A stretch of 64,000 nucleotides of DNA, from contig JAHBUL010000004.1 of NCBI GenBank assembly GCA_019638085.1, positions 1-64,000 on the forward strand, read 5' to 3'. Each line of letters begins with the position of its first letter. The stretch's first letter is position 1. Source of the stretch: Flavobacteriales bacterium (GTDB taxonomy: Bacteria > Bacteroidota > Bacteroidia > Flavobacteriales_F > PHOS-HE28). The notes beneath the pieces are model-generated. The model had not been told where the DNA came from, searched no databases, and saw only the letters and a list, made by a program, of their open reading frames with translations. Positions 1 to 64,000 of this stretch are shown here, in pieces. The position numbers and the translations under genes were made by a program.

Positions 1-204
1 TGTACAAGGAAGGCTGAGAGCAGTCCTGTGAGCAAGAGAAAAGAGCGCATGGGCAGATGTGGGATGGTCTGAAAAGCGATGCGAAGATGCTTTCTAACTG
101 TGCTGAGTAACACAGTGTTGCGAGGTAATGATCAACAATTCGACGACCTGCCCTCCACGGACGATAAGCTGCCTTCCACGGCGACGAGCACGCGGAATAA
201 GAGA
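1..204. other. window edge, no gene seen
   Basis: The first 204 bases hold no convincing coding region or RNA gene. A short plus-strand reading frame from 79 runs antisense into creD and has no recognisable protein character. Confidence 0.5.
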
Positions 205-1590
205 TCACTCTCCCGCCCGATCCCAATCGATCTTCCGGCTCACCGCCATCACGATCGCCAAAACGATGAAGAGGCCCACGCTTCCGATCAATAAGGCATA
301 GTCCTCCTGGTTGATCACCGTGAACATGAAGCCGAACACCAGCACCATCACCAAGCCCAGTAACTGCGTGGCTTTCATTTGCTTGAACACACTGCGTGCA
401 TAGAACACCACCAAACCGATCACGGCCAGTGCAGCGGTGATGTATGCTGCGCTGAATCCGATGTGTTCGCTGAGCGCGATCAGCAAGGTGTAGAAGATGC
501 ACAACGCCAGGCCCACCAGCAGGTACTGAATGGGATGTATCCGCAGCTTCTGCAGGACCTCCACGAAAAAGAACACGAGAAAGACCATCACGATCAGCAT
601 CAAGCCATACTTGGTGGCGCGTGTACTCTTCTGGTATTCATCCACAGGCAGGATCAGGTCGGGCCCGAAAGCACTTTCAGCCAATTCCATGTTGCGGCTT
701 CCGGTGAACTCCTGTGGATAGGGCCTGTTCAGATGCAGTACGCTCCAGTGGGCAGTGAAACCATCCTTGGAAATGGAGGAACTATCGGGCAGGAAAGCCC
801 CCTGAAAGCTGGGGTCCGGCCAGGTGGAAACCACATGTACCGACGTATTCCTTCCGACCGGCACCACGCGGAAGCTCCCGCTACCATTCAGCTCCAACAA
901 GATGGAAAGATCGAATGTCCGATCCAAGGAGGCACTGTCCAAGGGGAACGGCACACTGAGCCCGGAGGCCATCAGGTCGTTGGACGGGAGGCCCGGTTCA
1001 AACGCCAGTTGTTGGCCATCCACCCGGGCGGAGACCTGTTGCTTGATACTGCGCAGATCCGAGATCCCCATGCAGAGCGAAGCTTCATTCCAGCGCAAGG
1101 CCGAAGCCACTGTTGGCAGCAATTCCGACATCTTCGGGAAGGAGGCAGACACATCGATATGCCCCTTGTATACCACCACGTCATAGATGCCGCGGTGGCG
1201 TTTCTCAGGATCCAACGTGGTCTGGACGTCAAGCTTTTCCGGAAGGAAGTGTGCGTAGTGCGTTACGTTGCGCATCTCGCTCCGCCCATCCCCCAGGTCC
1301 ACCCGAACCGTGGCTTGGTACGGCACGCTGATCAGCGGGCCCGTGATCGTCTGGCTTCCGCCCCACGTGGCGCTCACTTCGTTCACCGCCTCATCCTTCC
1401 GATACTCCCGCTCACGCACCAGGTCCTGCACCATGGCCAAAGGAATCAACAACAGCAGCACGAGCACCGCCACCAATATGGCGCGCATGGTCATCGATCG
1501 GCGAAGCCAGCCCAATCGATCGGTACGCGGCGTTGGAGGCTCAGGGGTATTGGAGATGCTTGAAGGAAAGTCGTTCGGTGCTCCAGGCAT
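205..1590 (-). CDS. creD: CreD-family inner membrane protein
   Basis: 461-residue protein that I recognise as CreD (cell envelope integrity protein). One N-terminal membrane segment lies near residues 34-54, followed by a large extracytoplasmic region that includes WGGSQTITGPLISVPYQ, and then about five closely packed membrane segments from residue ~325 to the C terminus. That order, periplasmic domain then C-terminal helix bundle, is the family architecture. In enterobacteria creD is controlled by the CreBC two-component system and affects envelope stress and colicin tolerance, but its biochemical activity is unknown. No creBC genes are visible next to it here. The start at 1590 gives a 32-residue cytoplasmic lead with prolines; an internal Met at residue 33 is an alternative start. 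Confidence 0.88.
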   Translation of the reverse strand: MPGAPNDFPSSISNTPEPPTPRTDRLGWLRRSMTMRAILVAVLVLLLLIPLAMVQDLVREREYRKDEAVNEVSATWGGSQTITGPLISVPYQATVRVDLGDGRSEMRNVTHYAHFLPEKLDVQTTLDPEKRHRGIYDVVVYKGHIDVSASFPKMSELLPTVASALRWNEASLCMGISDLRSIKQQVSARVDGQQLAFEPGLPSNDLMASGLSVPFPLDSASLDRTFDLSILLELNGSGSFRVVPVGRNTSVHVVSTWPDPSFQGAFLPDSSSISKDGFTAHWSVLHLNRPYPQEFTGSRNMELAESAFGPDLILPVDEYQKSTRATKYGLMLIVMVFLVFFFVEVLQKLRIHPIQYLLVGLALCIFYTLLIALSEHIGFSAAYITAALAVIGLVVFYARSVFKQMKATQLLGLVMVLVFGFMFTVINQEDYALLIGSVGLFIVLAIVMAVSRKIDWDRAGE

Positions 1591-1701
1591 GGTGGTGGCG
1601 TTAAGTGGAAACCGGGAAACGCGGCAACATCAAAAAGAAGTATGCCTACCGGTGCGATGGACGGATTTTTTTCCGCAAGACGGGAACGGATGATCCATTC
1701 C

Positions 1702-1737
1702 AAAAGAAAAGAGCCGCTCCAAATTGGAACGGCTCTT
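1702..1737 (-). terminator. rho-independent terminator of tRNA-Pro
   Basis: Read on the minus strand, a 12-bp stem with one mismatch (1726-1737 with 1709-1720) and a 5-nt loop is followed by a T-rich run (TTTTCTTTT). It sits just past the 3' end of tRNA-Pro. Confidence 0.75.
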
Positions 1738-1742
1738 AGTTG

Positions 1743-1816
1743 TCGGGGCGGCCAGATTCGAACTGACGACCTCCTGCTCCCAAAGCAGGCGCGATACCGG
1801 GCTACGCTACGCCCCG
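1743..1816 (-). tRNA. tRNA-Pro (anticodon TGG)
   Basis: A 74-nt cloverleaf on the minus strand. The 7-bp acceptor stem CGGGGCG/CGCCCCG is followed by a D-arm, an anticodon arm whose loop reads TTTGGGA (anticodon TGG), and a T-arm with GTTCGAAT. The discriminator base is A and CCA is not encoded. A terminator follows at 1702-1737. Confidence 0.95.
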
Positions 1817-1953
1817 AAAACGGGCTGCAAAGAAAGGCTTTTCCTTGATGCCCCCGACATGCCTTGGAATAAATGAGATGGATGGCCTGTCAAACACCCT
1901 TCTAAAGTGGCAAGACGGCAATCGCCTCGTGGCCTCTCACGCTCTGTCCACCG

Positions 1954-2515
1954 AGGATTGCACAAGGTCGGCGTTTCCGACGCAGGGCGGAGTGCTTCAA
2001 GTAAAACGGGTGCTCCGCGACCCCTGTTTTGCATACTCCCCGAACTGCTTCGAGCGAGGTGCTAAGAGGGGGATTGCGCGAGGCGCGCTTTTCCGCCGTA
2101 CAGCGGAGTGCTTCAAGTAAAACGGGCGCTCCGCGACCCTGTTTTGCATCTCCCCGAACTGCTTCGAGCTAGCTCGGACAAGGGGGATTGCGCGAGGCGC
2201 GCTTTCCCTTTGGGGGGGGCTTCAAGCAAAACGAGCGCTTCGCGCCCCTGTTTTGCATTCTCCCCGAACTGCTTCGAGCTAGCTCGGACAAGGGGGATTG
2301 CGCGAGGCGCGCTTTCCCTTTGGGGGGGCTTCAAGCAAAACGAGCGCTTCGCGCCCCTGTTTTGCATTCTCCCCGAACTGCTTCGAGCTAGCTCGGACAA
2401 GGGGGATTGCGCGAGGCGCGCTTTCCCTTTGGGGGGGGGCTTCAAGCAAAACGAGCGCTTCGCGCCCCTGTTTTGCATTCTCCCCGAACTGCTTCGAGCT
2501 AGCTCGGCAGTTCGG
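1954..2515. repeat. tandem array of ~110-bp structured repeats between two tRNA genes
   Basis: Five direct copies start with GCTTCAAG at 1994, 2110, 2219, 2328 and 2439, so the spacing is 116, 109, 109 and 111 bp. A half copy lies at about 1954-1993. Copies 3-5 are almost identical and copies 1-2 have diverged. Each unit contains a hairpin (AAAAC...GCGCTTCGCGC...GTTTT), a GCGCGAGGCGCGC inverted repeat and, from copy 2 on, the palindrome CGAGCTAGCTCG. A poly-G tract before the unit junction is 8, 7 and 9 bases long in successive near-identical copies. Reading frames across the array only follow the repeat and I do not regard them as genes. The units are contiguous without unique spacers, so this is not a CRISPR array. 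Confidence 0.85.
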
Positions 2516-2529
2516 GGAGAATGCAAAAC
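2470..2529. repeat. 60-bp near-perfect palindrome ending the array
   Basis: Arms of 22 bp (2470-2491 and 2508-2529) are exact reverse complements. The 16-nt centre itself contains the self-complementary CGAGCTAGCTCG. The left arm belongs to the last repeat unit and the right arm is an inverted copy of it, so the array ends in an inverted half unit. Confidence 0.85.
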
Positions 2530-2548
2530 GCCCGCTTTCGCGGGCGTT
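2525..2548 (-). terminator. rho-independent terminator of tRNA-Ser
   Basis: On the minus strand the 9-bp stem AACGCCCGC/GCGGGCGTT (2540-2548 with 2527-2535) is followed by TTTTG. It lies 9 nt past the 3' end of tRNA-Ser. Confidence 0.75.
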
Positions 2549-2553
2549 CTACT

Positions 2554-2645
<92 letters not shown>

Positions 2646-2684
2646 AATTCGGGCGGCAAATATAGCCGCGACTTTGGAACTTTG

Positions 2685-2758
2685 TGATCCCGGTTGGATT
2701 CGAACCAACGACCGCCAGCTTAGAAGGCAGGTGCTCTATCCATCTGAGCTACGGGACC
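2685..2758 (-). tRNA. tRNA-Arg (anticodon TCT)
   Basis: A 74-nt cloverleaf on the minus strand: acceptor GGTCCCG paired with CGGGATC, D-arm GCTCAGATGGATAGAGC, anticodon loop CTTCTAA (TCT, reading AGA), T-arm GGTTCGAATCC and discriminator A. The 5' end and upstream leader of this gene are duplicated in the adjoining segment (2745-3020). Confidence 0.94.
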
Positions 2759-3020
2759 GTACCGATCCGCGAAAATAGAACCTGCTTTGACAACCAAAGT
2801 GTTTTGCTTGTCCAGCAAGGCATTCGATAGGCTCAGATGGATAGAGCATGAGGCCGGTTTGCGCTGCGCGCTGGCCATCTGAGATACGGGACCGTACCGA
2901 TCCGCGAAAATAGAACCTGCTTTGACAACCAAAGTGTTTTGCTTGTCCAGCAAGGGATTCGATAGGCTCAGATGGATAGAGCACTGTGCCGGTTTTGCGC
3001 ATCGCGCAGGCCAGCTGAGC
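2745..3020. repeat. tandem duplication carrying tRNA-Arg 5' fragments
   Basis: The first ~14 nt of tRNA-Arg plus about 90 bp of its upstream region (2745-2848) recur 135 bp further on (2880-2983) with few changes. Each copy ends, in the opposite orientation, with an exact 18-nt copy of the tRNA-Arg D-arm (2831-2848 and 2966-2983). The D-arm fragment pairs with the next inverted tRNA fragment, for example CTCAGATGG at 2832 with CCATCTGAG at 2875, giving long hairpins with GC-rich interiors. The last pairing partner (3011-3019) has one mismatch. No complete second tRNA is present. Confidence 0.8.
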
Positions 3021-3037
3021 CAGAGGCAGTCCGTTCG

Positions 3038-3071
3038 TTGAACGCCATCCCCACCCTGCTCCGTACCTTTG
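3038..3071 (+). promoter_or_regulatory. candidate Bacteroidota promoter of the thiolase gene
   Basis: TTG at 3038-3040 and TACCTTTG at 3064-3071 match the -33 TTG and -7 TAnnTTTG elements of Bacteroidota primary sigma promoters. The spacer is 23 nt, slightly long. The start codon follows 25 nt after the -7 box. Confidence 0.4.
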
Positions 3072-3096
3072 CCGCCCAATTCAAAAACCCATTCCC

Positions 3097-4275
3097 ATGG
3101 CCCGTGAAGTCGTTATCGTATCCGCCGTCCGCACCCCCATTGGCTCCTTCGGGGGCGCTCTTTCCACCGTGCCTGCTACCGAGCTGGGTGCCGTCGCCAT
3201 CAAGGCCGCCGTGGAGAAAGCAGGCGTAAAGCCGGAGGAGGTGAACGATGTGATCATGGGCTGCGTGCTGCAGGCCAATTTGGGCCAGGCACCCGCACGG
3301 CAAGCGTCCATGGGGTCCGGACTTCCGGAGAACATACCTGCTACTACCGTGAACAAGGTGTGCGCCAGTGGTATGAAGGCCATCATGATCGCCACCCAGG
3401 AGATCCTGCTCGGTGATGCCGAAGTAGTGGTGGCCGGCGGCATGGAGAACATGAGCCGTACGCCATATTATGTAGAGAACGCCCGCTACGGTTATCGCTT
3501 TGGCGATGGCAAGTTGATCGACGGCATAGGCAAGGACGGACTGCTGAACGTTTATGACCAAAAGGCCATGGGCGTCTGCGCCGACCTCTGCGCCACCGAG
3601 GAGAAGATCAGTCGCGAGGAACAGGATGCCTTCGCCATTGAGAGCTATACCCGCAGCGCCAAGGCGTGGAAGGAGGGCAAGTTCAAGGACGAGGTGATCC
3701 CCGTGACGGTGAAAGGTCGCAAAGGCGACACCGTGGTGAGCGAGGATGAGGAGTACTCCAATGTGAATTTCGAGAAGCTCAAGACGCTGAAGCCCGTCTT
3801 CACCAAGGAGGGCACCGCGACCGCTGGCAATTCCAGCACCATCAACGATGGTGCGGCCGCCCTGGTGTTGATGAGTGCCGAGAAGGCAAAGGCGCTTGGC
3901 TTGAAGCCGCTCGCCAAAGTGATCGGCTACGCAGATGCTGAGCAGGCCCCGGAATGGTTCACCACCTCCCCTGCCAAGGCTGTTCCCATTGCCGTGAAGA
4001 AAGCCGGCCTGAAGATGGAGGATATCGACCTGGTGGAATTGAACGAGGCCTTCTCCGTGGTGGGCATCGCCAACACGAAGCTGATGGGGCTCGATCCCGC
4101 CAAGGTGAACATCCATGGTGGCGCGGTTTCACTGGGGCATCCTTTGGGATGCAGCGGTGCACGCATCATGGTGACCTTGTTGCATGCACTGAAGCAGAAC
4201 GGCAAGAAGTACGGCGCTGCAGGGATCTGCAATGGCGGTGGCGGTGCCAGCGCGATGGTGATCGAGGTGCTCTGA
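3097..4275 (+). CDS. acetyl-CoA C-acetyltransferase (thiolase)
   Basis: 392 residues, the usual thiolase length. It catalyses the reversible condensation or thiolysis of acetyl-CoA and acetoacetyl-CoA in the cytoplasm. The nucleophilic Cys89 lies in NKVCASGMKA. The C-terminal half carries ELNEAF, the active-site His in GGAVSLGHPLGCSGAR, and the second catalytic Cys in CNGGGGASAM. It stands alone, without other beta-oxidation genes, so biosynthetic (AtoB/PhaA-like) and degradative roles cannot be told apart. A short-chain fatty acid transporter gene of the AtoE type lies 2.9 kb downstream on the same strand, but unrelated genes separate them. The start at 3097 is supported by the MAREVVIVSAVRTPIG opening and a possible promoter 26 nt upstream. 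Confidence 0.95.
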   Translation: MAREVVIVSAVRTPIGSFGGALSTVPATELGAVAIKAAVEKAGVKPEEVNDVIMGCVLQANLGQAPARQASMGSGLPENIPATTVNKVCASGMKAIMIATQEILLGDAEVVVAGGMENMSRTPYYVENARYGYRFGDGKLIDGIGKDGLLNVYDQKAMGVCADLCATEEKISREEQDAFAIESYTRSAKAWKEGKFKDEVIPVTVKGRKGDTVVSEDEEYSNVNFEKLKTLKPVFTKEGTATAGNSSTINDGAAALVLMSAEKAKALGLKPLAKVIGYADAEQAPEWFTTSPAKAVPIAVKKAGLKMEDIDLVELNEAFSVVGIANTKLMGLDPAKVNIHGGAVSLGHPLGCSGARIMVTLLHALKQNGKKYGAAGICNGGGGASAMVIEVL

Positions 4276-4624
4276 GTTTGGGCCCCGTTGTCAGCTGTCA
4301 GTTGTCAGTTGTCCGGCTCCCACGCCACAGCTTCAGCGACGGAGGGTTGTCAGCCTGCCCGGGAGTTGACCAGGTTGTATAGCTGCTTGAGCCAAAGCTG
4401 CGGCAATGGTCTAACGCGTTTTATCGCTGATCTCGCGGTGAGGATGTTCTTCTTCAACATGCTCCCTGAACCGCACGGGTCGCTGATACAACTTGCCAAT
4501 AGGTAGCTATGATCCGCCGCCCGTGGGCATTTGCGGGCGAATGCATTTTCGTCAACGTTCACCCGCGCAAAACTTCGCTCAGTGGTCCGTTGGTCCGATC
4601 ATGGCTTGATGGACCTTCGCCGCC
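4276..4624. other. intergenic region, no gene seen
   Basis: It begins with three short direct repeats of GTCAG(C/T)T around 4290-4310. No coding region, tRNA or clear hairpin terminator is visible in the remainder. Confidence 0.5.
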
Positions 4625-5392
4625 ATGAGCGAAAATGACCAAGCCATCTGCCCATTAAGTATTGTACCCGTGCGCCGTGATCCGGATGACCGGGCCGAAC
4701 AGGTGACCCAATGGCTCTTCGGCGAGACCGCCGATGTGCTGGAAAGCCAAGCCAAATGGACCCGGTTGAAGTTCCACCACGACGGCTATGAAGGTTGGGT
4801 GGACAACAAGCAGATCAGTCGTGCGCAGGACGGTGTGGACGTAAAGCCGGTGCGCTCGATCGAGCAGTTCATGCACGTGGATACGGCCATGGGTGCTTTG
4901 GTGATGCCGTTCGGCGCGGTGCTCCCCGCCTACTCTTCCGGACAGTTCGACATTGGTGCGGAGCGCCTGGCCTTCCCCGGCCGTACCACCGCCCAACCCA
5001 ACGGCACGCCCGTGATGCGCATGCTCGCCCTGAAGGACCAATGGCTGAACACGCCTTACCTCTGGGGGGGGCGCTCGCCTTTCGGAGTGGATTGCTCCGG
5101 CCTCACCCAGATGCTCTTTTTGGTGGGCGGCATCCAGCTGCCTCGCGATGCATGGCAACAAGCGGAGCTCGGCACCGCAGTGGACCTGATCGACCTCGCC
5201 ACCTCGGGTGACCTCGCCTTCTTCGATAATGAAGAAGGGAAGATCACACACGTGGGCATTGTGTTGGAGAAACGCAGGATCCTGCATGCCTCCGGGAGGG
5301 TACGCATCGATAGCTTGGATCAGGAAGGCATCTTCAATGCAGCGGAAAAAAAGTACACACACAAGCTGCGCACGGTGAAGCGGGTGGTATGA
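4625..5392 (+). CDS. SH3-like / NlpC-P60 cell-wall hydrolase (C40 peptidase)
   Basis: 255 residues. The N-terminal half (about 1-125) looks like one or two bacterial SH3-like domains, for example GETADVLESQAKWTRLKF and the GYEGWVD turn. The C-terminal part is an NlpC/P60 catalytic domain with Cys157 in DCSG, His209 in THVGIVL, and a second conserved His221 in ILHASG. Enzymes of this kind cut gamma-D-Glu-diaminopimelate (or related) bonds in peptidoglycan stem peptides. No signal peptide is visible, which is common for the bacterial YkfC-like dipeptidyl-peptidase type that recycles muropeptides in the cytoplasm, so a recycling role is a reasonable inference. The next gene, xseA, is unrelated in function and starts 84 nt later. 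Confidence 0.87.
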   Translation: MSENDQAICPLSIVPVRRDPDDRAEQVTQWLFGETADVLESQAKWTRLKFHHDGYEGWVDNKQISRAQDGVDVKPVRSIEQFMHVDTAMGALVMPFGAVLPAYSSGQFDIGAERLAFPGRTTAQPNGTPVMRMLALKDQWLNTPYLWGGRSPFGVDCSGLTQMLFLVGGIQLPRDAWQQAELGTAVDLIDLATSGDLAFFDNEEGKITHVGIVLEKRRILHASGRVRIDSLDQEGIFNAAEKKYTHKLRTVKRVV

Positions 5393-5476
5393 AGGATTGA
5401 TACCCGCGATCAACCTCCGCTGAAGTTGTTAGACTTGCCAAGTCCGGCTTGACGGGCTTTTCGGCACCGCCTGGAA

Positions 5477-6859
5477 ATGGAGGAACGCAAGATCTACACC
5501 CTACGCCAGATCGGCAACGCGATCAAGAAACGGATCGAAGAGGCTACACAGGGTGCGTCGTTCTGGGTGAAGGCGGAGATCGCATCCATCAATGTGGGCA
5601 AGCATGCCTATCTGGAATTGGTGCAGCACCAGGACGGTGAGAAGGTGGCCGTGATGCGTGGTGCGATATGGATGACCACTTTGCATCGCATCCGGCAGGA
5701 ACTGGGGGACGAAAGCCGCAACATCCTCAAGGATGGCGTGGAGATCCTCTTCCTTGCCAAGACCAACTATCACCTCGTTTACGGGCTCAGCCTGGTGATC
5801 GAGGAGATCGACCTGAGCTTCAACATCAGCGAGTTGGAGCGTCGCAAACGCGAAACGATCGCGAAGCTGAAGGAAGAAGGCCTCTACGATCGCAACCGTT
5901 TCATGCGGCTACCGATGGTGGTCCAGCGCATCGCCTTGGTCGCCTCCCACGGTACGGCCGCGTATGCCGATTTCATGAAGCACCTGGAACACAACGAGCA
6001 CGGCTACCACTTCCATGTACGCCTGTTCCGATCCGCCGTGCAGGGCGCCACGGCCGCTCAGGAGTTGCGCGCGGCCTTGGCAAACATTGATACGGACCGG
6101 TTCGATGTTGTGGTGTTCATCCGCGGCGGCGGCTCGAAGCTGGACCTGGAACCCTACAACAACCTGGAGCTGGCGCGCATGGCCGCACAAATGCGTATCC
6201 CCGTCCTCACCGGGATCGGGCACGATGTGGACATCTCCGTGCTGGACCTCATCGCGCATGGCCACCACAAAACGCCTACGGCAGTGGCTGATTTCATCGT
6301 GGACAAAGCCCTGTACTTCGAGACTTCGATGACCGGCATGCTGGTGCAGGTCCACAACGCGATGCTCACCTCCTTCTCCGATCGCAAGGACCAGTTGAGC
6401 ACCTTCAAGGAGATGATGGCCATGCGGCCCACCGCGCTATGTCGCGCCGAACGGGGCAACCTCCATACCTATACCGGCCAGTTCGCGCGCAGCATCACTG
6501 ACCGCATAGCCATCTCCAGCAAAATGCTGGATGCCCATGCACGGGACCTGGCCGTACTTCCGCGCAACAAACTGGTCCTTCTGGAAGCGGCACGGATCCG
6601 CGAGCTGAGCACCTCCCTGTCCGGCATTGCACAACGTGGCTTCCAATTGCTGCTCGGTCGGCTGCAAGGCATGGACGATGCCATCCAGTTCCTCTCGCCC
6701 GATAAACTGCTCCAACGTGGATTCAGCATCACGCGCAAGGACGGTAGCGCAGTAATGGATGCGGGCAGCTTGCAACCCGGTGACCGTCTGGAGACGACCT
6801 TTGCCCACGGAAAGGCCTGGTCCACCATCAACACGATAGAACCCGATGAAGAAGGTTGA
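5477..6859 (+). CDS. xseA: exodeoxyribonuclease VII large subunit
   Basis: 460 residues. With XseB it forms exonuclease VII, which degrades single-stranded DNA from both ends into short oligonucleotides. An N-terminal OB-fold is visible (about 5-105, with ASFWVKAEIASI and HAYLELVQ). The catalytic domain follows, with VASHGTAAYADFMKHL, FIRGGGSKLDLEPYNN and TGIGHDVDISVLDLIAH, then a coiled-coil region that recruits XseB and a short C-terminal segment with LLQRGFSITRKDG. The reading frame overlaps xseB by 14 nt, so the two subunits are translated together. The start is fixed by the MEERKIYTLRQIG opening; no Shine-Dalgarno is apparent. Confidence 0.95.
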   Translation: MEERKIYTLRQIGNAIKKRIEEATQGASFWVKAEIASINVGKHAYLELVQHQDGEKVAVMRGAIWMTTLHRIRQELGDESRNILKDGVEILFLAKTNYHLVYGLSLVIEEIDLSFNISELERRKRETIAKLKEEGLYDRNRFMRLPMVVQRIALVASHGTAAYADFMKHLEHNEHGYHFHVRLFRSAVQGATAAQELRAALANIDTDRFDVVVFIRGGGSKLDLEPYNNLELARMAAQMRIPVLTGIGHDVDISVLDLIAHGHHKTPTAVADFIVDKALYFETSMTGMLVQVHNAMLTSFSDRKDQLSTFKEMMAMRPTALCRAERGNLHTYTGQFARSITDRIAISSKMLDAHARDLAVLPRNKLVLLEAARIRELSTSLSGIAQRGFQLLLGRLQGMDDAIQFLSPDKLLQRGFSITRKDGSAVMDAGSLQPGDRLETTFAHGKAWSTINTIEPDEEG

Positions 6860-7052
6860 AGAAAACCTCACCTATGAAAAAGCATTCGCGGAACTGGAGC
6901 GGATCATGCAGGACCTGCAAGAGGACAAGATCGGCGTGGACGAACTCACCAGTAAGGTGAAACGGGCCGTGGTGTTGATCACCTTCTGTAACGAGATGTT
7001 GCGGAGTACCGAGGCCGAGGTTGGGGCGCTGGTGAAGAAATTAGGGCTCTAA
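6846..7052 (+). CDS. xseB: exodeoxyribonuclease VII small subunit
   Basis: 68 residues, the normal size of XseB. The sequence LTYEKAFAELERIMQDLQ and a second helix with STEAEVGALVKKL match the small helical-hairpin fold that binds in many copies along the XseA coiled coil. It starts inside the end of xseA (14-nt overlap), the usual arrangement for this pair. Confidence 0.93.
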   Translation: MKKVEENLTYEKAFAELERIMQDLQEDKIGVDELTSKVKRAVVLITFCNEMLRSTEAEVGALVKKLGL

Positions 7053-7144
7053 GAAGGTAACGGTAATGGCCAGCCGCGTTCATGCCCAGCCTGATCACTG
7101 CCGGTCCGCTCCCTTACTTTCACCGCTACGCCTGCCCGTGTGCC

Positions 7145-8509
7145 ATGCCCACCTCTGGAACGAATAATTCCCGCACGGCTGCCGTCCTGCACCTCTTCCA
7201 GAGGCTGCTGGAGCGTTGGATCCCCTCCTCGCTCACCTTCGCGATATTGCTCACCGTGGTGGTGGCGCTACTGGCCTACTTCCTTACCGACGCTGGCCCA
7301 GTAGCCATCATCCTGGGATGGGGAGACGGCCTTTCGGGGCTGTTGGCCTTTATGACGCAGATGTGCCTGATCCTGTTGTTGGGCCACATGCTGGCCAACA
7401 CTGCGCCGGTGCGCAAACTGCTGATCGCTTTGGCACGTGTACCTACCAGGGCCGCCTCGGCCTATGTGTTCGTCTTCGCGGTGGCTGCGGTAACCAGCAT
7501 GCTCAACTGGGGTCTTGGCTTGGTTACGGGTGCGTTGCTGGCGCGGGAAGTGGCCGTGCAGTTGCGCTCCAAATGTGTGAAGGCGCATTTCCCGTTGCTG
7601 GTGGCGGCGGGCTATTCCGGCTTTGTGGTGTGGCACATGGGCTACTCCGGCAGCGGCCCGCTCACCGCCGCCACGCCGGGATCCTTCCTTGCCGAGGTGA
7701 TGAACGGGAACACCGTGCCCTTGTCCCGCACCACGTTCGCCGCTTGGAACCTGCTTGCCGCCTTGGCGTGCATTGCCGCATGCGGGCTGCTCTTCCGGCT
7801 GATGGCGCCGCAAAAGGGTGCCGCCGTGCATGAGATCCCGGCCGGTATCACCTCAGGGTCATTGGGATCCGATGCGGAAGAGGTGGTAACGCCTGCCGAC
7901 CGCGTCGATGCTTCGCGATTGCCTACCCTGCTCATCGGGCTGGCCCTGGTGGCCTACTTGGCGATCCACTTCATCCGGGGTGGCAGCATGACGCTGGACA
8001 TGGTCAACTGGACCTTTCTGGCGTTGATCCTGTTGCTGGTGCGCAGTCCGTTCGAGATCATCCACCTTACCCGCGAAGCTGCCAGCAATGTGGGCGAGAT
8101 CCTGCTGCAATTCCCGCTCTATGCCGGGATCATGGGCATCATGGCCTCCACCGGCCTGATCGCGCTGTTCTCCAACGGCCTTGTCGCCATTGCGGGCCCG
8201 CACTCGTTCGGCGTGCTGGCGATGTTCTCGGCCGGAGTGGTGAATTTCTTTGTGCCCAGTGGCGGGGGGCAGTTCGCCGTGCAAGGACCGATCATGCTCG
8301 ATGCCGCCGCGAAATTGGGCGTGGATCCGGCCGTGGCGATCATGGCCGTGGCGTACGGAGACCAATGGACCAACATGCTTCAACCCTTCTGGGCCCTGCC
8401 CGTGCTGGCCATTGCCAAGTTGAAAATGCGCGACATCCTTGGCTACACGGCACTCACCGGTCTGGTCGCTGGCACGGTGATGGCCGTTGCGCTGTGGCTG
8501 GTGAGTTGA
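7145..8509 (+). CDS. atoE: AtoE-type short-chain fatty acid transporter
   Basis: 454 residues from the preferred start. It is a polytopic membrane protein with about 10-12 hydrophobic segments and conserved stretches MLNWGLGLVTGALLAREVA, GYSGSGPLTAATPGSFLAEV and VNFFVPSGGGQFAVQGP that I recognise from the short-chain fatty acid transporter (AtoE) family. The likely substrates are acetoacetate, butyrate or similar acids. An upstream in-frame ATG at 7082 would add 21 residues (MPSLITAG...) that look unlike membrane-protein N termini, so I prefer 7145. A cytoplasmic loop of about 40 residues near the middle is low in hydrophobicity. No partner genes of an ato operon adjoin it; the thiolase gene at 3097 is nearby but not adjacent. 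Confidence 0.82.
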   Translation: MPTSGTNNSRTAAVLHLFQRLLERWIPSSLTFAILLTVVVALLAYFLTDAGPVAIILGWGDGLSGLLAFMTQMCLILLLGHMLANTAPVRKLLIALARVPTRAASAYVFVFAVAAVTSMLNWGLGLVTGALLAREVAVQLRSKCVKAHFPLLVAAGYSGFVVWHMGYSGSGPLTAATPGSFLAEVMNGNTVPLSRTTFAAWNLLAALACIAACGLLFRLMAPQKGAAVHEIPAGITSGSLGSDAEEVVTPADRVDASRLPTLLIGLALVAYLAIHFIRGGSMTLDMVNWTFLALILLLVRSPFEIIHLTREAASNVGEILLQFPLYAGIMGIMASTGLIALFSNGLVAIAGPHSFGVLAMFSAGVVNFFVPSGGGQFAVQGPIMLDAAAKLGVDPAVAIMAVAYGDQWTNMLQPFWALPVLAIAKLKMRDILGYTALTGLVAGTVMAVALWLVS

Positions 8510-8872
8510 ACCATTCCTTGGACGTGAATCCATATCGGATCTTCCGAAACAGCGCTGAGGATCCGGACGGGGTTTCCGCCACGGATGGAAGCGGCGGCTG
8601 GCCGTGGGCCCGGCCTTGCGGCGGCGTGGAGCGAGGAGGCGACGAAGGAGCCCCCACAGCCCCGCAGCCGCTGGGCGGGACAAGGACACCACAGCGGACA
8701 GCCGGTCAAGGCGGCCAACTGCATCTTCGGAAAAACCGCCATCCCGTCACCCTGCGATCCATTCTTCCGGTCATTTGTTCAGGTATAGGGCCTTTTGCCT
8801 GCTTGGAGCGAACTTTGATCATCGCCCAGCACGCAGTTGGAATTCCCATCCGCACACCGAATACCTACCTAC
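8510..8872. other. intergenic region with a GC-rich structured block
   Basis: Bases from about 8577 to 8700 are strongly G+C rich with several self-complementary runs, for example GGCTGGCC and GGGCCCGGCC. No reading frame here looks like protein. No CIRCE-type inverted repeat or exact TAnnTTTG box was found ahead of clpB, although GAACTTTG (about 8810) differs from the box only in its first base. Confidence 0.45.
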
Positions 8873-11548
8873 ATGGACTTGAACAAATTCACCATCCGCT
8901 CGCAGCAGGCCATCCAACAGGCGCAGACCATTGTCACCGGTCTGGGCCAACAGCAGATCGAGACGGGGCACCTGCTGAAGGGCCTCCTGGAAGTGGATGC
9001 CGACGTGACGCCCTTCCTGCTGAAGAAAATGAACGTGAACACGGCCACGCTGCAGCAGGCGCTGGACCGCATCGTAAATAGCTATCCGAAAGTGCAGGGC
9101 GGCGACATCGTGTTGAGCCGCCAGAGCGCGCAAGTGCTGAACAATGCCTTGGCATCGCTGAAGGAGTTCGGTGATGAGTTCGCCAGCGTGGAGCACTTGT
9201 TGATCGGCTTGGTAGAGGGCAGCGACAACGTGGCACAACTGCTGAAGGACGGCGGCGTGAACCGGAAGGACCTTATTGAAGCGATCAAGGAATTGCGCAA
9301 GGGCAGCAAGGTGACCAGCCAGAGCCAGGAGGAGACCTACAACGCGCTGAACAAGTATGCGAAGAACCTCAACCAACTCGCCAAGGAGAACAAGCTGGAC
9401 CCGGTGATCGGTCGCGACGAGGAGATCCGGCGCGTGTTGCAGATCCTGACGCGGCGCACCAAGAACAACCCGATCCTGATCGGTGAACCCGGCGTGGGCA
9501 AGACCGCCATCGCGGAAGGCATCGCGCAGCGGATCGTGAGCGGCGACGTGCCGGACAACCTGAAGTCCAAGCAGGTGTTCAGCCTGGACATGGGTTCCTT
9601 GGTGGCCGGGGCCAAGTACAAGGGCGAGTTCGAGGAGCGCTTGAAGGCCGTGGTGAAGGAGGTGATCGGTGCGGAAGGCAGCATCGTCCTCTTCATTGAC
9701 GAGATCCACACACTGGTGGGTGCCGGCGGCGGCGAGGGTGCCATGGATGCCGCGAACATCCTGAAGCCGGCCCTGGCGCGCGGCGAGCTGCGTGCCATCG
9801 GTGCCACCACCTTGAACGAGTACCAGAAATTCTTCGAGAAGGACAAGGCCCTTGAGCGGCGCTTCCAGAAGGTGATGATCGACGAACCCTCCCGCGAGGA
9901 TGCCATCAGCATCCTGCGCGGCCTGAAGGAGAAGTACGAGAGCCACCACAAGGTGATGATCAAGGATGCCGCGATCATCGCCGCCGTGGAACTGAGCACG
10001 CGCTACATCAGCGACCGCTTTCTGCCGGACAAGGCCATCGACCTCATTGACGAGGCCGCGAGCAAACTGCGCATGGAGATCAACTCCAAGCCCGAGGAAC
10101 TGGACGAGGTGGACCGCCGCGTGATGCAGCTGGAGATCGAGCGCGAGGCGATCAAGCGAGAGGGTGACCAAGGGCAATTGGAAGAGCTGAACAAGGAGAT
10201 CGCGGAGCTGACCAATAAGCGCGATGCGCTGAAGGCCCGCTGGGAACACGAGCGCGGCCTGGTGGAAAAGATCAACGAGGCCAAGGACCTCGGTGAGCAA
10301 TTGAAGTTCGACGCAGCGCAGGCCGAGCGCGAAGGCAACTACGAAAAAGTGGCGGAGATCCGATACGGTCGCATGAAGGAAGTGGAGGACCAACTCGCGA
10401 AGGCGAAAGCGGACCTCGCCGAGCTGCAGACCACCTCGAAGATGATCAAGGAGGAAGTGGACGTGGAGGAGATCGCCGCCGTGGTGAGCCGCTGGACCGG
10501 CGTGCCCGTTACGCGCATGTTGGAGGCCGAGCGCATGAAGCTGATCACCCTCGAGGACGAACTGCACAAGCGCGTGGTGGGGCAGGACCATGCCGTGCGC
10601 GCCGTGGCCGACGCCGTGCGCCGCAGCCGTGCGGGCATGGGCGACGAGAAGCGGCCCATCGGCTCCTTCATCTTCCTCGGCACCACGGGCGTGGGCAAAA
10701 CGGAACTGGCCAAGGCGCTCAGCGAAGTGCTCTTCAACGACGAGCACGCCATGACCCGGATCGACATGAGCGAGTACCAGGAACGCCACAGCACGAGCCG
10801 CCTCGTGGGTGCCCCTCCGGGCTACATCGGCTACGAGGAAGGTGGCCAGCTCACCGAGGCCGTACGCCGCAAGCCGTACAGCGTGGTGCTGTTGGACGAG
10901 ATCGAAAAAGCGCACCCCGACGTGTGGAACGTGCTGCTGCAGGTGCTGGACGACGGCCGCCTGACGGACAATAAAGGGCGCACGGTGAACTTCAAGAACA
11001 CCATCATCATAATGACCTCCAACATCGGTTCGGAGATCATTCAGGAGAACTACGAGAAGATCGACGAGAAGAACCACCAGGAAGTCCTCGACAAAACGCG
11101 TGACCAGGTGATGGAGCGCCTGAAGCAAAGCGTTCGCCCTGAGTTCCTGAACCGCGTGGACGAGGTGGTCATGTTCGAGCCGCTGAGCCGGGCCAATGTG
11201 CGCGAGATCGTGAAGCTCCAGCTGGATGCCTTGATGGCCAAGCTCGCCGACCGCGACATGCTGTTGACGCCGAGCGAGGAACTGGTGGACCACATCGCAC
11301 ACCTTGGTTATGACCCGCAGTATGGGGCCCGCCCCATCAAGCGCATGATCCAGCGGGAACTGCTGAACGAGCTGAGCCGTTGGATCATCGAGGGCAAGGT
11401 GGAGCCGAACACACCGATGGTGATCGATGTCTTCGACGGTCAGATCGTCTTCCGCAAGCCGCTGGAAGATGAAGTGAACGTGGATGGTGCGGAGAAGAGA
11501 AAGCCGAGGAAGAAGGACACCTCCACCAAGGCTACGGCGGCTGAGTAG
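8873..11548 (+). CDS. clpB: ATP-dependent disaggregase ClpB
   Basis: 891 residues from ATG 8873 ([18 protein letters not shown]). ClpB is a hexameric AAA+ chaperone that works with DnaK to pull proteins out of aggregates. In order: the N-terminal Clp repeat domain (1-145); AAA-1 with Walker A GEPGVGKT (204-211) and Walker [10 protein letters not shown]; the coiled-coil M-domain (about 410-525), which marks ClpB rather than ClpA/C; AAA-2 with Walker [20 protein letters not shown] and a GARPIKR sensor-2; then a charged C-terminal extension of about 25 residues ending [12 protein letters not shown]. An in-frame ATG at 8837 would add 12 residues absent from the family. Length is slightly above the common 860. 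A very long antisense reading frame over this gene is a codon-bias shadow. Confidence 0.96.
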
Positions 11549-11654
11549 CGGAGTTCCAGGGACGGAACGCTGATCACGCGTTCGGAGATGCCCCGTGTCC
11601 TCCGAGCAGGTTTCAGCCTATCTTGTTGTCACTTTCAACACGACAGCGAATCCC

Positions 11655-11774
11655 ATGAACAGCTTCTTCAAGACCATCATCGCCGGCTATGGCGCCAAGA
11701 AGCTCGGCGGCGGTTGCCTCAGCACCGTGGTGGTGTTCATCCTCATCTACTGGCTCTTGGGCACGTGTAATTGA
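11655..11774 (+). CDS. small single-span membrane protein (39 residues)
   Basis: This short frame starts MNSFFKTIIAGYGAKKLGGG and ends in WLLGTCN. It has an amphipathic, lysine- and glycine-bearing N terminus followed by one hydrophobic helix (about residues 21-36, CLSTVVVFILIYWLLG). I have a general memory of similar GAKKLGGGC-type mini-proteins in Bacteroidota, which I cannot verify here. It lies between clpB (106 nt upstream) and a hypothetical gene (171 nt downstream), in a gap otherwise without genes. No function can be given. A small stress-linked membrane protein is possible from its place after clpB, but that is a guess. Confidence 0.6.
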   Translation: MNSFFKTIIAGYGAKKLGGGCLSTVVVFILIYWLLGTCN

Positions 11775-11945
11775 CGGCGGCGCATCGAACGCCAGTCCAC
11801 CAAATGGGCCAGCGTGATGCTTTAGCCACCCATGGGTGTCACGGTACTCTAAGGATCGTTGATCGATCGTGCATAACCCGTTCCGCCGATATGGGATCTG
11901 CATCATCCACGCGATTAGTTTGCGTCCGATCATAGACGCACAACA

Positions 11946-12389
11946 ATGACTTTTACTTCCCAGCTCGATGAGATGCTCATCGCCCTCCGCCAGACCCAAG
12001 CGAGGCTGCTGGCACCCTTGGACCATCAGCAATTACTATTGCCAACCGATCCGGAGATCTTCGTGGAGGACGTAATGTTCTATGTGATGGATGAATGGGC
12101 AGAGGACCTTCGAAAGGAAGGTCATGTTCTGGACGAGATCACTTCCTGGAAGGACCCCGTGAGTCACTATCCACGTTACGAACTTCGATTGCGCGGAGGT
12201 GCCGTGCTGGACATGCTCTTCACCGGCAATTACCCCGAAAGCCTGCACCTGCACATCAGCAAAGGCATGGCCAACAAGAACCAGTTCAGTGATGCACAAG
12301 CCATGGAAGTACCGCTGCTGGTGAGCAACGATCCCAATGCATTGCTCTTTTCCATCATCGGTGGACTGAAGGATTTCGCGAAAGCATGA
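11946..12389 (+). CDS. hypothetical protein (147 residues)
   Basis: I do not recognise a family. The protein is soluble, without signal peptide or membrane segment, acidic in the first half, and contains EIFVEDVMFYVMDEWAEDL followed by a beta-rich section (HYPRYELRLRGGAVLDML). Codon use is like that of its neighbours, with GC-rich third positions. It starts at ATG 11946 and ends 59 nt before the inferred start of the SixA-type phosphatase on the same strand, so the two may be co-transcribed. Confidence 0.65.
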   Translation: MTFTSQLDEMLIALRQTQARLLAPLDHQQLLLPTDPEIFVEDVMFYVMDEWAEDLRKEGHVLDEITSWKDPVSHYPRYELRLRGGAVLDMLFTGNYPESLHLHISKGMANKNQFSDAQAMEVPLLVSNDPNALLFSIIGGLKDFAKA

Positions 12390-12448
12390 GTCGAGTGATC
12401 GGTTGCAACCCCGTTGAATGAGCTTTCTGCTTTTCAAACTCCTACCCC

Positions 12449-12934
12449 ATCAAAACGCTTTACATCGTTCGCCATGCCAAGAGCTCTTGGGCCGACCCTG
12501 GCAAGAGCGATTTCGAACGCCCTTTGAATGAGCGTGGCCTGCGGGATGCCCCGATGATGGCCAAGCGCTTCGCGGAGCGGAAGGAGCCGGTTGACCTGAT
12601 GGTGAGCAGCTCGGCTGCACGCGCCATTGCAACGGCACGCATTTTCGCCTCCACGTTGGGGGAGATGCGGATCCGCGAGGAACAGGACCTCTACCTGGCT
12701 GATGTCCGCACGCTGATGTCCCAGATCGAAAAGCTGCCCGAAAGCTCCCGACAAGCGATGCTCTTCGGACACAATCCGGGCTTGAGTGAGCTGGTGGAAT
12801 ACCTGAGCCAAACCGGACCCGGAGACTTGCCGACATGCGCGATCGTGCGTATCGACTTCAGTGCGGAAAGCTGGAAGGAAGTTTCCGGAGGCACCGGCAG
12901 CTTGGCATGGTGGGATGCACCTAAAAGTGGATAG
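12449..12934 (+). CDS. SixA-type histidine phosphatase, apparent ATC start
   Basis: 161 residues if translation begins at ATC 12449. The opening (I/M)KTLYIVRHAKSSW carries the RHG-type catalytic motif (RHAK, phospho-accepting His at residue 9). Further motifs are SSSAARAIATARIF and MLFGHNPGLSELVEYL with the second catalytic His. This is the SixA/phosphohistidine phosphatase branch of the histidine phosphatase superfamily. Upstream of 12449 the frame meets a stop at 12419-12421 without any ATG, GTG or TTG, and the first conventional start (TTG 12524) would remove the catalytic His. Homologues begin MKTLYIVRHAKSSW, so ATC stands exactly where ATG is expected. Confidence 0.85.
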   Translation: MKTLYIVRHAKSSWADPGKSDFERPLNERGLRDAPMMAKRFAERKEPVDLMVSSSAARAIATARIFASTLGEMRIREEQDLYLADVRTLMSQIEKLPESSRQAMLFGHNPGLSELVEYLSQTGPGDLPTCAIVRIDFSAESWKEVSGGTGSLAWWDAPKSG

Positions 12935-12970
12935 GGGGCTGATCCCAAGCGAGGCAAAGCCCAGTCCACT

Positions 12971-14323
12971 TCACAGCCTATCCCGATAGATCGTGCGCTT
13001 CTGCATGGAACCAAAGGGCCGCCAGATATAATATATCCGGCCGGCATAAACCTGTACGCGCTCGGGGTAGGCATTGGTCAAACGGATCCGATCGCCAATT
13101 CCGCCGGTGACCGGATCGATGCGCCGCAGCCAACTTGTGCCGTTGCGGTGGAACAACGCGTAGACCTGCTGGTCCGCAGCATCCTGCAATAAGCGACCTG
13201 ACCAGAACTTGCCGTCGGCAACTCCTTGGTAGGTCAAGCCCACCTCCCCCACTTGAGCAAATGCACGATCGAACTTCCGAAGTCGTGAGCGTACATGATC
13301 GAAGACCAACAGCGTATCGCCCACCACGAACAAGGGCGCATACAAGGGCTTGAACCAAATGTTCCGGCTGAAACCGCTCATGTACCCTGCAACCACTTCC
13401 TTTTCCACACCCAGATCGGCTGCCAGATTCATCGCCGCCACCTTCTCCGGCCCCTTCAGGTATTTGTATTCACTGCGGAAAAGATCCATCATGAAGGTGT
13501 CCACTACCGAGCAGATCCTGAGGGTGGAATCCTCCATGGGGTCGAAGGCCAAATGATCGAGTGCAGGATAGATCGCGTTCGCGTTCGAGCCTACTACCCA
13601 TCCGGGAATGCTGTCCGTCCATGGCAAGACCGCACGGCGCAACTCGTCCAGGCCGAACGGAAGAAGGACCAATGCCTCTCCTTCCCGCCCGACGCTGTAT
13701 GCCCGGCGTGTCCCCTCGATCAGCACATCGTTCCGCAGATCATGCCGTAGGCCGAATACATCTTCCGGGACCGGGCAGGAAGCCACTTCCTGGAACAGCG
13801 TATCCAGCAATACCAAGCGCACATCACGAAGGATCTCCTTGCCCGCATCCGCTTGGCTACGCACCATGCGCGGATGCTCATAGGCCAACACCCAGAGGCC
13901 TGCGGCGTTGATCAACAGATCTGCAGCATGCAGGTCGGGACGTTGGAACACGACCTCAGGCTCGGCTCGCCCTACTGTGACCTCACCCAACTGATAGTCC
14001 CGTGGGACCAGTTGAACCACCCACGGCCCCCGCTCTACCACGGTGCTCGGGATACGGATCTCCAATGCACGATAGCTCACATGTTCAAAGCGGACCAGCA
14101 CGTTCGCATGTGTACCCAATTGAAGCCGTGCCTTTCCATCGTCATCGGTGACCCCTTGCGGCATGCCATCCACGGTGACGGATACATTAGGAATGGGATG
14201 CGCATCCAGGCTGTCCACCACAAGCACCATCCGCTCACCAGACTGTGCGAGTACGCTTCGCTGGCCGATCAGCACCGCGAGGGCGATCAACAGGAAATGA
14301 AAGATCATGGCCCGCATCCTCAT
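12971..14323 (-). CDS. secreted protein with carboxypeptidase-regulatory-like domain
   Basis: 450 residues. A signal peptide (about 1-27, ending VLAQSG) is followed by a beta-sandwich that looks like a CarboxypepD-regulatory-like domain (about 28-110: SLDAHPIPNVSVTVDG, GVTDDDGKARLQLG, VRFEHVSYRALEI). Such domains are common on Bacteroidota surface proteins. The remaining ~330 residues are not recognised; repeated strands with VLLDTLFQEVAS, LLVFDHVRSRLRKFD and VYAGRIYYIWRPFG suggest a beta-propeller-like fold. There is no C-terminal T9SS sorting tail. It lies last in a minus-strand run after ilvE and a membrane protein gene (50-nt gap). Confidence 0.75.
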   Translation of the reverse strand: MRMRAMIFHFLLIALAVLIGQRSVLAQSGERMVLVVDSLDAHPIPNVSVTVDGMPQGVTDDDGKARLQLGTHANVLVRFEHVSYRALEIRIPSTVVERGPWVVQLVPRDYQLGEVTVGRAEPEVVFQRPDLHAADLLINAAGLWVLAYEHPRMVRSQADAGKEILRDVRLVLLDTLFQEVASCPVPEDVFGLRHDLRNDVLIEGTRRAYSVGREGEALVLLPFGLDELRRAVLPWTDSIPGWVVGSNANAIYPALDHLAFDPMEDSTLRICSVVDTFMMDLFRSEYKYLKGPEKVAAMNLAADLGVEKEVVAGYMSGFSRNIWFKPLYAPLFVVGDTLLVFDHVRSRLRKFDRAFAQVGEVGLTYQGVADGKFWSGRLLQDAADQQVYALFHRNGTSWLRRIDPVTGGIGDRIRLTNAYPERVQVYAGRIYYIWRPFGSMQKRTIYRDRL

Positions 14324-14373
14324 CCTATGGAAGATGCAGCAGTAGACCGGAATACATGATCCATGTTGCGGCG

Positions 14374-15123
14374 CTATCGGGTTTCCGGAGCATCCATACT
14401 ACGTGTATCGCGGAGCATAAGCACAAAGGCACCAGTGCCAAGGACACATGCGAAGCCGAAAAGCGGCCATGGGAATGCCGCCGGTTGGTATTGCTCCAAG
14501 GCGGACATGGCGGCCGTACCCACACGACGGCCAGGCTCCAACGAACCCAAGTAACGAATGGGGTCCACCATGAAGGTATAGAGCATGATCAACCCCGCTG
14601 TGATCAACAGGAACCACTGTAACGATGTAGGTTGATAATTGGCATTCCGCTCCCGTCCGCGCAGGATCAGCACGGCGAGAATGAGCAGGCCCATGGAGAT
14701 CAAGCAGGGTGCTAGCACCGGGCCCACCCACACAGTTGGCAACAGGAAGAGCACATCCCATGTTAGCAGGCTTTCCGGCCAGCCGAGAAGCACTTTCAGG
14801 AAGACGTAATAGAAGAGGTCCCACACGGCAAAGGCCCAGCAGAACCATGCGAAACGCTCCAATCGGTTCCGCGAAAGCAAGGCTGCCGGGGCCAATAGCA
14901 TCACTAGTGTGGCAGCTTCGCGCAGCAACTCGGCAACCACCAGTTGCGGTGCCATGGATACCAAGGGAAATGTGAAGCCTGTCGGATAATAGATCGCGCG
15001 TAAGTACACCACCACGGTGGCTTCCAGGAAGCCCATCGCCACGGCGAATGCGGTGATCCACGGCAGCACTTGCCTCCAAGGTCGTTGCCCTTCCATCAGG
15101 CGCGTACCTTGGGATCGCATCAC
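14374..15123 (-). CDS. polytopic membrane protein, unknown function
   Basis: 249 residues with about seven hydrophobic segments. Features are MGFLEATVVVYLRAIYYPTG, FAVWDLFYYVFLKVLLGWP and MVDPIRYLGSLEPG. I do not recognise a named family. The GTG at 15123 is followed directly by ATG at 15120, and a third Met at residue 10 is also possible. It begins 29 nt after the end of ilvE and ends 50 nt before the next minus-strand gene, so the three are probably one transcript. Nothing ties it to branched-chain amino acid metabolism apart from position. Confidence 0.7.
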   Translation of the reverse strand: MMRSQGTRLMEGQRPWRQVLPWITAFAVAMGFLEATVVVYLRAIYYPTGFTFPLVSMAPQLVVAELLREAATLVMLLAPAALLSRNRLERFAWFCWAFAVWDLFYYVFLKVLLGWPESLLTWDVLFLLPTVWVGPVLAPCLISMGLLILAVLILRGRERNANYQPTSLQWFLLITAGLIMLYTFMVDPIRYLGSLEPGRRVGTAAMSALEQYQPAAFPWPLFGFACVLGTGAFVLMLRDTRSMDAPETR

Positions 15124-15152
15124 TTAGCTATCGCTCGGTTGGTCCGAAATGC

Positions 15153-16202
15153 TCACGACGCCTTCACCACCCAGCCATGTGTATCGGCCACGCGGCCACG
15201 GCGGATGTCATCAAGCATCTTACCGATCAACAATACTTCACTGTCCGGCTTCAGTTCGGGCAGTTCGAGGTCCTTCCCTTTGTAGCCGATCACGCGGATC
15301 GGCGCGATGGTGGCCGCAGTGCCTGCACCGAATGCTGCAGTGACCTTTCCGTTACCGAGTCCGGCGACCACTTCCTCCACGGTGATCTTCCGCTCCTCAA
15401 CCCGCAGGCCTTTCTCGCGGGCCAATGTGAGAATGCTATCGCGGGTGATCCCGGGCAGGATCGTGCCGTCCAAACTGGGGGTGGTGAGCACACCGTCGAT
15501 GATGAAGAAGACGTTCATGGTGCCGCTCTCCTCGATGTACTTATGTTCGATCGCATCGGTCCATAGCTGTTGGTGGTAGCCTTCATTCTGTGCCATCTTG
15601 GAGGGGTAGAGTCCACCGGCGTAATTCCCCCCGCACTTTACTTCTCCCGTACCACCGGGAAAGGCCCGGCTGTACTCCAGCTCCATGCGCACCCGCAGGG
15701 GTTCCTGATAATAGCCGCGCACAGGGCTGATGAAGATCATAAAGCGGTACCCATCACTTGGCTTCACGCCGATGTATTCATCGCTGGCGAACATGAAGGG
15801 CCGGATGTAGAGCGCTGCATCGTTCCCTTTGGGCACCCAAGCGGAATCCATACGCACCAATTCCTTCAATCCTTCCAGGAACACATCTTCCGGCAGTTCC
15901 GGCATGCACATTCGGCGGGCACTCCGGTTCATACGGGCGATGTTCGCTTGCGGCCGGAAAAGCACCACCTCACCTTGTTCATTCCGGTATGCCTTCATCC
16001 CTTCAAAGATGGTCTGGGCGTAGTGAAGCACCAAGGTGGCAGGGCTCAACTCCAGATCACCGAACGGCATGATCTGTGGGCGCTGCCACGCCCCGTCCGC
16101 ATAGTCCATTATGAACATGTGATCGGTAAAGACACGACCGAACGTCAGGTTCTCCAGATCGGTCTCTGGCAGGCGTGAGTGCTCAATTCTTTTGATATCC
16201 AT
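15153..16202 (-). CDS. ilvE: branched-chain amino acid aminotransferase
   Basis: 349 residues, a fold-type IV PLP enzyme that interconverts Leu, Ile and Val with their 2-oxo acids. The start MDIKRIEHSRLP and the text HYAQTIFEGMKAYR, GEVKCGGNYAGGL (PLP-binding Lys189), EESGTMNVFFI and GAGTAATIAPI match the longer eukaryote/Bacteroidota-type BCAT II group (about 350 residues) rather than E. coli IlvE. A further ATG in frame at 16244 would add 14 residues, but a TAnnTTTG box (16242-16249, minus) overlaps it, so transcription probably starts downstream of that codon. It is divergent from recQ. Confidence 0.93.
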   Translation of the reverse strand: MDIKRIEHSRLPETDLENLTFGRVFTDHMFIMDYADGAWQRPQIMPFGDLELSPATLVLHYAQTIFEGMKAYRNEQGEVVLFRPQANIARMNRSARRMCMPELPEDVFLEGLKELVRMDSAWVPKGNDAALYIRPFMFASDEYIGVKPSDGYRFMIFISPVRGYYQEPLRVRMELEYSRAFPGGTGEVKCGGNYAGGLYPSKMAQNEGYHQQLWTDAIEHKYIEESGTMNVFFIIDGVLTTPSLDGTILPGITRDSILTLAREKGLRVEERKITVEEVVAGLGNGKVTAAFGAGTAATIAPIRVIGYKGKDLELPELKPDSEVLLIGKMLDDIRRGRVADTHGWVVKAS

Positions 16203-16241
16203 ATCCGGTTCAGTGCTGATCATCGCAATACAGTTTGTGTC

Positions 16242-16249
16242 CAAATGTA
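16242..16249 (-). promoter_or_regulatory. candidate -7 promoter box of ilvE
   Basis: On the minus strand TACATTTG matches the Bacteroidota -7 element TAnnTTTG exactly. No clear TTG is found at the expected -33 distance. It lies 40 nt ahead of the ilvE start at 16202 and overlaps the alternative start at 16244, arguing against that longer start. Confidence 0.45.
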
Positions 16250-16303
16250 ACCCCTTCAGCGGGTATGGGAAGTACGCGCGGACGCGTATCCTTGTGCTTC
16301 CAA

Positions 16304-18091
16304 ATGACGCGTGATATCCACGAAGTGCTCCGCGAAGTGTGGGGTTACAGCAGCTTTCGCCCCATGCAGGAGGAAGTGGTGCGCGCGGTGATGGGCGGTA
16401 ACGACACCTTGGCGTTGATGCCCACCGGGGGCGGAAAAAGCCTCTGCTTCCAAGTACCAGCCTTGGCCATGGGCCGCCTGTGCATCGTGGTGTCCCCCTT
16501 GATCGCCTTGATGAAGGACCAAGTGGAGCGGCTGAAGAAAAGCGGTGTGCGTGCCGTGGCCGTTACCAGCGGCATGGGCCATGTGGAGATCGAGAACGCC
16601 TTGGAAAGTTCAGCCTTGGGCAAGATGGACTTCCTCTATGTCTCCCCGGAACGCTTGGGTTCCGACCTGTTCAAGGCACGACTTCCACGCATGCCTGTTG
16701 GCTTGATCGCAGTGGATGAAGCCCATTGCATCAGCCAGTGGGGCTATGATTTCCGGCCGGCATACATGTTGATCGGCAGCCTGCGCGAAGTACACCCGAA
16801 AGTGCCCATACTGGCACTTACGGCATCGGCCACACCTGAGGTCGCCCAGGACATCATGGAGCGCTTGGATTTCCGGAAGCAACACAAACTGCGTGGTTCC
16901 TTCCGGCGACCTGAACTCACTTTCTGGGTGAGCCATGGTGAGGACAAGCTTGGCCGTTTGTTGCGTATAGCAAACCATGTGCAGGGAACCGGGATCGTAT
17001 ATCTGCGTGATCGGCGCGGAACGACCCGCATCGCGCAGTTCCTGCAACAGCACGGTATCAGCGCACAAGCGTACCATGCCGGGCTCGCTATCGACGAACG
17101 CGATCGCATTCAGAAGGACTGGACGAGCGGGGCCATCCGTTTTGTGGCGGCCACCAACGCCTTCGGCATGGGCATCGATAAGGCCGATGTGCGGAGCGTG
17201 ATCCACATGGAGCCACCGCCGGACATGGAGAGCTACTACCAGGAGGCTGGCCGGGCCGGTCGCGATGGCCAAGCCTCATTCGCCTTTCTACTGGCCCATC
17301 CATCGGACGAAGCCAAGCTGCGTGATAAGCTCGAGGCCTCCTTCCCCACGTTGAATGAAGTGAGACGCGTCTATCAAGCGTTCGCCGACCAACATGGCAT
17401 CGCATTGGGCTCCGGGGAGTTCGAGGCCTACAACTTGGACCTTGCCGAACTGGCGCGACGCGCTTCGCTGGCCATGCCGAAAGTGAACAGCGCCATGAAG
17501 GCCCTTGAACTCGACGGCCGCATCGCGCTGTCCGAAAGCGCCCGAACACCATCGCGTGTGCTCATGCGTGCCGGTGGGGATACCATCCATGCGTTGCGCG
17601 TGTCGGATAATCGTGTGGGACCGTTGCTGGAAACCATGCTGCGTTTGTATGGCGGACTTTTCGAAGAACCCTCCATCATCGATGAAACGCTTGTGGCAAA
17701 GCATCTTGGCCGGTCCGTATCACACGTACGCGCTTCCCTCCATGAACTCTCCCGGGACAACGTGCTCTTCTATCGGCCCCGGAACGATTCGCCCACGGCC
17801 ACCTTGCTCACTCCACGAGCGGATGCACAGACCTTGGCGCTGAATAAGGAGGCCCTGCACGCACGGCAGGAGCGTGCACGCAAGCGCATGGAGGCTATCA
17901 TCCACTTCACCTTTCATGATAAAGGCTGCCGCGAGCTGGCCGTGCTGCGCTATTTCGGCGAGGCCGGAAAGCAACCTTGCGGCCGCTGCGACAACTGCAA
18001 GGCCATGCGCAATGCGAACACTGTGGCCGAGCCACCCGTTCGTTGGATGATCGATGAAGGACGGTCGTTGACCGGAAGGAGCAAGGAATGA
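16304..18091 (+). CDS. recQ: RecQ-family ATP-dependent DNA helicase
   Basis: 595 residues from ATG 16304. It is a 3'-5' superfamily 2 helicase used in recombination and fork repair. Motifs in order: Q-motif-like WGYSSFRPMQEE (13-24), Walker A MPTGGGKS (Lys45), motif Ia SPLIALMKDQ, DEAH box (138-141) followed by CISQWGYDFRP, motif V ATNAFGMGIDKADVR, and motif VI YYQEAGRAGRDG. At the C terminus the RQC zinc site is intact: CRELAVLRYFGE...PCGRCDNC with four cysteines. There is no HRDC domain after it. Many Bacteroidota carry two recQ genes, and this shorter HRDC-less form resembles the second. The end overlaps mpg by 4 nt (ATGA). Confidence 0.93.
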   Translation: MTRDIHEVLREVWGYSSFRPMQEEVVRAVMGGNDTLALMPTGGGKSLCFQVPALAMGRLCIVVSPLIALMKDQVERLKKSGVRAVAVTSGMGHVEIENALESSALGKMDFLYVSPERLGSDLFKARLPRMPVGLIAVDEAHCISQWGYDFRPAYMLIGSLREVHPKVPILALTASATPEVAQDIMERLDFRKQHKLRGSFRRPELTFWVSHGEDKLGRLLRIANHVQGTGIVYLRDRRGTTRIAQFLQQHGISAQAYHAGLAIDERDRIQKDWTSGAIRFVAATNAFGMGIDKADVRSVIHMEPPPDMESYYQEAGRAGRDGQASFAFLLAHPSDEAKLRDKLEASFPTLNEVRRVYQAFADQHGIALGSGEFEAYNLDLAELARRASLAMPKVNSAMKALELDGRIALSESARTPSRVLMRAGGDTIHALRVSDNRVGPLLETMLRLYGGLFEEPSIIDETLVAKHLGRSVSHVRASLHELSRDNVLFYRPRNDSPTATLLTPRADAQTLALNKEALHARQERARKRMEAIIHFTFHDKGCRELAVLRYFGEAGKQPCGRCDNCKAMRNANTVAEPPVRWMIDEGRSLTGRSKE

Positions 18092-18669
18092 AAAAGCTGC
18101 CACGAGCATTCTATGCCCGCCCCGACGTGGTGGCGGTGGCCCGTGAACTGCTCGGCAAAGTGTTGGTGACACGGTTTGACGGGATCATCACTTCGGGCGT
18201 GATCACTGAGACCGAGGCCTACATGGGTGCCGGTGATCGTGCCTCACACGCCTATGGTGGTAAGGTGACGCCTAGGAACAAAGTGATGTACGGTGAATCC
18301 GGAGTAGCCTACGTTTATCTGTGCTATGGCATCCACCACCTCTTCAACGTGGTGACCAATGCGCCGGGTATTGCGCATGCCGTATTGGTGCGTGCCATCC
18401 ATCCGCTAAAAGGAAAGGATATGATGCTCCAGCGACGGAAGAGCACCAAGCTTACCACAGGTGGACCGGGTACGCTTACCCAAGCATTGGGTATCCTTAC
18501 TGAACATAGCGGGACCGACCTGCTCGGCGACCTGATCACCATTGAAGACCACAAGATCATCGTACCCGATAACGAAGTCATCATCGGTCCTCGTATCGGC
18601 GTGGACTACGCCGGTGAGGATGCCTATCTTCCTTATCGTTTCCATTTTCATCCCCACATACTTGAATGA
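18088..18669 (+). CDS. mpg: DNA-3-methyladenine glycosylase (AAG/MPG family)
   Basis: 193 residues, the normal size for the bacterial AAG-type base-excision enzyme. Signature stretches are PRAFYARPDVVAVARELLGK, ITETEAYMGAGDRASHAYGG (active-site Glu), NKVMYGESGVAYVYLCYGIH and the GPGTLTQALGI segment. It removes alkylated purines, leaving abasic sites. The ATG at 18088 overlaps the stop of recQ (ATGA) and its own stop overlaps fmt in the same way, so a DNA-repair pair is translationally coupled and continues into fmt. Confidence 0.95.
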   Translation: MKKLPRAFYARPDVVAVARELLGKVLVTRFDGIITSGVITETEAYMGAGDRASHAYGGKVTPRNKVMYGESGVAYVYLCYGIHHLFNVVTNAPGIAHAVLVRAIHPLKGKDMMLQRRKSTKLTTGGPGTLTQALGILTEHSGTDLLGDLITIEDHKIIVPDNEVIIGPRIGVDYAGEDAYLPYRFHFHPHILE

Positions 18670-19622
18670 ACAGACGGATACTTTTCATGGGTACGCCGGC
18701 ATTTGCCGTAGCCTCGCTCAATGCACTGATTGAGGCCAAGCTCGATGTGGTCGCCGTGGTGACCGCTCCGGACCGACCTGCGGGCAGGGGGCGGCAATTG
18801 CGCATGAGCGCTGTGAAGGAGCGCGCCTTGGAACTCAGGCTTCCCATCCTGCAGCCGGAGAACCTCAAGGACATCGAGTTCCACAAGCAGTTGGATGCCT
18901 TGAATGCATCCTTATATGTAGTGGTCGCATTCCGCATGTTGCCGGAAGCGGTTTGGAACAGGCCGGAGCGCGGCACCCTGAACCTCCATGCTTCCATGCT
19001 GCCGAACTATCGCGGAGCAGCGCCGATCAATTGGGCGCTGATCAATGGTGAAACGCACACGGGTCTCACGACTTTCTTCATCAACAGCAAGATCGACACG
19101 GGCGATATCCTACTGCGCGAAGTAGTGGAGATCAAGCCACAGGAAAACGCCGGGGAGTTGCATGACCGCATGATGCAGATCGGCGCCACACTTTTGGTAC
19201 ATACCGTAAAGAATGTTCTGGACGGGACGGTGGAGCCTATCATGCAGACCGACTTCGTCGGTGACGATGTACATGACGCACCCAAGCTCACCCCGGAGAA
19301 TTGCCGACTGGACTGGAGCCTTTCGGCACAGCGCAACCACGATCATATCCGTGGTCTCTCCCCTGCTCCCGGCGCATGGACCCATTGGAAAGAGAAGGAC
19401 CATCCCGATCGCCAGTTCAAGGTGCTCTCGGCGCAGGTGGCCACGGACAGTGGTAAGCATCATGTTCCGGGAACAGTGACCATTAGCAATGGTCGTCTGT
19501 TGATCCATTGCGGCAAGGGGGTGATCGAAGCGCTTGAGATCCAGATGCAAGGCAAGCGCCCCATGGATGCGAGCTCATTCCTGCGCGGATTGCAGCGGCG
19601 AACCGGTATTACTGTGGGCTGA
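18666..19622 (+). CDS. fmt: methionyl-tRNA formyltransferase
   Basis: 318 residues. It transfers a formyl group from 10-formyl-tetrahydrofolate to initiator Met-tRNA. The N-terminal formyltransferase domain shows ILFMGTPAFAVASL, TAPDRPAGRGR and the catalytic Asn/His/Asp environment LNLHASMLPNYRGAAPI plus the downstream KIDTGDILL. The C-terminal OB-like domain starts near residue 205. It is coupled to mpg by an ATGA overlap. In many bacteria fmt follows def; no def gene is visible here. Confidence 0.95.
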   Translation: MNRRILFMGTPAFAVASLNALIEAKLDVVAVVTAPDRPAGRGRQLRMSAVKERALELRLPILQPENLKDIEFHKQLDALNASLYVVVAFRMLPEAVWNRPERGTLNLHASMLPNYRGAAPINWALINGETHTGLTTFFINSKIDTGDILLREVVEIKPQENAGELHDRMMQIGATLLVHTVKNVLDGTVEPIMQTDFVGDDVHDAPKLTPENCRLDWSLSAQRNHDHIRGLSPAPGAWTHWKEKDHPDRQFKVLSAQVATDSGKHHVPGTVTISNGRLLIHCGKGVIEALEIQMQGKRPMDASSFLRGLQRRTGITVG

Positions 19623-19773
19623 ACATCCGGTACTGAACAAGGCCTATTCCGGACCGAAAGCACAAAACGCCTATTGCCGACAGTCGAAACCCTTGGTATC
19701 AGTGGAAAAGCGGGCGACTTATGAACAAATGGCCCCATTTTTCAACATTTCCCGCACGAACCTCGGGAAACCC

Positions 19774-19803
19774 TTGACAGCAGGGCCTTCGCGGATACAT
19801 TTG
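19774..19803 (+). promoter_or_regulatory. promoter of the HU gene
   Basis: TTGACA starts at 19774 and TACATTTG is at 19796-19803; the gap from TTG to TA is 19 nt. This is a full match to the Bacteroidota -33 TTG / -7 TAnnTTTG promoter and gives a leader of about 35-40 nt before the HU start codon. Confidence 0.72.
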
Positions 19804-19844
19804 CGACGAGTCTTCAAACAAACACCCAAAAACAATCAAAAAAC

Positions 19845-20123
19845 ATGGGCATGAACAAAGCAGAATTGATCGAGTCGATCGCCGCTGAGGCGAAGATCTC
19901 CAAGGCGGACGCCAAGCGTGCCTTGGACGCATTCGTGAACAACACCACGAAGGCATTGAAGAAAGGTGATCGCGTGGCCCTCGTTGGCTTCGGCACCTTC
20001 AGCGTCACCAAGCGTGCAGCCCGCAAAGGTCGCAACCCACAGACCGGCAAGGAGATCAAGATCGCTGCCAAGAAAGTGGTGAAGTTCAAGGCCGGTGCGG
20101 ACTTGAGCAAGAAGGTGAAATAA
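19845..20123 (+). CDS. hup: HU-family DNA-binding protein
   Basis: 92 residues (or 90 from the second ATG at 19851). The homodimeric histone-like protein binds and bends DNA and compacts the nucleoid. It shows the full HU pattern: [21 protein letters not shown] helices, the [11 protein letters not shown] core, and the beta-ribbon arm [18 protein letters not shown] with the intercalating Pro of RNPQTG. It is a single-gene transcript by its own promoter (19774-19803) and terminator (20141-20176). Two further lysine-rich, H1-like proteins are encoded in this window (21332 and 31624). Confidence 0.96.
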
Positions 20124-20140
20124 GAACCATCCTATTTTGA

Positions 20141-20176
20141 GAAAAGGTCCTCCATTCGTGGGGGACCTTTTCTTTT
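20141..20176 (+). terminator. rho-independent terminator after the HU gene
   Basis: GAAAAGGTCC (20141-20150) pairs with GGACCTTTTC (20163-20172), and the loop region can extend pairing; the stem runs into TTTT. It lies 17 nt after the HU stop codon and before trmH. Confidence 0.8.
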
Positions 20177-20199
20177 GTACCCACATCATATCCCCTATC

Positions 20200-20892
20200 A
20201 TGTTCACCGACGCCGAGCGCTATGCCCAACTCGCTCCCTTCATTTCGGAAAACAAGCGTGAACTCTTCGAGCGCATCGCGAACGAGCGGACCCGCCATGT
20301 AACCGTGGTACTCGAGGACATCTACCAACCGCACAATGCCAGTGCCGTGGTGCGCACTGCGGACCTGCTCGGGGTGCAGGATATCCATATCATAGAGAAC
20401 AGGAACAAGTACACCGTGAACCCCGACGTGACGCTGGGTTCCTCCAAGTGGACGGACATGATCCGCTATCGCGAACGCGATACCGATAATGCGATGGCCT
20501 GCGTGGCACGGTTGAAGGCGGGCGGCTATCGCATTGTGGCCACCTCACCGCGGGCGGAGAGTGTGACCCCGGAATCCATTCCATTGGATACGCCCATGGC
20601 CTTCTGTTTCGGCACCGAGCTCACCGGGCTTAGTGATGCCATGCTGGCGCAGGCGGACACCTTCCTTCGGATACCCATGCATGGCTTCACCGAGAGCTTC
20701 AACATCTCCGTTTCAGCAGCGATCGTACTCTATACCGTGATGCAACGCTTGCATAACAGCGATGTGAATTGGCGATTGAGTGCGAAGGAACTTGATGCGT
20801 TGAAATTGTCATGGGCGCGCAAGACGGTACGATCCGCACATTTGCTTGAAGCGCGTTTCGATCAAGAGGCGAAGGACCAGCGCAAAAAATGA
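20200..20892 (+). CDS. trmH: SpoU/TrmH-family tRNA 2'-O-methyltransferase
   Basis: 230 residues from ATG 20200. It is a SPOUT-class enzyme, most like TrmH, which methylates the 2'-OH of G18 in the tRNA D-loop. Motif 1 is VVLEDIYQPHNASAVVRTAD (catalytic Arg), motif 2 CFGTELTGLSD and motif 3 MHGFTESFNISVSAAIVLY, all complete. A TTG at 20137 would extend the protein 21 residues, but that segment lies inside the HU terminator, so 20200 is preferred. Annotation as TrmH over RlmB or TrmL rests on the N-terminal helix and the C-terminal helical extension (WRLSAKELDALKLSWARKTV). Confidence 0.88.
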   Translation: MFTDAERYAQLAPFISENKRELFERIANERTRHVTVVLEDIYQPHNASAVVRTADLLGVQDIHIIENRNKYTVNPDVTLGSSKWTDMIRYRERDTDNAMACVARLKAGGYRIVATSPRAESVTPESIPLDTPMAFCFGTELTGLSDAMLAQADTFLRIPMHGFTESFNISVSAAIVLYTVMQRLHNSDVNWRLSAKELDALKLSWARKTVRSAHLLEARFDQEAKDQRKK

Positions 20893-21298
20893 AACCGGAA
20901 GTACAACGTATCTCCACGTCGCTCGGCGACGGGTATTGAGCGTAAAGCGCATGCCCCTTCTCCTGAGATGATCATGCAGGTGGATCATCTTCTCGCGCGA
21001 TGTTCCAACTCCTTGCATCATGTGACCATCTGCTTCCGCATCATTTTTTTCTTGCGGACATCACTTATTTGCATCACGTCCATCCCTCATTCAATAATGT
21101 TATTCCCACTGTGGGATCGCCACGACCATACATCAACGCACCTCTGAAAGCCAAGAGATACCAAGGCTTTCAGAGCGATGCTCGAAAAGGTGACCGATGT
21201 GTTCGATCGCGATCCACGTCATTCATCGTCATGGTTCTTAACACAGATACGTGGAGAAATGAAACACCTGCAACACTGTGTGCGTTACAGGTTGCGGA
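20893..21298. other. intergenic region, no gene seen
   Basis: An 8-bp inverted repeat, AGATGATC (20966-20973) with GATCATCT (20983-20990), lies near the end of trmH but has no clear T-run. The remainder is less GC-rich than the surrounding genes and shows no coding character up to the promoter of the next gene. Confidence 0.45.
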
Positions 21299-21306
21299 TA
21301 GATTTG
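21299..21306 (+). promoter_or_regulatory. candidate -7 promoter box of the bTHX gene
   Basis: TAGATTTG matches TAnnTTTG. The -33 position holds TGTG rather than a clean TTG. The start codon follows 25 nt downstream. Confidence 0.42.
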
Positions 21307-21331
21307 GATCAAATCCTAAACACTCCAGACA

Positions 21332-21673
21332 ATGGGTAAAGGTGATATGAAGACGAAGAAAGGCAAGCGTACCGCTGGCAGCACAGGCAAGGCTCGTCCT
21401 GCCAAGAAGCGCACGGTAGCCACTGCCAAGAAGGCTGCAGCGAAGAAGGCTGCGCCGAAGAAAAAAGCAGCGCCGAAGAAGGCAGCCGCTAAAAAAGCAG
21501 CGCCGAAGAAGGCAGCAGCTAAAAAGGCAGCGCCGAAGAAGGCAGCCGCTAAAAAGCCAGTAGCCAAGAAGGCCGCAGCCAAGAAGGCAGCGCCGAAAAA
21601 GGCAGCAGCCAAAAAGCCGGCAGCCAAGAAGAAGGCAGCGCCGAAGAAAAAGGCAGCGGCCAAGAAGAAGTAA
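21332..21673 (+). CDS. ribosomal protein bTHX with a histone H1-like tail
   Basis: 113 residues. The first 27 (MGKGDMKTKKGKRTAGSTGK, then ARPAKKR) align along their length with the 30S protein THX first described in Thermus, sharing MGKGD, GK, G, GK, RP and KK. From residue ~28 onward the protein is almost only Ala, Lys and Pro in KKAA(P/A) units, as in histone H1 C-terminal tails and bacterial H1-like proteins. bTHX normally stops after about 25-30 residues, so the tail of ~86 residues is an addition. The DNA is correspondingly repetitive, from about 21425 to 21670. A possible promoter box (21299) and a strong terminator (21697) frame it as a single-gene transcript. Confidence 0.8.
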   Translation: MGKGDMKTKKGKRTAGSTGKARPAKKRTVATAKKAAAKKAAPKKKAAPKKAAAKKAAPKKAAAKKAAPKKAAAKKPVAKKAAAKKAAPKKAAAKKPAAKKKAAPKKKAAAKKK

Positions 21674-21696
21674 GCGGCACAGTGCTACAGAAGCAA

Positions 21697-21722
21697 AGAC
21701 CCCCGAGAAATCGGGGGTCTTC
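21697..21722 (+). terminator. rho-independent terminator after the bTHX gene
   Basis: A perfect 10-bp stem AGACCCCCGA/TCGGGGGTCT with a GAAA tetraloop lies 24 nt past the stop codon. The T-run is weak (TCTTCT). It may also act on the convergent pdxH transcript. Confidence 0.75.
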
Positions 21723-21753
21723 TGCATTATGGAGGTACGTGCTTACCGCGTGA

Positions 21754-22398
21754 TCACGGTTGCAAGCGCATGCGTTGCCAACTTCCATCCTGGAAACGCT
21801 CGAAGGCAAGTCGATCATGCAAGCGGCTCTCTCTACCCTGCCAGAATTCAATGCGTACGGGCCGCACCAATATGCCTCCCCAATGTTCCGGACGTGGGAC
21901 CTCTTGTCCTTCGAAACGTTCGCTCCATCGTGCAAACCGTTCTTCCATCGCCTCACGATCTTCCACAGTGCGGCTTTGATCACTACTCCAAGCACCGATC
22001 CGGCTGGCGCGCGGACGCGATGCGAAGTATGCATCACTCTCTTCCGCAGGCAGCTTCACAGCCTTGCCTTCCACACGCACCTGCCGCTCCAATACCGGCC
22101 AGAAAAAAGTGAGCGCTGCCCGGGGATCACGTTCCAGGTCCATCGCCTTTCGGCTGTTGTAGTTGGTGTAGAACACGAATCCGCGTGTGTCAGCCTGGCG
22201 CAATAACACCACCCGGCAACTGATGCTCGCACTGCCGACAGTGGATAGCATCATTCCATTGTGATCGGGCTGCCCGCTCCGTTCCGCTTCATCCAACCAT
22301 TCCAGGAACACCTTCATCGGATCCGTGCCCGCCGTTTCTTCCGAGAGTGAACCCTTACCGTATTCAGATCTCAATTCCACCTTACGTTCCTCACTCAT
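21754..22398 (-). CDS. pdxH: pyridoxamine 5'-phosphate oxidase
   Basis: 214 residues, the usual length. This FMN enzyme oxidises pyridoxamine or pyridoxine 5'-phosphate to PLP. Family sequences are visible: LRSEYGKGSL at the N terminus, CRVVLLRQADTRGFVFYTNY, SRKAMDLERDPRAALTFFWP (FMN contacts), QVRVEGKAVKL, and the C-terminal WGGILVRPVRIEFWQGRESRLHDR with the substrate-binding RLHDR. It is divergent from the YqgE/AlgH gene with about 80 nt between starts. Confidence 0.95.
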   Translation of the reverse strand: MSEERKVELRSEYGKGSLSEETAGTDPMKVFLEWLDEAERSGQPDHNGMMLSTVGSASISCRVVLLRQADTRGFVFYTNYNSRKAMDLERDPRAALTFFWPVLERQVRVEGKAVKLPAEESDAYFASRPRASRIGAWSSDQSRTVEDREAMEERFARWSERFEGQEVPRPEHWGGILVRPVRIEFWQGRESRLHDRLAFERFQDGSWQRMRLQP

Positions 22399-22476
22399 GG
22401 CCTCGTGTTTTATCCGATGCGGCGAAGTTACCGGTCCGCCATCACAGCGGGATCACGTACTTTTAAACCATTGCCC

Positions 22477-23064
22477 ATGGCCCACGACCCCCTCGATCTC
22501 GATCCGCCCAATCCCTTGCCCCCACAGCCTGGTACTCTTCTGGTGAGTGGACCATTCCTTGCCGACCCGTACTTCCGAAGAGCAGTGATACTGCTGTGCA
22601 TGCATGACGATGAAGGTTCCTTCGGCCTTGTCCTGAACCGCCCGATCGATATGGCCGTGGCCGACCTGATGGAGGAAATGCCGAACGTACCCTGCCCGGT
22701 GGGCCTTGGTGGGCCGGTGCAAAGCGGCAACCTGTTCTACTTGCACACGCTGGCCCCACGTATTGAAGGGAGCCTGCACGTAGTGGACGATATCCATATG
22801 GGGGGCGACTATGAACAACTGCGTGCGGTACTGGCCGCAGCACCGAAGCTCGCCAAGCATGTACGCTTCTTCGTGGGCTATAGTGGTTGGGGAGAAGGTC
22901 AATTGAACAAGGAGATCGAGCAACGTGCTTGGCTTGTTCATCCGGCCAACAAGCGCTTGGTGATGCAGGCGCGCACCACCGACCTCTGGGCGGAGACCTT
23001 GCGCATCATGGGCCCTGCCTATGCTCCGCTCGCGAATTTCCCGGAGGATCCGTCGCTCAACTAG
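22477..23064 (+). CDS. YqgE/AlgH family protein
   Basis: 195 residues. I recognise the family from PGTLLVSGPFLADPYFRRAVILL, GSFGLVLNRPI, VGLGGPVQ, VRFFVGYSGWGEGQL and WLVHPA. The function of the family is unsettled; AlgH was named for an effect on alginate synthesis in Pseudomonas. The start at ATG 22477 gives MAHDPLDLDPPNPLPP; an upstream GTG- or ATG-type extension would run into the pdxH leader. The 3' end overlaps the convergent aminotransferase gene by 4 nt. Confidence 0.88.
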   Translation: MAHDPLDLDPPNPLPPQPGTLLVSGPFLADPYFRRAVILLCMHDDEGSFGLVLNRPIDMAVADLMEEMPNVPCPVGLGGPVQSGNLFYLHTLAPRIEGSLHVVDDIHMGGDYEQLRAVLAAAPKLAKHVRFFVGYSGWGEGQLNKEIEQRAWLVHPANKRLVMQARTTDLWAETLRIMGPAYAPLANFPEDPSLN

Positions 23065-23903
23065 CTCAACACTTTCTTCACCAACAAGTCCTGCAAGCGC
23101 AGCGCCATGCGATGGCCGTACCGCTTAGTGCGATATGCTCCCACCCACTGCACACCCGATGGTGCGTTGGTGAAGAAGAGTTCATCGGCCACCAGCAGGT
23201 TCTGCGGATTGAGTGAACTCTCGTAGACTTTGATGCCATTCTCCAAAGCGATGTTGATCACTTGCATGCGCATGATGCCACCCAAGCAGCCATCACTAAG
23301 TGGAGGCGTGTACAGCACGCCATTGCTGACGATAAAGAGGTTGCCGGAACTGCTCTCGATGATATTGCCGCGATCATTCTGAAGGAGGCAATTGTCCAAG
23401 TGATGTTCGATGCTCCACAGGCTCGCCATCACATACAATTGAGAGTCCAAGGTCTTGTGTACTGAGAGCAGATTCACCGGCTTACGCATCTCGGGGTAAA
23501 GGTCCACAGTGTATCCCCGTTCGTTCAGGATGTACGTTTCACGCTCCACTGGGAAGAGTTCCAACGCGAAGGCACCCGTATTACGCTCCGGCCTGAAATA
23601 GCCCGCTGAATCACGGAACACCGTAAGGCGACAACGTGCATTCACCATTTCGTTCCGCTCGATCAGTTCACTGATCGCCATCTCCAATTGATCGCGACCG
23701 AGACCCTTGGGCATCTCGATCCGAAGCACCTTCAACCCTTCCATCAAGCGGGCCCAGTGGGCATCAAGGAAACAGGCCCGCCCACGCACGATCCGCATGG
23801 TCTCGAATACGCCGTCGCCATAATGGAAGGCCCGGTTGTCCAATGGGATCACCGGTTCATCGCCGGGATAGAGCTTTCCGTTCAGGTTCACAAATGCTGC
23901 CAT
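23061..23903 (-). CDS. class IV PLP aminotransferase / aminodeoxychorismate lyase-like
   Basis: 280 residues, fold type IV, PLP-dependent. The text PLDNRAFHYGDGVFETMRIV is the classic opening of PabC (4-amino-4-deoxychorismate lyase) and D-amino acid transaminases, and the PLP lysine is in LLSVHKTLDS. The phosphate-binding region includes NIIESSSGNLFIV and the later LSDGCLGGIMR. Product choice between PabC, D-Ala aminotransferase and BCAT-like activity cannot be made from motifs alone. Its start overlaps the stop of gmhB by one base (TGATG), so it is translated with that gene and the rhomboid gene. Confidence 0.85.
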   Translation of the reverse strand: MAAFVNLNGKLYPGDEPVIPLDNRAFHYGDGVFETMRIVRGRACFLDAHWARLMEGLKVLRIEMPKGLGRDQLEMAISELIERNEMVNARCRLTVFRDSAGYFRPERNTGAFALELFPVERETYILNERGYTVDLYPEMRKPVNLLSVHKTLDSQLYVMASLWSIEHHLDNCLLQNDRGNIIESSSGNLFIVSNGVLYTPPLSDGCLGGIMRMQVINIALENGIKVYESSLNPQNLLVADELFFTNAPSGVQWVGAYRTKRYGHRMALRLQDLLVKKVLS

Positions 23904-24400
23904 CAGATCATTCCTTCATGTTGCAATAGAGGCATCAACTTCTGGTTCGGCGCTACCAGCACACCACGGACACCCACACTGTTCGCGGCATCCACATCCC
24001 GTTGGCGGTCGCCCACCATCAGCGAACGCGATGGGTCGATGTGGAACCGTGCCAAAGCGCGTTCAACCAACAGACCACCTGGCTTTCGGCAGAGGCATAG
24101 ACCTTGTGAGGGATGATGGGGGCAGTAATACACGGCGTCAAGATGAGTGCCCTGTAAGGCAAGCTGTCGGTGAAGATATTCATGAAGCCGCGCTACGTCC
24201 GCATGTCCATACAGGCCAAGACCGATCCCGCTCTGGTTGGTGATCACGATCACAAGGAGCCCTGCTTCCTGCGCAGCCTTCACTGCTTCGGCCACGCCCG
24301 GCAGGATCTCAAAATCCTCCATCCGCCAAGTATGCGATCCGCGCTCGCGGTTGATCACACCGTCGCGATCAAGAAAAAGTGCAGCTCTTCCCTCTCCCAT
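23903..24400 (-). CDS. gmhB: HAD phosphatase, GmhB-like (heptose bisphosphatase)
   Basis: 165 residues from ATG 24400; a start at 24418 would add six. HAD superfamily with FLDRDGVINRE (nucleophile and acid Asp), VIVITNQSGIG, and the zinc site YYCPHHP...CLCRKP that sets GmhB and histidinol-phosphatase relatives apart, then MVGDRQRDVDAANSVG. GmhB removes the C7 phosphate of D-glycero-D-manno-heptose 1,7-bisphosphate on the way to ADP-heptose for LPS core. No other heptose genes are adjacent, so HisB-N-type activity remains possible. It begins one base after the rhomboid stop if 24400 is used, and overlaps it by 17 nt if 24418 is used. Confidence 0.85.
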   Translation of the reverse strand: MGEGRAALFLDRDGVINRERGSHTWRMEDFEILPGVAEAVKAAQEAGLLVIVITNQSGIGLGLYGHADVARLHEYLHRQLALQGTHLDAVYYCPHHPSQGLCLCRKPGGLLVERALARFHIDPSRSLMVGDRQRDVDAANSVGVRGVLVAPNQKLMPLLQHEGMI

Positions 24401-24401
24401 A

Positions 24402-25013
24402 TCAAAAACCGACCACATCGAAGAAGTGGCTCACCACATGCGGTCCCAGGATGGCGGTGAAGGCGATCCCATAGAGCGCGCCGAAGTAGTGGGCATCATG
24501 CGCGATGTTGCCCTGCCCGCGCTTGCTCATGTACCATTCATACGCCAAGTAAAGTCCACCGAAGATCCAAGCTGCCATGGGAATGGGCAGGAAGATCAGC
24601 ATCAACTTCGTGTCAGGATGAAGCAGAATGAAGGAAAACACCACAGCTGAAGTGGCGCCCGAAGCACCCACCGCACGGTAGTTGGGATCATGCCGGTGTT
24701 TGAAATAACCGGGAAGGGAGCTCAGGACGATGCCACCCAGATAAAGGATGAGGTAAGGGATCAGGGGGTCGCGTCCGGTCAACTCGCCATAGGCGTTCTC
24801 CACAGCTGTGCCGAACATCCACAACACATACATATTCACCAGCAGATGCATCACGCTGCCGTGAACGAAGCCATGTGAGATGAAGCGGAACCAATCCTTG
24901 CGCTCGTGCATCACGAACGGCTGGAACAGCAAGTTCGTGAACAATTGCTGGTTGTTGAGCGCCGCCATGGAGACCAGCACCGTTACCACTATAATGACCA
25001 GGGTGATCGACAT
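24402..25013 (-). CDS. rhomboid-family intramembrane serine protease
   Basis: 203 residues with about six membrane segments. Nucleophile Ser118 lies in GASGATSAV and the paired His175 in HDAHYFGALYG. The upstream SHGFVHGSVMHLLVNMYVLW carries the HGSxxHLxxN segment of the oxyanion region. Rhomboids cleave transmembrane substrates within the bilayer; the substrate here is unknown. It is the first gene of a short coupled run, rhomboid - gmhB - class IV aminotransferase. Confidence 0.93.
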   Translation of the reverse strand: MSITLVIIVVTVLVSMAALNNQQLFTNLLFQPFVMHERKDWFRFISHGFVHGSVMHLLVNMYVLWMFGTAVENAYGELTGRDPLIPYLILYLGGIVLSSLPGYFKHRHDPNYRAVGASGATSAVVFSFILLHPDTKLMLIFLPIPMAAWIFGGLYLAYEWYMSKRGQGNIAHDAHYFGALYGIAFTAILGPHVVSHFFDVVGF

Positions 25014-25097
25014 GGGCGCAAGTTAGCTGTGTGCCCGGACAGGTACGCTCCTGCACGGATGATCCAGGTTCCTTCAATACAGGAGGCAGCCTACCGA

Positions 25098-26135
25098 CTA
25101 TTTGCCGCGTTCGACGAAGAATAGTTCGCGCTCTCCCATTCCCTTAAGACCGATCAATCCGCGAGGTTCAACCCGAAGGTCCGGAGACCTCAATCGCCCA
25201 TGGGTAGCCGTGGTAATGGTAACCCGCATCGGCTCCGATGAACTTTCCACGCGTGCGGCAAAATTCACGTCCTCACCGAATATGTCGTACTGGTAGTGAT
25301 GCGCTCCGACTATGCCAGCGATCACGGAACCGGAATGCACCCCTATCCGCACTTTCCAAGCGGGTCCATTGCCTGTGCTTCGCCGTTTAAGGTGGTCGAT
25401 CATATCCAAAGCTGCATGAACCCCGCGGTCCGCGTGATCAAACAATGGCCGGTTCAGACCCACAAGGCCCATATAGGCATCGCCGATCGTCTTGAAACGC
25501 TGTCCACCGCGCTCCTCCATGATATTGTCGAAGGCGCTGAACAGATCCGACAGTTCATCCAATAAGGTCTCTTTGGGCAATTGCTCGGTGAATGTCGTAA
25601 AGTCCACAAGGTCGCAAAAAATGAAGCTGAGCTCATTGATCTGTTCCGGCCGTGCAGTGCCTGTGGAGACCAACTGATGGACCACCCTGCGCGGCAGGAA
25701 ATTGGTGAGCAGATGCTCTGTTTTTTTACGTTCACTCACAAGCTCCAGCTGCGTGTTGACGCGGGCCAGGAAGATCACCGGGTCGAATGGCTTCGCGATA
25801 TAGTCCGAAGCGCCTGCCTCAAACCCCTTGGCTTCGCTACCGGGGTCATTCAGTGAGGTCAGGAAAATGATCGGGATCCCTTTGGTCCGGTCCTTGGCCT
25901 TCAATATTCTACATACTTCATGGCCATCCATCCCCGGCATTACCACGTCCAGTAAGATCAGGTCGGGCAGTTGTTCACTCCCCACGAGCTCCAAGGCTTG
26001 CGCTCCGGACTTCGCCACCTTCACCCGGTAGTCCTGGCCTAAAAGCCCCACCATCATGGTGAGGCTTTCAGAGGAATCATCGACAAGCAAAAGCGTCTGC
26101 TTTTCCTTGCTCATGATATTGCTTGCCCGGCTCAT
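25098..26135 (-). CDS. response regulator with class III adenylyl cyclase output
   Basis: 345 residues from ATG 26135. Receiver domain at 12-130: acidic pair DD19-20, phospho-accepting Asp63 (LLDVVMPGMDG), and Lys115 (IAKPFD). A short helical linker follows (about 130-165), then a class III cyclase domain. Metal ligands are Asp175 (FIFCDLVDFT) and Asp219 (KTIGDAYM). The purine-specifying pair is Lys215 and Asp284 (QYDIFG), the pattern of adenylyl rather than guanylyl cyclases. The transition-state residues Asn291 and Arg295 (VNFAARV) are present. All residues needed for cAMP synthesis are therefore in place. The ATG overlaps the stop of the hybrid kinase gene (ATGA), so kinase and regulator are produced together. 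Confidence 0.92.
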   Translation of the reverse strand: MSRASNIMSKEKQTLLLVDDSSESLTMMVGLLGQDYRVKVAKSGAQALELVGSEQLPDLILLDVVMPGMDGHEVCRILKAKDRTKGIPIIFLTSLNDPGSEAKGFEAGASDYIAKPFDPVIFLARVNTQLELVSERKKTEHLLTNFLPRRVVHQLVSTGTARPEQINELSFIFCDLVDFTTFTEQLPKETLLDELSDLFSAFDNIMEERGGQRFKTIGDAYMGLVGLNRPLFDHADRGVHAALDMIDHLKRRSTGNGPAWKVRIGVHSGSVIAGIVGAHHYQYDIFGEDVNFAARVESSSEPMRVTITTATHGRLRSPDLRVEPRGLIGLKGMGERELFFVERGK

Positions 26136-28645
26136 AATTGCAACTCCTTCATGGTATTGATGGCCTGGGTGAATTCCCAATCCATCGCTTGTTGGTGGGC
26201 GTGTTCCAAGATCTGCTTTGTTCCGGCATCGTCCGTTGAACCGACAAGGTCGCCGAGCAGGGCCACCGAGCTTGAATCGTGGTCCGTCAGTAGTATTATC
26301 ACATCGGTGACTGCCGCGCGGAAGGACTCCTTCCCCATCGGCATTGTTGCTGCGGAACTTGGCTCAGTCGTGGCTCCTGCAAGATATTGTTCCATGTGAC
26401 CAAGCAGATCCCTCAGGTGGAGTTCCATCGGCGCAATGGACTGAACCAATTCAGCTGCATCCACAGGTGTACCATTGGCCAAGAGCTGTTCCACTTTCCT
26501 GGCCGACCCGAGCAGTTCATCCGCCCCGAGGTTCCCGGCCGAACCTGCGAGCGTATGTACCCTACGGTGAAGCGCTTCATGTTCCTCCGCCCCCACCATC
26601 GCTGAAAGTTCATCCGGAACAGCCCCCCATTCCTTGATGAAGAGATTGAGCAGACCATGGTACGCCACCAGATCATTCCGCACCCTGCCTAACCCTGCCT
26701 GCACATCCAAACCAGGGATCTGGATCTTCACGTGTTCCGACCCATTGACCGGTTCGGTCGTCATGGCAGCGTGGATATCTCCTTCCGACGCGCCGCATAG
26801 CCATTGCAACAAGGTCTGGTAAAGTTTCACCGGATCGATAGGCTTGATGATGTGATCGTTCATGCCGGCGGCAAGGCTCTTCTCGCGCTCACCCTTCATG
26901 GCATGTGCCGTCATGGCCATCACCGGAATCTCATTTCCGCCGGGCAGCTGCCTGATCTGGCGCGCCGCGCTCAACCCATCGAGCACCGGCATCTGGATGT
27001 CCATAAGCACACCGTCGTAGTGTTTCGCCGCGAACATGCGCACGGCTTCTTCCCCATTGGCGGCATGATCCAACCGGATACCGGCATCCTGTAAAAGCTC
27101 GGCCGCCACTTGCCGGTTGATCTCATTGTCCTCCGCGAGGAGAAGTTCCTTCCCACCTAACATGGCCCGTACCCGGTCCATGTCCATGCGTTCCCGTGTC
27201 GTCTTGCGTACGCCCTCCAGATCGAACTTGAAGATAGCGTTCAGCGTGTCGAACAGCAAGGAGGGATCCACCGGCTTGATCAAGTACCCCTCGATGCGGC
27301 CCTCCGTCGCTGCGGATCTCACTTCCTCCAGGCCGAATGCCGTGACCATGAGCACCATAGGGGAGTCACTGAGGAATTCCTCCTTCAGAATGCGCGCTGC
27401 TTCCAAGCCATTCAAGCCGGGCATTCTCCAATCCATGATGATCAGGCTGAAGGGCCGCCCCTCGGTCATGCTGGTCCGAACAGCATTGAGGGCCAGGTCT
27501 CCGGAATCCACTGCAACCACTTCGAAGCCCATGTCGCGCAGCATATCCCCTTGTACCGTTCGTGCCATTGGGGAATCATCGACCAGCAATGCACGGACGC
27601 GCTCCTTGAACGGAAGCCGAAGTGCTTTCGGATCGTAGGCCACGCGAAGTCCTTGTTCGAGGGTAAAATGAAAGGTACTACCTGCGCCGGGCTCACTTTC
27701 CACCTGGAGCACCCCGCCCATCTTACGCACCAATCTATCGCAGATGGCCAGCCCGAGCCCGGTGCCTCCATATGTGCGCGTATGCGAAATGTCGGCTTGG
27801 ACAAAGGGTTGGAAGAGGGTTTGGATCTGGGCCTTTGTCAGTCCGATACCTTGGTCCTTCACCCTGAAGGTGAGCGCACAACGGTCCTCGCCGCGCATTT
27901 CTGATTCGATCGAAAGCACGACCTCTCCCTTTTCGGTGAATTTCACGGCATTGTCCAACAGGTTGATCAGCACTTGCTTGATGCGCAACTCGTCACCCAT
28001 CAGTTCGGCCGGCAGCTCATGTGAACGTTCAATGATGAATTCCACATCGCGCTTTTTGGACAGGCGACCGTTCACAATGTCCACGATGCTTTCCACCATC
28101 TCCTGAGTGGAATACACCAAGGTCTCGATCTCCAACTTCCCGGCTTCGATCTTTGAGAAGTCCAGCAGGTCGTTCAGGATGCGTAGCAGCGACTGTGCAG
28201 ACCGGTCGATCTTGCCGATATAGTCTTGCTGTTGTGGTGTGAGGTCCGTGCGGGACGCCAGGAAGGTCAGTCCGATGATACCGTTCATAGGTGTGCGGAT
28301 CTCATGGCTCATATTGGCCAAAAAGTCGCTTTTGGCGCGGTTCGCGGCCTCGGAGGCATCCCTCAGTTTTTCGATCTCTTGGATATCCGAGCGCAAGCGC
28401 ACGTTGTGTTCCTTCACCTTATCCAAATAATGGCCGCCCACTGCTGCGAAAAGGCCGAGGAACAGGGGTGCCGTGTCGATGATCCACAACAGAACCGAGG
28501 ACCGCTGCGTGGCGATGACCCCATCCAATGTGAACGGTCGCCCTGTAGCGGACAATTGTATCAGCGTTGCGATGACGGGAAAGCAACAACCGAACAAGAA
28601 TCCATAGAGCGCATAGTTATGGACCTCTTTCTTGAAGAAAGACAT
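26132..28645 (-). CDS. membrane hybrid histidine kinase with two receivers and an HPt
   Basis: 837 residues from ATG 28645. Two hydrophobic segments (about 11-32 and 50-72) sit at the N terminus with little periplasmic sequence, then a coiled-coil (75-105). HisKA has phospho-accepting His114 in MSHEIRTPMNGI; HATPase_c has DNAVKF, DQGIGL and GGTGLGLAI boxes. Receiver 1 is centred on Asp405 (IIMDWRMPG), receiver 2 on Asp549 (LMDIQMPVLDG), and the HPt domain has His697 in RRVHTLAGSAGNLGA. A full His-Asp-His-Asp relay is thus encoded with the adjacent response-regulator cyclase as a likely final acceptor. A start at 28702 would add 19 unneeded residues. Confidence 0.93.
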   Translation of the reverse strand: MSFFKKEVHNYALYGFLFGCCFPVIATLIQLSATGRPFTLDGVIATQRSSVLLWIIDTAPLFLGLFAAVGGHYLDKVKEHNVRLRSDIQEIEKLRDASEAANRAKSDFLANMSHEIRTPMNGIIGLTFLASRTDLTPQQQDYIGKIDRSAQSLLRILNDLLDFSKIEAGKLEIETLVYSTQEMVESIVDIVNGRLSKKRDVEFIIERSHELPAELMGDELRIKQVLINLLDNAVKFTEKGEVVLSIESEMRGEDRCALTFRVKDQGIGLTKAQIQTLFQPFVQADISHTRTYGGTGLGLAICDRLVRKMGGVLQVESEPGAGSTFHFTLEQGLRVAYDPKALRLPFKERVRALLVDDSPMARTVQGDMLRDMGFEVVAVDSGDLALNAVRTSMTEGRPFSLIIMDWRMPGLNGLEAARILKEEFLSDSPMVLMVTAFGLEEVRSAATEGRIEGYLIKPVDPSLLFDTLNAIFKFDLEGVRKTTRERMDMDRVRAMLGGKELLLAEDNEINRQVAAELLQDAGIRLDHAANGEEAVRMFAAKHYDGVLMDIQMPVLDGLSAARQIRQLPGGNEIPVMAMTAHAMKGEREKSLAAGMNDHIIKPIDPVKLYQTLLQWLCGASEGDIHAAMTTEPVNGSEHVKIQIPGLDVQAGLGRVRNDLVAYHGLLNLFIKEWGAVPDELSAMVGAEEHEALHRRVHTLAGSAGNLGADELLGSARKVEQLLANGTPVDAAELVQSIAPMELHLRDLLGHMEQYLAGATTEPSSAATMPMGKESFRAAVTDVIILLTDHDSSSVALLGDLVGSTDDAGTKQILEHAHQQAMDWEFTQAINTMKELQL

Positions 28646-28942
28646 GGCATAAATGTAAGTGGAAGCAGCGCTTTCCAACAGGAAATCTCGCGAATGACCC
28701 ACTCTTGGTGCCGTTCAACCCGGGGACGTGCAATAAGCTTCTTAGCGAGCGTGGAAAGCGCAACGGCAGCAAGGCTTTCACCGGGACTAATCGTTGAATT
28801 AAACCGATACGGACAGGTCTGGGCCGTTGTACCGAGAAAAGTGCCCCCCGGGCAACGAAGTTGACCTAGCTACTTCGGACCATGAAGGAAATCCGATCGC
28901 ATATTCCAAGAGGCCCCGATGGCTTGCGGCAATGGCGATCCG

Positions 28943-30340
28943 TCAATCGCAGCCGTGCTGTAGGCGGTGGTACGGAACCGGCGGAAGGTTGAAATAATGG
29001 GTGTTCTGCAACTCCATGCCATGCGGGAGCCAAGGCAAGTACAGAAAGGTATGAGTATCCACAGTGTCCGTTTTCAGGTCCTGGACCTTGTCCGTTAGGA
29101 ATAGGGTCATCGCCTCTTCACCCATGCACCGGCTCAGCATCAAGGCATCCAGGCTGGTGGCCCAGCTGTTGTACCTGTACGGATCCTCCTTCATGTCCTT
29201 ATTATCGGCGAAAAGCTTGGGGTGTTCGCGCCCAGCGGTATCCAATATGCACCGTAGACCGACCAGACGCTTCTGATAGGGTTCGCCATTTTTCACGATG
29301 AAGGAAAAGGAGTACGCGCTCAGGAGCAGAACCAGCAACGTGAGCGGCCACCGCAATGTGGCCCGATAGTAGAATTGGCTGAAGAGCAGCACAACCATGA
29401 AGATCGCCGGGGCGAAGGATTTTTCCATCATGGCATCGCTATCACCATCCGGGAAGGTGAGAATCGTGATCACCAGGAACCCGATGACCGATACGAACGT
29501 GAACAACACAGCGAGCCGCTTTCGATAAAACAAGGCAGCCAGAGTAAACAACACCAGAACGCCCAGATACTGATTCCATAGTCGACCTTCGATGAACTGA
29601 ATGGGCCATAGGCCGAAAAATCCATGAATGTTGTTCCGCCAATCAGCCAATCGTGCATACTGCTTGGTGTCGTAGGAATCGGCAGGGGCCAATGCCGACT
29701 TCAAGACCAAAAAGACGAAGCAGGCCAAGATCATCACGGCGAACTCACGCCAGCTCAAACGCTTCTGCAAAAAGAAAAGCCCACAGACAAAGAATGTAAT
29801 GAACAAGGCGTTCGGATGCACGAAGAGGCTCCAGAGCAGGATCATGCCCCACACGCCATAAACGACCATACGGCCACCAAGTCTTTCGCGGCTGGCCATG
29901 GCCCCATACAGTAAACAGCCCAGCACTACCAGCAAGTGGGTTTCGGTGGTGGCATGGAAGAACGTGGCCCCACTGCCTATCACCAAGGCCAATATGGTGG
30001 CCAAGGCGGCCTCCCTGCTATTGAATACGAACTGGTTGACCAAGAGCACCAACACATATAACAAGGAGAAGCTGATCGAGTACAGGTGGACCAACAGCAG
30101 CATGGGCACTTCCAACCATACCCCGAGGACCAACGGGATCTGCGTCGGGAACATGCCGAAGCGGCCTTCTTGAAAGAAGAAATCCTTCGTATTGATGGAA
30201 GTGAACAACTGATAGGAGCAATCCGTGTTCAGCATGCGCGCAACGGCATAGTGGATGCTGAATAGGACATAGGCCAGTGCCAGCAGATGGAAGAACTCCA
30301 AATGCTTCCCCCAGCTTCCTGCTCTGTTCAGGAGTCTCAT
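28943..30340 (-). CDS. polytopic membrane protein, paralogue of the one at 56562
   Basis: 465 residues with about 10-11 membrane segments and a soluble C-terminal ~110 residues. I do not recognise a named family. The early loop after the first segment (LFTSINTKDFFFQEGRFGM) and the later HATTETHLLVVLGCLLYG and FVHPNALFITFF line up in order with the protein at 56562 (HTVDSGLPWVDHQRYSL; SPMMEICYGGIFAALLL; TSHPEHVITLCV). The layout recalls GT-C fold membrane glycosyltransferases but no DxD-type motif is evident, so that is only a possibility. It has 297 nt between its end and the kinase start. Confidence 0.75.
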   Translation of the reverse strand: MRLLNRAGSWGKHLEFFHLLALAYVLFSIHYAVARMLNTDCSYQLFTSINTKDFFFQEGRFGMFPTQIPLVLGVWLEVPMLLLVHLYSISFSLLYVLVLLVNQFVFNSREAALATILALVIGSGATFFHATTETHLLVVLGCLLYGAMASRERLGGRMVVYGVWGMILLWSLFVHPNALFITFFVCGLFFLQKRLSWREFAVMILACFVFLVLKSALAPADSYDTKQYARLADWRNNIHGFFGLWPIQFIEGRLWNQYLGVLVLFTLAALFYRKRLAVLFTFVSVIGFLVITILTFPDGDSDAMMEKSFAPAIFMVVLLFSQFYYRATLRWPLTLLVLLLSAYSFSFIVKNGEPYQKRLVGLRCILDTAGREHPKLFADNKDMKEDPYRYNSWATSLDALMLSRCMGEEAMTLFLTDKVQDLKTDTVDTHTFLYLPWLPHGMELQNTHYFNLPPVPYHRLQHGCD

Positions 30341-30597
30341 GGCCGCTCAGGACAATTCGTTACAAATACCACGGATGCAGCACCTGCCGCCTCGATGGGC
30401 CGTGAGGGCAAGTGAGTTGGTGTATGTTCTGCAGACATGCAAGGTTGCGGGCAAATGTAAACCGCAACGCTACTGGTGAACAGGGTGCGGAGCGTGATGA
30501 ACCGCAACGACTCATCGTTCGCAACAACTGAAAGGAAACCCATCGAAACGAACGTGCCATGAACGTCATCAGCTGATCAGGCCAACACCACGTACCT

Positions 30598-31038
30598 TTA
30601 ATATGTATGGTCCCGCAAGATCCGCCAGCCTTCCGGTGTACGTATCCAGAAAAGGCTGAACCCGCCGGATAGTGTATCGCCTATTCGCAGTAATCGCCAC
30701 CTTCCCGTACACCACGCATGATCCGCGCCTGCACCGAGGATCTCCAATCGGTCGAATTCGAGCTGACCCATGGTCCCGCGATCAGGGTAACGCATGGCAT
30801 AGCGTGCTGTGACCCCCTCCTTGCCGCAGGTGCGCTCCTTCGCACTTATGAAGCACACACTATCCGCATACATATCCATGAAGCCTGGGATGTCCCCTCG
30901 GTTCCAAGCCTGTTCCTGCTGTTGCATCCCGGATCGGATAGCGAGGTGGTCCTCCGAGGTGAAGGACGGGGTAGTACAGGAAATGGGCAGAAGGACAAGC
31001 GGCAGGATGAGCACCTTGGACCTATCAAAATGATGCAT
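30598..31038 (-). CDS. NTF2-like lipoprotein (DUF4440/SnoaL-like)
   Basis: 146 residues from ATG 31038. An N-terminal lipoprotein signal is visible (VLILPLVLLPISC, lipidated Cys about residue 20). The mature part has the NTF2-like cone fold of DUF4440 proteins: QQQEQAWNRGDIPGFMDMYADS, FISAKERTCGKEGV, and the closing GGFSLFWIRTPEGWRILRDHTY. Such proteins may bind small ligands or act as simple enzymes; the role here is unknown. An in-frame ATG at 31179 would place the signal sequence inside the protein, so 31038 is preferred. It stands alone. Confidence 0.8.
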   Translation of the reverse strand: MHHFDRSKVLILPLVLLPISCTTPSFTSEDHLAIRSGMQQQEQAWNRGDIPGFMDMYADSVCFISAKERTCGKEGVTARYAMRYPDRGTMGQLEFDRLEILGAGADHAWCTGRWRLLRIGDTLSGGFSLFWIRTPEGWRILRDHTY

Positions 31039-31393
31039 GACGGTGGGGTTTTGGATCGCGCACGAAACTATGTTCACGCTCAGTGGTATTTCCTTGCATG
31101 AAATTGCGAGACATGTGGAATGCGCGAAAGCACGTAGTATCGCCCAAGGCTTCTGCTGGGGGCAGCAGGGATCGGCCATGTGCCTCGCGTCCCTTGCCGT
31201 TCATGGACGGTGCTTCCTGCCGGACCGTACCAACTTCCTATACGGCGCTTCGCAGCCACACACACTTTCGCATGCCTGCCTGCGGTTGGCGCGGTATTGC
31301 CCGCGTTGTGTGGGTGGGCGTCGTGGTGCGTGTATCTCGGGCCATAATTGAAGGCCGAGCCTTGAGTGCGTCCGGATACGCTACATCCACCAT
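31039..31393. other. intergenic region, no gene seen
   Basis: About 350 bp between the lipoprotein gene and the tRNA-Met terminator. Short frames occur in several phases but none has protein-like composition or a recognisable start, and no RNA fold is apparent. Confidence 0.45.
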
Positions 31394-31425
31394 CAAAAAG
31401 CCCCTCAACTTACGCTGAAGGGCTT
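31394..31425 (-). terminator. rho-independent terminator of tRNA-Met
   Basis: On the minus strand AAGCCCTTCA (31416-31425) pairs with TGAGGGGCTT (31399-31408) with one mismatch, followed by TTTTTG. It lies 14 nt past the tRNA 3' end. Confidence 0.75.
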
Positions 31426-31438
31426 ACTACTGTAAGAG

Positions 31439-31512
31439 TAGCGCGAGAGAGACTTGAACTCTCGACCTCAGGATTATGAATCCTGCGCTCTAACCAGCTG
31501 AGCTACCGCGCC
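31439..31512 (-). tRNA. tRNA-Met (anticodon CAT), elongator-like
   Basis: A 74-nt cloverleaf on the minus strand: acceptor GGCGCGG/TCGCGCT with two G-U pairs, D-arm GCTCAGCTGGTTAGAGC, anticodon stem AGGAT/ATCCT with loop TCATA (CAT), and T-arm GAGAGTTCAAGTCTCTC. It lacks the initiator features (unpaired 1-72, three G-C pairs below the anticodon loop). An Ile2 tRNA with lysidine-modified CAT cannot be excluded by sequence alone. Confidence 0.9.
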
Positions 31513-31565
31513 ATTTCGGGCGGCGAATATAGCATGGTGGCCGTAGCTGGGAAACTTAAGTCGAC

Positions 31566-31595
31566 TTGCATGGAAAAGAGATCTGCTTATCTTTC
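31566..31595 (+). promoter_or_regulatory. candidate promoter of the START-like gene
   Basis: TTG at 31566-31568, a 19-nt spacer, then TATCTTTC at 31588-31595, one base away from TAnnTTTG. The spacing equals that of the HU and TPR promoters. The start codon ATG 31624 is 28 nt downstream. Confidence 0.52.
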
Positions 31596-31623
31596 CGCCA
31601 ACCCAAACGCACTGTCCCCTACC

Positions 31624-32421
31624 ATGGCAAAGTTGAAGACGAACCCTCGCTCAAAGGCCGCGAAGACCGCGAAACCTTCCACGAGCAGTGCCGCCGGTAA
31701 GAAAAAAGCATCTGCATCCAAGGGCGTTGCGAAGAAGGCTGCTACCAAAAAAACGGTGGCCAAGAAAGCGCCAGCTAAGAAAGCACCGGCCAAGAAGGCT
31801 CCGGTCAAGAAAGCACCGGCTAAGAAGGCACCGGCCAAAAAGGCACCGGCCAAGAAAGCTCCGGTCAAGAAGGCTCCGGCTAAGAAAGCACCGGCTAAGA
31901 AGGCTCCGGCCAAGAAGGCTCCAGCTACAAAGGCGACGGTACCTCCAACGCGCCCTGTCAAGGTGGAGGCAACAAGTCCAGCGGTCACGCCATCCCCTAA
32001 ACCGGCCACTCCACCGGCTCGTCCTGCACAGGCCGCCCTGAAGCAGCGTTACCGGTTGGAGTTCTATCTGAACGCCTCGGTGGCCTCACTCTATGAACAC
32101 ATCAGTACGCCAAGCGGCTTCAGCAAGTGGTTCTGTGACGACCTGAATGTGATGGACAATATGTACACGTTCAACTGGGGTCAGGAGACCGAGGTGGCCG
32201 AATGCATCGGCGAGCGGTTCGGAGAATATATCCGCTTCCGTTGGGTGGATGATATCGATGAGGACCCAGCGGCCTATTTCGAATTCCGCATCCGTATCGA
32301 TGGCATGACCAACGAGACCTGCCTCGAGGTAACCGACCATGCGTGGCCCAAGGACCTGGAGGAAGATCAGGCCCTATGGGAATCGCAGATCCAAACCCTC
32401 ACCCGGGTGCTGGGTGCGTGA
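31624..32421 (+). CDS. START-like domain protein with an H1-like N-terminal arm
   Basis: 265 residues from ATG 31624. Residues ~35-105 are 5-residue units [10 protein letters not shown], an extremely basic histone H1-like arm; 106-138 is a Pro/Ala/Thr linker. The C-terminal ~127 residues (140-265) form a START-like domain of the kind common as a stand-alone protein in Bacteroidota: [67 protein letters not shown]. The ligand of this domain is unknown. The usual protein has only the START-like part, so the arm is an added module. The gene has its own candidate promoter (31566). A longer frame start at 31534 overlaps the tRNA end and is not used. Confidence 0.85.
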
Positions 32422-32535
32422 GTGGATCACGACTCTTCGGGCTTTCAGGCACCTCATGCACCTAAGACCCACAGGGGCTTCGAGAGGCTCAGTCACCGGA
32501 GGCTCACTGCTTTTAGCGACCTTTGCTGAACGCTC

Positions 32536-33984
32536 ATGAAGCGCTTGCACCGGATGATAATCGGGGTCTACATCGGCCCCCTGCTGATCACCTTCCTCAT
32601 TGTGCTCTTTCTCTTCAGCATGCAATGGCTGTGGAAATGGGTAGATGAATTGATGGGGAAGGGACTCCCATGGGATGTGCTCACCAAGCTGATCGCCTTT
32701 GCTACGTCGGCCTTTGTTCCGGCCGTGCTTCCCTTGGCCGTACTGCTCAGTTCCATCATGACCATGGGCGGACTCGGGGAGCGCTCGGAGCTGACACCGA
32801 TGCGCTCTGCGGGACTGGGCCTGTTCAAGATCATGGCACCCTTGGTGGTCTTCATCATCGGATTGGCCGGCTTCTCTTTCTACTTCAGCAACAACGTGCT
32901 CCCCGTGGCCAACCTCAAATTCCAGAGCCTGCTTTGGGATGTGACCAAGGCCAAGCCCGCGATGAACCTGCAACCCGGTGTTTTCTACGGAGGGCTGGAT
33001 GGCTTTTCCATACGCGTGGCGGACAAGGATGAGCACACTGGTGAACTTCACGATGTGCTGATCTACGACCATCGCAAACCCTTCCAAGCGAACAAGACCG
33101 TGGTGCGCGCCCAAAAGGGGACCATGAAGCGGAGCACCGACAGCCGGTACCTGATCCTGGTTTTGGAGAATGGGCACATCTATGATGAACGCGGCGACAA
33201 TCCCTCCCGCATGAGCGGGGACTTTCCGCTGCTTCGTGGCAGCTTCCAGCGGGAAGAGATCCGCATGGACCTTTCGGGCATGGGGATGAAACGCACCGAT
33301 GAGGAACTCTTCAAGGACCATTACAAAATGCTGACCTTGGGCCAATTGGGTTATGCCGAGGACAGCTTGGCCAAGCGCTTGGATGAACGCATGAGCGAAC
33401 AGGAACGGAACCTGCGCAGCAGCCTACTGATATTTCGGGACAGCTCAAGCGGACCCGTCGCCCCGGTCGTTCTGTCCAACACGGGCGGACCTACTACCCC
33501 TACATTGGAGCAAAGGGCCACCTGGTACCCCATCGCAACGGATCTGGCACGCAACGGCATAAACGAGTTGGACCGCATGATGACGGACCGCAAGGACCGC
33601 ACCGCACAGATCGCCAAGTTCCAAGTGGAATGGCACCGCAAGCTGATGCTCGCCTTCGCCTGCGTGGTCTTCTTCTTTATCGGTGCCCCTTTGGGAGCCA
33701 TCGTCCGCAAGGGTGGCATGGGCCTGCCCGCCGTTATCGCCATCATCTTCTTCCTCGTGTTCCACATCCTAAGCTATTCAACCGAGCAAATGGTAAAGGC
33801 AGGCACGCTCAACCCTTGGCCCGGCATGTGGATCAGCACCTTCGTCCTGCTCCCTATCGGCATATTTCTCACCTGGAAAGCTGCAACCGACAGTCCCTTG
33901 TTCGATCGGGATGCGTATGATCGCGTCTGGAAGCGGATCCGCTTGCTCTTCAACCCTCGCCATGCGCATCCTCCAACTGTGTAA
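32536..33984 (+). CDS. LptF/LptG-family permease (YjgP/YjgQ)
   Basis: 482 residues. Three membrane segments lie near the N terminus (about 10-30, 55-77, 98-120), then a long periplasmic beta-jellyroll-like part (about 125-355), then three C-terminal segments (363-385, 391-412, 424-445). This is the LptF/LptG architecture; with LptB these proteins extract LPS from the inner membrane. RMIIGVYIGPLLITFLIVLF and FFFIGAPLGAIVRKGGMGLP are family hallmarks. Whether it is LptF or LptG cannot be told here. Its 3' end overlaps the downstream glycosyltransferase gene by 23 nt, which fits a role of the locus in surface glycans. Confidence 0.92.
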   Translation: MKRLHRMIIGVYIGPLLITFLIVLFLFSMQWLWKWVDELMGKGLPWDVLTKLIAFATSAFVPAVLPLAVLLSSIMTMGGLGERSELTPMRSAGLGLFKIMAPLVVFIIGLAGFSFYFSNNVLPVANLKFQSLLWDVTKAKPAMNLQPGVFYGGLDGFSIRVADKDEHTGELHDVLIYDHRKPFQANKTVVRAQKGTMKRSTDSRYLILVLENGHIYDERGDNPSRMSGDFPLLRGSFQREEIRMDLSGMGMKRTDEELFKDHYKMLTLGQLGYAEDSLAKRLDERMSEQERNLRSSLLIFRDSSSGPVAPVVLSNTGGPTTPTLEQRATWYPIATDLARNGINELDRMMTDRKDRTAQIAKFQVEWHRKLMLAFACVVFFFIGAPLGAIVRKGGMGLPAVIAIIFFLVFHILSYSTEQMVKAGTLNPWPGMWISTFVLLPIGIFLTWKAATDSPLFDRDAYDRVWKRIRLLFNPRHAHPPTV

Positions 33985-35161
33985 CAAGCCCCCCTATCCG
34001 CCCATCGACGGAGGCTCCAAGGCCATGCACAACATCACGCAGGGCTTGTTGGATGCGGGGCACGAGGTGAAAGTGCTGTGCATCAGCACCAAGAAGCATC
34101 CGCTGAAGGTGGCCTCCATACCTGATGAACTGCGCGAGCGTACCCGCATCGAGGGTGTCTTTGTGGATACCTCCCTCAATGTGGTGGATGCCTTTACCGA
34201 CCTGGTAACCGCTGACAACTACAACATCAGCCGCTTCTTTTCACCGGACATGGATATCCGGTTGATCCAATTACTATCGCAGGAGGAATTCGACATCATC
34301 CACTTGGAAAGCCTTTTCGTTACTCCCTATATCCCCACGCTTCGGCGGTACTCCAACGCACGTATCGTACTGCGCTCGCACAATCTGGAACACGTGATCC
34401 AGGAACGGATCGCCCAAGGCGAACGCAACATCCTGAAGAAGCCCTATCGGAAATTCCTGGCCCGCCAGCTGAAGGCCTACGAGGACAAGGTGCTGCAACA
34501 AGTGGATGGCGTGGCGGCCATCACCGCAGCTGATGCCCTGCACATGGGTGAGCACGGATGTACCACACCGATCATCACCATACCCTTCGGTGTGAACCCC
34601 ATGGAATATGAAGCATCGAGGCCTCCCGGCGAACTGATCTTCTTCCACCTCGGCAGTATGGACTGGATGCCCAACGAGGAAGGGATCCGCTGGTTGCTCC
34701 GTGCAGTATGGCCACGTGTGATCCGAGAACACCCGAAGGCCAAGCTCCACTTGGCCGGTAACCGAATGCCTAAGGATATGATCCGGGCGCGGCTACCCGG
34801 CACCACGGTGGTAGGCCGCGTGCCCGATGCCAACCGTTACATTTCCCAGCGGCATGTGATGCTGGTACCACTCTTCAGCGCGGGAGGTATGCGCGTGAAG
34901 ATCATTGAGGGCATGGCCATGGGAAAATGCATAATCAGCACCGCCATCGGCGCGGAAGGAATCGACCATACACCAGGGAAGAACATCCTGATCGCCGACA
35001 CCGCGGCAGCCTTCACCGCAGAGATCGAGAAGGTGCTGGCCGATCCGGGGATCGCTGATACCATCGGGACCGATGCGCGGAAACTCATCCTCAAGCGGCA
35101 TACCAATGCGGAGATCATCAAGGACCTGGTGGCCTTCTATGCTTCCTTGGTGAAGAAATGA
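33962..35161 (+). CDS. glycosyltransferase family 4 protein (first of two)
   Basis: 399 residues from ATG 33962 (MRILQLCNKPPYPPIDGGS). GT-B fold: the N-terminal Rossmann-like half contains the glycine-rich GGSKAMHNITQGLL and RSHNLEHVI; the C-terminal half contains FHLGSMDWMPNEEGI, GRVPD and the donor-binding GMRVKIIEGMAMGKCII with the conserved Glu residues. The substrate is not predictable. It starts inside the end of the LptF/LptG gene and its stop overlaps the next glycosyltransferase gene by 4 nt (ATGA). Confidence 0.88.
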   Translation: MRILQLCNKPPYPPIDGGSKAMHNITQGLLDAGHEVKVLCISTKKHPLKVASIPDELRERTRIEGVFVDTSLNVVDAFTDLVTADNYNISRFFSPDMDIRLIQLLSQEEFDIIHLESLFVTPYIPTLRRYSNARIVLRSHNLEHVIQERIAQGERNILKKPYRKFLARQLKAYEDKVLQQVDGVAAITAADALHMGEHGCTTPIITIPFGVNPMEYEASRPPGELIFFHLGSMDWMPNEEGIRWLLRAVWPRVIREHPKAKLHLAGNRMPKDMIRARLPGTTVVGRVPDANRYISQRHVMLVPLFSAGGMRVKIIEGMAMGKCIISTAIGAEGIDHTPGKNILIADTAAAFTAEIEKVLADPGIADTIGTDARKLILKRHTNAEIIKDLVAFYASLVKK

Positions 35162-36351
35162 AATTGTTGGTCGTGCTTTCACGTATGCCCTATCCACTGG
35201 AGAAGGGCGATAAGCTGCGCGCCTATCATCTGGTAAAACGATTGGCCAAGCGGCACGAGATATATCTCTTCTGCCTGAGCGACCAACCCACCAAGCCTGC
35301 CGATGAGGAGCATTTGCGCAGCTTCTGCAAGCACTTGGAAGTTGTGCATATCCCTCGGTGGCGTATCCTGCTGCGCATGTTCACCGCCTTTTTCTCCCGC
35401 CTCCCTTTCCAGGTGAGCTACTTCCACCACCGGCACGCTCAACGTGCCATGGACCGCGTGATCGAAAGCTTCCGGCCGGACCATGTGCTTTGTCAACTGG
35501 TGCGTACAACGGAGTACGTGCGCCATCGCTATGCACTCGGCAAGACGATCGACTACATGGATACGTTGAGCAAAGGCATGGAGCGCCGCGCCGAGAACGC
35601 CTCCTTCCCCGTTCGCTACTTCTTCAAGACCGAAACGCGTCGGCTCATCCACTACGAAAACCTCATGTTCGACCTCTTCGATCATCAGGCCATCATCAGT
35701 GCGCAAGACCGCGACCTGCTCTACCACCCCCGGCGCGATGAGGTGGCCGTAGTGCCCAATGGCGTGGATACGGATTATTTCACCCCCAGGGAAACGGTAA
35801 AGACCCACGACCTGCTTTTCACAGGTAATATGAACTACCCGCCCAATATTGACAGTGTGCTCTTTCTGGTACACCGGGTACTGCCCTTGGTACACGCCCA
35901 GCGCCCCGGCACCAGCGTGCTGATCGCCGGGGTGGACCCCGACCAGCGCGTGCGCGAACTGGCCACCCGCGATCCGCATGTTACCGTAAGCGGTTGGGTG
36001 AAGGACATTCGTGATTCATACGCCTCAGCCCGGATCTTCGTCGCGCCGATGCAGATCGGCACCGGACTGCAGAACAAATTGCTGGAGGCCATGGCCATGG
36101 GCATGCCTTGCGTTACCTCGGACCTGGCCAATAATGCCGTAGGTGCTGCACCCAACGAAGCCATTCTCATCGGCCACGAACCCGAGGAGTATGCCGCACA
36201 CATCCTGCACCTGTTGGACAATACCGATGAACGCAAGCGTTTGGCACACAATGCCCTGCAATTCGTGCATCATGCGTTCGATTGGGACCGTGCGGCAGAG
36301 CGTTTGGATAGGCTGATGTTTCCAGAAGGGCAATCCGGAGAGGTTCAATAG
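35158..36351 (+). CDS. glycosyltransferase family 4 protein (second of two)
   Basis: 397 residues. It resembles the sugar transferases of the TIGR03087 group: opening RMPYPLEKGDKLRAYHLVK, QVSYFHHRHAQ, TIDYMDTLSKGMERRAE, VPNGVDTDYF, LLFTGNMNYPPNIDSV and the donor site GTGLQNKLLEAMAMGMPCV. In proteobacteria that group accompanies exosortase/PEP-CTERM loci; none is seen here. It is translationally coupled to the preceding glycosyltransferase (ATGA). The two likely add successive sugars to one glycan, an inference from coupling alone. Confidence 0.88.
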   Translation: MKLLVVLSRMPYPLEKGDKLRAYHLVKRLAKRHEIYLFCLSDQPTKPADEEHLRSFCKHLEVVHIPRWRILLRMFTAFFSRLPFQVSYFHHRHAQRAMDRVIESFRPDHVLCQLVRTTEYVRHRYALGKTIDYMDTLSKGMERRAENASFPVRYFFKTETRRLIHYENLMFDLFDHQAIISAQDRDLLYHPRRDEVAVVPNGVDTDYFTPRETVKTHDLLFTGNMNYPPNIDSVLFLVHRVLPLVHAQRPGTSVLIAGVDPDQRVRELATRDPHVTVSGWVKDIRDSYASARIFVAPMQIGTGLQNKLLEAMAMGMPCVTSDLANNAVGAAPNEAILIGHEPEEYAAHILHLLDNTDERKRLAHNALQFVHHAFDWDRAAERLDRLMFPEGQSGEVQ

Positions 36352-36538
36352 ATGTCAGTTGCTTGGTAGCACGCATGGCCGAACGGGGCACTCGGGATAC
36401 CGAAGTTGTTCTTTGCAACCGGGCACCTGAAACAAGAACAACTGGCAGCTCAGACCATACCCACCGCATTAACCTAACACAGATCCCCGCATTCACCGGC
36501 ACGATTGCCTCCGGGACTTCATCAAGGGATCCCAGCCG

Positions 36539-36571
36539 TTGTACCCCCTGGGTCTCCATATCGTAAATTTG
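36539..36571 (+). promoter_or_regulatory. candidate promoter of ribBA
   Basis: TTG at 36539-36541 and TAAATTTG at 36564-36571 (exact TAnnTTTG) with a 22-nt spacer. The start codon is 43 nt downstream. No FMN-riboswitch conserved core was found in the 263-nt leader region. Confidence 0.5.
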
Positions 36572-36614
36572 CGCCGCGCTTCAAGCATTCTGCAATGTCA
36601 GCGCGCTATATATC

Positions 36615-37835
36615 ATGGTGAACGACCCCCAATTCGATAGTATTGAAAGCGCCATCGCGGATATCCGAGCAGGTAAGCTCGTGATCGTGGTGGATGATGA
36701 AGACAGGGAGAATGAGGGCGACTTCATCACTGCGGCCCGGAATGCCACTCCCGAGGTGGTCAACTTCATGGCCACCCATGGCCGAGGGCTTATCTGCACA
36801 CCGCTTACTGAGGAACGCTGCGACGAGTTGGGCTTGGACCTGATGGTGCAGGACAATACCGCATTGCACGAAACACCTTTCACCGTGAGCATCGACCTGC
36901 GTGGTCATGGCACATCCACCGGCATCAGCGCCAGTGACCGCAGTAAGACCATTCTGGCCCTGATCGACCCGGATACAAAGCCTTCGGATCTGGGACGCCC
37001 GGGCCATATCTTCCCCTTAAAGGCGCGTAACGGCGGTGTGCTCCGCCGCACCGGGCACACGGAGGCCACGGTTGACCTCGCCCGCTTGGCCGGCATGGAA
37101 CCCGTCGGTGTGCTGGTGGAGATCATGAACGAGGATGGCAGCATGGCACGCCTGCCGCAATTGCGCGAGGTGGCGAAGCGTTTCGATCTGAAGTTGATCA
37201 GCATTGAGGACCTGGTGGCCTACCGCATGCGCACGGAGCGTTCCGTGGAACGCGTGGTGGAAGTGAACATGCCCACGGATTACGGTGACTTCCACCTGAC
37301 GGCCTATCGACAGAAGGATACCGGTGAAGAGCATTTGGCATTGGTGAAGGGCACTTGGGAGAAGAACGAACCCGTGCTGGTGCGTATGCATAGCAGCTGC
37401 CTCACGGGTGACATCTTCGGTAGCCGCCGTTGCGATTGCGGGCCACAGTTGCATGCTGCCATGGAAATGGTGCAGCGCGAGGGCAAGGGTGTGGTGGTTT
37501 ACATGCAGCAGGAAGGCCGCGGCATCGGCCTGATGAACAAGCTGAAGGCGTACAAGCTACAGGAGGAAGGAGCGGATACCGTGGAAGCGAACCTGATGCT
37601 GGGCTTCGATATGGATGCACGGGATTACGGTGTGGGAGCACAGATCCTACATGACCTTGGCGTGCGACGGATGCGCCTGCTGACGAACAATCCGAAGAAG
37701 CGTACTGGGCTCGTGGGCTATGGCTTGGAGATCACGGAAAACGTACCGATCCAGATCCTGCCGAATGAGCACAACTTCAAGTACCTGCTCACCAAGAAGC
37801 TGAAGATGGGCCACCATCTGGACCTGGAGGGGTAA
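36615..37835 (+). CDS. ribBA: bifunctional DHBP synthase / GTP cyclohydrolase II
   Basis: 406 residues, two riboflavin-pathway enzymes in one chain. RibB half (about 1-205): [14 protein letters not shown] (catalytic acidic loop), the [11 protein letters not shown] segment and [18 protein letters not shown]; it makes 3,4-dihydroxy-2-butanone 4-phosphate from ribulose 5-phosphate. RibA half (206-406): zinc cysteines Cys262, Cys273 and Cys275 in [19 protein letters not shown], the QQEGRGIGL loop, and LLTNNPKK; it opens GTP to the pyrimidine precursor. Both active sites look intact, so this is not one of the degenerate fusions. The gene appears monocistronic with a candidate promoter at 36539. 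Confidence 0.96.
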
Positions 37836-37981
37836 GTTCCGTGCTCACCCACACGCCATCAGACTGCGCTACGGCTTGAACGTGCTCGCTTTGGTTCACC
37901 TACCAAGCCTACGTGCATGCTGGGCTTCGTGAGGACGCGCATTGTGGCGCGTGCGGATAGCGACTCCGCTCCTCACCTCCC

Positions 37982-40900
37982 TTACTTCTTCTTCTTCTTT
38001 TTGAAGATCGATCCGACCTTACGGAAGAACTCGCCCAGGGTATCGAATTCCTCACGGTATGCGAGACCGGCGCCTTGTGTGGTTTGGGCCTGGTCCACTT
38101 GGTTCAGGTTGCGGTCGTTGCTTTGGCTAAAGGCCTTGAAGCGCAATTTGCCATCCTGGGTCAGACTGTATTCCGCAGAGAAGTCACCGATCACGGAGTT
38201 GGCACCTTGCTGCGTGCCTCCTGCGCCATAGGCCAGCCCCAAGTTTGTGCTCAACTGCAGGCGATCGTTGAAGATGGCCGTACTTACCGCCAGTTCCACT
38301 TCATCCTGGGAGATCACATCACCGGTGCGCCAGTTCACGCCCAGATCGATGTTGCGGCTGAAGGAGCTGAGCCAGTTGCTCAGCTGATTGCTCAGCAGCT
38401 CTGTGCCGGTGGCCGCAGTAGCCCCGCCAAAACCACTGTTGTCCGCAGGAGCCGCCGTGGCATCGCTCGGCAGGAAACGGTTCAGCACGATCAGGGCGAA
38501 CACTTGCTTGTTCATGTCGTCCGTGGTGGCCAATGCACTGTTCACCTGGGTACGCACCCCTTCATCCACTGTGGGCAACTTCACATCAAAGCCGATCTCC
38601 GGATTCATCAGGTTTTGGCTCAGGTGCATGAGCACTTCCACCGGAAAGCGCTTCTTGTAGGCCTCGGTGCGCAATGCCGGTGGCATCACATCGTAGAGAC
38701 TGGCCCTCAGGCGGTACACCGCATCCATGCTGATGATGGCATCAAAGGGATCGCCGAACCAGGTGATGTGGCCACCGGGCTCTACCCCGAAACGCTTGTT
38801 CACCAGATTGCGCAAGGTGAAGAGGTAGTCGCCGTCAACCAGTTCCACATCGCCCTTCATGCTGAAATCGCCCGAGGGCGTCACCGACATGCTGATATTG
38901 CCATTGCCGCGTCCACGCATGATGTCGCCCACTGTGGGATCGAAGATCAGTTCGAAACGGGCCACTGGAGTAACGGCCACTTTCAGGTCGAGCCGGATGC
39001 CACTGAGGTCCACCTGCTGCTCCTGCTCGCCCATTCCATCCCCGCCGGTGAAGCGCACGAAGGGGATGCCACCAACCTCTTGACTGGCTCCCAGCGGGAA
39101 GTGGATGTCCGTGCCTTCCGCAGTGGCCGCATCCACGTTGATGTCGATGTTATCCGCAAAGCCGCTGATGCCAAGCACACCTGTGGCGTACGCTTTGCCG
39201 TAGTAGAGTTCATTGTTGTACGCATCAGTGTCGAGCACCTTCAAGTTGGTCATGTCCATGCTCACATCGAAGTTCCAATCCTTCAGGCCATGATGGATGA
39301 TGGTGCCGTTCGCAATGCCGTAATGGCCTTCATTGTCGTACAATTTCACTTGGTCCAAAGCGAACATGTCCGGGAGGATATCCACCCGGTGGGTGAAACT
39401 GTAGAACGTGTTGAGGTATTGGATCCTCAGACCGGCATTCTCCAGTTCCGCATAGCCGTTGATCTGCGGATCGGAGAAACGGCCGGTAAGGTCGATGAGG
39501 CCGGAGACCTTGCCTTGGATATCACTGATGGCCTCGGGCAGGTACGGATTGATGAAGCCCAGATCAAAGCGATCCATCCGCAGTTGCAAGTCGAGTTCAT
39601 TCTCCTTGCCGGGATTCAACTTTCCTGAAAAGTCGAAGGCGCGTAGGGTATCGCGTTGCAGGGAGCCGTTCACATCGATCACATCATCCCCTTCGTTGAA
39701 GGTGGCGGCGAAGCGGAGATCACCTACTTGGATGTCCTCGATCGCCAAGCTGTCCACACAGAGATAGCTCAGCAAGTAGGGCTCGCCATACAGGTTGAAG
39801 ATCCGCCCATCACCGCTGATCGCGCCGTGTATCACGGGTCCTTCGTACAGCGGTTGCAGGTTCTCCGCGCGTACGTCGTGCAGATCAAAGCTCAAGGAGC
39901 GAGCAGGGTCGCGACTGATGGAGCCGGCCAACCACACCAGCTGGCCCTCGTTCCGGATCATCAAGGAGTCGATCACAATGGTGCTGCTGTCCACTTGGAT
40001 GTGCGCAGTATGCTCGTTGTGCCAGACGCCCCTTCCAAAGTTCACGCTGCTCGGTTCCAGTTCGATCGCCACGGAAGTAGGCCCTTGCACCAAGGCGTTC
40101 AGGTTCACCGTACCACTGGCTGCTTGTTCCTCACTGGCCCAGTCTGCCGCCAAGCTCACCTCGTCCTGATAGGCCTTTCCAGTGATATAGAGGTCGCTCA
40201 AAGCAATGCTATCCTTCTTGATGGTCCCGTTGCCCTTCACACTGAAGGCGAGCAGGTCCATGGTCTTGCCCAAGGTCACATCGAGGGAATCCCCCTTGAA
40301 GCCCTTGAAGCCGAACGAGGGCAGGTGCGCATCCATGTCTAGATCGAAATTGCGGCTATCAAAGTGTCCGCTTGCTTTTGTACCGCTGGCAAGTTCCAGC
40401 CCGGGAGCAACAAGATCCAGTAAGGCCTGAGCAGCATTCACCGTAACAGTGAAGTCGAAGTCCTGCGGCTGCTGCTCATACTGCACCTCGTTCTGCAAGG
40501 ATGGGAACACACTGAATATGGTGCTCAGCACAGCACCGGGCAGCAAGGTGGGATAGAAAGTACCCTGCACCAACGCATCCGCCACCGTGCTTTCGAGCTT
40601 CACGTAGGGTATGCCGTTCTCGCGCCATGCATCCAATGCGATGTCACCCAAATAGAGGTCCACGGAATCCTGGCAATAACTCACATCCCGCATACGCACC
40701 ATGCCTTGTAGGCTATCCGGTGCGAGTTGCCCTTTGGCATTGATGCTCATGTGTATATCACTATAGCCCTCCCCTCCGATCACGCCTAGGGCACGTAGAT
40801 CCAACCGGCGCACGTCGGCGGTGAAGTCCACGTCCGGCCAACGGCCACGTAGATCAGCAAGGCCGTTGAAGTCCATCACCAACTTGGGGTCGTTGCAGTG

Positions 40901-42439
40901 CAACTCTCCATTGAACAGGTTCTTCTCCAGCTTCCCGTTCAATGTGATGCTCCTGATGGTGTAGTGCTCCAAGCCAAGTTCAGGAACACTCCCCTCGATC
41001 TCGGCTTCCATGGAGGCCAGGTCCTTGCCTCTGGCGGATACTTTGGTATCCATGGCGATCCGTCCCACTGCACTGCTATTAAGCACTTTTCCGAGATCGA
41101 AGCCATCGGTGGCCAGCTTCCCTTTCAACTCAAAGACCTTCGATACCGTATCCCGCTCGTAGGAGATGTCGCTACGCAGCGAACCGGCTTGGGTGAAAGC
41201 ACTGCCGTACGTGGTGAAGGAGTTGACGAATCCAGTGAAGTTGCCATTGAACGACATGGCCCCCAAGCGCTGCACTTCAGGTGGAAGGACCAATGTCCTC
41301 TTGCTGGTGAAGGGTGGCATCGGGAGCATGGACAGGTCTCCGGGGTTGGTACGGATCTGTTCGGCATCCAGCAGGATGAACGTGTTGGCAAAGTCCGGCA
41401 GGCCCGTCAGTTCGACGTCGCCCCGGAACATCGATCGGTCCCCGAAGTACAGATCCATTCGCCGACCCTTCAGCTCGTTCACGCGCCCTTGCACGCGGCC
41501 CTTCAATGCAATGGAGTAATCCACGCCTTCCAGGTCCGGCGCGAATAAGGACACATCAGCGAACTGAAGCCGAGAGCTGTCCAGGCGCGCATCCATGAAG
41601 ACACGGGTATTGAACTCATCAAAGTCGCCCAGGTCCTCGGATCGTAGATCGAGGTCGCCTCGGATGTCGCTACCGATGCTCCCCGCCTGCTGCGACCCAG
41701 TGATCAAGTGAAGTCCGGCGACCCGGATCCCGCGAGGGGCCACGCGAGCTGCTCCACTTAGCTGCTCCACCACCAGGCCGCTGTGGTCGGTAAAGGAGAG
41801 ACGATCAAAATGGAACAATACGGAATCGCCGGAGAGCAGAAAGTCACGACCAATGACATCCGCGGAAGGAATGTCCACGTGGCTGACATCCACTCCGAAC
41901 GGGATACGTGCAGAATGCTCATCGTTATACGTGAAATGAAGTTCGCGAATGTCCACTTGGGCACAACGCACTGTCCACGCCGGCGCAGCCACAGTATCCG
42001 TACCTGTGGGTGTGGAGAGTTTGTTCAGGAGGTTGGTGAGGTTACTATGTGGGTCGTCGGCTGCACGGTCCAGTGCGAAGCGTGAGCGGTGCAATTCCAC
42101 ACGGCGGGCCTCGACCAAATGGTTCTTTGCCTGGATCTTCAGCCCACGTATCCAGATCTCGTCCGCTGCCACCAAGGTGTCTCCTTTCAGGTCTGCGACG
42201 AACACGCCGTGCAAGCGGTTGGGGCCGAAGAGCCGGAGTTCCACGCGCTCGACCCGGAATTCAGCACCCAGTTTGGCGCTCAGGTTGGCACTGAGCCGGT
42301 GGGCCAATTCAGTCTGCACCGCTGGGGTCATCAGCGCGCCCACCAAAGCCGCCAGCAGGAAGAAGAGCGCGAAAAGCACACGAAAAACCCGGCGGCCGGT
42401 GCGCCACGGTTTGATGTGTTTCTTCTTTTTACCTGCCAT
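37982..42439 (-). CDS. tamB: TamB-family translocation and assembly module protein
   Basis: 1485 residues. One N-terminal signal-anchor (about 17-38), then a very long beta-rich periplasmic body of repeated AsmA/TamB-like units, and at the C terminus the TamB (DUF490) domain with RGRGNGNISMSVTPSGDFSMKG (written here only in part) and LVDGDYLFTLRNLVNKRF. TamB-like proteins form a hydrophobic groove spanning the periplasm and are linked to outer-membrane protein assembly and lipid transfer. The tail is unusually basic, ending FRKVGSIFKKKKKK. It is divergent from tsaD with 73 nt between starts, an arrangement I know from other Bacteroidota. Confidence 0.93.
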   Translation of the reverse strand: MAGKKKKHIKPWRTGRRVFRVLFALFFLLAALVGALMTPAVQTELAHRLSANLSAKLGAEFRVERVELRLFGPNRLHGVFVADLKGDTLVAADEIWIRGLKIQAKNHLVEARRVELHRSRFALDRAADDPHSNLTNLLNKLSTPTGTDTVAAPAWTVRCAQVDIRELHFTYNDEHSARIPFGVDVSHVDIPSADVIGRDFLLSGDSVLFHFDRLSFTDHSGLVVEQLSGAARVAPRGIRVAGLHLITGSQQAGSIGSDIRGDLDLRSEDLGDFDEFNTRVFMDARLDSSRLQFADVSLFAPDLEGVDYSIALKGRVQGRVNELKGRRMDLYFGDRSMFRGDVELTGLPDFANTFILLDAEQIRTNPGDLSMLPMPPFTSKRTLVLPPEVQRLGAMSFNGNFTGFVNSFTTYGSAFTQAGSLRSDISYERDTVSKVFELKGKLATDGFDLGKVLNSSAVGRIAMDTKVSARGKDLASMEAEIEGSVPELGLEHYTIRSITLNGKLEKNLFNGELHCNDPKLVMDFNGLADLRGRWPDVDFTADVRRLDLRALGVIGGEGYSDIHMSINAKGQLAPDSLQGMVRMRDVSYCQDSVDLYLGDIALDAWRENGIPYVKLESTVADALVQGTFYPTLLPGAVLSTIFSVFPSLQNEVQYEQQPQDFDFTVTVNAAQALLDLVAPGLELASGTKASGHFDSRNFDLDMDAHLPSFGFKGFKGDSLDVTLGKTMDLLAFSVKGNGTIKKDSIALSDLYITGKAYQDEVSLAADWASEEQAASGTVNLNALVQGPTSVAIELEPSSVNFGRGVWHNEHTAHIQVDSSTIVIDSLMIRNEGQLVWLAGSISRDPARSLSFDLHDVRAENLQPLYEGPVIHGAISGDGRIFNLYGEPYLLSYLCVDSLAIEDIQVGDLRFAATFNEGDDVIDVNGSLQRDTLRAFDFSGKLNPGKENELDLQLRMDRFDLGFINPYLPEAISDIQGKVSGLIDLTGRFSDPQINGYAELENAGLRIQYLNTFYSFTHRVDILPDMFALDQVKLYDNEGHYGIANGTIIHHGLKDWNFDVSMDMTNLKVLDTDAYNNELYYGKAYATGVLGISGFADNIDINVDAATAEGTDIHFPLGASQEVGGIPFVRFTGGDGMGEQEQQVDLSGIRLDLKVAVTPVARFELIFDPTVGDIMRGRGNGNISMSVTPSGDFSMKGDVELVDGDYLFTLRNLVNKRFGVEPGGHITWFGDPFDAIISMDAVYRLRASLYDVMPPALRTEAYKKRFPVEVLMHLSQNLMNPEIGFDVKLPTVDEGVRTQVNSALATTDDMNKQVFALIVLNRFLPSDATAAPADNSGFGGATAATGTELLSNQLSNWLSSFSRNIDLGVNWRTGDVISQDEVELAVSTAIFNDRLQLSTNLGLAYGAGGTQQGANSVIGDFSAEYSLTQDGKLRFKAFSQSNDRNLNQVDQAQTTQGAGLAYREEFDTLGEFFRKVGSIFKKKKKK

Positions 42440-42512
42440 CCTTCCCTAGCTTCGGGCCGTCGTTGCAAGCTTCGGGCCTGATCGGCCAAATTAACCCTGC
42501 CACATCCCCATC

Positions 42513-43526
42513 GTGCATCAAGTGATCCTCGGCATTGAAAGTTCCTGCGACGAGACCGCTGCTGCGGTCCTTGTGGATGGTATGCTCCGCTCCAACGTGA
42601 TTGCCTCCCAAGAAGTACATGCCAAGTGGGGTGGCGTGGTTCCGGAATTGGCCAGCAGGGCGCATCAGGAGCATATTGTTCCTGTGGTTCGTGAAGCATT
42701 GGATAAAGCCGGGGTGAAGAAGGAAGATCTGGATGCCGTGGCATTCACCCGTGGCCCTGGCCTGATCGGGGCCCTGTTGGTAGGTACTTGTTTTGCACGC
42801 TCTTTGGCCCAAGCCCTGGAGATCCCGCTGCTGGCAGTGGACCATGTGCAGGCCCATGTGATGGCACATTTCATCAACGATGGAGAAGAACGGCCGATGC
42901 CTGACTTCCCGTTCCTGAACCTGACCGTGAGCGGGGGCCATTCCCAGCTGGTACTGGTTCGCTCCCCGCTGGACATGGAAGTGATCGGCACCACACTCGA
43001 TGACGCCGCTGGTGAGGCGTTTGACAAAGGGGCCAAGGTGCTGGGCCTCCCCTATCCCGGTGGGCCCTTAGTGGACAAGTATGCGCGAACCGGAGATCCG
43101 GACCGCTTTGTCTTGCCCAAGCCGGCCATTACCGGTCTGGACCTGAGCTTCAGTGGGATCAAGACCGCCTTCGTAGCCTTGGTGAACAGGGGGGAAATGA
43201 TGCAGCCCGGCTTCAAGGAGACCGAGTGTGATCACCTCTGCGCATCGCTGCAAAAGGCGATCATCGACCACCTGATGGCCAAGATGCGCCGCGCCATTCG
43301 TCAGCACGAGGTGGAGCGCATCGGCATTGCAGGCGGGGTGGCCGCCAATAGCGGTCTGCGCAAGCGCTTGCTGGAACTGGGTGAACGGGAGGGAGTGAAG
43401 GTCTTCATCCCACCTTTTGCCTATTGCACGGACAATGCGGCCATGATCGCCATGGCGGGCCATCACTTGCTGGAGGCGGGACGACTGGCCACCTTGGACG
43501 TGGTACCCATAGCCCGCATCCATTGA
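42513..43526 (+). CDS. tsaD: tRNA N6-threonylcarbamoyladenosine synthase subunit TsaD
   Basis: 337 residues with a GTG start (VHQVILGIESSCDET). TsaD transfers the threonylcarbamoyl group to A37 of ANN-decoding tRNAs. The ASKHA fold shows GIESSCDETAAAVL, FTRGPGLIGALLVG, the metal-binding His111 and His115 in DHVQAHVMAH, LTVSGGHSQLVLV, LDDAAGEAFDKGAKVLGLPYPGG (two overlapping family motifs) and the IAGGVAANSGLR phosphate loop. Length and motif spacing are standard. A TTG within its last codons forms part of the promoter of the next gene. Confidence 0.96.
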   Translation: MHQVILGIESSCDETAAAVLVDGMLRSNVIASQEVHAKWGGVVPELASRAHQEHIVPVVREALDKAGVKKEDLDAVAFTRGPGLIGALLVGTCFARSLAQALEIPLLAVDHVQAHVMAHFINDGEERPMPDFPFLNLTVSGGHSQLVLVRSPLDMEVIGTTLDDAAGEAFDKGAKVLGLPYPGGPLVDKYARTGDPDRFVLPKPAITGLDLSFSGIKTAFVALVNRGEMMQPGFKETECDHLCASLQKAIIDHLMAKMRRAIRQHEVERIGIAGGVAANSGLRKRLLELGEREGVKVFIPPFAYCTDNAAMIAMAGHHLLEAGRLATLDVVPIARIH

Positions 43527-43552
43527 TCCAGGCAGGAGGTCAGCTATATTTG
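43523..43552 (+). promoter_or_regulatory. promoter of the TPR gene, implying a leaderless mRNA
   Basis: TTG at 43523-43525 (overlapping the tsaD stop), a 19-nt spacer, then TATATTTG at 43545-43552, an exact TAnnTTTG. The ATG follows only 5 nt later, so the expected transcription start falls at or within a few bases of the start codon. Confidence 0.65.
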
Positions 43553-43557
43553 CAAGT

Positions 43558-44508
43558 ATGGCCATCCACCGGTTCACCTCCCTCCTTCTTGTTTTCCTGC
43601 TCCAGTTCGGCATCAGCGTTCTCGCACAGGAAGCCAATGTCCTCATCGCCGAAGGGGACAGCCTCCTGGAGGTCAACAGCGGCAACAAGGCGATGGAGAA
43701 ATTCAATGCTGCCCTGGACCTGGGTGCCACTGCTGATGCCTACGCGGCCCGCGCACGAGGTTGGTTCTATTTGGGCAAATACGACCAGTTCATGGCCGAT
43801 GAACGGAAGGCGTTGAGCATGGACAGCCTGCATGTGAAAGCCAATTACCAGCGTGCACTCTATGCTGCGCGTACCGAAGATCACTTCAACACGGTCCTGT
43901 TCTCAACACATGTAGTGGATGTTGCAACCGACGCCGAGCTTCGTAAAAGGGCCTTGGTGCTACGCGGTGAGGCCGAAGCCGGGTTGAGCATGACCGATAA
44001 GGCCATTGCCGACCTCAACGAAGGGTTGAAGGGTAACAACGAGAATTTCCCTGCCATGAAAACCTTGGCGCGGCTGTACGATAAGATCGGGGATCCGGCG
44101 GCAAGCCTGTCCGTGCTTGAGAAGCTGTGCGAACTGCAACCGGATGACATCGGGAATTGGACCAACCGAGGCTTTGAGCTGAGCCGACTGGAGCGTTACG
44201 AGGAGGCCACCCAAGTGCTGGACCATGCCTTGACGATCGACAAGGATGAGCCCGTGGTACTGAGCAACATGGCCTATGCACAACTGATGCTCGGGCGTGA
44301 TAAGGAGGCCTTTACCAATGTGAACCGCAGCTTGAGGTCGGATGCGACGAATCCATATGCGTTACGCACACGTGCCCTACTATATCTGCGCAAGGGAGAT
44401 CGGGACAAGGCCTGCAACGACCTCACCCTATCCAAGGCCATGGGCGGCGCGCCCGAGGTGGACGGTCTGGTGAAGCAGCATTGCTCGGGAATGCCCAAAA
44501 AGCGCTGA
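43558..44508 (+). CDS. secreted TPR-repeat protein
   Basis: 316 residues. A signal peptide (about 1-23, FTSLLLVFLLQFGISVLAQ) precedes about seven tetratricopeptide repeats, for example AMEKFNAALDLGATADAYAA, ALSMDSLHVKANYQRALYAA, AIADLNEGLKGNNENFPAMK and ATQVLDHALTIDKDEPVVLS. It ends MPKKR without a sorting tail. TPR proteins act as periplasmic scaffolds; no partner can be named. It is convergent with the next gene (4 nt between stops) and has its own promoter inside the end of tsaD. Confidence 0.85.
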   Translation: MAIHRFTSLLLVFLLQFGISVLAQEANVLIAEGDSLLEVNSGNKAMEKFNAALDLGATADAYAARARGWFYLGKYDQFMADERKALSMDSLHVKANYQRALYAARTEDHFNTVLFSTHVVDVATDAELRKRALVLRGEAEAGLSMTDKAIADLNEGLKGNNENFPAMKTLARLYDKIGDPAASLSVLEKLCELQPDDIGNWTNRGFELSRLERYEEATQVLDHALTIDKDEPVVLSNMAYAQLMLGRDKEAFTNVNRSLRSDATNPYALRTRALLYLRKGDRDKACNDLTLSKAMGGAPEVDGLVKQHCSGMPKKR

Positions 44509-44512
44509 GGGG

Positions 44513-46099
44513 TCACTCCACCGTCATCCGCCGCACCGCTACAGCCCTGTGCGAATCGGTGGTGCGCACGAAGTAGATCCCCGGTGATAGATCATGGATC
44601 GGGAGCACGGTACTTCCCTGCATCGAGAATGAGGGTAGCATCTGCCGCCCCAACAGGTCCAGCACATCCACCTTCACCGAACCCGGCAATGAGCGCACCA
44701 GTGTAACCTCCCCGTGGCAAGGGTTCGGAGCGATGATCAGATCGTTCACTCGCGGCATTTCCGAGACCCCCGTGGGTGCCCCCAATGGCACATTCAAAAT
44801 AGTGACCTCACCTTGCACCAATTCCACACCTGCGATGGTGGCCGTAGGATAACCAGTAGCGGAAACCGTGACCGTATACGTGCCGGCATCCGCAGTGCCC
44901 AACGCATACAGACCATTGAAGCTCGTGCTGTCCTTCGCGGCGGTGCTTTCCAACGCGACCATTGCTTGGTTCACCGGGGCACCGGTGATGGCATCCGTTA
45001 TCAGACCCTTCAGCCAGCTGGCATGCACATAGGTTGGCGCCAGCACGTAAAGCCCACCTTCAATATCGCTGATCAAGAGGTTGCCGCTGGGAAGGAAGGG
45101 ATACACGCCCCAAGCCCCGTGGAACCCATAGCCTGTGTATGGAGATGTATCGTAGTGTCCCACCTCCACCAGATTGTCAGGATGGCTGGCATCGTAGATC
45201 ACTACGCCATAGGTGTAATAACTGACCACCAGGAAATGATCGAGCCAGTAGACATTATGCGGAATGACGTTGTGGCCCGGATCACTGCGAATGCGGTCCA
45301 GTTCCACCACGTCCGAGGGATCGCTCACATCGTAGGAACCCACAAAGGCATTCCCTACTTCATCGGAGGTGTACAGGTGATCCCCTGTATCGTCCAGCCA
45401 CATATTGTGGGTAAAGCTTGAAGGAGTTGGCGATGATCCGAGCATCACCGGTGCTGCGGGATTGCTCACATCCACTATGGTGAAAAGGCCCGCATAGATA
45501 TGTGCAGCATAAAGGGTATCCCCACGGGCGAAGCTGTCGTGGCAGTACATGGGATCGTATTCACCTACTTCCACAGGCGCTTCGGGGTCCTGCGTAAGGT
45601 CGTACATGATCACGCCCCCATTCCCCCGGTTGGAACCATGGATGTATAATCTTCCGTTCTCATCAATGAAGAGCGAATGGGCGGTATTCCACCCTTCCCC
45701 ATGGAAAAGGGTGACCGGCAGATCGGTACTTTGCGGCAAGGGGGAAAGGTCCACGATCTGGAGGCCGAAGTTGGCCTCCGTGGTCACATAGGCATGATCA
45801 CCCCATACCTTGATCTCGCGCCAAGCACTGGGCGGACCCGGAGCAAAAAAGACTTCCACGGGATTGGCGGGATCGGTGACGTTCACCACGGAGAGCCCAC
45901 CGCTGTTGGGTGTTCCCAGACCATTCACGCCCACCAACGCATATTCATTCCCTTCTTCATCACTATACCCCCACAGGTTGCTCAGATCGGTGGAACGCAA
46001 GGCTTGGTAGTCCAAATGACCCAGCAAAGAGATGTTGGACTGGGCTTGCATGGTACAGTTCCAAAGCAAGGTGATGCCCACGGCGAAAAGGGATTTCAT
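44513..46099 (-). CDS. secreted LVIVD-repeat protein with a T9SS sorting tail
   Basis: 528 residues. A signal peptide (about 1-20) is followed by a beta-propeller of LVIVD-type repeats (30-355): GGLSVVNVTDPANPVEV, GLQIVDLSPLPQ, GLFTIVDVSNPAAPVMLG, GSYDVSDPSDVVELD and GVVIYDASHPDNLVEVG. This is the choice-of-anchor-B type seen in marine and Bacteroidota secretomes. A carboxypeptidase-regulatory-like beta-sandwich follows (about 358-430, GLITDAITGAPVNQAMVALE). The last ~75 residues are a type IX secretion type A tail (IIAPNPCHGEVTL, VDVLDLLGRQML, LSPGIYFVRT). The protein is thus exported across the outer membrane; its ligand is unknown. Confidence 0.92.
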   Translation of the reverse strand: MKSLFAVGITLLWNCTMQAQSNISLLGHLDYQALRSTDLSNLWGYSDEEGNEYALVGVNGLGTPNSGGLSVVNVTDPANPVEVFFAPGPPSAWREIKVWGDHAYVTTEANFGLQIVDLSPLPQSTDLPVTLFHGEGWNTAHSLFIDENGRLYIHGSNRGNGGVIMYDLTQDPEAPVEVGEYDPMYCHDSFARGDTLYAAHIYAGLFTIVDVSNPAAPVMLGSSPTPSSFTHNMWLDDTGDHLYTSDEVGNAFVGSYDVSDPSDVVELDRIRSDPGHNVIPHNVYWLDHFLVVSYYTYGVVIYDASHPDNLVEVGHYDTSPYTGYGFHGAWGVYPFLPSGNLLISDIEGGLYVLAPTYVHASWLKGLITDAITGAPVNQAMVALESTAAKDSTSFNGLYALGTADAGTYTVTVSATGYPTATIAGVELVQGEVTILNVPLGAPTGVSEMPRVNDLIIAPNPCHGEVTLVRSLPGSVKVDVLDLLGRQMLPSFSMQGSTVLPIHDLSPGIYFVRTTDSHRAVAVRRMTVE

Positions 46100-46216
46100 C
46101 CTGCAATCTTACGGCGCAGGTTGTCCAAAGACACAGGACTGTTGAAGAAGTCTGGCCAAGTTGGCACTTCCAAAGAGGGGAATTCCGTACTATTGGCCTT
46201 CGATCAAGACCCAACC

Positions 46217-47008
46217 ATGAACCTACTCTGTCCTACTGATCTCACTCTTGCCGCTGACGTCGCATTGAGCTATGCTGGTCATATTGCTGCCTGCGCCTCG
46301 GGAGATGTCACCTTGTTCCATGCCCTGTCCAAGAAGGATGCCCAAGGCGACGGTGTTGACCTGAAAAAGGCCCATGGCTCCACATTGGAACACATGGCAA
46401 GCAAAGGAGTGAAAGTTACCGAGGTGCAGCGTGAAGGTGCATTCCTGAAGGAGATCGTGGCCGAATCGGGCAAGGGCCATACGATGATGGTGACCGGCAC
46501 GCATGGTGTGCGCGGCCTACGCCAAGAGGTAATGGGGTCCGATATGCTGAAGCTGGTGCGTCAGGTCGTTGTTCCTTCCTTGGTGGTACAGGTGTATTCA
46601 CCACGGACGATAAAGATGGACCACATCTTGATGCCGGTTGCCGGCCACGACGACATTACCCCCCTGCTCGATGCCGTATGCAGCTTGGCCAAGACCTGCG
46701 GCGCACGCGTGGATGTCTACCAACAGATGGTGGACGGACAAACCACCAGCAACGCGCTTCTGATGAACAAGGTGAAGATGCTTGAGCGACTGGCCAAAGA
46801 GGGCATCAAGCACACCGAGGTGAACGAGCCCGTGGAGAAATTCTATGAAGGCTTCGTATTGCGCACGATCCGTCACGCCCGGAACACCGGAGTGAGTTGC
46901 ATCGCCATCATGGCGCAAGCAAGTGGGGAGCACAAAAAGATCGCGGACAAGGAAAAGCAGGAGCTGATCACCAACGAGCTAGGCGTCCCCATTCTCTGTG
47001 CGGTGTAA
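46217..47008 (+). CDS. tandem universal stress protein (UspA family)
   Basis: 263 residues from ATG 46217. It holds two Usp domains in one chain. Domain 1 (1-130) opens MNLLCPTDLTLAADVALSYA and has a degenerate ATP loop, GTHGVRGLRQEVMGSDMLKLV. Domain 2 (131-263) opens with DHILMPVAGHDDITPLLDAV, and its loop region is further from the G-2x-G-9x-G consensus. Usp proteins are induced in stress and starvation, often in Bacteroidota as tandem forms. The frame extends far upstream without a stop (to 45677), but that part is antisense to the LVIVD gene and is not coding. Confidence 0.85.
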   Translation: MNLLCPTDLTLAADVALSYAGHIAACASGDVTLFHALSKKDAQGDGVDLKKAHGSTLEHMASKGVKVTEVQREGAFLKEIVAESGKGHTMMVTGTHGVRGLRQEVMGSDMLKLVRQVVVPSLVVQVYSPRTIKMDHILMPVAGHDDITPLLDAVCSLAKTCGARVDVYQQMVDGQTTSNALLMNKVKMLERLAKEGIKHTEVNEPVEKFYEGFVLRTIRHARNTGVSCIAIMAQASGEHKKIADKEKQELITNELGVPILCAV

Positions 47009-47192
47009 TACTGTTACAAGATCCGTAACCGCCCAATTCCCCAATGCGGAGCAGGACAATACAGCTTGTCCAACGTGTGCCACTGGTACAGATCGTCTGT
47101 CAGGTGCGTATTCGCTGGCCTGAAAGACCACTACGTTGCGCAGGAGACCTTAAGGGGATGGATACGTGCGACCTTGAGGGGATCCAAAACCA

Positions 47193-49940
47193 CTAGTCCA
47201 GCCCCAGATCCATCTGTTTTCCCGGTTTGTACCCAATGATGGGCTGGTCGGGGTCGTCTGTTTTGGCCGCCTTGTGGCTCTTGCGGAATTCCTCCATGGG
47301 TGAGCGCTCCAAACCTTCCTCCTCGGGTGTGTCCAATTGCCCTATCTCATCCTCTGAGATCAGCATGCGTTGCTTCTCCTCGAGTTCGGGGGTCATCACC
47401 GTGAAGACCTCACCAGTGAGCTTCAGGTCCTTCACCTTGTAAGGAGTGAGCCTGTTGCCCAAGGCCTTCACCCCTTTCACCGCGATGAATTCCGAGAGGT
47501 TGATCTCCTCTTCGGGGCGATCATTGCTCCGCTTGTCAAAAGCGATATGGAGGCCATTATCCGGAAGCAAGGTGTGCAACACGAGCTTGCTATCGGGATG
47601 GTCGGTGATGAACTGGACGGGATCACGGGCATTCTCCACCAGGAAGCGCTTAACGTTATACTGCTGTTTCTCCCCTTCCCAATACACTGCGGTAAGCGGT
47701 GCCTCCGGATCCCATTTCACGATCGTAATGGCTTGGTCAGGGAAGTGCGTTCCCAAGGCGAACGGGAAGAGCTGGTAGTGACCGGTAGAAAGTATGGCGA
47801 GGATCTTGTCGTCCCCGCTGAAGCGTCCGAGGTAGCGCCCATGGCCGGATTCATTGAGTCGCCGTACCGTCTCATCGAACCAGATCGGGATCGCACCCAA
47901 CGTACTGCCACCACGCTCTTTCTGTGTTACCTTATGAACCATGTAGCGCGTGAGCAGATTGCCTTTGCTGCCGCGCCCCTTCACGATCAGATCACCGAAG
48001 TCCACGTCGAACTGCGTCTTTCGCAAATTGGGCCGCGGTCGCAGGTTGATGCGCACAGTCTCCGAGGCACCATCCGGGTTCGCGGTGAAGTACAGCACCT
48101 TGCTACCCTTAGTGCCCTTCGTAAGGTCGTACTCCTTGTCCCGGGTGATGGAGGTTACGGCAAAACGCTTCATGTAACTCGGTCCTTGGGCACCGTCCTG
48201 GTAGATCAGGTGGTAGATGGTGCGCTCGTCATTCTTCCTCCAAACGGCCACATGCAGCACGCCCTTACCTATGAATTTCTTGTCCGCCACCTTGGTCACC
48301 TGCATGGTGCCATCGGAACGGAATACGATGATGTCATCGATCTCCGAACATTCATCCACCAGTTCAAAGCTGCGCAGGCTCCAACCCATGAAGCCTTCGG
48401 CCCGGTCCAGGTAGAGCTTGCGGTTCGCCACGGCCACTTGGGTCGCCACGATGGTATCGAAGGTGCGCAACTCGGTCTTCCGCTCGCGGCCCGCACCGTA
48501 CTTGCGCTTGAGTTCCTTGAAGTAGTCGATGGCATATTCCACCAATGCCTCCAATTTGGACTGCACGCTGGCCAATTGCTCTTCCAAGCCTTTGATCTGC
48601 TCGTCCGCCTTGAAGCTGTCGAACTTGCTGATCCGCTTGATCCGGATCTCGGTCAGGCGAACGATGTCCTCCTCGGTCACGGCGCGGCGCAGGTCCTTCA
48701 CGTGGGGCTTCAACCCCTTGTCGATGAAACTGATCACTTCTTCCCACGTCTCGGCTTCCTCGATCCTGCGGTAGATCTTCTTTTCGATGAAGATGCGCTC
48801 CAGCGAGGCGAAGTGCCATTGTTCAAGCAATTCGGCCTTCTTGATCTGCAACTCGAGCTCCAACAGCCTCAGCGTGTTGTCCGTGCTGGCCTTCAGCAAT
48901 TCGCTCACACCCACGAAGCGGGGTTTGTCGTTCTCGATCACCACCGCGTTGGGCGCAATGCTCAGTTCGCAATCGGTGAAGGCGAAGAGCGCATCAATGG
49001 TATTATCGGGTGAAACACCGGCAGCAAGGTGGATCTGGATCTCCGCATTGGCCGCCGTGTTGTCCTCGATGTGTCGGATCTTGATCTTGCCCTTGTCGTT
49101 GGCCTTGATGATGCTTTCGATCAAGCTACTGGTGGTGGTGCCAAAAGGGATCTCGTGGATCACCAGGGTCTTGTTGTCCTCCTTGCGAATGCGCGCACGT
49201 ACGCGTATGCGACCACCGCGTTTGCCGTCGTCGTAGTTCTGTGCGTCCGCCAACCCGCCGGTGTTGAAGTCGGGCAATAGCTTCACGTTCTTGCCGCGCA
49301 GCACCGCAATGCTGGCGTCGATCAGTTCGTTGAAGTTGTGCGGAAGCACCTTGCAGCTGAGGCCTACCGCGATCCCCTCACCACCTTGCGCCAGCAGCAA
49401 CGGGAATTTCACCGGCAGGTACACCGGTTCCTTGTTCCGACCATCGTAGCTGCTCTGCCATTCGGTGGTCTTCGGGTTGAAGACCACCTCGGTGGCGAAC
49501 TTGCTGAGGCGTGCCTCGATGTAACGTGGAGCAGCCGCGCTATCCCCGGTAAGGGTGTTACCCCAGTTCCCTTGCATGTCGATCAAGAGGTCCTTCTGCC
49601 CCAACTGCACCAGTGCATCGCCAATGCTGGCATCCCCGTGCGGGTGGTACTGCATGGTATGCCCGATGATGTTCGCCACCTTGTTGTAGCGCCCGTCATC
49701 GAGGTCCTTCATGCTGTGCAAGATGCGGCGCTGCACGGGCTTGAGGCCATCATACAAGGCCGGCACCGCACGCTCCAGGATCACATAGCTCGCGTAATCC
49801 AGGAACCACTCACGGTACATCCCGCTCACGCTGAAGGTACCCGCCTGGCCTGCGCCGGGAACGCCCTCCGGTGTAGAGCTTCCGTTCTGGGAAGCCCCCT
49901 CTTCTTCGTTCAGAGGGCCGTCCTCCTCAATATCACTCAT
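47193..49940 (-). CDS. parC: DNA topoisomerase IV subunit A
   Basis: 915 residues. A type IIA topoisomerase A subunit. The winged-helix/tower region shows SYVILERAVPALYDGLKPVQRR (quinolone-determining region), YHPHGDASIGDALV and the catalytic Tyr140 in AAPRYIEARLS. The C-terminal ~300 residues form an irregular beta-pinwheel without the gyrase-box QRRGGKG, which argues for topoisomerase IV rather than gyrase. The first ~35 residues are an acidic, Gly/Ser-rich extension. With ParE, whose gene lies upstream in the same direction, it unlinks daughter chromosomes. Confidence 0.92.
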   Translation of the reverse strand: MSDIEEDGPLNEEEGASQNGSSTPEGVPGAGQAGTFSVSGMYREWFLDYASYVILERAVPALYDGLKPVQRRILHSMKDLDDGRYNKVANIIGHTMQYHPHGDASIGDALVQLGQKDLLIDMQGNWGNTLTGDSAAAPRYIEARLSKFATEVVFNPKTTEWQSSYDGRNKEPVYLPVKFPLLLAQGGEGIAVGLSCKVLPHNFNELIDASIAVLRGKNVKLLPDFNTGGLADAQNYDDGKRGGRIRVRARIRKEDNKTLVIHEIPFGTTTSSLIESIIKANDKGKIKIRHIEDNTAANAEIQIHLAAGVSPDNTIDALFAFTDCELSIAPNAVVIENDKPRFVGVSELLKASTDNTLRLLELELQIKKAELLEQWHFASLERIFIEKKIYRRIEEAETWEEVISFIDKGLKPHVKDLRRAVTEEDIVRLTEIRIKRISKFDSFKADEQIKGLEEQLASVQSKLEALVEYAIDYFKELKRKYGAGRERKTELRTFDTIVATQVAVANRKLYLDRAEGFMGWSLRSFELVDECSEIDDIIVFRSDGTMQVTKVADKKFIGKGVLHVAVWRKNDERTIYHLIYQDGAQGPSYMKRFAVTSITRDKEYDLTKGTKGSKVLYFTANPDGASETVRINLRPRPNLRKTQFDVDFGDLIVKGRGSKGNLLTRYMVHKVTQKERGGSTLGAIPIWFDETVRRLNESGHGRYLGRFSGDDKILAILSTGHYQLFPFALGTHFPDQAITIVKWDPEAPLTAVYWEGEKQQYNVKRFLVENARDPVQFITDHPDSKLVLHTLLPDNGLHIAFDKRSNDRPEEEINLSEFIAVKGVKALGNRLTPYKVKDLKLTGEVFTVMTPELEEKQRMLISEDEIGQLDTPEEEGLERSPMEEFRKSHKAAKTDDPDQPIIGYKPGKQMDLGLD

Positions 49941-49983
49941 GGTACTTTTCTTCTTCTTCTACTTTAAGGGTCTTCGCCCTTGC

Positions 49984-50403
49984 TCACAGGTTGGCCACAC
50001 TGCAAATACTGTACGGCTTGGTGGGAGCATACTGAACGATCAAGGTGTACTGGAAACAATACGTGTTGCCCAATTGAGGGCTCGTGATCGTTGTGGTGTA
50101 ACTGGTGCTGCTGCCGGAATTCCACGTCTGCCCCGTGTTCAGGTCGGTGATGCGCCAGGTCCAACTTGTCAATGGGCTGAGGAGTTCCGTGCGTACGCGT
50201 ACCGTTTGCTCGAATATCGTGTCCTGAGGAAGCCCCTGGGCATTCTCCGTGATCCTCACGGTATCATGCTCCAACACGACCAGCGGAGTGCCGTCGTATG
50301 CCAGATCAAGCGGATTGGTAGTGAGCGTGGCTGGGTCGAGGTCGTCCTTGAGGCAGGCCGAGAAAAGCAGGCAGGCAGCGGATAGAAGCAGTATGTTCTT
50401 CAT
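49984..50403 (-). CDS. small lipoprotein, unknown function
   Basis: 139 residues. It opens with a lipoprotein signal MKNILLLSAACLLFSAC (lipidated Cys17), followed by a beta-rich domain with LTSWTWRITDLNTGQTW and YCFQYTLIVQYAP. I do not recognise a family. Its start overlaps the stop of the upstream PEGA-like gene (ATGA), and it ends 43 nt before parC. It is therefore one of two envelope genes lying between parE and parC. Confidence 0.78.
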   Translation of the reverse strand: MKNILLLSAACLLFSACLKDDLDPATLTTNPLDLAYDGTPLVVLEHDTVRITENAQGLPQDTIFEQTVRVRTELLSPLTSWTWRITDLNTGQTWNSGSSTSYTTTITSPQLGNTYCFQYTLIVQYAPTKPYSICSVANL

Positions 50404-51155
50404 CGGTTAATGTTCCAAGTGATGCCCCCCATCCAAGTGCCACCCTGCGGCCCCGGCACCCAGGTCAGTCCGTCGAAGCGCAGTTTCTCGTTATCGATGA
50501 ATTCGGGCTGGGGGATCTTGCCTGATATGTGATAGAGATACACGGTTGCACCCGCGAATAGTGCCGTTACTCCCGCTGCTACAAGGTACTGGGTGTTGGC
50601 TTTCTTGAAGTCATCCTTATCGGCCGGGATCGTTTCGTACTTCAGCACATCGATCCGGGTCGGTGACCTGTTCTCATCGTAGGCCGTGCGGTCCTCCTCC
50701 AATTGGTCATGTGCCTTTTTCGCCTTGGAATAGCTGATGATCGTAAAAAGCGCGGCTCCTCCGGTGATCACCGCCGGTATCACGCGGTACTTCCGCATGG
50801 TCCGCTGATACTGCTGCAGTTCGCGTTGATACACGAGATAGTCCTTCGAGTAAGGGAGATACAGGACCACACTCTTGGTTCGTCCCTCTTCCACCACCAA
50901 CGTGGTGTCCACTACCATGCGCTTGGGTGCCCAAAAGCTGAAATGATGCGGACCCGTGGTCAATTCCACTTCACGTTGCTGCATGCGGAACTGATGGTCC
51001 ACAACGAACTCGTAGGAATCACCTGGATCCACGAGCAGGCGCAGTTTGCCGCTGGTCTGGGCCTGGGCCGTGTTCATTGGGAGAACGCAGAAGACCGCTG
51101 CGATCCAGACCGCGGTAGCGAACGCCTTCCCATATGAATCGCACCTCAAGTGCAT
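50400..51155 (-). CDS. envelope protein with a PEGA-like domain
   Basis: 251 residues from ATG 51155. A signal peptide ends near MNTAQAQ (about residue 33). The segment GKLRLLVDPGDSYEFVVDHQ...ELTTGPHHFSFWAPKRMVVD reads like a PEGA beta-domain (about 35-100). A membrane segment (VIPAVITGGAALFTIIS) and a second one (YLVAAGVTALFAGATVYLYH) flank a charged loop KKAHDQLEEDRTAYDENRSP. The closing QGGTWMGGITWNI is beta-rich. The function is unknown. It starts 99 nt downstream of parE and is coupled to the following lipoprotein gene. A GTG/ATG at 51200 is an alternative start. Confidence 0.75.
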   Translation of the reverse strand: MHLRCDSYGKAFATAVWIAAVFCVLPMNTAQAQTSGKLRLLVDPGDSYEFVVDHQFRMQQREVELTTGPHHFSFWAPKRMVVDTTLVVEEGRTKSVVLYLPYSKDYLVYQRELQQYQRTMRKYRVIPAVITGGAALFTIISYSKAKKAHDQLEEDRTAYDENRSPTRIDVLKYETIPADKDDFKKANTQYLVAAGVTALFAGATVYLYHISGKIPQPEFIDNEKLRFDGLTWVPGPQGGTWMGGITWNINR

Positions 51156-51254
51156 GTTATCTGCTTGATCTTTCCACGCGGGCCCCCGATCATCTCGCAA
51201 ACGCGATCTAAGATCCGGCCATCGTGCACATGAGATTCCATCATCGGGGCCTAT

Positions 51255-53174
51255 TCACACTTCCACTTCGTTCTCCTCCAGTTTTTTCGCGATCTCGCGC
51301 ACCCTGGCCGCAGCGGCTTCGGCCGCGGTCTCCTCCACCAGGTCCTTTTCCACCTTCAAGTTGCCGATGATGAACTCCTGCCGGTTCGGGGTGTTCTTGC
51401 CCATGTAGAAGCTGAGCAGGTCATTCACCTTGGCATCCTTGGTGATCATCACCGGCTCCAAACGGATGTCCGGCCCGATGAAATGCTTGAACTCGTCGGG
51501 ACTGATCTCACCCAAGCCCTTGAACCGGGTGATCTCGGCGCTCTTGCCCAACTTGGCGATGGCGCGCTGCCGCTCCTCGTCGTTGTAGCAATAGAAGGTC
51601 TCCTTCTTGTTCCGCACGCGGAAGAGCGGTGTTTGAAGGATGTAGAGGTGATCGTTCTTCACCAGGTCCGGGAAGAACTGGAGGAAGAAGGTCATCAACA
51701 GCAAGCGGATGTGCATGCCGTCCACGTCGGCATCGGTAGCGATCACGATCTTGTTGTAGCGCAGCCCCTCCATGCCGTCCTCGATGTTCAAGGCAGCTTG
51801 TATCAGGTTGAATTCCTCGTTCTCGTACACCACCTTTTTGGTGAGGCCGTAACAGTTCAACGGCTTTCCCTTCAGGCTGAAGACCGCTTGTGTTTCCACA
51901 TCGCGACTTTTGGTGATACTGCCGCTAGCGCTATCGCCCTCGGTGATGAAGAGCGTGCTGTTCTCCTTGCGATCGTCCTTTTTCGGATCGTTCAGGTGTA
52001 CCCGGCAATCGCGCAGCTTCTTGTTGTGCAAGTTCGACTTCTTGGCGCGCTCGCGGGCCAGCTTGCGGATGCCGCTGAGTTCCTTCCGCTCCCGTTCGTT
52101 CTGCAAGATGCGCGTTTGGAGCACTTCGGCCACAGTGGGGTTCTTGTGTAGGAAGTTGTCCAGCTCCCGGCCGAGGAAGTCGCCTATGAAGCTGCGCATG
52201 CTCTGGCCGCCCGGTTCCACTTCCAAACTGCCGAGTTTGGTCTTGGTCTGGCTTTCGAACACCGGCTCCACCACCTTCACGCTAATAGCAGCCACGATGC
52301 CCGTACGGCAATCGCCCGATTCCCAATCCTTCTTGAAGTGTTCCTTGATGGTCTTCGCCACCGCTTCGCGGAATGCACCTTGGTGCGTGCCACCCTGCGT
52401 GGTATGCTGGCCGTTCACAAAGCTGTAGTATTCCTCACCGTAGTGGTTGGCGTGGGTGATCGCCACTTCGATATCGTCGCCGATGAGGTGGATGATCGGG
52501 TACAGCGGTTCGCCGTCCATCTTCGTTTCCAACAGGTCCAGCAGTCCGTTCTTGCTCTGGAATTTCCGGCCGTTGTATAGAATCGTGAGGCCGGTATTGA
52601 GGTAGCAGTAGTTCCACAGCAAGCGCTCGATGTGCTGCTCACGGTACAGGTACTGCTTGAACATCTGCTCATCCGGCTCGAAGACCACGCGTGTACCGTT
52701 GGCCTCGTCGCTCTTCTCCAGCTTCGTGTCCTTGCGCAACACACCGCGGTCGAACTCGGCGCGCTTGAGCTGTCCCTCGCGCACGCTCTCGATCCGGAAG
52801 TAGCTACTGAGCGCATTCACCGCTTTGGTACCCACCCCGTTCAGGCCCACGCTCTTTTTGAAGGCCTTGCTATCGTACTTGGCACCGGTGTTGATCTTGC
52901 TCACCACATCCACCACCTTCCCCAACGGCACGCCGCGCCCATAGTCGCGTACTTCCACGCGGGGACCATCAATGGTGACCTCGATCTTCCGGCCGTGGCC
53001 CATCACGAATTCGTCAATGCAGTTGTCCAGTACCTCCTTCAGCAGGATGTAGATGCCATCGTCGAAGCTGCTGCCATCGCCCAGCTTCCCGATGTACATG
53101 CCCGGCCGCAGCCGGATATGCTCTTTCCAGTCCAGCGACCGGATATGCTCTTCACCGTAGTTCGTCTCGCTCAT
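51255..53174 (-). CDS. parE: DNA topoisomerase IV subunit B
   Basis: 639 residues, ATPase subunit of a type IIA topoisomerase. GHKL ATPase: [31 protein letters not shown] (catalytic Glu/Asn), [10 protein letters not shown] and [14 protein letters not shown]. The TOPRIM domain has [12 protein letters not shown] and the metal-binding [12 protein letters not shown]. ParE-type length (about 630-640), without the extra domain of some GyrB. The C-terminal coiled part ([21 protein letters not shown]) is charged. In the same direction follow two envelope genes and parC. Confidence 0.93.
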
Positions 53175-53414
53175 TCAATTCAACCTGTGCATCGCGAAAG
53201 CCATGTCGATAGTGTGCCAAACTGAAGCTACTTGAAAATGCATGGTGGCTCACACTGCCCCTTGGTTGCCCTCTTGGCATCTGCGTGGGGCTTGGCTTAC
53301 CGCGATGGTGTACAGGTGGCACGAAGATAATCAACGCCAGCCGTGGTTCGACCGTGGCCCGAACAGCACGTTATCAACGATCGAGAGCAGGGTTTTCAAC
53401 AGGTGACCGAAGCC

Positions 53415-56378
53415 TCACGGCAATTGCTCATTCACCACTGCGGAAGGGATAGTGCCGCCGATGTTCAGCAGGATCGGGTCCCGATCATTGTTCGTACCGG
53501 TGTAACGCACCGTTCCGTCCATGTTCACATCAGCACCCAAGTAGCCCGCGACCGTGGTAGTGGTACTTCCCCCTCCTATGGCCTGCAAGATCAGTTCCCT
53601 GTCATTGCTGCCACCGGTGTAGCTCACCACGGTGTTCCCGTTCGCATTTCCGGACCAGAGCACCATCACTGCCCCTTCCGGCTTTTGGGCGTTCGTGCCA
53701 TAGGTTACCGTTCCCGGGAGACTGAAGTCGATAGCGGTAGGGATGGCCGAAAGCGCTCGGCTGGCATTTGTCATGCAGCCCAGGTGGTTACGGTGCCGCA
53801 CAGCGACTTTGTAGTTACCAGCATTGGAGCAGAAGCCCAAGGCTGAAACGCCATCAAGCGCGGTGATGTCGCCGTCCCGCTGCAGGAGCCCAACACGGGT
53901 CTCTTCCACCACTGCAGGCGTGGTCACGTTCCGAAGTTCCACCAGTACCCAGTCCACAATGGCATCCGGTCCCGTTACCGAGAGGATGGCAGGATCGATC
54001 GTTCCGTTTCCTTCCACCGGATGGCCCATGGCCGTGTAGGGCTCCGTGGTAGGTAGCAGGCCGTTCGTCCGGATGAGGTCTGCCATCAGCCCATCGGAAG
54101 TGCGATAGGCGCCCTGCAAAAACACCTTGATGCTCAGTAATATAGGTGGCGCCACTTCACAGGGTACTTCCAGCGTGGTGAATGATCCAGTCCCACTGTA
54201 CTGGGGGTTGCTTCCACTGCAGACCGATGCCACCGCGAACTCATATTCGGTGGCCGGGTCCAAGCCCGCGAGCTCGTATGGATTTGTCTCCACGTTGCTT
54301 CCGATCGTCCAATCAATGTCCCCGACCTTCCTCCATCGCACATTGAATGTGGAAACACCTTGGGTAGCCGACCAGCTTAGTGAAGCGCTGCTATACGTGA
54401 TGTTCTGGGCCATCAGACCCGTGGGCGGCGGGCAGTTCTGGCCGCTAACGTACACGGTGAGGGTATAGCATTGCGTGGCACTGAACGCTCCGGAATAGCC
54501 GTATACACGGGCAAAGTATGTGCCCGCAACCGCATTGGGATATCCAATGTATTCACTGGTGGTGCCACCGTTATAGGAAGATGCCACTACGGTACCGGAG
54601 GACTCGAGCAATTGAAGGTCATAGTCACCAGCCAGTCCGGATAAGTTGAGGGTAATGTCACCGGTGCTGGCAAGGGAAAAGCTGTAGTAGTCCTGGTCAC
54701 CCGCCACCGCGATCAACGCATTTACTGACCCGGGCACAGAGATGGGACCGGCAGTGCCCCGCGTATCATTCGGCTCCATGGCATCCGGACATGGCGCAAC
54801 GGTGGTAAAGGTGGCGATGGATGAATACGTGGACATCTCCGAACCGCACTCGGAGAGCACATGGAAGTCGTAAGCCGTCTCTTGGACCAAACCTCCCAAC
54901 GCATAATTGTTGTCGGTAAGGCCGGTCACTGTGGTCCAGGTCCCGCTGGGTGAAAGCCGCCATTGGAGCGTGTATGCCGTCGCCCCTGCCGATGCCCAGT
55001 TCAGCGTTGCGGAGTTCACGGTTATGGCAGTGGCGCCGAGGCCGGTGGGTGGATCACATGAGGTACCACATGCCGCCAAGCAGGAAGCCGCATTCACATT
55101 CCCGACGATCAGCGCAGCAGGCTGCGGACCAAATCCATTCACGAACTTGATCCCAGCGCTCACCAAGTGGCAATAGCTCATGATGGTGCCGCCCACGGCG
55201 GAAGAGGGTACCGGGGCTTGCGGACACGATCCTTCCACGTAACCAGCAGCAGGCCCGCAACCATCAATGGCCGTTCCATTTCCATTCCAAGTGCAGGCGT
55301 GGGTATGTGGCGAGCCCATGTTGTGCCCCTGCTCATGCGTCACCACTTCCACGCTCCAGCTGTAGGTGGGAACACTGTTGTAGCTGGAATTAATGCCGCT
55401 GAACGCCATCCTATAGCGCGTGCCGTTGCACAAGGTGCTCAGCCACGCGATACCACCGCCACCGCGAAAGGCCAGCAGGTGGGCCAGGTCGCCGTTGAAG
55501 CTGGTGCGATAATCGCCGAACTGATCCAGCAAGGTTCCGGAATTATTGCTCGTGTATGGGCTGGTAACATCCCAGACGAAAACCTCCGAAAGCGCCACGT
55601 CGATCCCATCGTTCGCATACAGGATGGCGGTCTGGTTGAACAGACCCGTGACATAGTTCGTGGCGTTCAACACGCTACCCTTGTTCACAAAGATGTCATG
55701 GTCCACTTCCCAGTATAGGCGTACGCAGCGGGTGGTGCGCTCTCCTGCTGGGGCGGGAGTTGGATGGATCGGTGAAACCGGTACATCCAATGCACTACAG
55801 ACCGCTCCTGAAGTTCCGCGCAGGTCCTTTGCATTGTAGAACACATGCAAGCCCTCGCGGTCATTATCAAAGCGACCGATCACGTGCTGACCCTCCGCAT
55901 CGGCCAACAGGCCCATCACTTCCTCGGGGTAAATGCTGATCGCCGCAATGGATCCCGGCTGGCCGCGTAGCATTCCTTGGTAATGCACAGCGGCTCCGGC
56001 TCGGACGGGCAGTTCCGTGCTCGCCTGCACGACACGGAAATCCGAAGTGGTGATGTCCACTTTCTCCAGGTCCATCACCACCGGGCCGTTCGCGCCGGGG
56101 ATGGAGAGGCTGATGTGCTGCGGCTGCCGCCCGAGGAGGTCAGCCGCACGGGACGGTGCGAAACGCAGTACCATGGCTTGGTAGCACGCCCGCGACCAAA
56201 GGGCATTCGTGGCAGCGGATGCCTGAACGGGCGAGAATAGTTCCACAGGCTCAAAAGCCAGACCCCGCGACTGGATCGCTTGAATGTGCTTCGAGACCAA
56301 GCCTCCGGAAGGCACTTGGCCGAAAAGGCTCAACAACAGAAGGAACGCGACAAAAGAGAGGGCGGAACGACGGATCAT
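53415..56378 (-). CDS. secreted M12-like metalloprotease, multi-domain
   Basis: 987 residues. Signal peptide about 1-20; propeptide to about 210. The catalytic domain has the zinc motif HEQGHNMGSPH (His348, Glu349, His352, His358) followed by a Met-turn (GTIMSYCH), as in reprolysin-type metzincins. After it come a fibronectin III-like domain (CDPPTGLGAT...), a PPC-like domain (AMEPNDTRGTAGPISV to ~640), and a second fibronectin III-like domain (CPPPTGLMAQ...). The C terminus (909-975) has two ~28-residue repeats with NDR and IGG, not the usual T9SS tail. Likely role: extracellular protein degradation. No operon partners adjoin it. Confidence 0.88.
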   Translation of the reverse strand: MIRRSALSFVAFLLLLSLFGQVPSGGLVSKHIQAIQSRGLAFEPVELFSPVQASAATNALWSRACYQAMVLRFAPSRAADLLGRQPQHISLSIPGANGPVVMDLEKVDITTSDFRVVQASTELPVRAGAAVHYQGMLRGQPGSIAAISIYPEEVMGLLADAEGQHVIGRFDNDREGLHVFYNAKDLRGTSGAVCSALDVPVSPIHPTPAPAGERTTRCVRLYWEVDHDIFVNKGSVLNATNYVTGLFNQTAILYANDGIDVALSEVFVWDVTSPYTSNNSGTLLDQFGDYRTSFNGDLAHLLAFRGGGGIAWLSTLCNGTRYRMAFSGINSSYNSVPTYSWSVEVVTHEQGHNMGSPHTHACTWNGNGTAIDGCGPAAGYVEGSCPQAPVPSSAVGGTIMSYCHLVSAGIKFVNGFGPQPAALIVGNVNAASCLAACGTSCDPPTGLGATAITVNSATLNWASAGATAYTLQWRLSPSGTWTTVTGLTDNNYALGGLVQETAYDFHVLSECGSEMSTYSSIATFTTVAPCPDAMEPNDTRGTAGPISVPGSVNALIAVAGDQDYYSFSLASTGDITLNLSGLAGDYDLQLLESSGTVVASSYNGGTTSEYIGYPNAVAGTYFARVYGYSGAFSATQCYTLTVYVSGQNCPPPTGLMAQNITYSSASLSWSATQGVSTFNVRWRKVGDIDWTIGSNVETNPYELAGLDPATEYEFAVASVCSGSNPQYSGTGSFTTLEVPCEVAPPILLSIKVFLQGAYRTSDGLMADLIRTNGLLPTTEPYTAMGHPVEGNGTIDPAILSVTGPDAIVDWVLVELRNVTTPAVVEETRVGLLQRDGDITALDGVSALGFCSNAGNYKVAVRHRNHLGCMTNASRALSAIPTAIDFSLPGTVTYGTNAQKPEGAVMVLWSGNANGNTVVSYTGGSNDRELILQAIGGGSTTTTVAGYLGADVNMDGTVRYTGTNNDRDPILLNIGGTIPSAVVNEQLP

Positions 56379-56561
56379 GGGCGAAGTTGGACCGGTCGCT
56401 GAGTGGACCTGTCATGCCGAAACTAATCTTTCAAGGCCAAGTATCGGATGCCTGATCGCGAAAATGTTGTTTCCAAATAGTATGCGACGGTTTTCCAAAG
56501 GCCGGACCGGACAATACTAGTTATTACTGAAAAGAGGCAGCGGGAAAGATACTTTTATCGC

Positions 56562-57980
56562 ATGTCCACCACAGATCACCTGGCCTCCCTTCCGGAGCGT
56601 CATTGGAGGTTGTTCATCCACCTATCCTTTATCTGGCTTGCCATACTGGCGTTGCACTTCCGCAACGAACGTCTCTTTGCAGATGCCGCATATTACCTCC
56701 TTCATACGGTGGATTCAGGCTTACCCTGGGTGGACCATCAGCGCTATTCCTTGGTATTGGCGGAGCTGCCCGCTCTGATCGCTTTGCACCTTGGCATGTC
56801 CTTGAAGGGTATCATCCTTACGTGGTCACTTGGTCATGTTGCTTGGGCCTGGGGCGCAGCTATTTGGTGCATTCGGCTCAAACGGGCCGATATGGCCGTG
56901 GCCATCGTCCTTTTGCAGTTCATCGGGCAGACCTATCTCTTCTTCTCCCCGATGATGGAGATCTGCTATGGCGGGATATTCGCGGCCTTGCTATTGGCTC
57001 TTTGGCAGGCCCGGCCGGTGCCCACAGGAAAACACTTGCTTGCTTGGGCGGTCATCAGCCTACTGCTGGTCACAAGCCATCCTGAACATGTGATCACACT
57101 ATGCGTGGTGACCGCATTGGTCTGGGTAGGTGCCGGGCGCAACTGGCGTATTCCCCTTCTGGCATTGGCACCGCTCGCGGTCTTCGTAGTGCTGAAGGTA
57201 TTTTGGCTGAGCGACTATGAGTCGTCAAACATCCCCGAAATCAGTTCATCAACTAATCTGCGCTGGACCCATGGGACTTACCTACTTGAATTGGGGGAAC
57301 TGGTGGTACGGAACTACCCGGACCTCTTGGTCATCATGGCCTTCGGCATTGTGCTGTTGCTGCCCGCAGGCCGGGCATGGTCGGTTCTGGCCCTGGTTGG
57401 CGGAGCTTTGGCAGTGGTGATTGCCGTGAACACCGCCATGGAGGCCAATTTTTATTCGAGATACCATGAATCGGCTTATTTCCCCATGGTGGTGTGCGGT
57501 GTCCTTCTCGGAACCATGGGGTTGCACCATGTTGCAGCTCGATGGTCCCCTTGGATTCTCCTTTTTGCCTTTACCGTTGTTGGTGTGCGCTCGGGCCTGA
57601 TCATCCGCCAAGGAAATGCCGTGGCCAAGCACATGGCGGAAATTGAACGGAACATTACCGCCTGCCTCGCCCAGGGAAAGGGCAAATGCATCATTCGCGA
57701 GGTACACGAACAAGCCTCGGACGGTTCGGTGATGTGGAGCGTACCCATGGAGGCAATGCTTTTGGCACGCGCCGAACAAGGCGTTGCCGTGAGTTTGATC
57801 ACCGAACAGGACATGGACTTTGACAAAGCGTTTGAGAACCTACCGGTAGACATGGTGCTTCTGCGCCGTTGGGAACCTCGTACCATCGCTTCATTGCATC
57901 CATGGTTCCGCATGGAACCGGGACCGTATCTTCCACTGGACACCTTGGACAGTTCGCCTTTGCCCGGAACTGCCCAGTGA
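56562..57980 (+). CDS. polytopic membrane protein, paralogue of the one at 28943
   Basis: 472 residues with about ten membrane segments and a soluble C-terminal ~100 residues. No named family is recognised. It shares order and key stretches with the protein encoded at 28943: a first-loop HTVDSGLPWVDHQRYSL, then SPMMEICYGGIFAALLL and TSHPEHVITLCVV. A T-rich box TACTTTTA lies about 13 nt ahead of the ATG and resembles TAnnTTTG with the last base changed. It is convergent with the GT2 gene (4 nt between stops). A lipid-linked sugar transfer role is conceivable but not shown. Confidence 0.75.
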   Translation: MSTTDHLASLPERHWRLFIHLSFIWLAILALHFRNERLFADAAYYLLHTVDSGLPWVDHQRYSLVLAELPALIALHLGMSLKGIILTWSLGHVAWAWGAAIWCIRLKRADMAVAIVLLQFIGQTYLFFSPMMEICYGGIFAALLLALWQARPVPTGKHLLAWAVISLLLVTSHPEHVITLCVVTALVWVGAGRNWRIPLLALAPLAVFVVLKVFWLSDYESSNIPEISSSTNLRWTHGTYLLELGELVVRNYPDLLVIMAFGIVLLLPAGRAWSVLALVGGALAVVIAVNTAMEANFYSRYHESAYFPMVVCGVLLGTMGLHHVAARWSPWILLFAFTVVGVRSGLIIRQGNAVAKHMAEIERNITACLAQGKGKCIIREVHEQASDGSVMWSVPMEAMLLARAEQGVAVSLITEQDMDFDKAFENLPVDMVLLRRWEPRTIASLHPWFRMEPGPYLPLDTLDSSPLPGTAQ

Positions 57981-57984
57981 CCGT

Positions 57985-58704
57985 TCAACGGTATTTCAGA
58001 ATGCACCATATCGCATGCACACCGTCCTTCCAACCGATTTTCTTGCCCTCGGCTGCCGACCGTGCACGGTAACTTACGGGCACCTGCGACCAGCGCAATT
58101 CCTTTCGCCGCGCCAGCGCAGCAGTCACTTCTGGTTCAAACCCGAACCGCTGTTCATATAATGCAAGGCTTCGGGCCACTTCCAGGGACATCAGTTTATA
58201 GCACACCTCCATATCCCCCAAAGACAGCCCAGTGAACCGATTACTTAGCCAAGTAAGAAAGATGTTCGCCATATAGCTGCCAAACGGAAAGCCGGAATAT
58301 GGAAGGCCCTTGTGGAACCTGTTGCCATAAACAACGTCCGCTTTCCCACCCAACACCAGACCTAACATTGGCACAATATCGCGCGCATCCAGTTCAAGGT
58401 CCGCGTCCTGCATCACCACCCAAGTCCCGGTTGCCGTATTAAGGCCTTGGTGGATCGCAGCGCCCTTGCCCCTGTTCACTTCTTGGCGCACCAAATACAC
58501 CAAGCCTTGCCCGTGCTCCGCAATGAACTGCTCGACGACTTCCGCCGTCCGATCTGTGGAACGGTCGTCCACCACGACAACCTCCTTGCCAATCCCGCTT
58601 GGAAGCTCCAAATCCACCAACTCGTTCAATACGGCCACAATGGTCCGCTCTTCGTTATAAGCAGGTACGAGGATGGAAAGTTTCTGTGTAGAAATGGCCT
58701 TGAT
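57985..58704 (-). CDS. GT2-family glycosyltransferase, apparent ATC start
   Basis: 239 residues if translation begins at ATC 58704. The opening reads (I/M)KAISTQKLSILVPAYNEERT, giving the first beta-strand of the GT-A fold, then VVVVDDRSTDRTAEVV (first Asp pair), GKGAAIHQGLNTATG and the DxD motif in VMQDADLELDARDI. The remaining MEVCYKLM and GFEPEVTAAL are typical of dolichyl-phosphate-type glycosyltransferases. No ATG, GTG or TTG lies between the upstream stop (TAA at 58710-58708) and the GT fold start; the first GTG (58638) would delete the strand. ATC is thus the best start. It is convergent with the membrane protein gene. Confidence 0.85.
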   Translation of the reverse strand: MKAISTQKLSILVPAYNEERTIVAVLNELVDLELPSGIGKEVVVVDDRSTDRTAEVVEQFIAEHGQGLVYLVRQEVNRGKGAAIHQGLNTATGTWVVMQDADLELDARDIVPMLGLVLGGKADVVYGNRFHKGLPYSGFPFGSYMANIFLTWLSNRFTGLSLGDMEVCYKLMSLEVARSLALYEQRFGFEPEVTAALARRKELRWSQVPVSYRARSAAEGKKIGWKDGVHAIWCILKYR

Positions 58705-58793
58705 GTGTTACCGACCGTACCTCATGTCAACGGGCAATCAATCGATCCGTGTGCAAGCACGCGGCATTTCTCGAACGGACCTCAAAGCACGCC

Positions 58794-60929
58794 CTACTTC
58801 AGCCCCCGCTTTTCCAGCAACGGCCCCACCTCGGCATCCCGGCCTCGGAAGTCGCGGTAGAGTTCGCCGGCATCCTTGCTTCCACCCGTGGAAAGGATGG
58901 TCTCGCGGAAGTGCATGCCGTTGTCACGCGTCATGCCACCGTGCTCCTTGAACCACTGGAATGCATCGGCCTCCAATACTTCGGACCACATATAGGCGTA
59001 GTAACCGGCTCCGTATCCACCGCCCCAGATGTGGGAGAAGTAGCAGGTGCGGTAGCGCGGAAGCACCATGGGCAGGTCCAGGCCGTAGTTGGCCAGCGCT
59101 GCTTTTTCGAATTTGGGTACGTCCTGCAACGGAGCATCGGCAGGCAGCATGTGCCATTGCATGTCCAACAGGGCTGCGGCGAGGTATTCCGTAGTAGCGA
59201 AGCCCTGGTTGAACTTACCGGACTTCTTGATCTTGTCCACCAAGGACTTCGGCATGGCCTCCCCGGTCTTCCAATGCTTGGCATAGTTGGCGAACACCTT
59301 GGGATCCATCGCCCAGTTCTCGTTGAACTGACTGGGGAACTCCACGAAGTCGCGCGGCACATTGGTGCCGGAGAAGTACGGGTACTTCTGCTTCGAGAGC
59401 AGACCATGCAGGGCATGCCCGAACTCATGGAACATGGTGATCACATTATCGAAGCTGAGCAACACGGGCTGTCCATCAGCGGGCATCTGCACGTTCATGT
59501 CCTGGGTGACCACGGGCTTCTCATCCAGCAGGTAGCTCTGGTCCACAAAGCTGGACATCCATGCGCCGCCCTGTTTGTTGTCTCGGGAGAAATAATCCGC
59601 GTAAAACAGACCGATCACACTGCTATCCGCATCGAACACCTCGAACACCCGCACTTCCGGCAGGTACGTGGGCAGGTCGTGGCGTTCCTTGAAGGTGATG
59701 CCGTACAACTCATGGGCAGCGAAGAAGACGCCATCCTGTAGCACCCGGTCCAGTTCGAAGTACGGCTTGATCTGGCTTTCGTCCAGGTCGTACTCGGCCT
59801 TGCGCACCTTTTCGGCATAGTAGTCCCAGTCCCATGGCTCCAAGGTGAACCCGCCCTTCTCCTTATCGATCATTGCTTGAAGCTTCGCGGCTTCGGCCTT
59901 TGCGTTCTTCACGGCAGCAGGTACCATGCCCGTGAGCAGCTTCACGGCAGCATCGGGGGTCTTGGCCATCTGGTCGTCCAGCGTATAAGTAGCATAGTTG
60001 GGGAAACCGAGCAGCTTGGCACGCTGGGCACGAAGCTGGGCCAAGCGGCTTACCGTGGCCTTCTGGTCGGTGGCGTTGCCCAACATGCCGCGGCTGATGG
60101 AAGCTTTGAAGATGCGCTCACGAAGTGCGCGGTCGTGGAGTTCCGCCAGTACAGGCTGCATGGTGGTGTTCTGCAAGGTGATCAGCCATTTGCCCTCATG
60201 TCCTTTGTCCTTGGCGGCGGAAGCTGCGACTTCGATCTCCGCCGGGGCCATGCCATCCAATTGAGCGGAGTCGTCCACCAATACGGTGGCATTGTTCACC
60301 TCCTTCAAGAGGTTCTCGCTGAAGAGCGTGCTCAACTTGGACTCTTCTTCGTTGAGCGCGCGCAGGGACTTCTTATCGGCTTCATTCAACAAGGCACCGG
60401 CCCGAACAAAGCGGGTGTAGTAGCGCTCCACCAAATAGATGGAAACACTATCCAGACCTCCATCCGCTCGCCCATCATAGATCGTCTTGATCCGCTCGAA
60501 GAGCTTCGGGTCCAACGTGATGGCATCCTGATGCGCGGAGAGCTTGGGGGCCATCTCCGTATTCACCGCTTGAAGCGTATCGTTCGTATTGGAGGAAATG
60601 AGACCGAAGAAAACATGACTGACACGTGCGAGTTCCTGTCCGCTTTTCTCCAAGGCAACGATCGTATTCTCGAAGGTGGCTGGCTCCTTGCTGTTTGCAA
60701 TGGCCTTCACTTCCACCATGTGCTTGCGCATACCTTCCTCCATGGCAGGCGCGAAATCGCCGTTGTGGATCTGGCTGAAGTCAGGTGCTTGCAAATAGAG
60801 CGCACTCGGGTTCGTGAAAGGGTTTTCACGGATGGAGGTCGTGGCTGGCATATCGGACTTGGGGGTTTCACCGGTGCCGCATGAGGCGGCAAGCAAGATC
60901 ACTGACAACGCGGCGAGGGAATGGTTCAT
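58794..60929 (-). CDS. M3-family metallopeptidase, lipoprotein (Dcp-like)
   Basis: 711 residues from ATG 60929. A lipoprotein-like signal ALSVILLAASC (Cys17) is followed by the thimet-type all-helical fold. The zinc site is HEFGHALHGLL with a further Glu in the following helix, and FVEFPSQFNENW is the downstream motif of M3 peptidases. Length and layout match peptidyl-dipeptidase Dcp, which cuts dipeptides from peptide C termini. The upstream ATG (60950) would put a MAHFHIR segment ahead of the signal. A weak -7-like box, TACATTCG, lies 21-28 nt ahead. Confidence 0.92.
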   Translation of the reverse strand: MNHSLAALSVILLAASCGTGETPKSDMPATTSIRENPFTNPSALYLQAPDFSQIHNGDFAPAMEEGMRKHMVEVKAIANSKEPATFENTIVALEKSGQELARVSHVFFGLISSNTNDTLQAVNTEMAPKLSAHQDAITLDPKLFERIKTIYDGRADGGLDSVSIYLVERYYTRFVRAGALLNEADKKSLRALNEEESKLSTLFSENLLKEVNNATVLVDDSAQLDGMAPAEIEVAASAAKDKGHEGKWLITLQNTTMQPVLAELHDRALRERIFKASISRGMLGNATDQKATVSRLAQLRAQRAKLLGFPNYATYTLDDQMAKTPDAAVKLLTGMVPAAVKNAKAEAAKLQAMIDKEKGGFTLEPWDWDYYAEKVRKAEYDLDESQIKPYFELDRVLQDGVFFAAHELYGITFKERHDLPTYLPEVRVFEVFDADSSVIGLFYADYFSRDNKQGGAWMSSFVDQSYLLDEKPVVTQDMNVQMPADGQPVLLSFDNVITMFHEFGHALHGLLSKQKYPYFSGTNVPRDFVEFPSQFNENWAMDPKVFANYAKHWKTGEAMPKSLVDKIKKSGKFNQGFATTEYLAAALLDMQWHMLPADAPLQDVPKFEKAALANYGLDLPMVLPRYRTCYFSHIWGGGYGAGYYAYMWSEVLEADAFQWFKEHGGMTRDNGMHFRETILSTGGSKDAGELYRDFRGRDAEVGPLLEKRGLK

Positions 60930-61020
60930 GCGGATGTGGAAATGGGCCACGAATGTAATGGCGGAATTGGAGGTAGCCTTTTCACGCCCTGAACGGCGTC
61001 GACCGGTCTTGTAGGAATAC

Positions 61021-61061
61021 TTTCAGGGTTCCTGGATGAAAAAGATCACGAACTCCTGAAA
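61021..61061. terminator. possible terminator hairpin between the FTR1 and M3 genes
   Basis: TTTCAGGGTTC (61021-61031) pairs with GAACTCCTGAAA (61050-61061) with one bulged base; the stem is flanked by AAAAAT/T-rich ends. The signal is weak, but it is the only hairpin in this gap. Confidence 0.4.
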
Positions 61062-61080
61062 AATCGAAAACAAGGCTTGC

Positions 61081-63009
61081 CTAGACCGCCTCTGTTCGCG
61101 CCATCCGGATGCGCCCCCAAATACCGACCCCGATCACCAGCGCAAGAACTGCGCCTTGGGTGAGCAGCCCCTGCACCGTGGGGTGTATACCGAGAACAGG
61201 AATGGAAATGAAGTGAACAAAGCTGGCATCGAATACCCCGGCTTCCTGCATGGCGGCCACGCCATTGCCTGCGAACACCACCGCCATGAGCGCCAGCAGC
61301 GCAGCGGTAATGGCGAAGAACGGTCCGATGGGCAGGCGCACGCTGTACTTCAGGATAGCACCACCGATGATGGCCAAGAGGATCACGGCTGCTCCGATCC
61401 CTCCAAGAACGGCCTGTTGCCCGCTGGGACCGGCTTGGCTGAAAAGCGTCTCGTAGAAGAGAATGATCTCGAACAGCTCGCGATAGACAGCCAGGAAGGA
61501 GATGCCCGCAAGCGCCCAGAGGGTGCGCTTGCTGAGCGCCGCATTTACCTTGTCCTTGACGAAACGTTGCCAAGCTTTCGTGTTGGATTTGTTGTGCAGC
61601 CAATAGCCCACGTACAGCAACATGGCAGCAGCCAGCAGTGCAGTGACCCCTTCCGTGACCTCCCGGTCAGCACCGGAAATGTTGATCATATAGCGCGCCA
61701 ACAGCCAGGTGGCCACGCCAAGCAGCACTGCACCGATCCACCCTGCGTGGATGTATGGCAGGGCATCGCGGCGACCGGTCTTCAGCACGAACGCGATAAT
61801 GGCGGCAAGTACGAGGATGGCCTCCAGGCCTTCCCGCAAGAGGATGAGCAAGGAACTGATGAAGGCAGCCGTGGTGGTAAGTCCATCGCCGGAAAGCTGG
61901 TCATCCGCACGGTCCAGCAGTACATGGATCCGGGCGATACTGGCGGCGACCGAATCACTGGGCACTCCCGATCCGATCTGTGAACGAAGGGTCATCATCT
62001 CCCGTTCCGTGCGCTTGCGCAAGGGTGCATCCACATTATCCAGCGCGGCTTCCACCAACTCGAAGCCTTCCAAATAGGCACTGATGGAAAGTCGGCGTGC
62101 GGTGGCTGGATCGCCGTTGCGGTAGGCTTCAAGGGCTTCGTCCAAGCGTTTCCGTGAGACGGTCAGCGGCGAAGGAGCGGCCTGCTGCACCGCTGCCGGG
62201 TTCGCGATGAGGAAGGCCAGCACAGCAGCGCGCTCGGCACCATGTTGTTGCTCCACTTCCTCCGGCGTGGCAGAGACCAAGGCGCTCAGGTTGGTGAACT
62301 GTTCCTTGCCCACTCCTTCCTTCCACAGCTTTTCACCGCGCTTCAACTCTTCAGGGGTAGCAAGCATCCCGGCGGAATGGAAGGCCAATGCCCAGCGCTC
62401 ATCCTCCGAAAGGCCAGAATAGGGCAGCATCTGCGTCCCGGCCACCCCTAAGGTGATGGTATTGTACAGTCCGAATGGACTGCGCACGGCCATCGCGTCA
62501 GCATCATGGAAATTGCGCGGGGCGGGTTCCATGCCTTCGGCCTGGGGGCCATCACCATGACCCGTGGCCCCGTGGCAACTGGCACAATGAGCGCTGTACA
62601 GTGCGGCTGCAGTTGCCAGATCCGGTGCTTGCCTGGGTGCTACTGCAACACGATAGACCATGATCACTTCTCCCCGTAGCGCTTTCGCCAATGCGGAGAT
62701 GTCCACACCATCCCCTTTCTCCGATATCCTTTCATGTAAGGTGCGGGCATGTGCCACCAGGTCCGGACCTCCATCCACTTTGGGAAGCTGCTCCAGAATG
62801 ATGATCACCTGCTGTGCGAATTCCAGTTGTTCGGCGTATTCCGCCGTGTCCAGCACCTGTCCATCCTTCACGAACTCCGGGTAGTCCACGCTCACATAAT
62901 CGAGCATGTGTACCACCGTGCGGGCCTGCTCATCCTCACTGCCGGCCGCATGCACATGGAAGCCCATTAAGGCCACGACCACTATAAGCGCAAGCCTTAA
63001 CGAGTTCAT
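61081..63009 (-). CDS. FTR1-family iron permease fused to a cytochrome c domain
   Basis: 642 residues from ATG 63009. Signal peptide about 1-22 (ending VHAAG). A helical region (30-125) is followed by a monohaem cytochrome c domain with CASCH (142-146) and a distal Met candidate in GTQMLPYSG. After a helical linker the FTR1 permease (from ~380) has about seven membrane segments with both iron-binding motifs, REGLE (392-396) and RELFE (510-514). In FTR1/EfeU systems ferrous iron is oxidised before transport, and the fused haem domain could take electrons. The start overlaps the ychF stop by one base (TGATG). Confidence 0.9.
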   Translation of the reverse strand: MNSLRLALIVVVALMGFHVHAAGSEDEQARTVVHMLDYVSVDYPEFVKDGQVLDTAEYAEQLEFAQQVIIILEQLPKVDGGPDLVAHARTLHERISEKGDGVDISALAKALRGEVIMVYRVAVAPRQAPDLATAAALYSAHCASCHGATGHGDGPQAEGMEPAPRNFHDADAMAVRSPFGLYNTITLGVAGTQMLPYSGLSEDERWALAFHSAGMLATPEELKRGEKLWKEGVGKEQFTNLSALVSATPEEVEQQHGAERAAVLAFLIANPAAVQQAAPSPLTVSRKRLDEALEAYRNGDPATARRLSISAYLEGFELVEAALDNVDAPLRKRTEREMMTLRSQIGSGVPSDSVAASIARIHVLLDRADDQLSGDGLTTTAAFISSLLILLREGLEAILVLAAIIAFVLKTGRRDALPYIHAGWIGAVLLGVATWLLARYMINISGADREVTEGVTALLAAAMLLYVGYWLHNKSNTKAWQRFVKDKVNAALSKRTLWALAGISFLAVYRELFEIILFYETLFSQAGPSGQQAVLGGIGAAVILLAIIGGAILKYSVRLPIGPFFAITAALLALMAVVFAGNGVAAMQEAGVFDASFVHFISIPVLGIHPTVQGLLTQGAVLALVIGVGIWGRIRMARTEAV

Positions 63010-64000
63010 CACACGTTGAACAGGAAGTGCATGACATCTCCGTCCTTCACCAAATATTCCTTTCCCTCCACGCGCAGTTTGCCTGCCGCCTTCGCCGCAG
63101 CCTCCCCTCCGTAATGAATGAAATCATCATAGGCGACCACCTCTGCGCGGATAAAGCCCTTCTCGAAGTCGCTGTGGATCACACCCGCGGCCTGCGGAGC
63201 GGTCATGCCCTGCTCGATGGTCCACGCGCGCACCTCTTGCACCCCGGCGGTGAAGTAGGTGGCCAGCTTCAGCAATTTATAAGCGGCGTGGATCAGCTTG
63301 TTCACGCCGGGTTCCTTGAGACCGATGTCAAGCAGGAACATGTCACGTTCCTCGGCGGTTTCCATGCTGGCGATCTCCGCCTCAATGGCCGCTGTCACGA
63401 AGATCACTTCGGCATTCTCGTGGGCAACAGCCTTGCGGACAGCCTCTACGTACGCATTGCCGGTCACTGCGCTTTTCTCTTCCACGTTGCATACATATAG
63501 GACGGGCTTGCTGGTGAGCAGCTGGAACTCTGCCAACAACGCAGGGTCGTCATTCGCGGTGATCACGGTGCGTGCGCTTTCACCCTTCAGCAAGGCTTCA
63601 CGGATCCGACCGAGCAGCTCGAAGCGGCGCTTGGCATCCTTATCACCGATCTGGGCCTGCTTCTCCAATTTCTTCATCCGGGCCTCCACGGTCTCGAGGT
63701 CCTTCAGCTGTAGTTCGATATCGATCACCTCTTTGTCCCGCACGGGGTCCACACTACCGTCCACGTGTACCACGTTGGGGTCGTCGAAGCAGCGGAGTAC
63801 GTGCAGGATGGCATCGCATTCGCGGATGTTGCCGAGGAACTGGTTGCCCAACCCCTCACCTTTGCTAGCCCCTTTTACCAGGCCGGCTATGTCCACGATC
63901 TCCACCGTAGTGGGAAGGATGCGCTGGGGCTTCACGATCTTCGCCAATTCCTGCAGGCGCTGATCGGGCACGGTGATGATGCCCGTATTGGGTTCAATTG
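63009..64000 (-). CDS. ychF: ribosome-binding ATPase YchF, 5' end outside the window
   Basis: At least 329 residues are present; the N-terminal ~35, including Walker A, lie beyond position 64000. The G3-like DIAGLVKGASKGEGLGNQFL, the YchF-type NVEE (in place of NKxD, which explains its ATP preference), and the C-terminal TGS domain (AWTIEQGMTAPQAAGVIHSD, EYLVKDGDVMHFLFNV) are clear. YchF/OLA1 binds ribosomes and influences oxidative stress response and start-site choice. The gene is coupled to the FTR1-cytochrome gene at its 3' end. No in-frame stop occurs up to the window edge. Confidence 0.95.
   Translation of the reverse strand, partial: IEPNTGIITVPDQRLQELAKIVKPQRILPTTVEIVDIAGLVKGASKGEGLGNQFLGNIRECDAILHVLRCFDDPNVVHVDGSVDPVRDKEVIDIELQLKDLETVEARMKKLEKQAQIGDKDAKRRFELLGRIREALLKGESARTVITANDDPALLAEFQLLTSKPVLYVCNVEEKSAVTGNAYVEAVRKAVAHENAEVIFVTAAIEAEIASMETAEERDMFLLDIGLKEPGVNKLIHAAYKLLKLATYFTAGVQEVRAWTIEQGMTAPQAAGVIHSDFEKGFIRAEVVAYDDFIHYGGEAAAKAAGKLRVEGKEYLVKDGDVMHFLFNV

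Follow-up and report, generated by a model that had tools for sequence, protein, structure and literature searches.

A GT2 glycosyltransferase frame without a canonical start codon and likely near-AUG initiation at a sixA-type gene in a Flavobacteriales-type genome

A GT2 glycosyltransferase gene on the minus strand of the window (the whole stretch of DNA analysed here, 64,000 nucleotides) has no ATG, GTG or TTG ahead of its conserved N terminus, and a second gene of the same stretch, encoding a SixA-type histidine phosphatase, carries ATC at the position where most of its relatives carry ATG. The coordinates of both genes and of the features around their starts are collected in Table 1. Comparison across the genus makes near-AUG initiation likely at sixA; at GT2 it is only plausible. 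Rare, gene-specific near-cognate initiation is the most likely account of the two genes, with the comparison speaking for it at sixA; that ribosomes start at the AUH codons of both genes, and that GT2 follows the example of sixA, we infer. The best single explanation, to which we give a little less than an even chance, is that a divergent second GT2 (dolichol-phosphate-mannose-synthase-like) without a canonical start is weakly translated, with no Shine-Dalgarno pairing, from a near-cognate AUH codon, for which AUU at 58695 is a somewhat likelier candidate than AUC at 58704, and that sixA is a case of the same kind. The initiator tRNA would pair with two of the three bases of such a codon, so that output would be low.

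Table 1. Coordinates within the window of the two genes, their candidate start codons and neighbouring features
Feature	Coordinates	Strand	Remarks
Conserved gene of unknown family directly 5' of the SixA-type gene	11946..12389	plus	No Pfam match
Mini-ORF MSRVIGCNPVE-stop, 11 codons (putative leader ORF)	12386..12421	plus	Start overlaps the preceding gene's stop (ATGA); ends 27 nt before ATC
SixA-type histidine phosphatase gene, read from ATC	12449..12934	plus	PF00300, 46.2 bits; TIGR00249, 59.6 bits
ATC at the SixA-type start column	12449..12451	plus	Context at the 87th percentile of homology-supported ATG starts
GT2 (DPM1-like) glycosyltransferase frame	57985..58704	minus	No ATG, GTG or TTG start; conserved part of 232 codons intact
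GTG, first canonical start codon of GT2	58636..58638	minus	Within the GT-A fold; a start here removes PF00535 positions 1-25
ATT, likelier near-cognate GT2 start by position	58693..58695	minus	-5 codons from LSI
ATC of the initial annotation	58702..58704	minus	-8 codons from LSI
In-frame mini-ORF ATG AGG TAC GGT CGG TAA (MRYGR-stop)	58708..58725	minus	Directly 5' of the GT2 frame

A GT2 frame without a canonical start codon

On the minus strand the order is ATG (58725) AGG TAC GGT CGG TAA (58710-58708) CAC ATC (58704) AAG GCC ATT (58695), continuing with TCT ACA CAG AAA CTT TCC ATC CTC GTA CCT GCT TAT AAC GAA and, further on, GTG (58638). From the upstream TAA as far as the first strand of the GT-A fold, KLSILVPAYNEER, the frame contains no ATG, GTG or TTG, and the strand is encoded 5' of the first GTG. 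Both points had been made in the initial annotation, and they are confirmed by the sequence and by PF00535. The gene belongs to this family with its N-terminal strand included: PF00535 scores 98.5 bits against a cut-off of 23.3, the match covers profile positions 1-120, and position 1 falls on residue 10 counted from ATC. In the alignment the family blocks QDADLE, RFGFEPE and EGKKIGW are all kept, and across 232 codons there is neither a stop nor a frameshift. The same-strand gene on the 5' side, presumably M3-peptidase-like (a name given by our own reading, without a library search), ends at 58794, and 89 nt separate its stop from ATC.

Homologues were taken from 58 related genomes and from a genome collection, and scanning 110 loci for the motif yielded 87 N-terminal rows, that of the window gene among them; several contigs are present twice among these rows, and loci with a differing motif are uncounted. 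A canonical ATG, GTG or TTG lies within 15 codons of the LSI motif in 86 of the 87 rows, the window gene being the exception.

The same genome (hereafter, G000) carries a second, ordinary GT2 copy with an ATG (G000:C34:194560), and we take this copy, the genus orthologue, and the window gene both to be DPM1-like GT2s of Bacteroidota. In a quick GT2 tree, for which the careful search is unfinished, the C34 copy groups with the copies of the genus, and the window gene stands on a very long branch (7.18) with its placement unsure. The two share family and motifs at 52% identity, but the window copy lacks a canonical start and differs at 27 of the 104 columns conserved at at least 95%, where the median row differs at one. 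A search of 395 genomes of the class over its C-terminal 141 residues found no other match above 57%, the best value, and gave no orthologue with which its start could be compared. Its codon adaptation is weak (16th percentile). The next most divergent rows, from Kordia, depart at 17 and 15 of the conserved columns, and 11 of the 17 are changed in the window copy as well.

This divergence bears on the strongest competing explanation, that GT2, a divergent paralogue, recently lost its start codon and became a pseudogene, the orthologous GT2 with its ATG being kept on contig C34. The presence of that second copy favours such a loss, and the weak codon adaptation and the 27 changed columns also fit decay. 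The 232 codons free of stops and frameshifts argue against it, however, and because the Kordia homologue has changes at 11 of these 27 columns too, the window gene looks like a divergent subfamily rather than a product of plain decay. We regard a recent loss of the start as unlikely, though it deserves serious weight. An error of base calling or assembly at the GT2 start is a rather improbable reading. The gene is found in one assembly only and is the single row of the 87 that lacks a start, and nothing about GT2 itself speaks against an error; yet the same class of oddity is met at SixA in the assemblies of five species.

Candidate GT2 start codons: position and context

Past the TAA and ahead of the GT-A strand, the frame has no start-like codons other than ATC and ATT, and the homologues offer a guide to choosing between them. 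In these, ATG is placed 2-9 codons ahead of LSI; the commonest start is an ATG at -5 (24 of 86 rows), which is the position of the ATT at 58695, and a further 17 rows have ATG at -4. No row of the 86 has a start at -8, the position of the ATC at 58704. Sequence context was scored with a model built from 93 homology-supported ATG starts, with percentiles measured against the model's own training set; on this scale ATC 58704 stands at the 51st percentile and ATT 58695 at the 39th, both ordinary values for a start, and GTG 58638 and ATG 58725 both at the 15th. Folding of the start region is unexceptional, 25% of the supported starts being at least as open as the region at ATC and 47% at least as open as that at ATT. 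Position thus favours ATT and context slightly favours ATC; taken together, ATT is no weaker a candidate than ATC. The initial annotation was right that ATC and ATT are the sole start-like codons here, but its choice of ATC is not secure, and the C-ATC-AA(A/G) signal that it saw as common to GT2 and the SixA-type gene does not hold up, since ATT 58695 fits the N-termini of the GT2 homologues better.

Left unmentioned in that annotation was the in-frame ATG at 58725, five codons ahead of the TAA. Were it the true start, the TAA at 58710-58708 would have to be a sequencing error, a nonsense mutation or a site of readthrough. The codon lies 15 codons before LSI, outside the range seen in the homologues, and in the low-scoring context given above, and we consider this reading very unlikely. 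Translation of a shortened protein from GTG 58638 has in its favour that this is the first canonical start codon of the frame; it is scarcely credible, as the first GT-A strand would be removed and PF00535 falls to 77.7 bits, beginning at profile position 26 with the first 25 positions lost, and the context is equally poor.

The SixA-type start column across the genus

As the initial annotation described, the SixA-type gene reads ATC (12449) AAA ACG, and the ATC aligns with the ATG of relatives. The gene passes PF00300 (histidine phosphatase branch 1) with 46.2 bits against a cut-off of 21.7, and with 59.6 bits it misses the equivalog cut-off of TIGR00249 (74.5 bits), so we name it SixA-type only. 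It has in common with the SixA phosphohistidine phosphatase of that model the RHAKSSW motif and the N-terminal strand, and its neighbour is conserved; it differs in its lower score and in the AUC or AUU start found in part of the genus.

The gene is present in 42 of the 45 genomes of the genus. At its start column, 30 loci show ATG in 25 cases, ATC in four and ATT in one, and a search for the ATH pattern at this start matches 5 of the 45 genomes, the same five as among the 30 loci. Across the class, the ATH version with RHAKSSW is found in 2 of 395 genomes, each belonging to this genus. The DTG version is found in 101; the two counts omit genomes whose SixA departs from the RHAKSSW motif. In a quick gene tree the five ATH rows fall within one clade of seven rows (seven species) together with two ATG rows. 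The ATH label requires 2 changes on this tree, against a mean of 4.8 when labels are shuffled, and only 1 of 500 shuffles is as low. A single origin with a return to ATG, or several origins, are both possible.

The reading frames of the ATH species look selected. Identity at first, second and third codon positions is 0.75/0.81/0.50 between G000 and G013 and 0.70/0.79/0.50 between G004 and G032, and pairs that include ATH species also give 0.91/0.93/0.83; third positions diverge most. Because ATH recurs in 5 of 45 genomes, clustered on the tree and in frames whose third positions are the most divergent, independent base-call errors can be taken as excluded for SixA, and the AUC of sixA is, on this comparative evidence, not a base-call error. 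The earlier argument that the ATC starts go beyond chance base-call error therefore stands for this gene. The G000 frame is closed on its 5' side and reaches no further canonical codon until 25 codons downstream, by which point the RH motif has been passed. Canonical alternatives are present at the other ATH loci: an ATG at -2 codons in G031, a TTG at -15 in G004 and at -11 in G032, and a TTG three codons downstream in G028. Only G000 is free of a plausible canonical alternative, which makes it the sole clean instance of AUC; G028 comes second.

In place of AUC initiation, one might propose a +1 frameshift over CCCC from an out-of-frame ATG 31 nt upstream (12418). An upstream ATG in a frame that requires a +1 shift is indeed found in both G000 (31 nt) and G028 (25 nt), but the N-terminal extensions that would result bear no relation to each other (MSFLLFKLLP and MKPPIRPS), the slip site shows no conservation, and the context of ATG 12418 stands at the 4th percentile as compared with the 87th for ATC; we judge such a shift most improbable.

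The setting of the gene differs between loci with ATH and those with ATG. A conserved gene lies 5' of SixA on the same strand in 29 of the 30 genus loci and is often better conserved than SixA itself. From the stop of this upstream gene to the SixA start column, the spacer measures 59, 110, 69, 98 and 69 nt in the five ATH loci; it is shorter than 50 nt in 18 of 23 ATG loci and 9-19 nt in 17 of them, one identical row and one row without the neighbour having been dropped from this comparison. The ATH starts are also less structured, with folding energies over -30..+30 of -3.4 to -10.0 kcal/mol against a median of -12.7 kcal/mol for ATG (one-sided p 0.002; three other spans, p 0.005 to 0.019), in tests that ignore kinship although the five ATH rows are kin. 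A section of a study of Flavobacterium johnsoniae reports that mRNA structure tunes initiation in that species (PMC6847099).

Two smaller observations concern this locus in other genomes of the set. The stop of the gene 5' of SixA is likewise overlapped by a frame of 11 codons, unrelated in sequence, in G004 and G031. The SixA-type gene of G014 (G014:C261:3185-3664, outside the window) has an in-frame TAG.

Start codon use in the genome and known near-cognate starts

How often conserved N-termini lack a canonical start was surveyed in 1,168,810 bp of the same genome, with 1.6 Mb from one relative (G010) for comparison. Gene calling by codon usage gave 978 genes in G000 and 1188 in G010, and 305 of the former had a match. 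Among 217 comparable N-termini of G000, 19 were flagged mechanically and two, GT2 and SixA, were kept by eye; the 17 dropped had a canonical codon just downstream, were antisense or out-of-frame readings, or were internal matches. The mirror test in G010 flagged 18 of 216 N-termini, none of which was kept by eye. Homology-supported starts in G000 (n=129) comprise 93 ATG, 25 GTG and 11 TTG. Because only 2 of the 217 N-termini are clearly without a canonical start, genome-wide or routine use of AUC as a start is not supported by this survey. The proposal of real AUC use in the initial annotation thus survives as likely at sixA but not as a general practice, the two cases being the very genes from which it had been drawn. 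A codon-usage screen without homologues proved too blunt, catching SixA and missing GT2.

The unusual initiator tRNA or initiation factor that the initial annotation had suggested looking for did not appear. The core of the initiator tRNA is exact (G000:C18:35789), and 37 of 44 genus genomes match it within two mismatches; the IF3 C-domain, at 117.4 bits, falls within the 111.9-119.8 seen across the genus when one genome, whose match is split, is omitted. The tRNA-Met of the window, at 31438-31512, is presumably not the initiator, judging from our own reading of its anticodon stem. The infC frame (G000:C36:53551-54168, outside the window) has TTG as its first canonical codon (AGT TTG GCA AAA CGA), so that a non-AUG start is probable for IF3 itself in this genome.

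In E. coli, infC and pcnB start at AUU. AUU, AUC and AUA are counted among the start codons of bacteria in a passage of a review, which describes them as discriminated by IF3 (PMC4611024), and an excerpt of an E. coli N-terminomics study gives one ATC upstream start as well as ATT starts in ribE (PMC13245402). The codons described here resemble the IF3-discriminated starts, as presented in that passage of the review (PMC4611024), in being a third-base change of AUG at the AUG position of homologues, and by analogy a low, IF3-sensitive output would be expected at GT2 and sixA. They are unlike them in that the host phylum, according to part of the F. johnsoniae study, does not use Shine-Dalgarno pairing (PMC6847099). 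The genes differ too, being a SixA-type phosphatase and a GT2, in a genome whose own infC seems to start at TTG. A literature search on AUC starts, of limited reach, found no report of an AUC or AUU start at sixA.

Base-call error or noise in the annotation is the usual explanation given for AUC and AUU starts, and the genes that have them are shortened or missed by gene finders limited to ATG, GTG and TTG. The recurrence at sixA over separately assembled species opens the use of AUC and AUU in the absence of Shine-Dalgarno pairing to direct testing, within a phylum whose start selection is poorly understood; the GT2 gene taken alone is a modest result. A more ambitious reading, which we offer as conceivable though on the unlikely side, is that a Shine-Dalgarno-free Flavobacteriales-type clade has fixed AUC or AUU to keep initiation at sixA deliberately weak, in association with a longer spacer after the conserved 5' gene and with a leader of little structure. 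Ribosomes ending on leader ORFs (that of 11 codons in G000; MRYGR before GT2) would then reinitiate at the near-cognate codon, an arrangement that GT2 would also use in this genome.

Two other frames outside the window drew attention. An ATC-led frame at C35:76059 was dropped, as it appears to be antisense to an N terminus that we take, by our own reading without a library search, to be pyrE-like and to precede a Nudix gene. In a GT9 heptosyltransferase-type gene (G000:C23:141425-142537, minus strand) CTG seems to be the start codon of the conserved N terminus, LKQFLIIQTAFLGD; there is no in-frame ATG, GTG or TTG upstream, and the reading of CTG as the start rests on a match of 24.7%.
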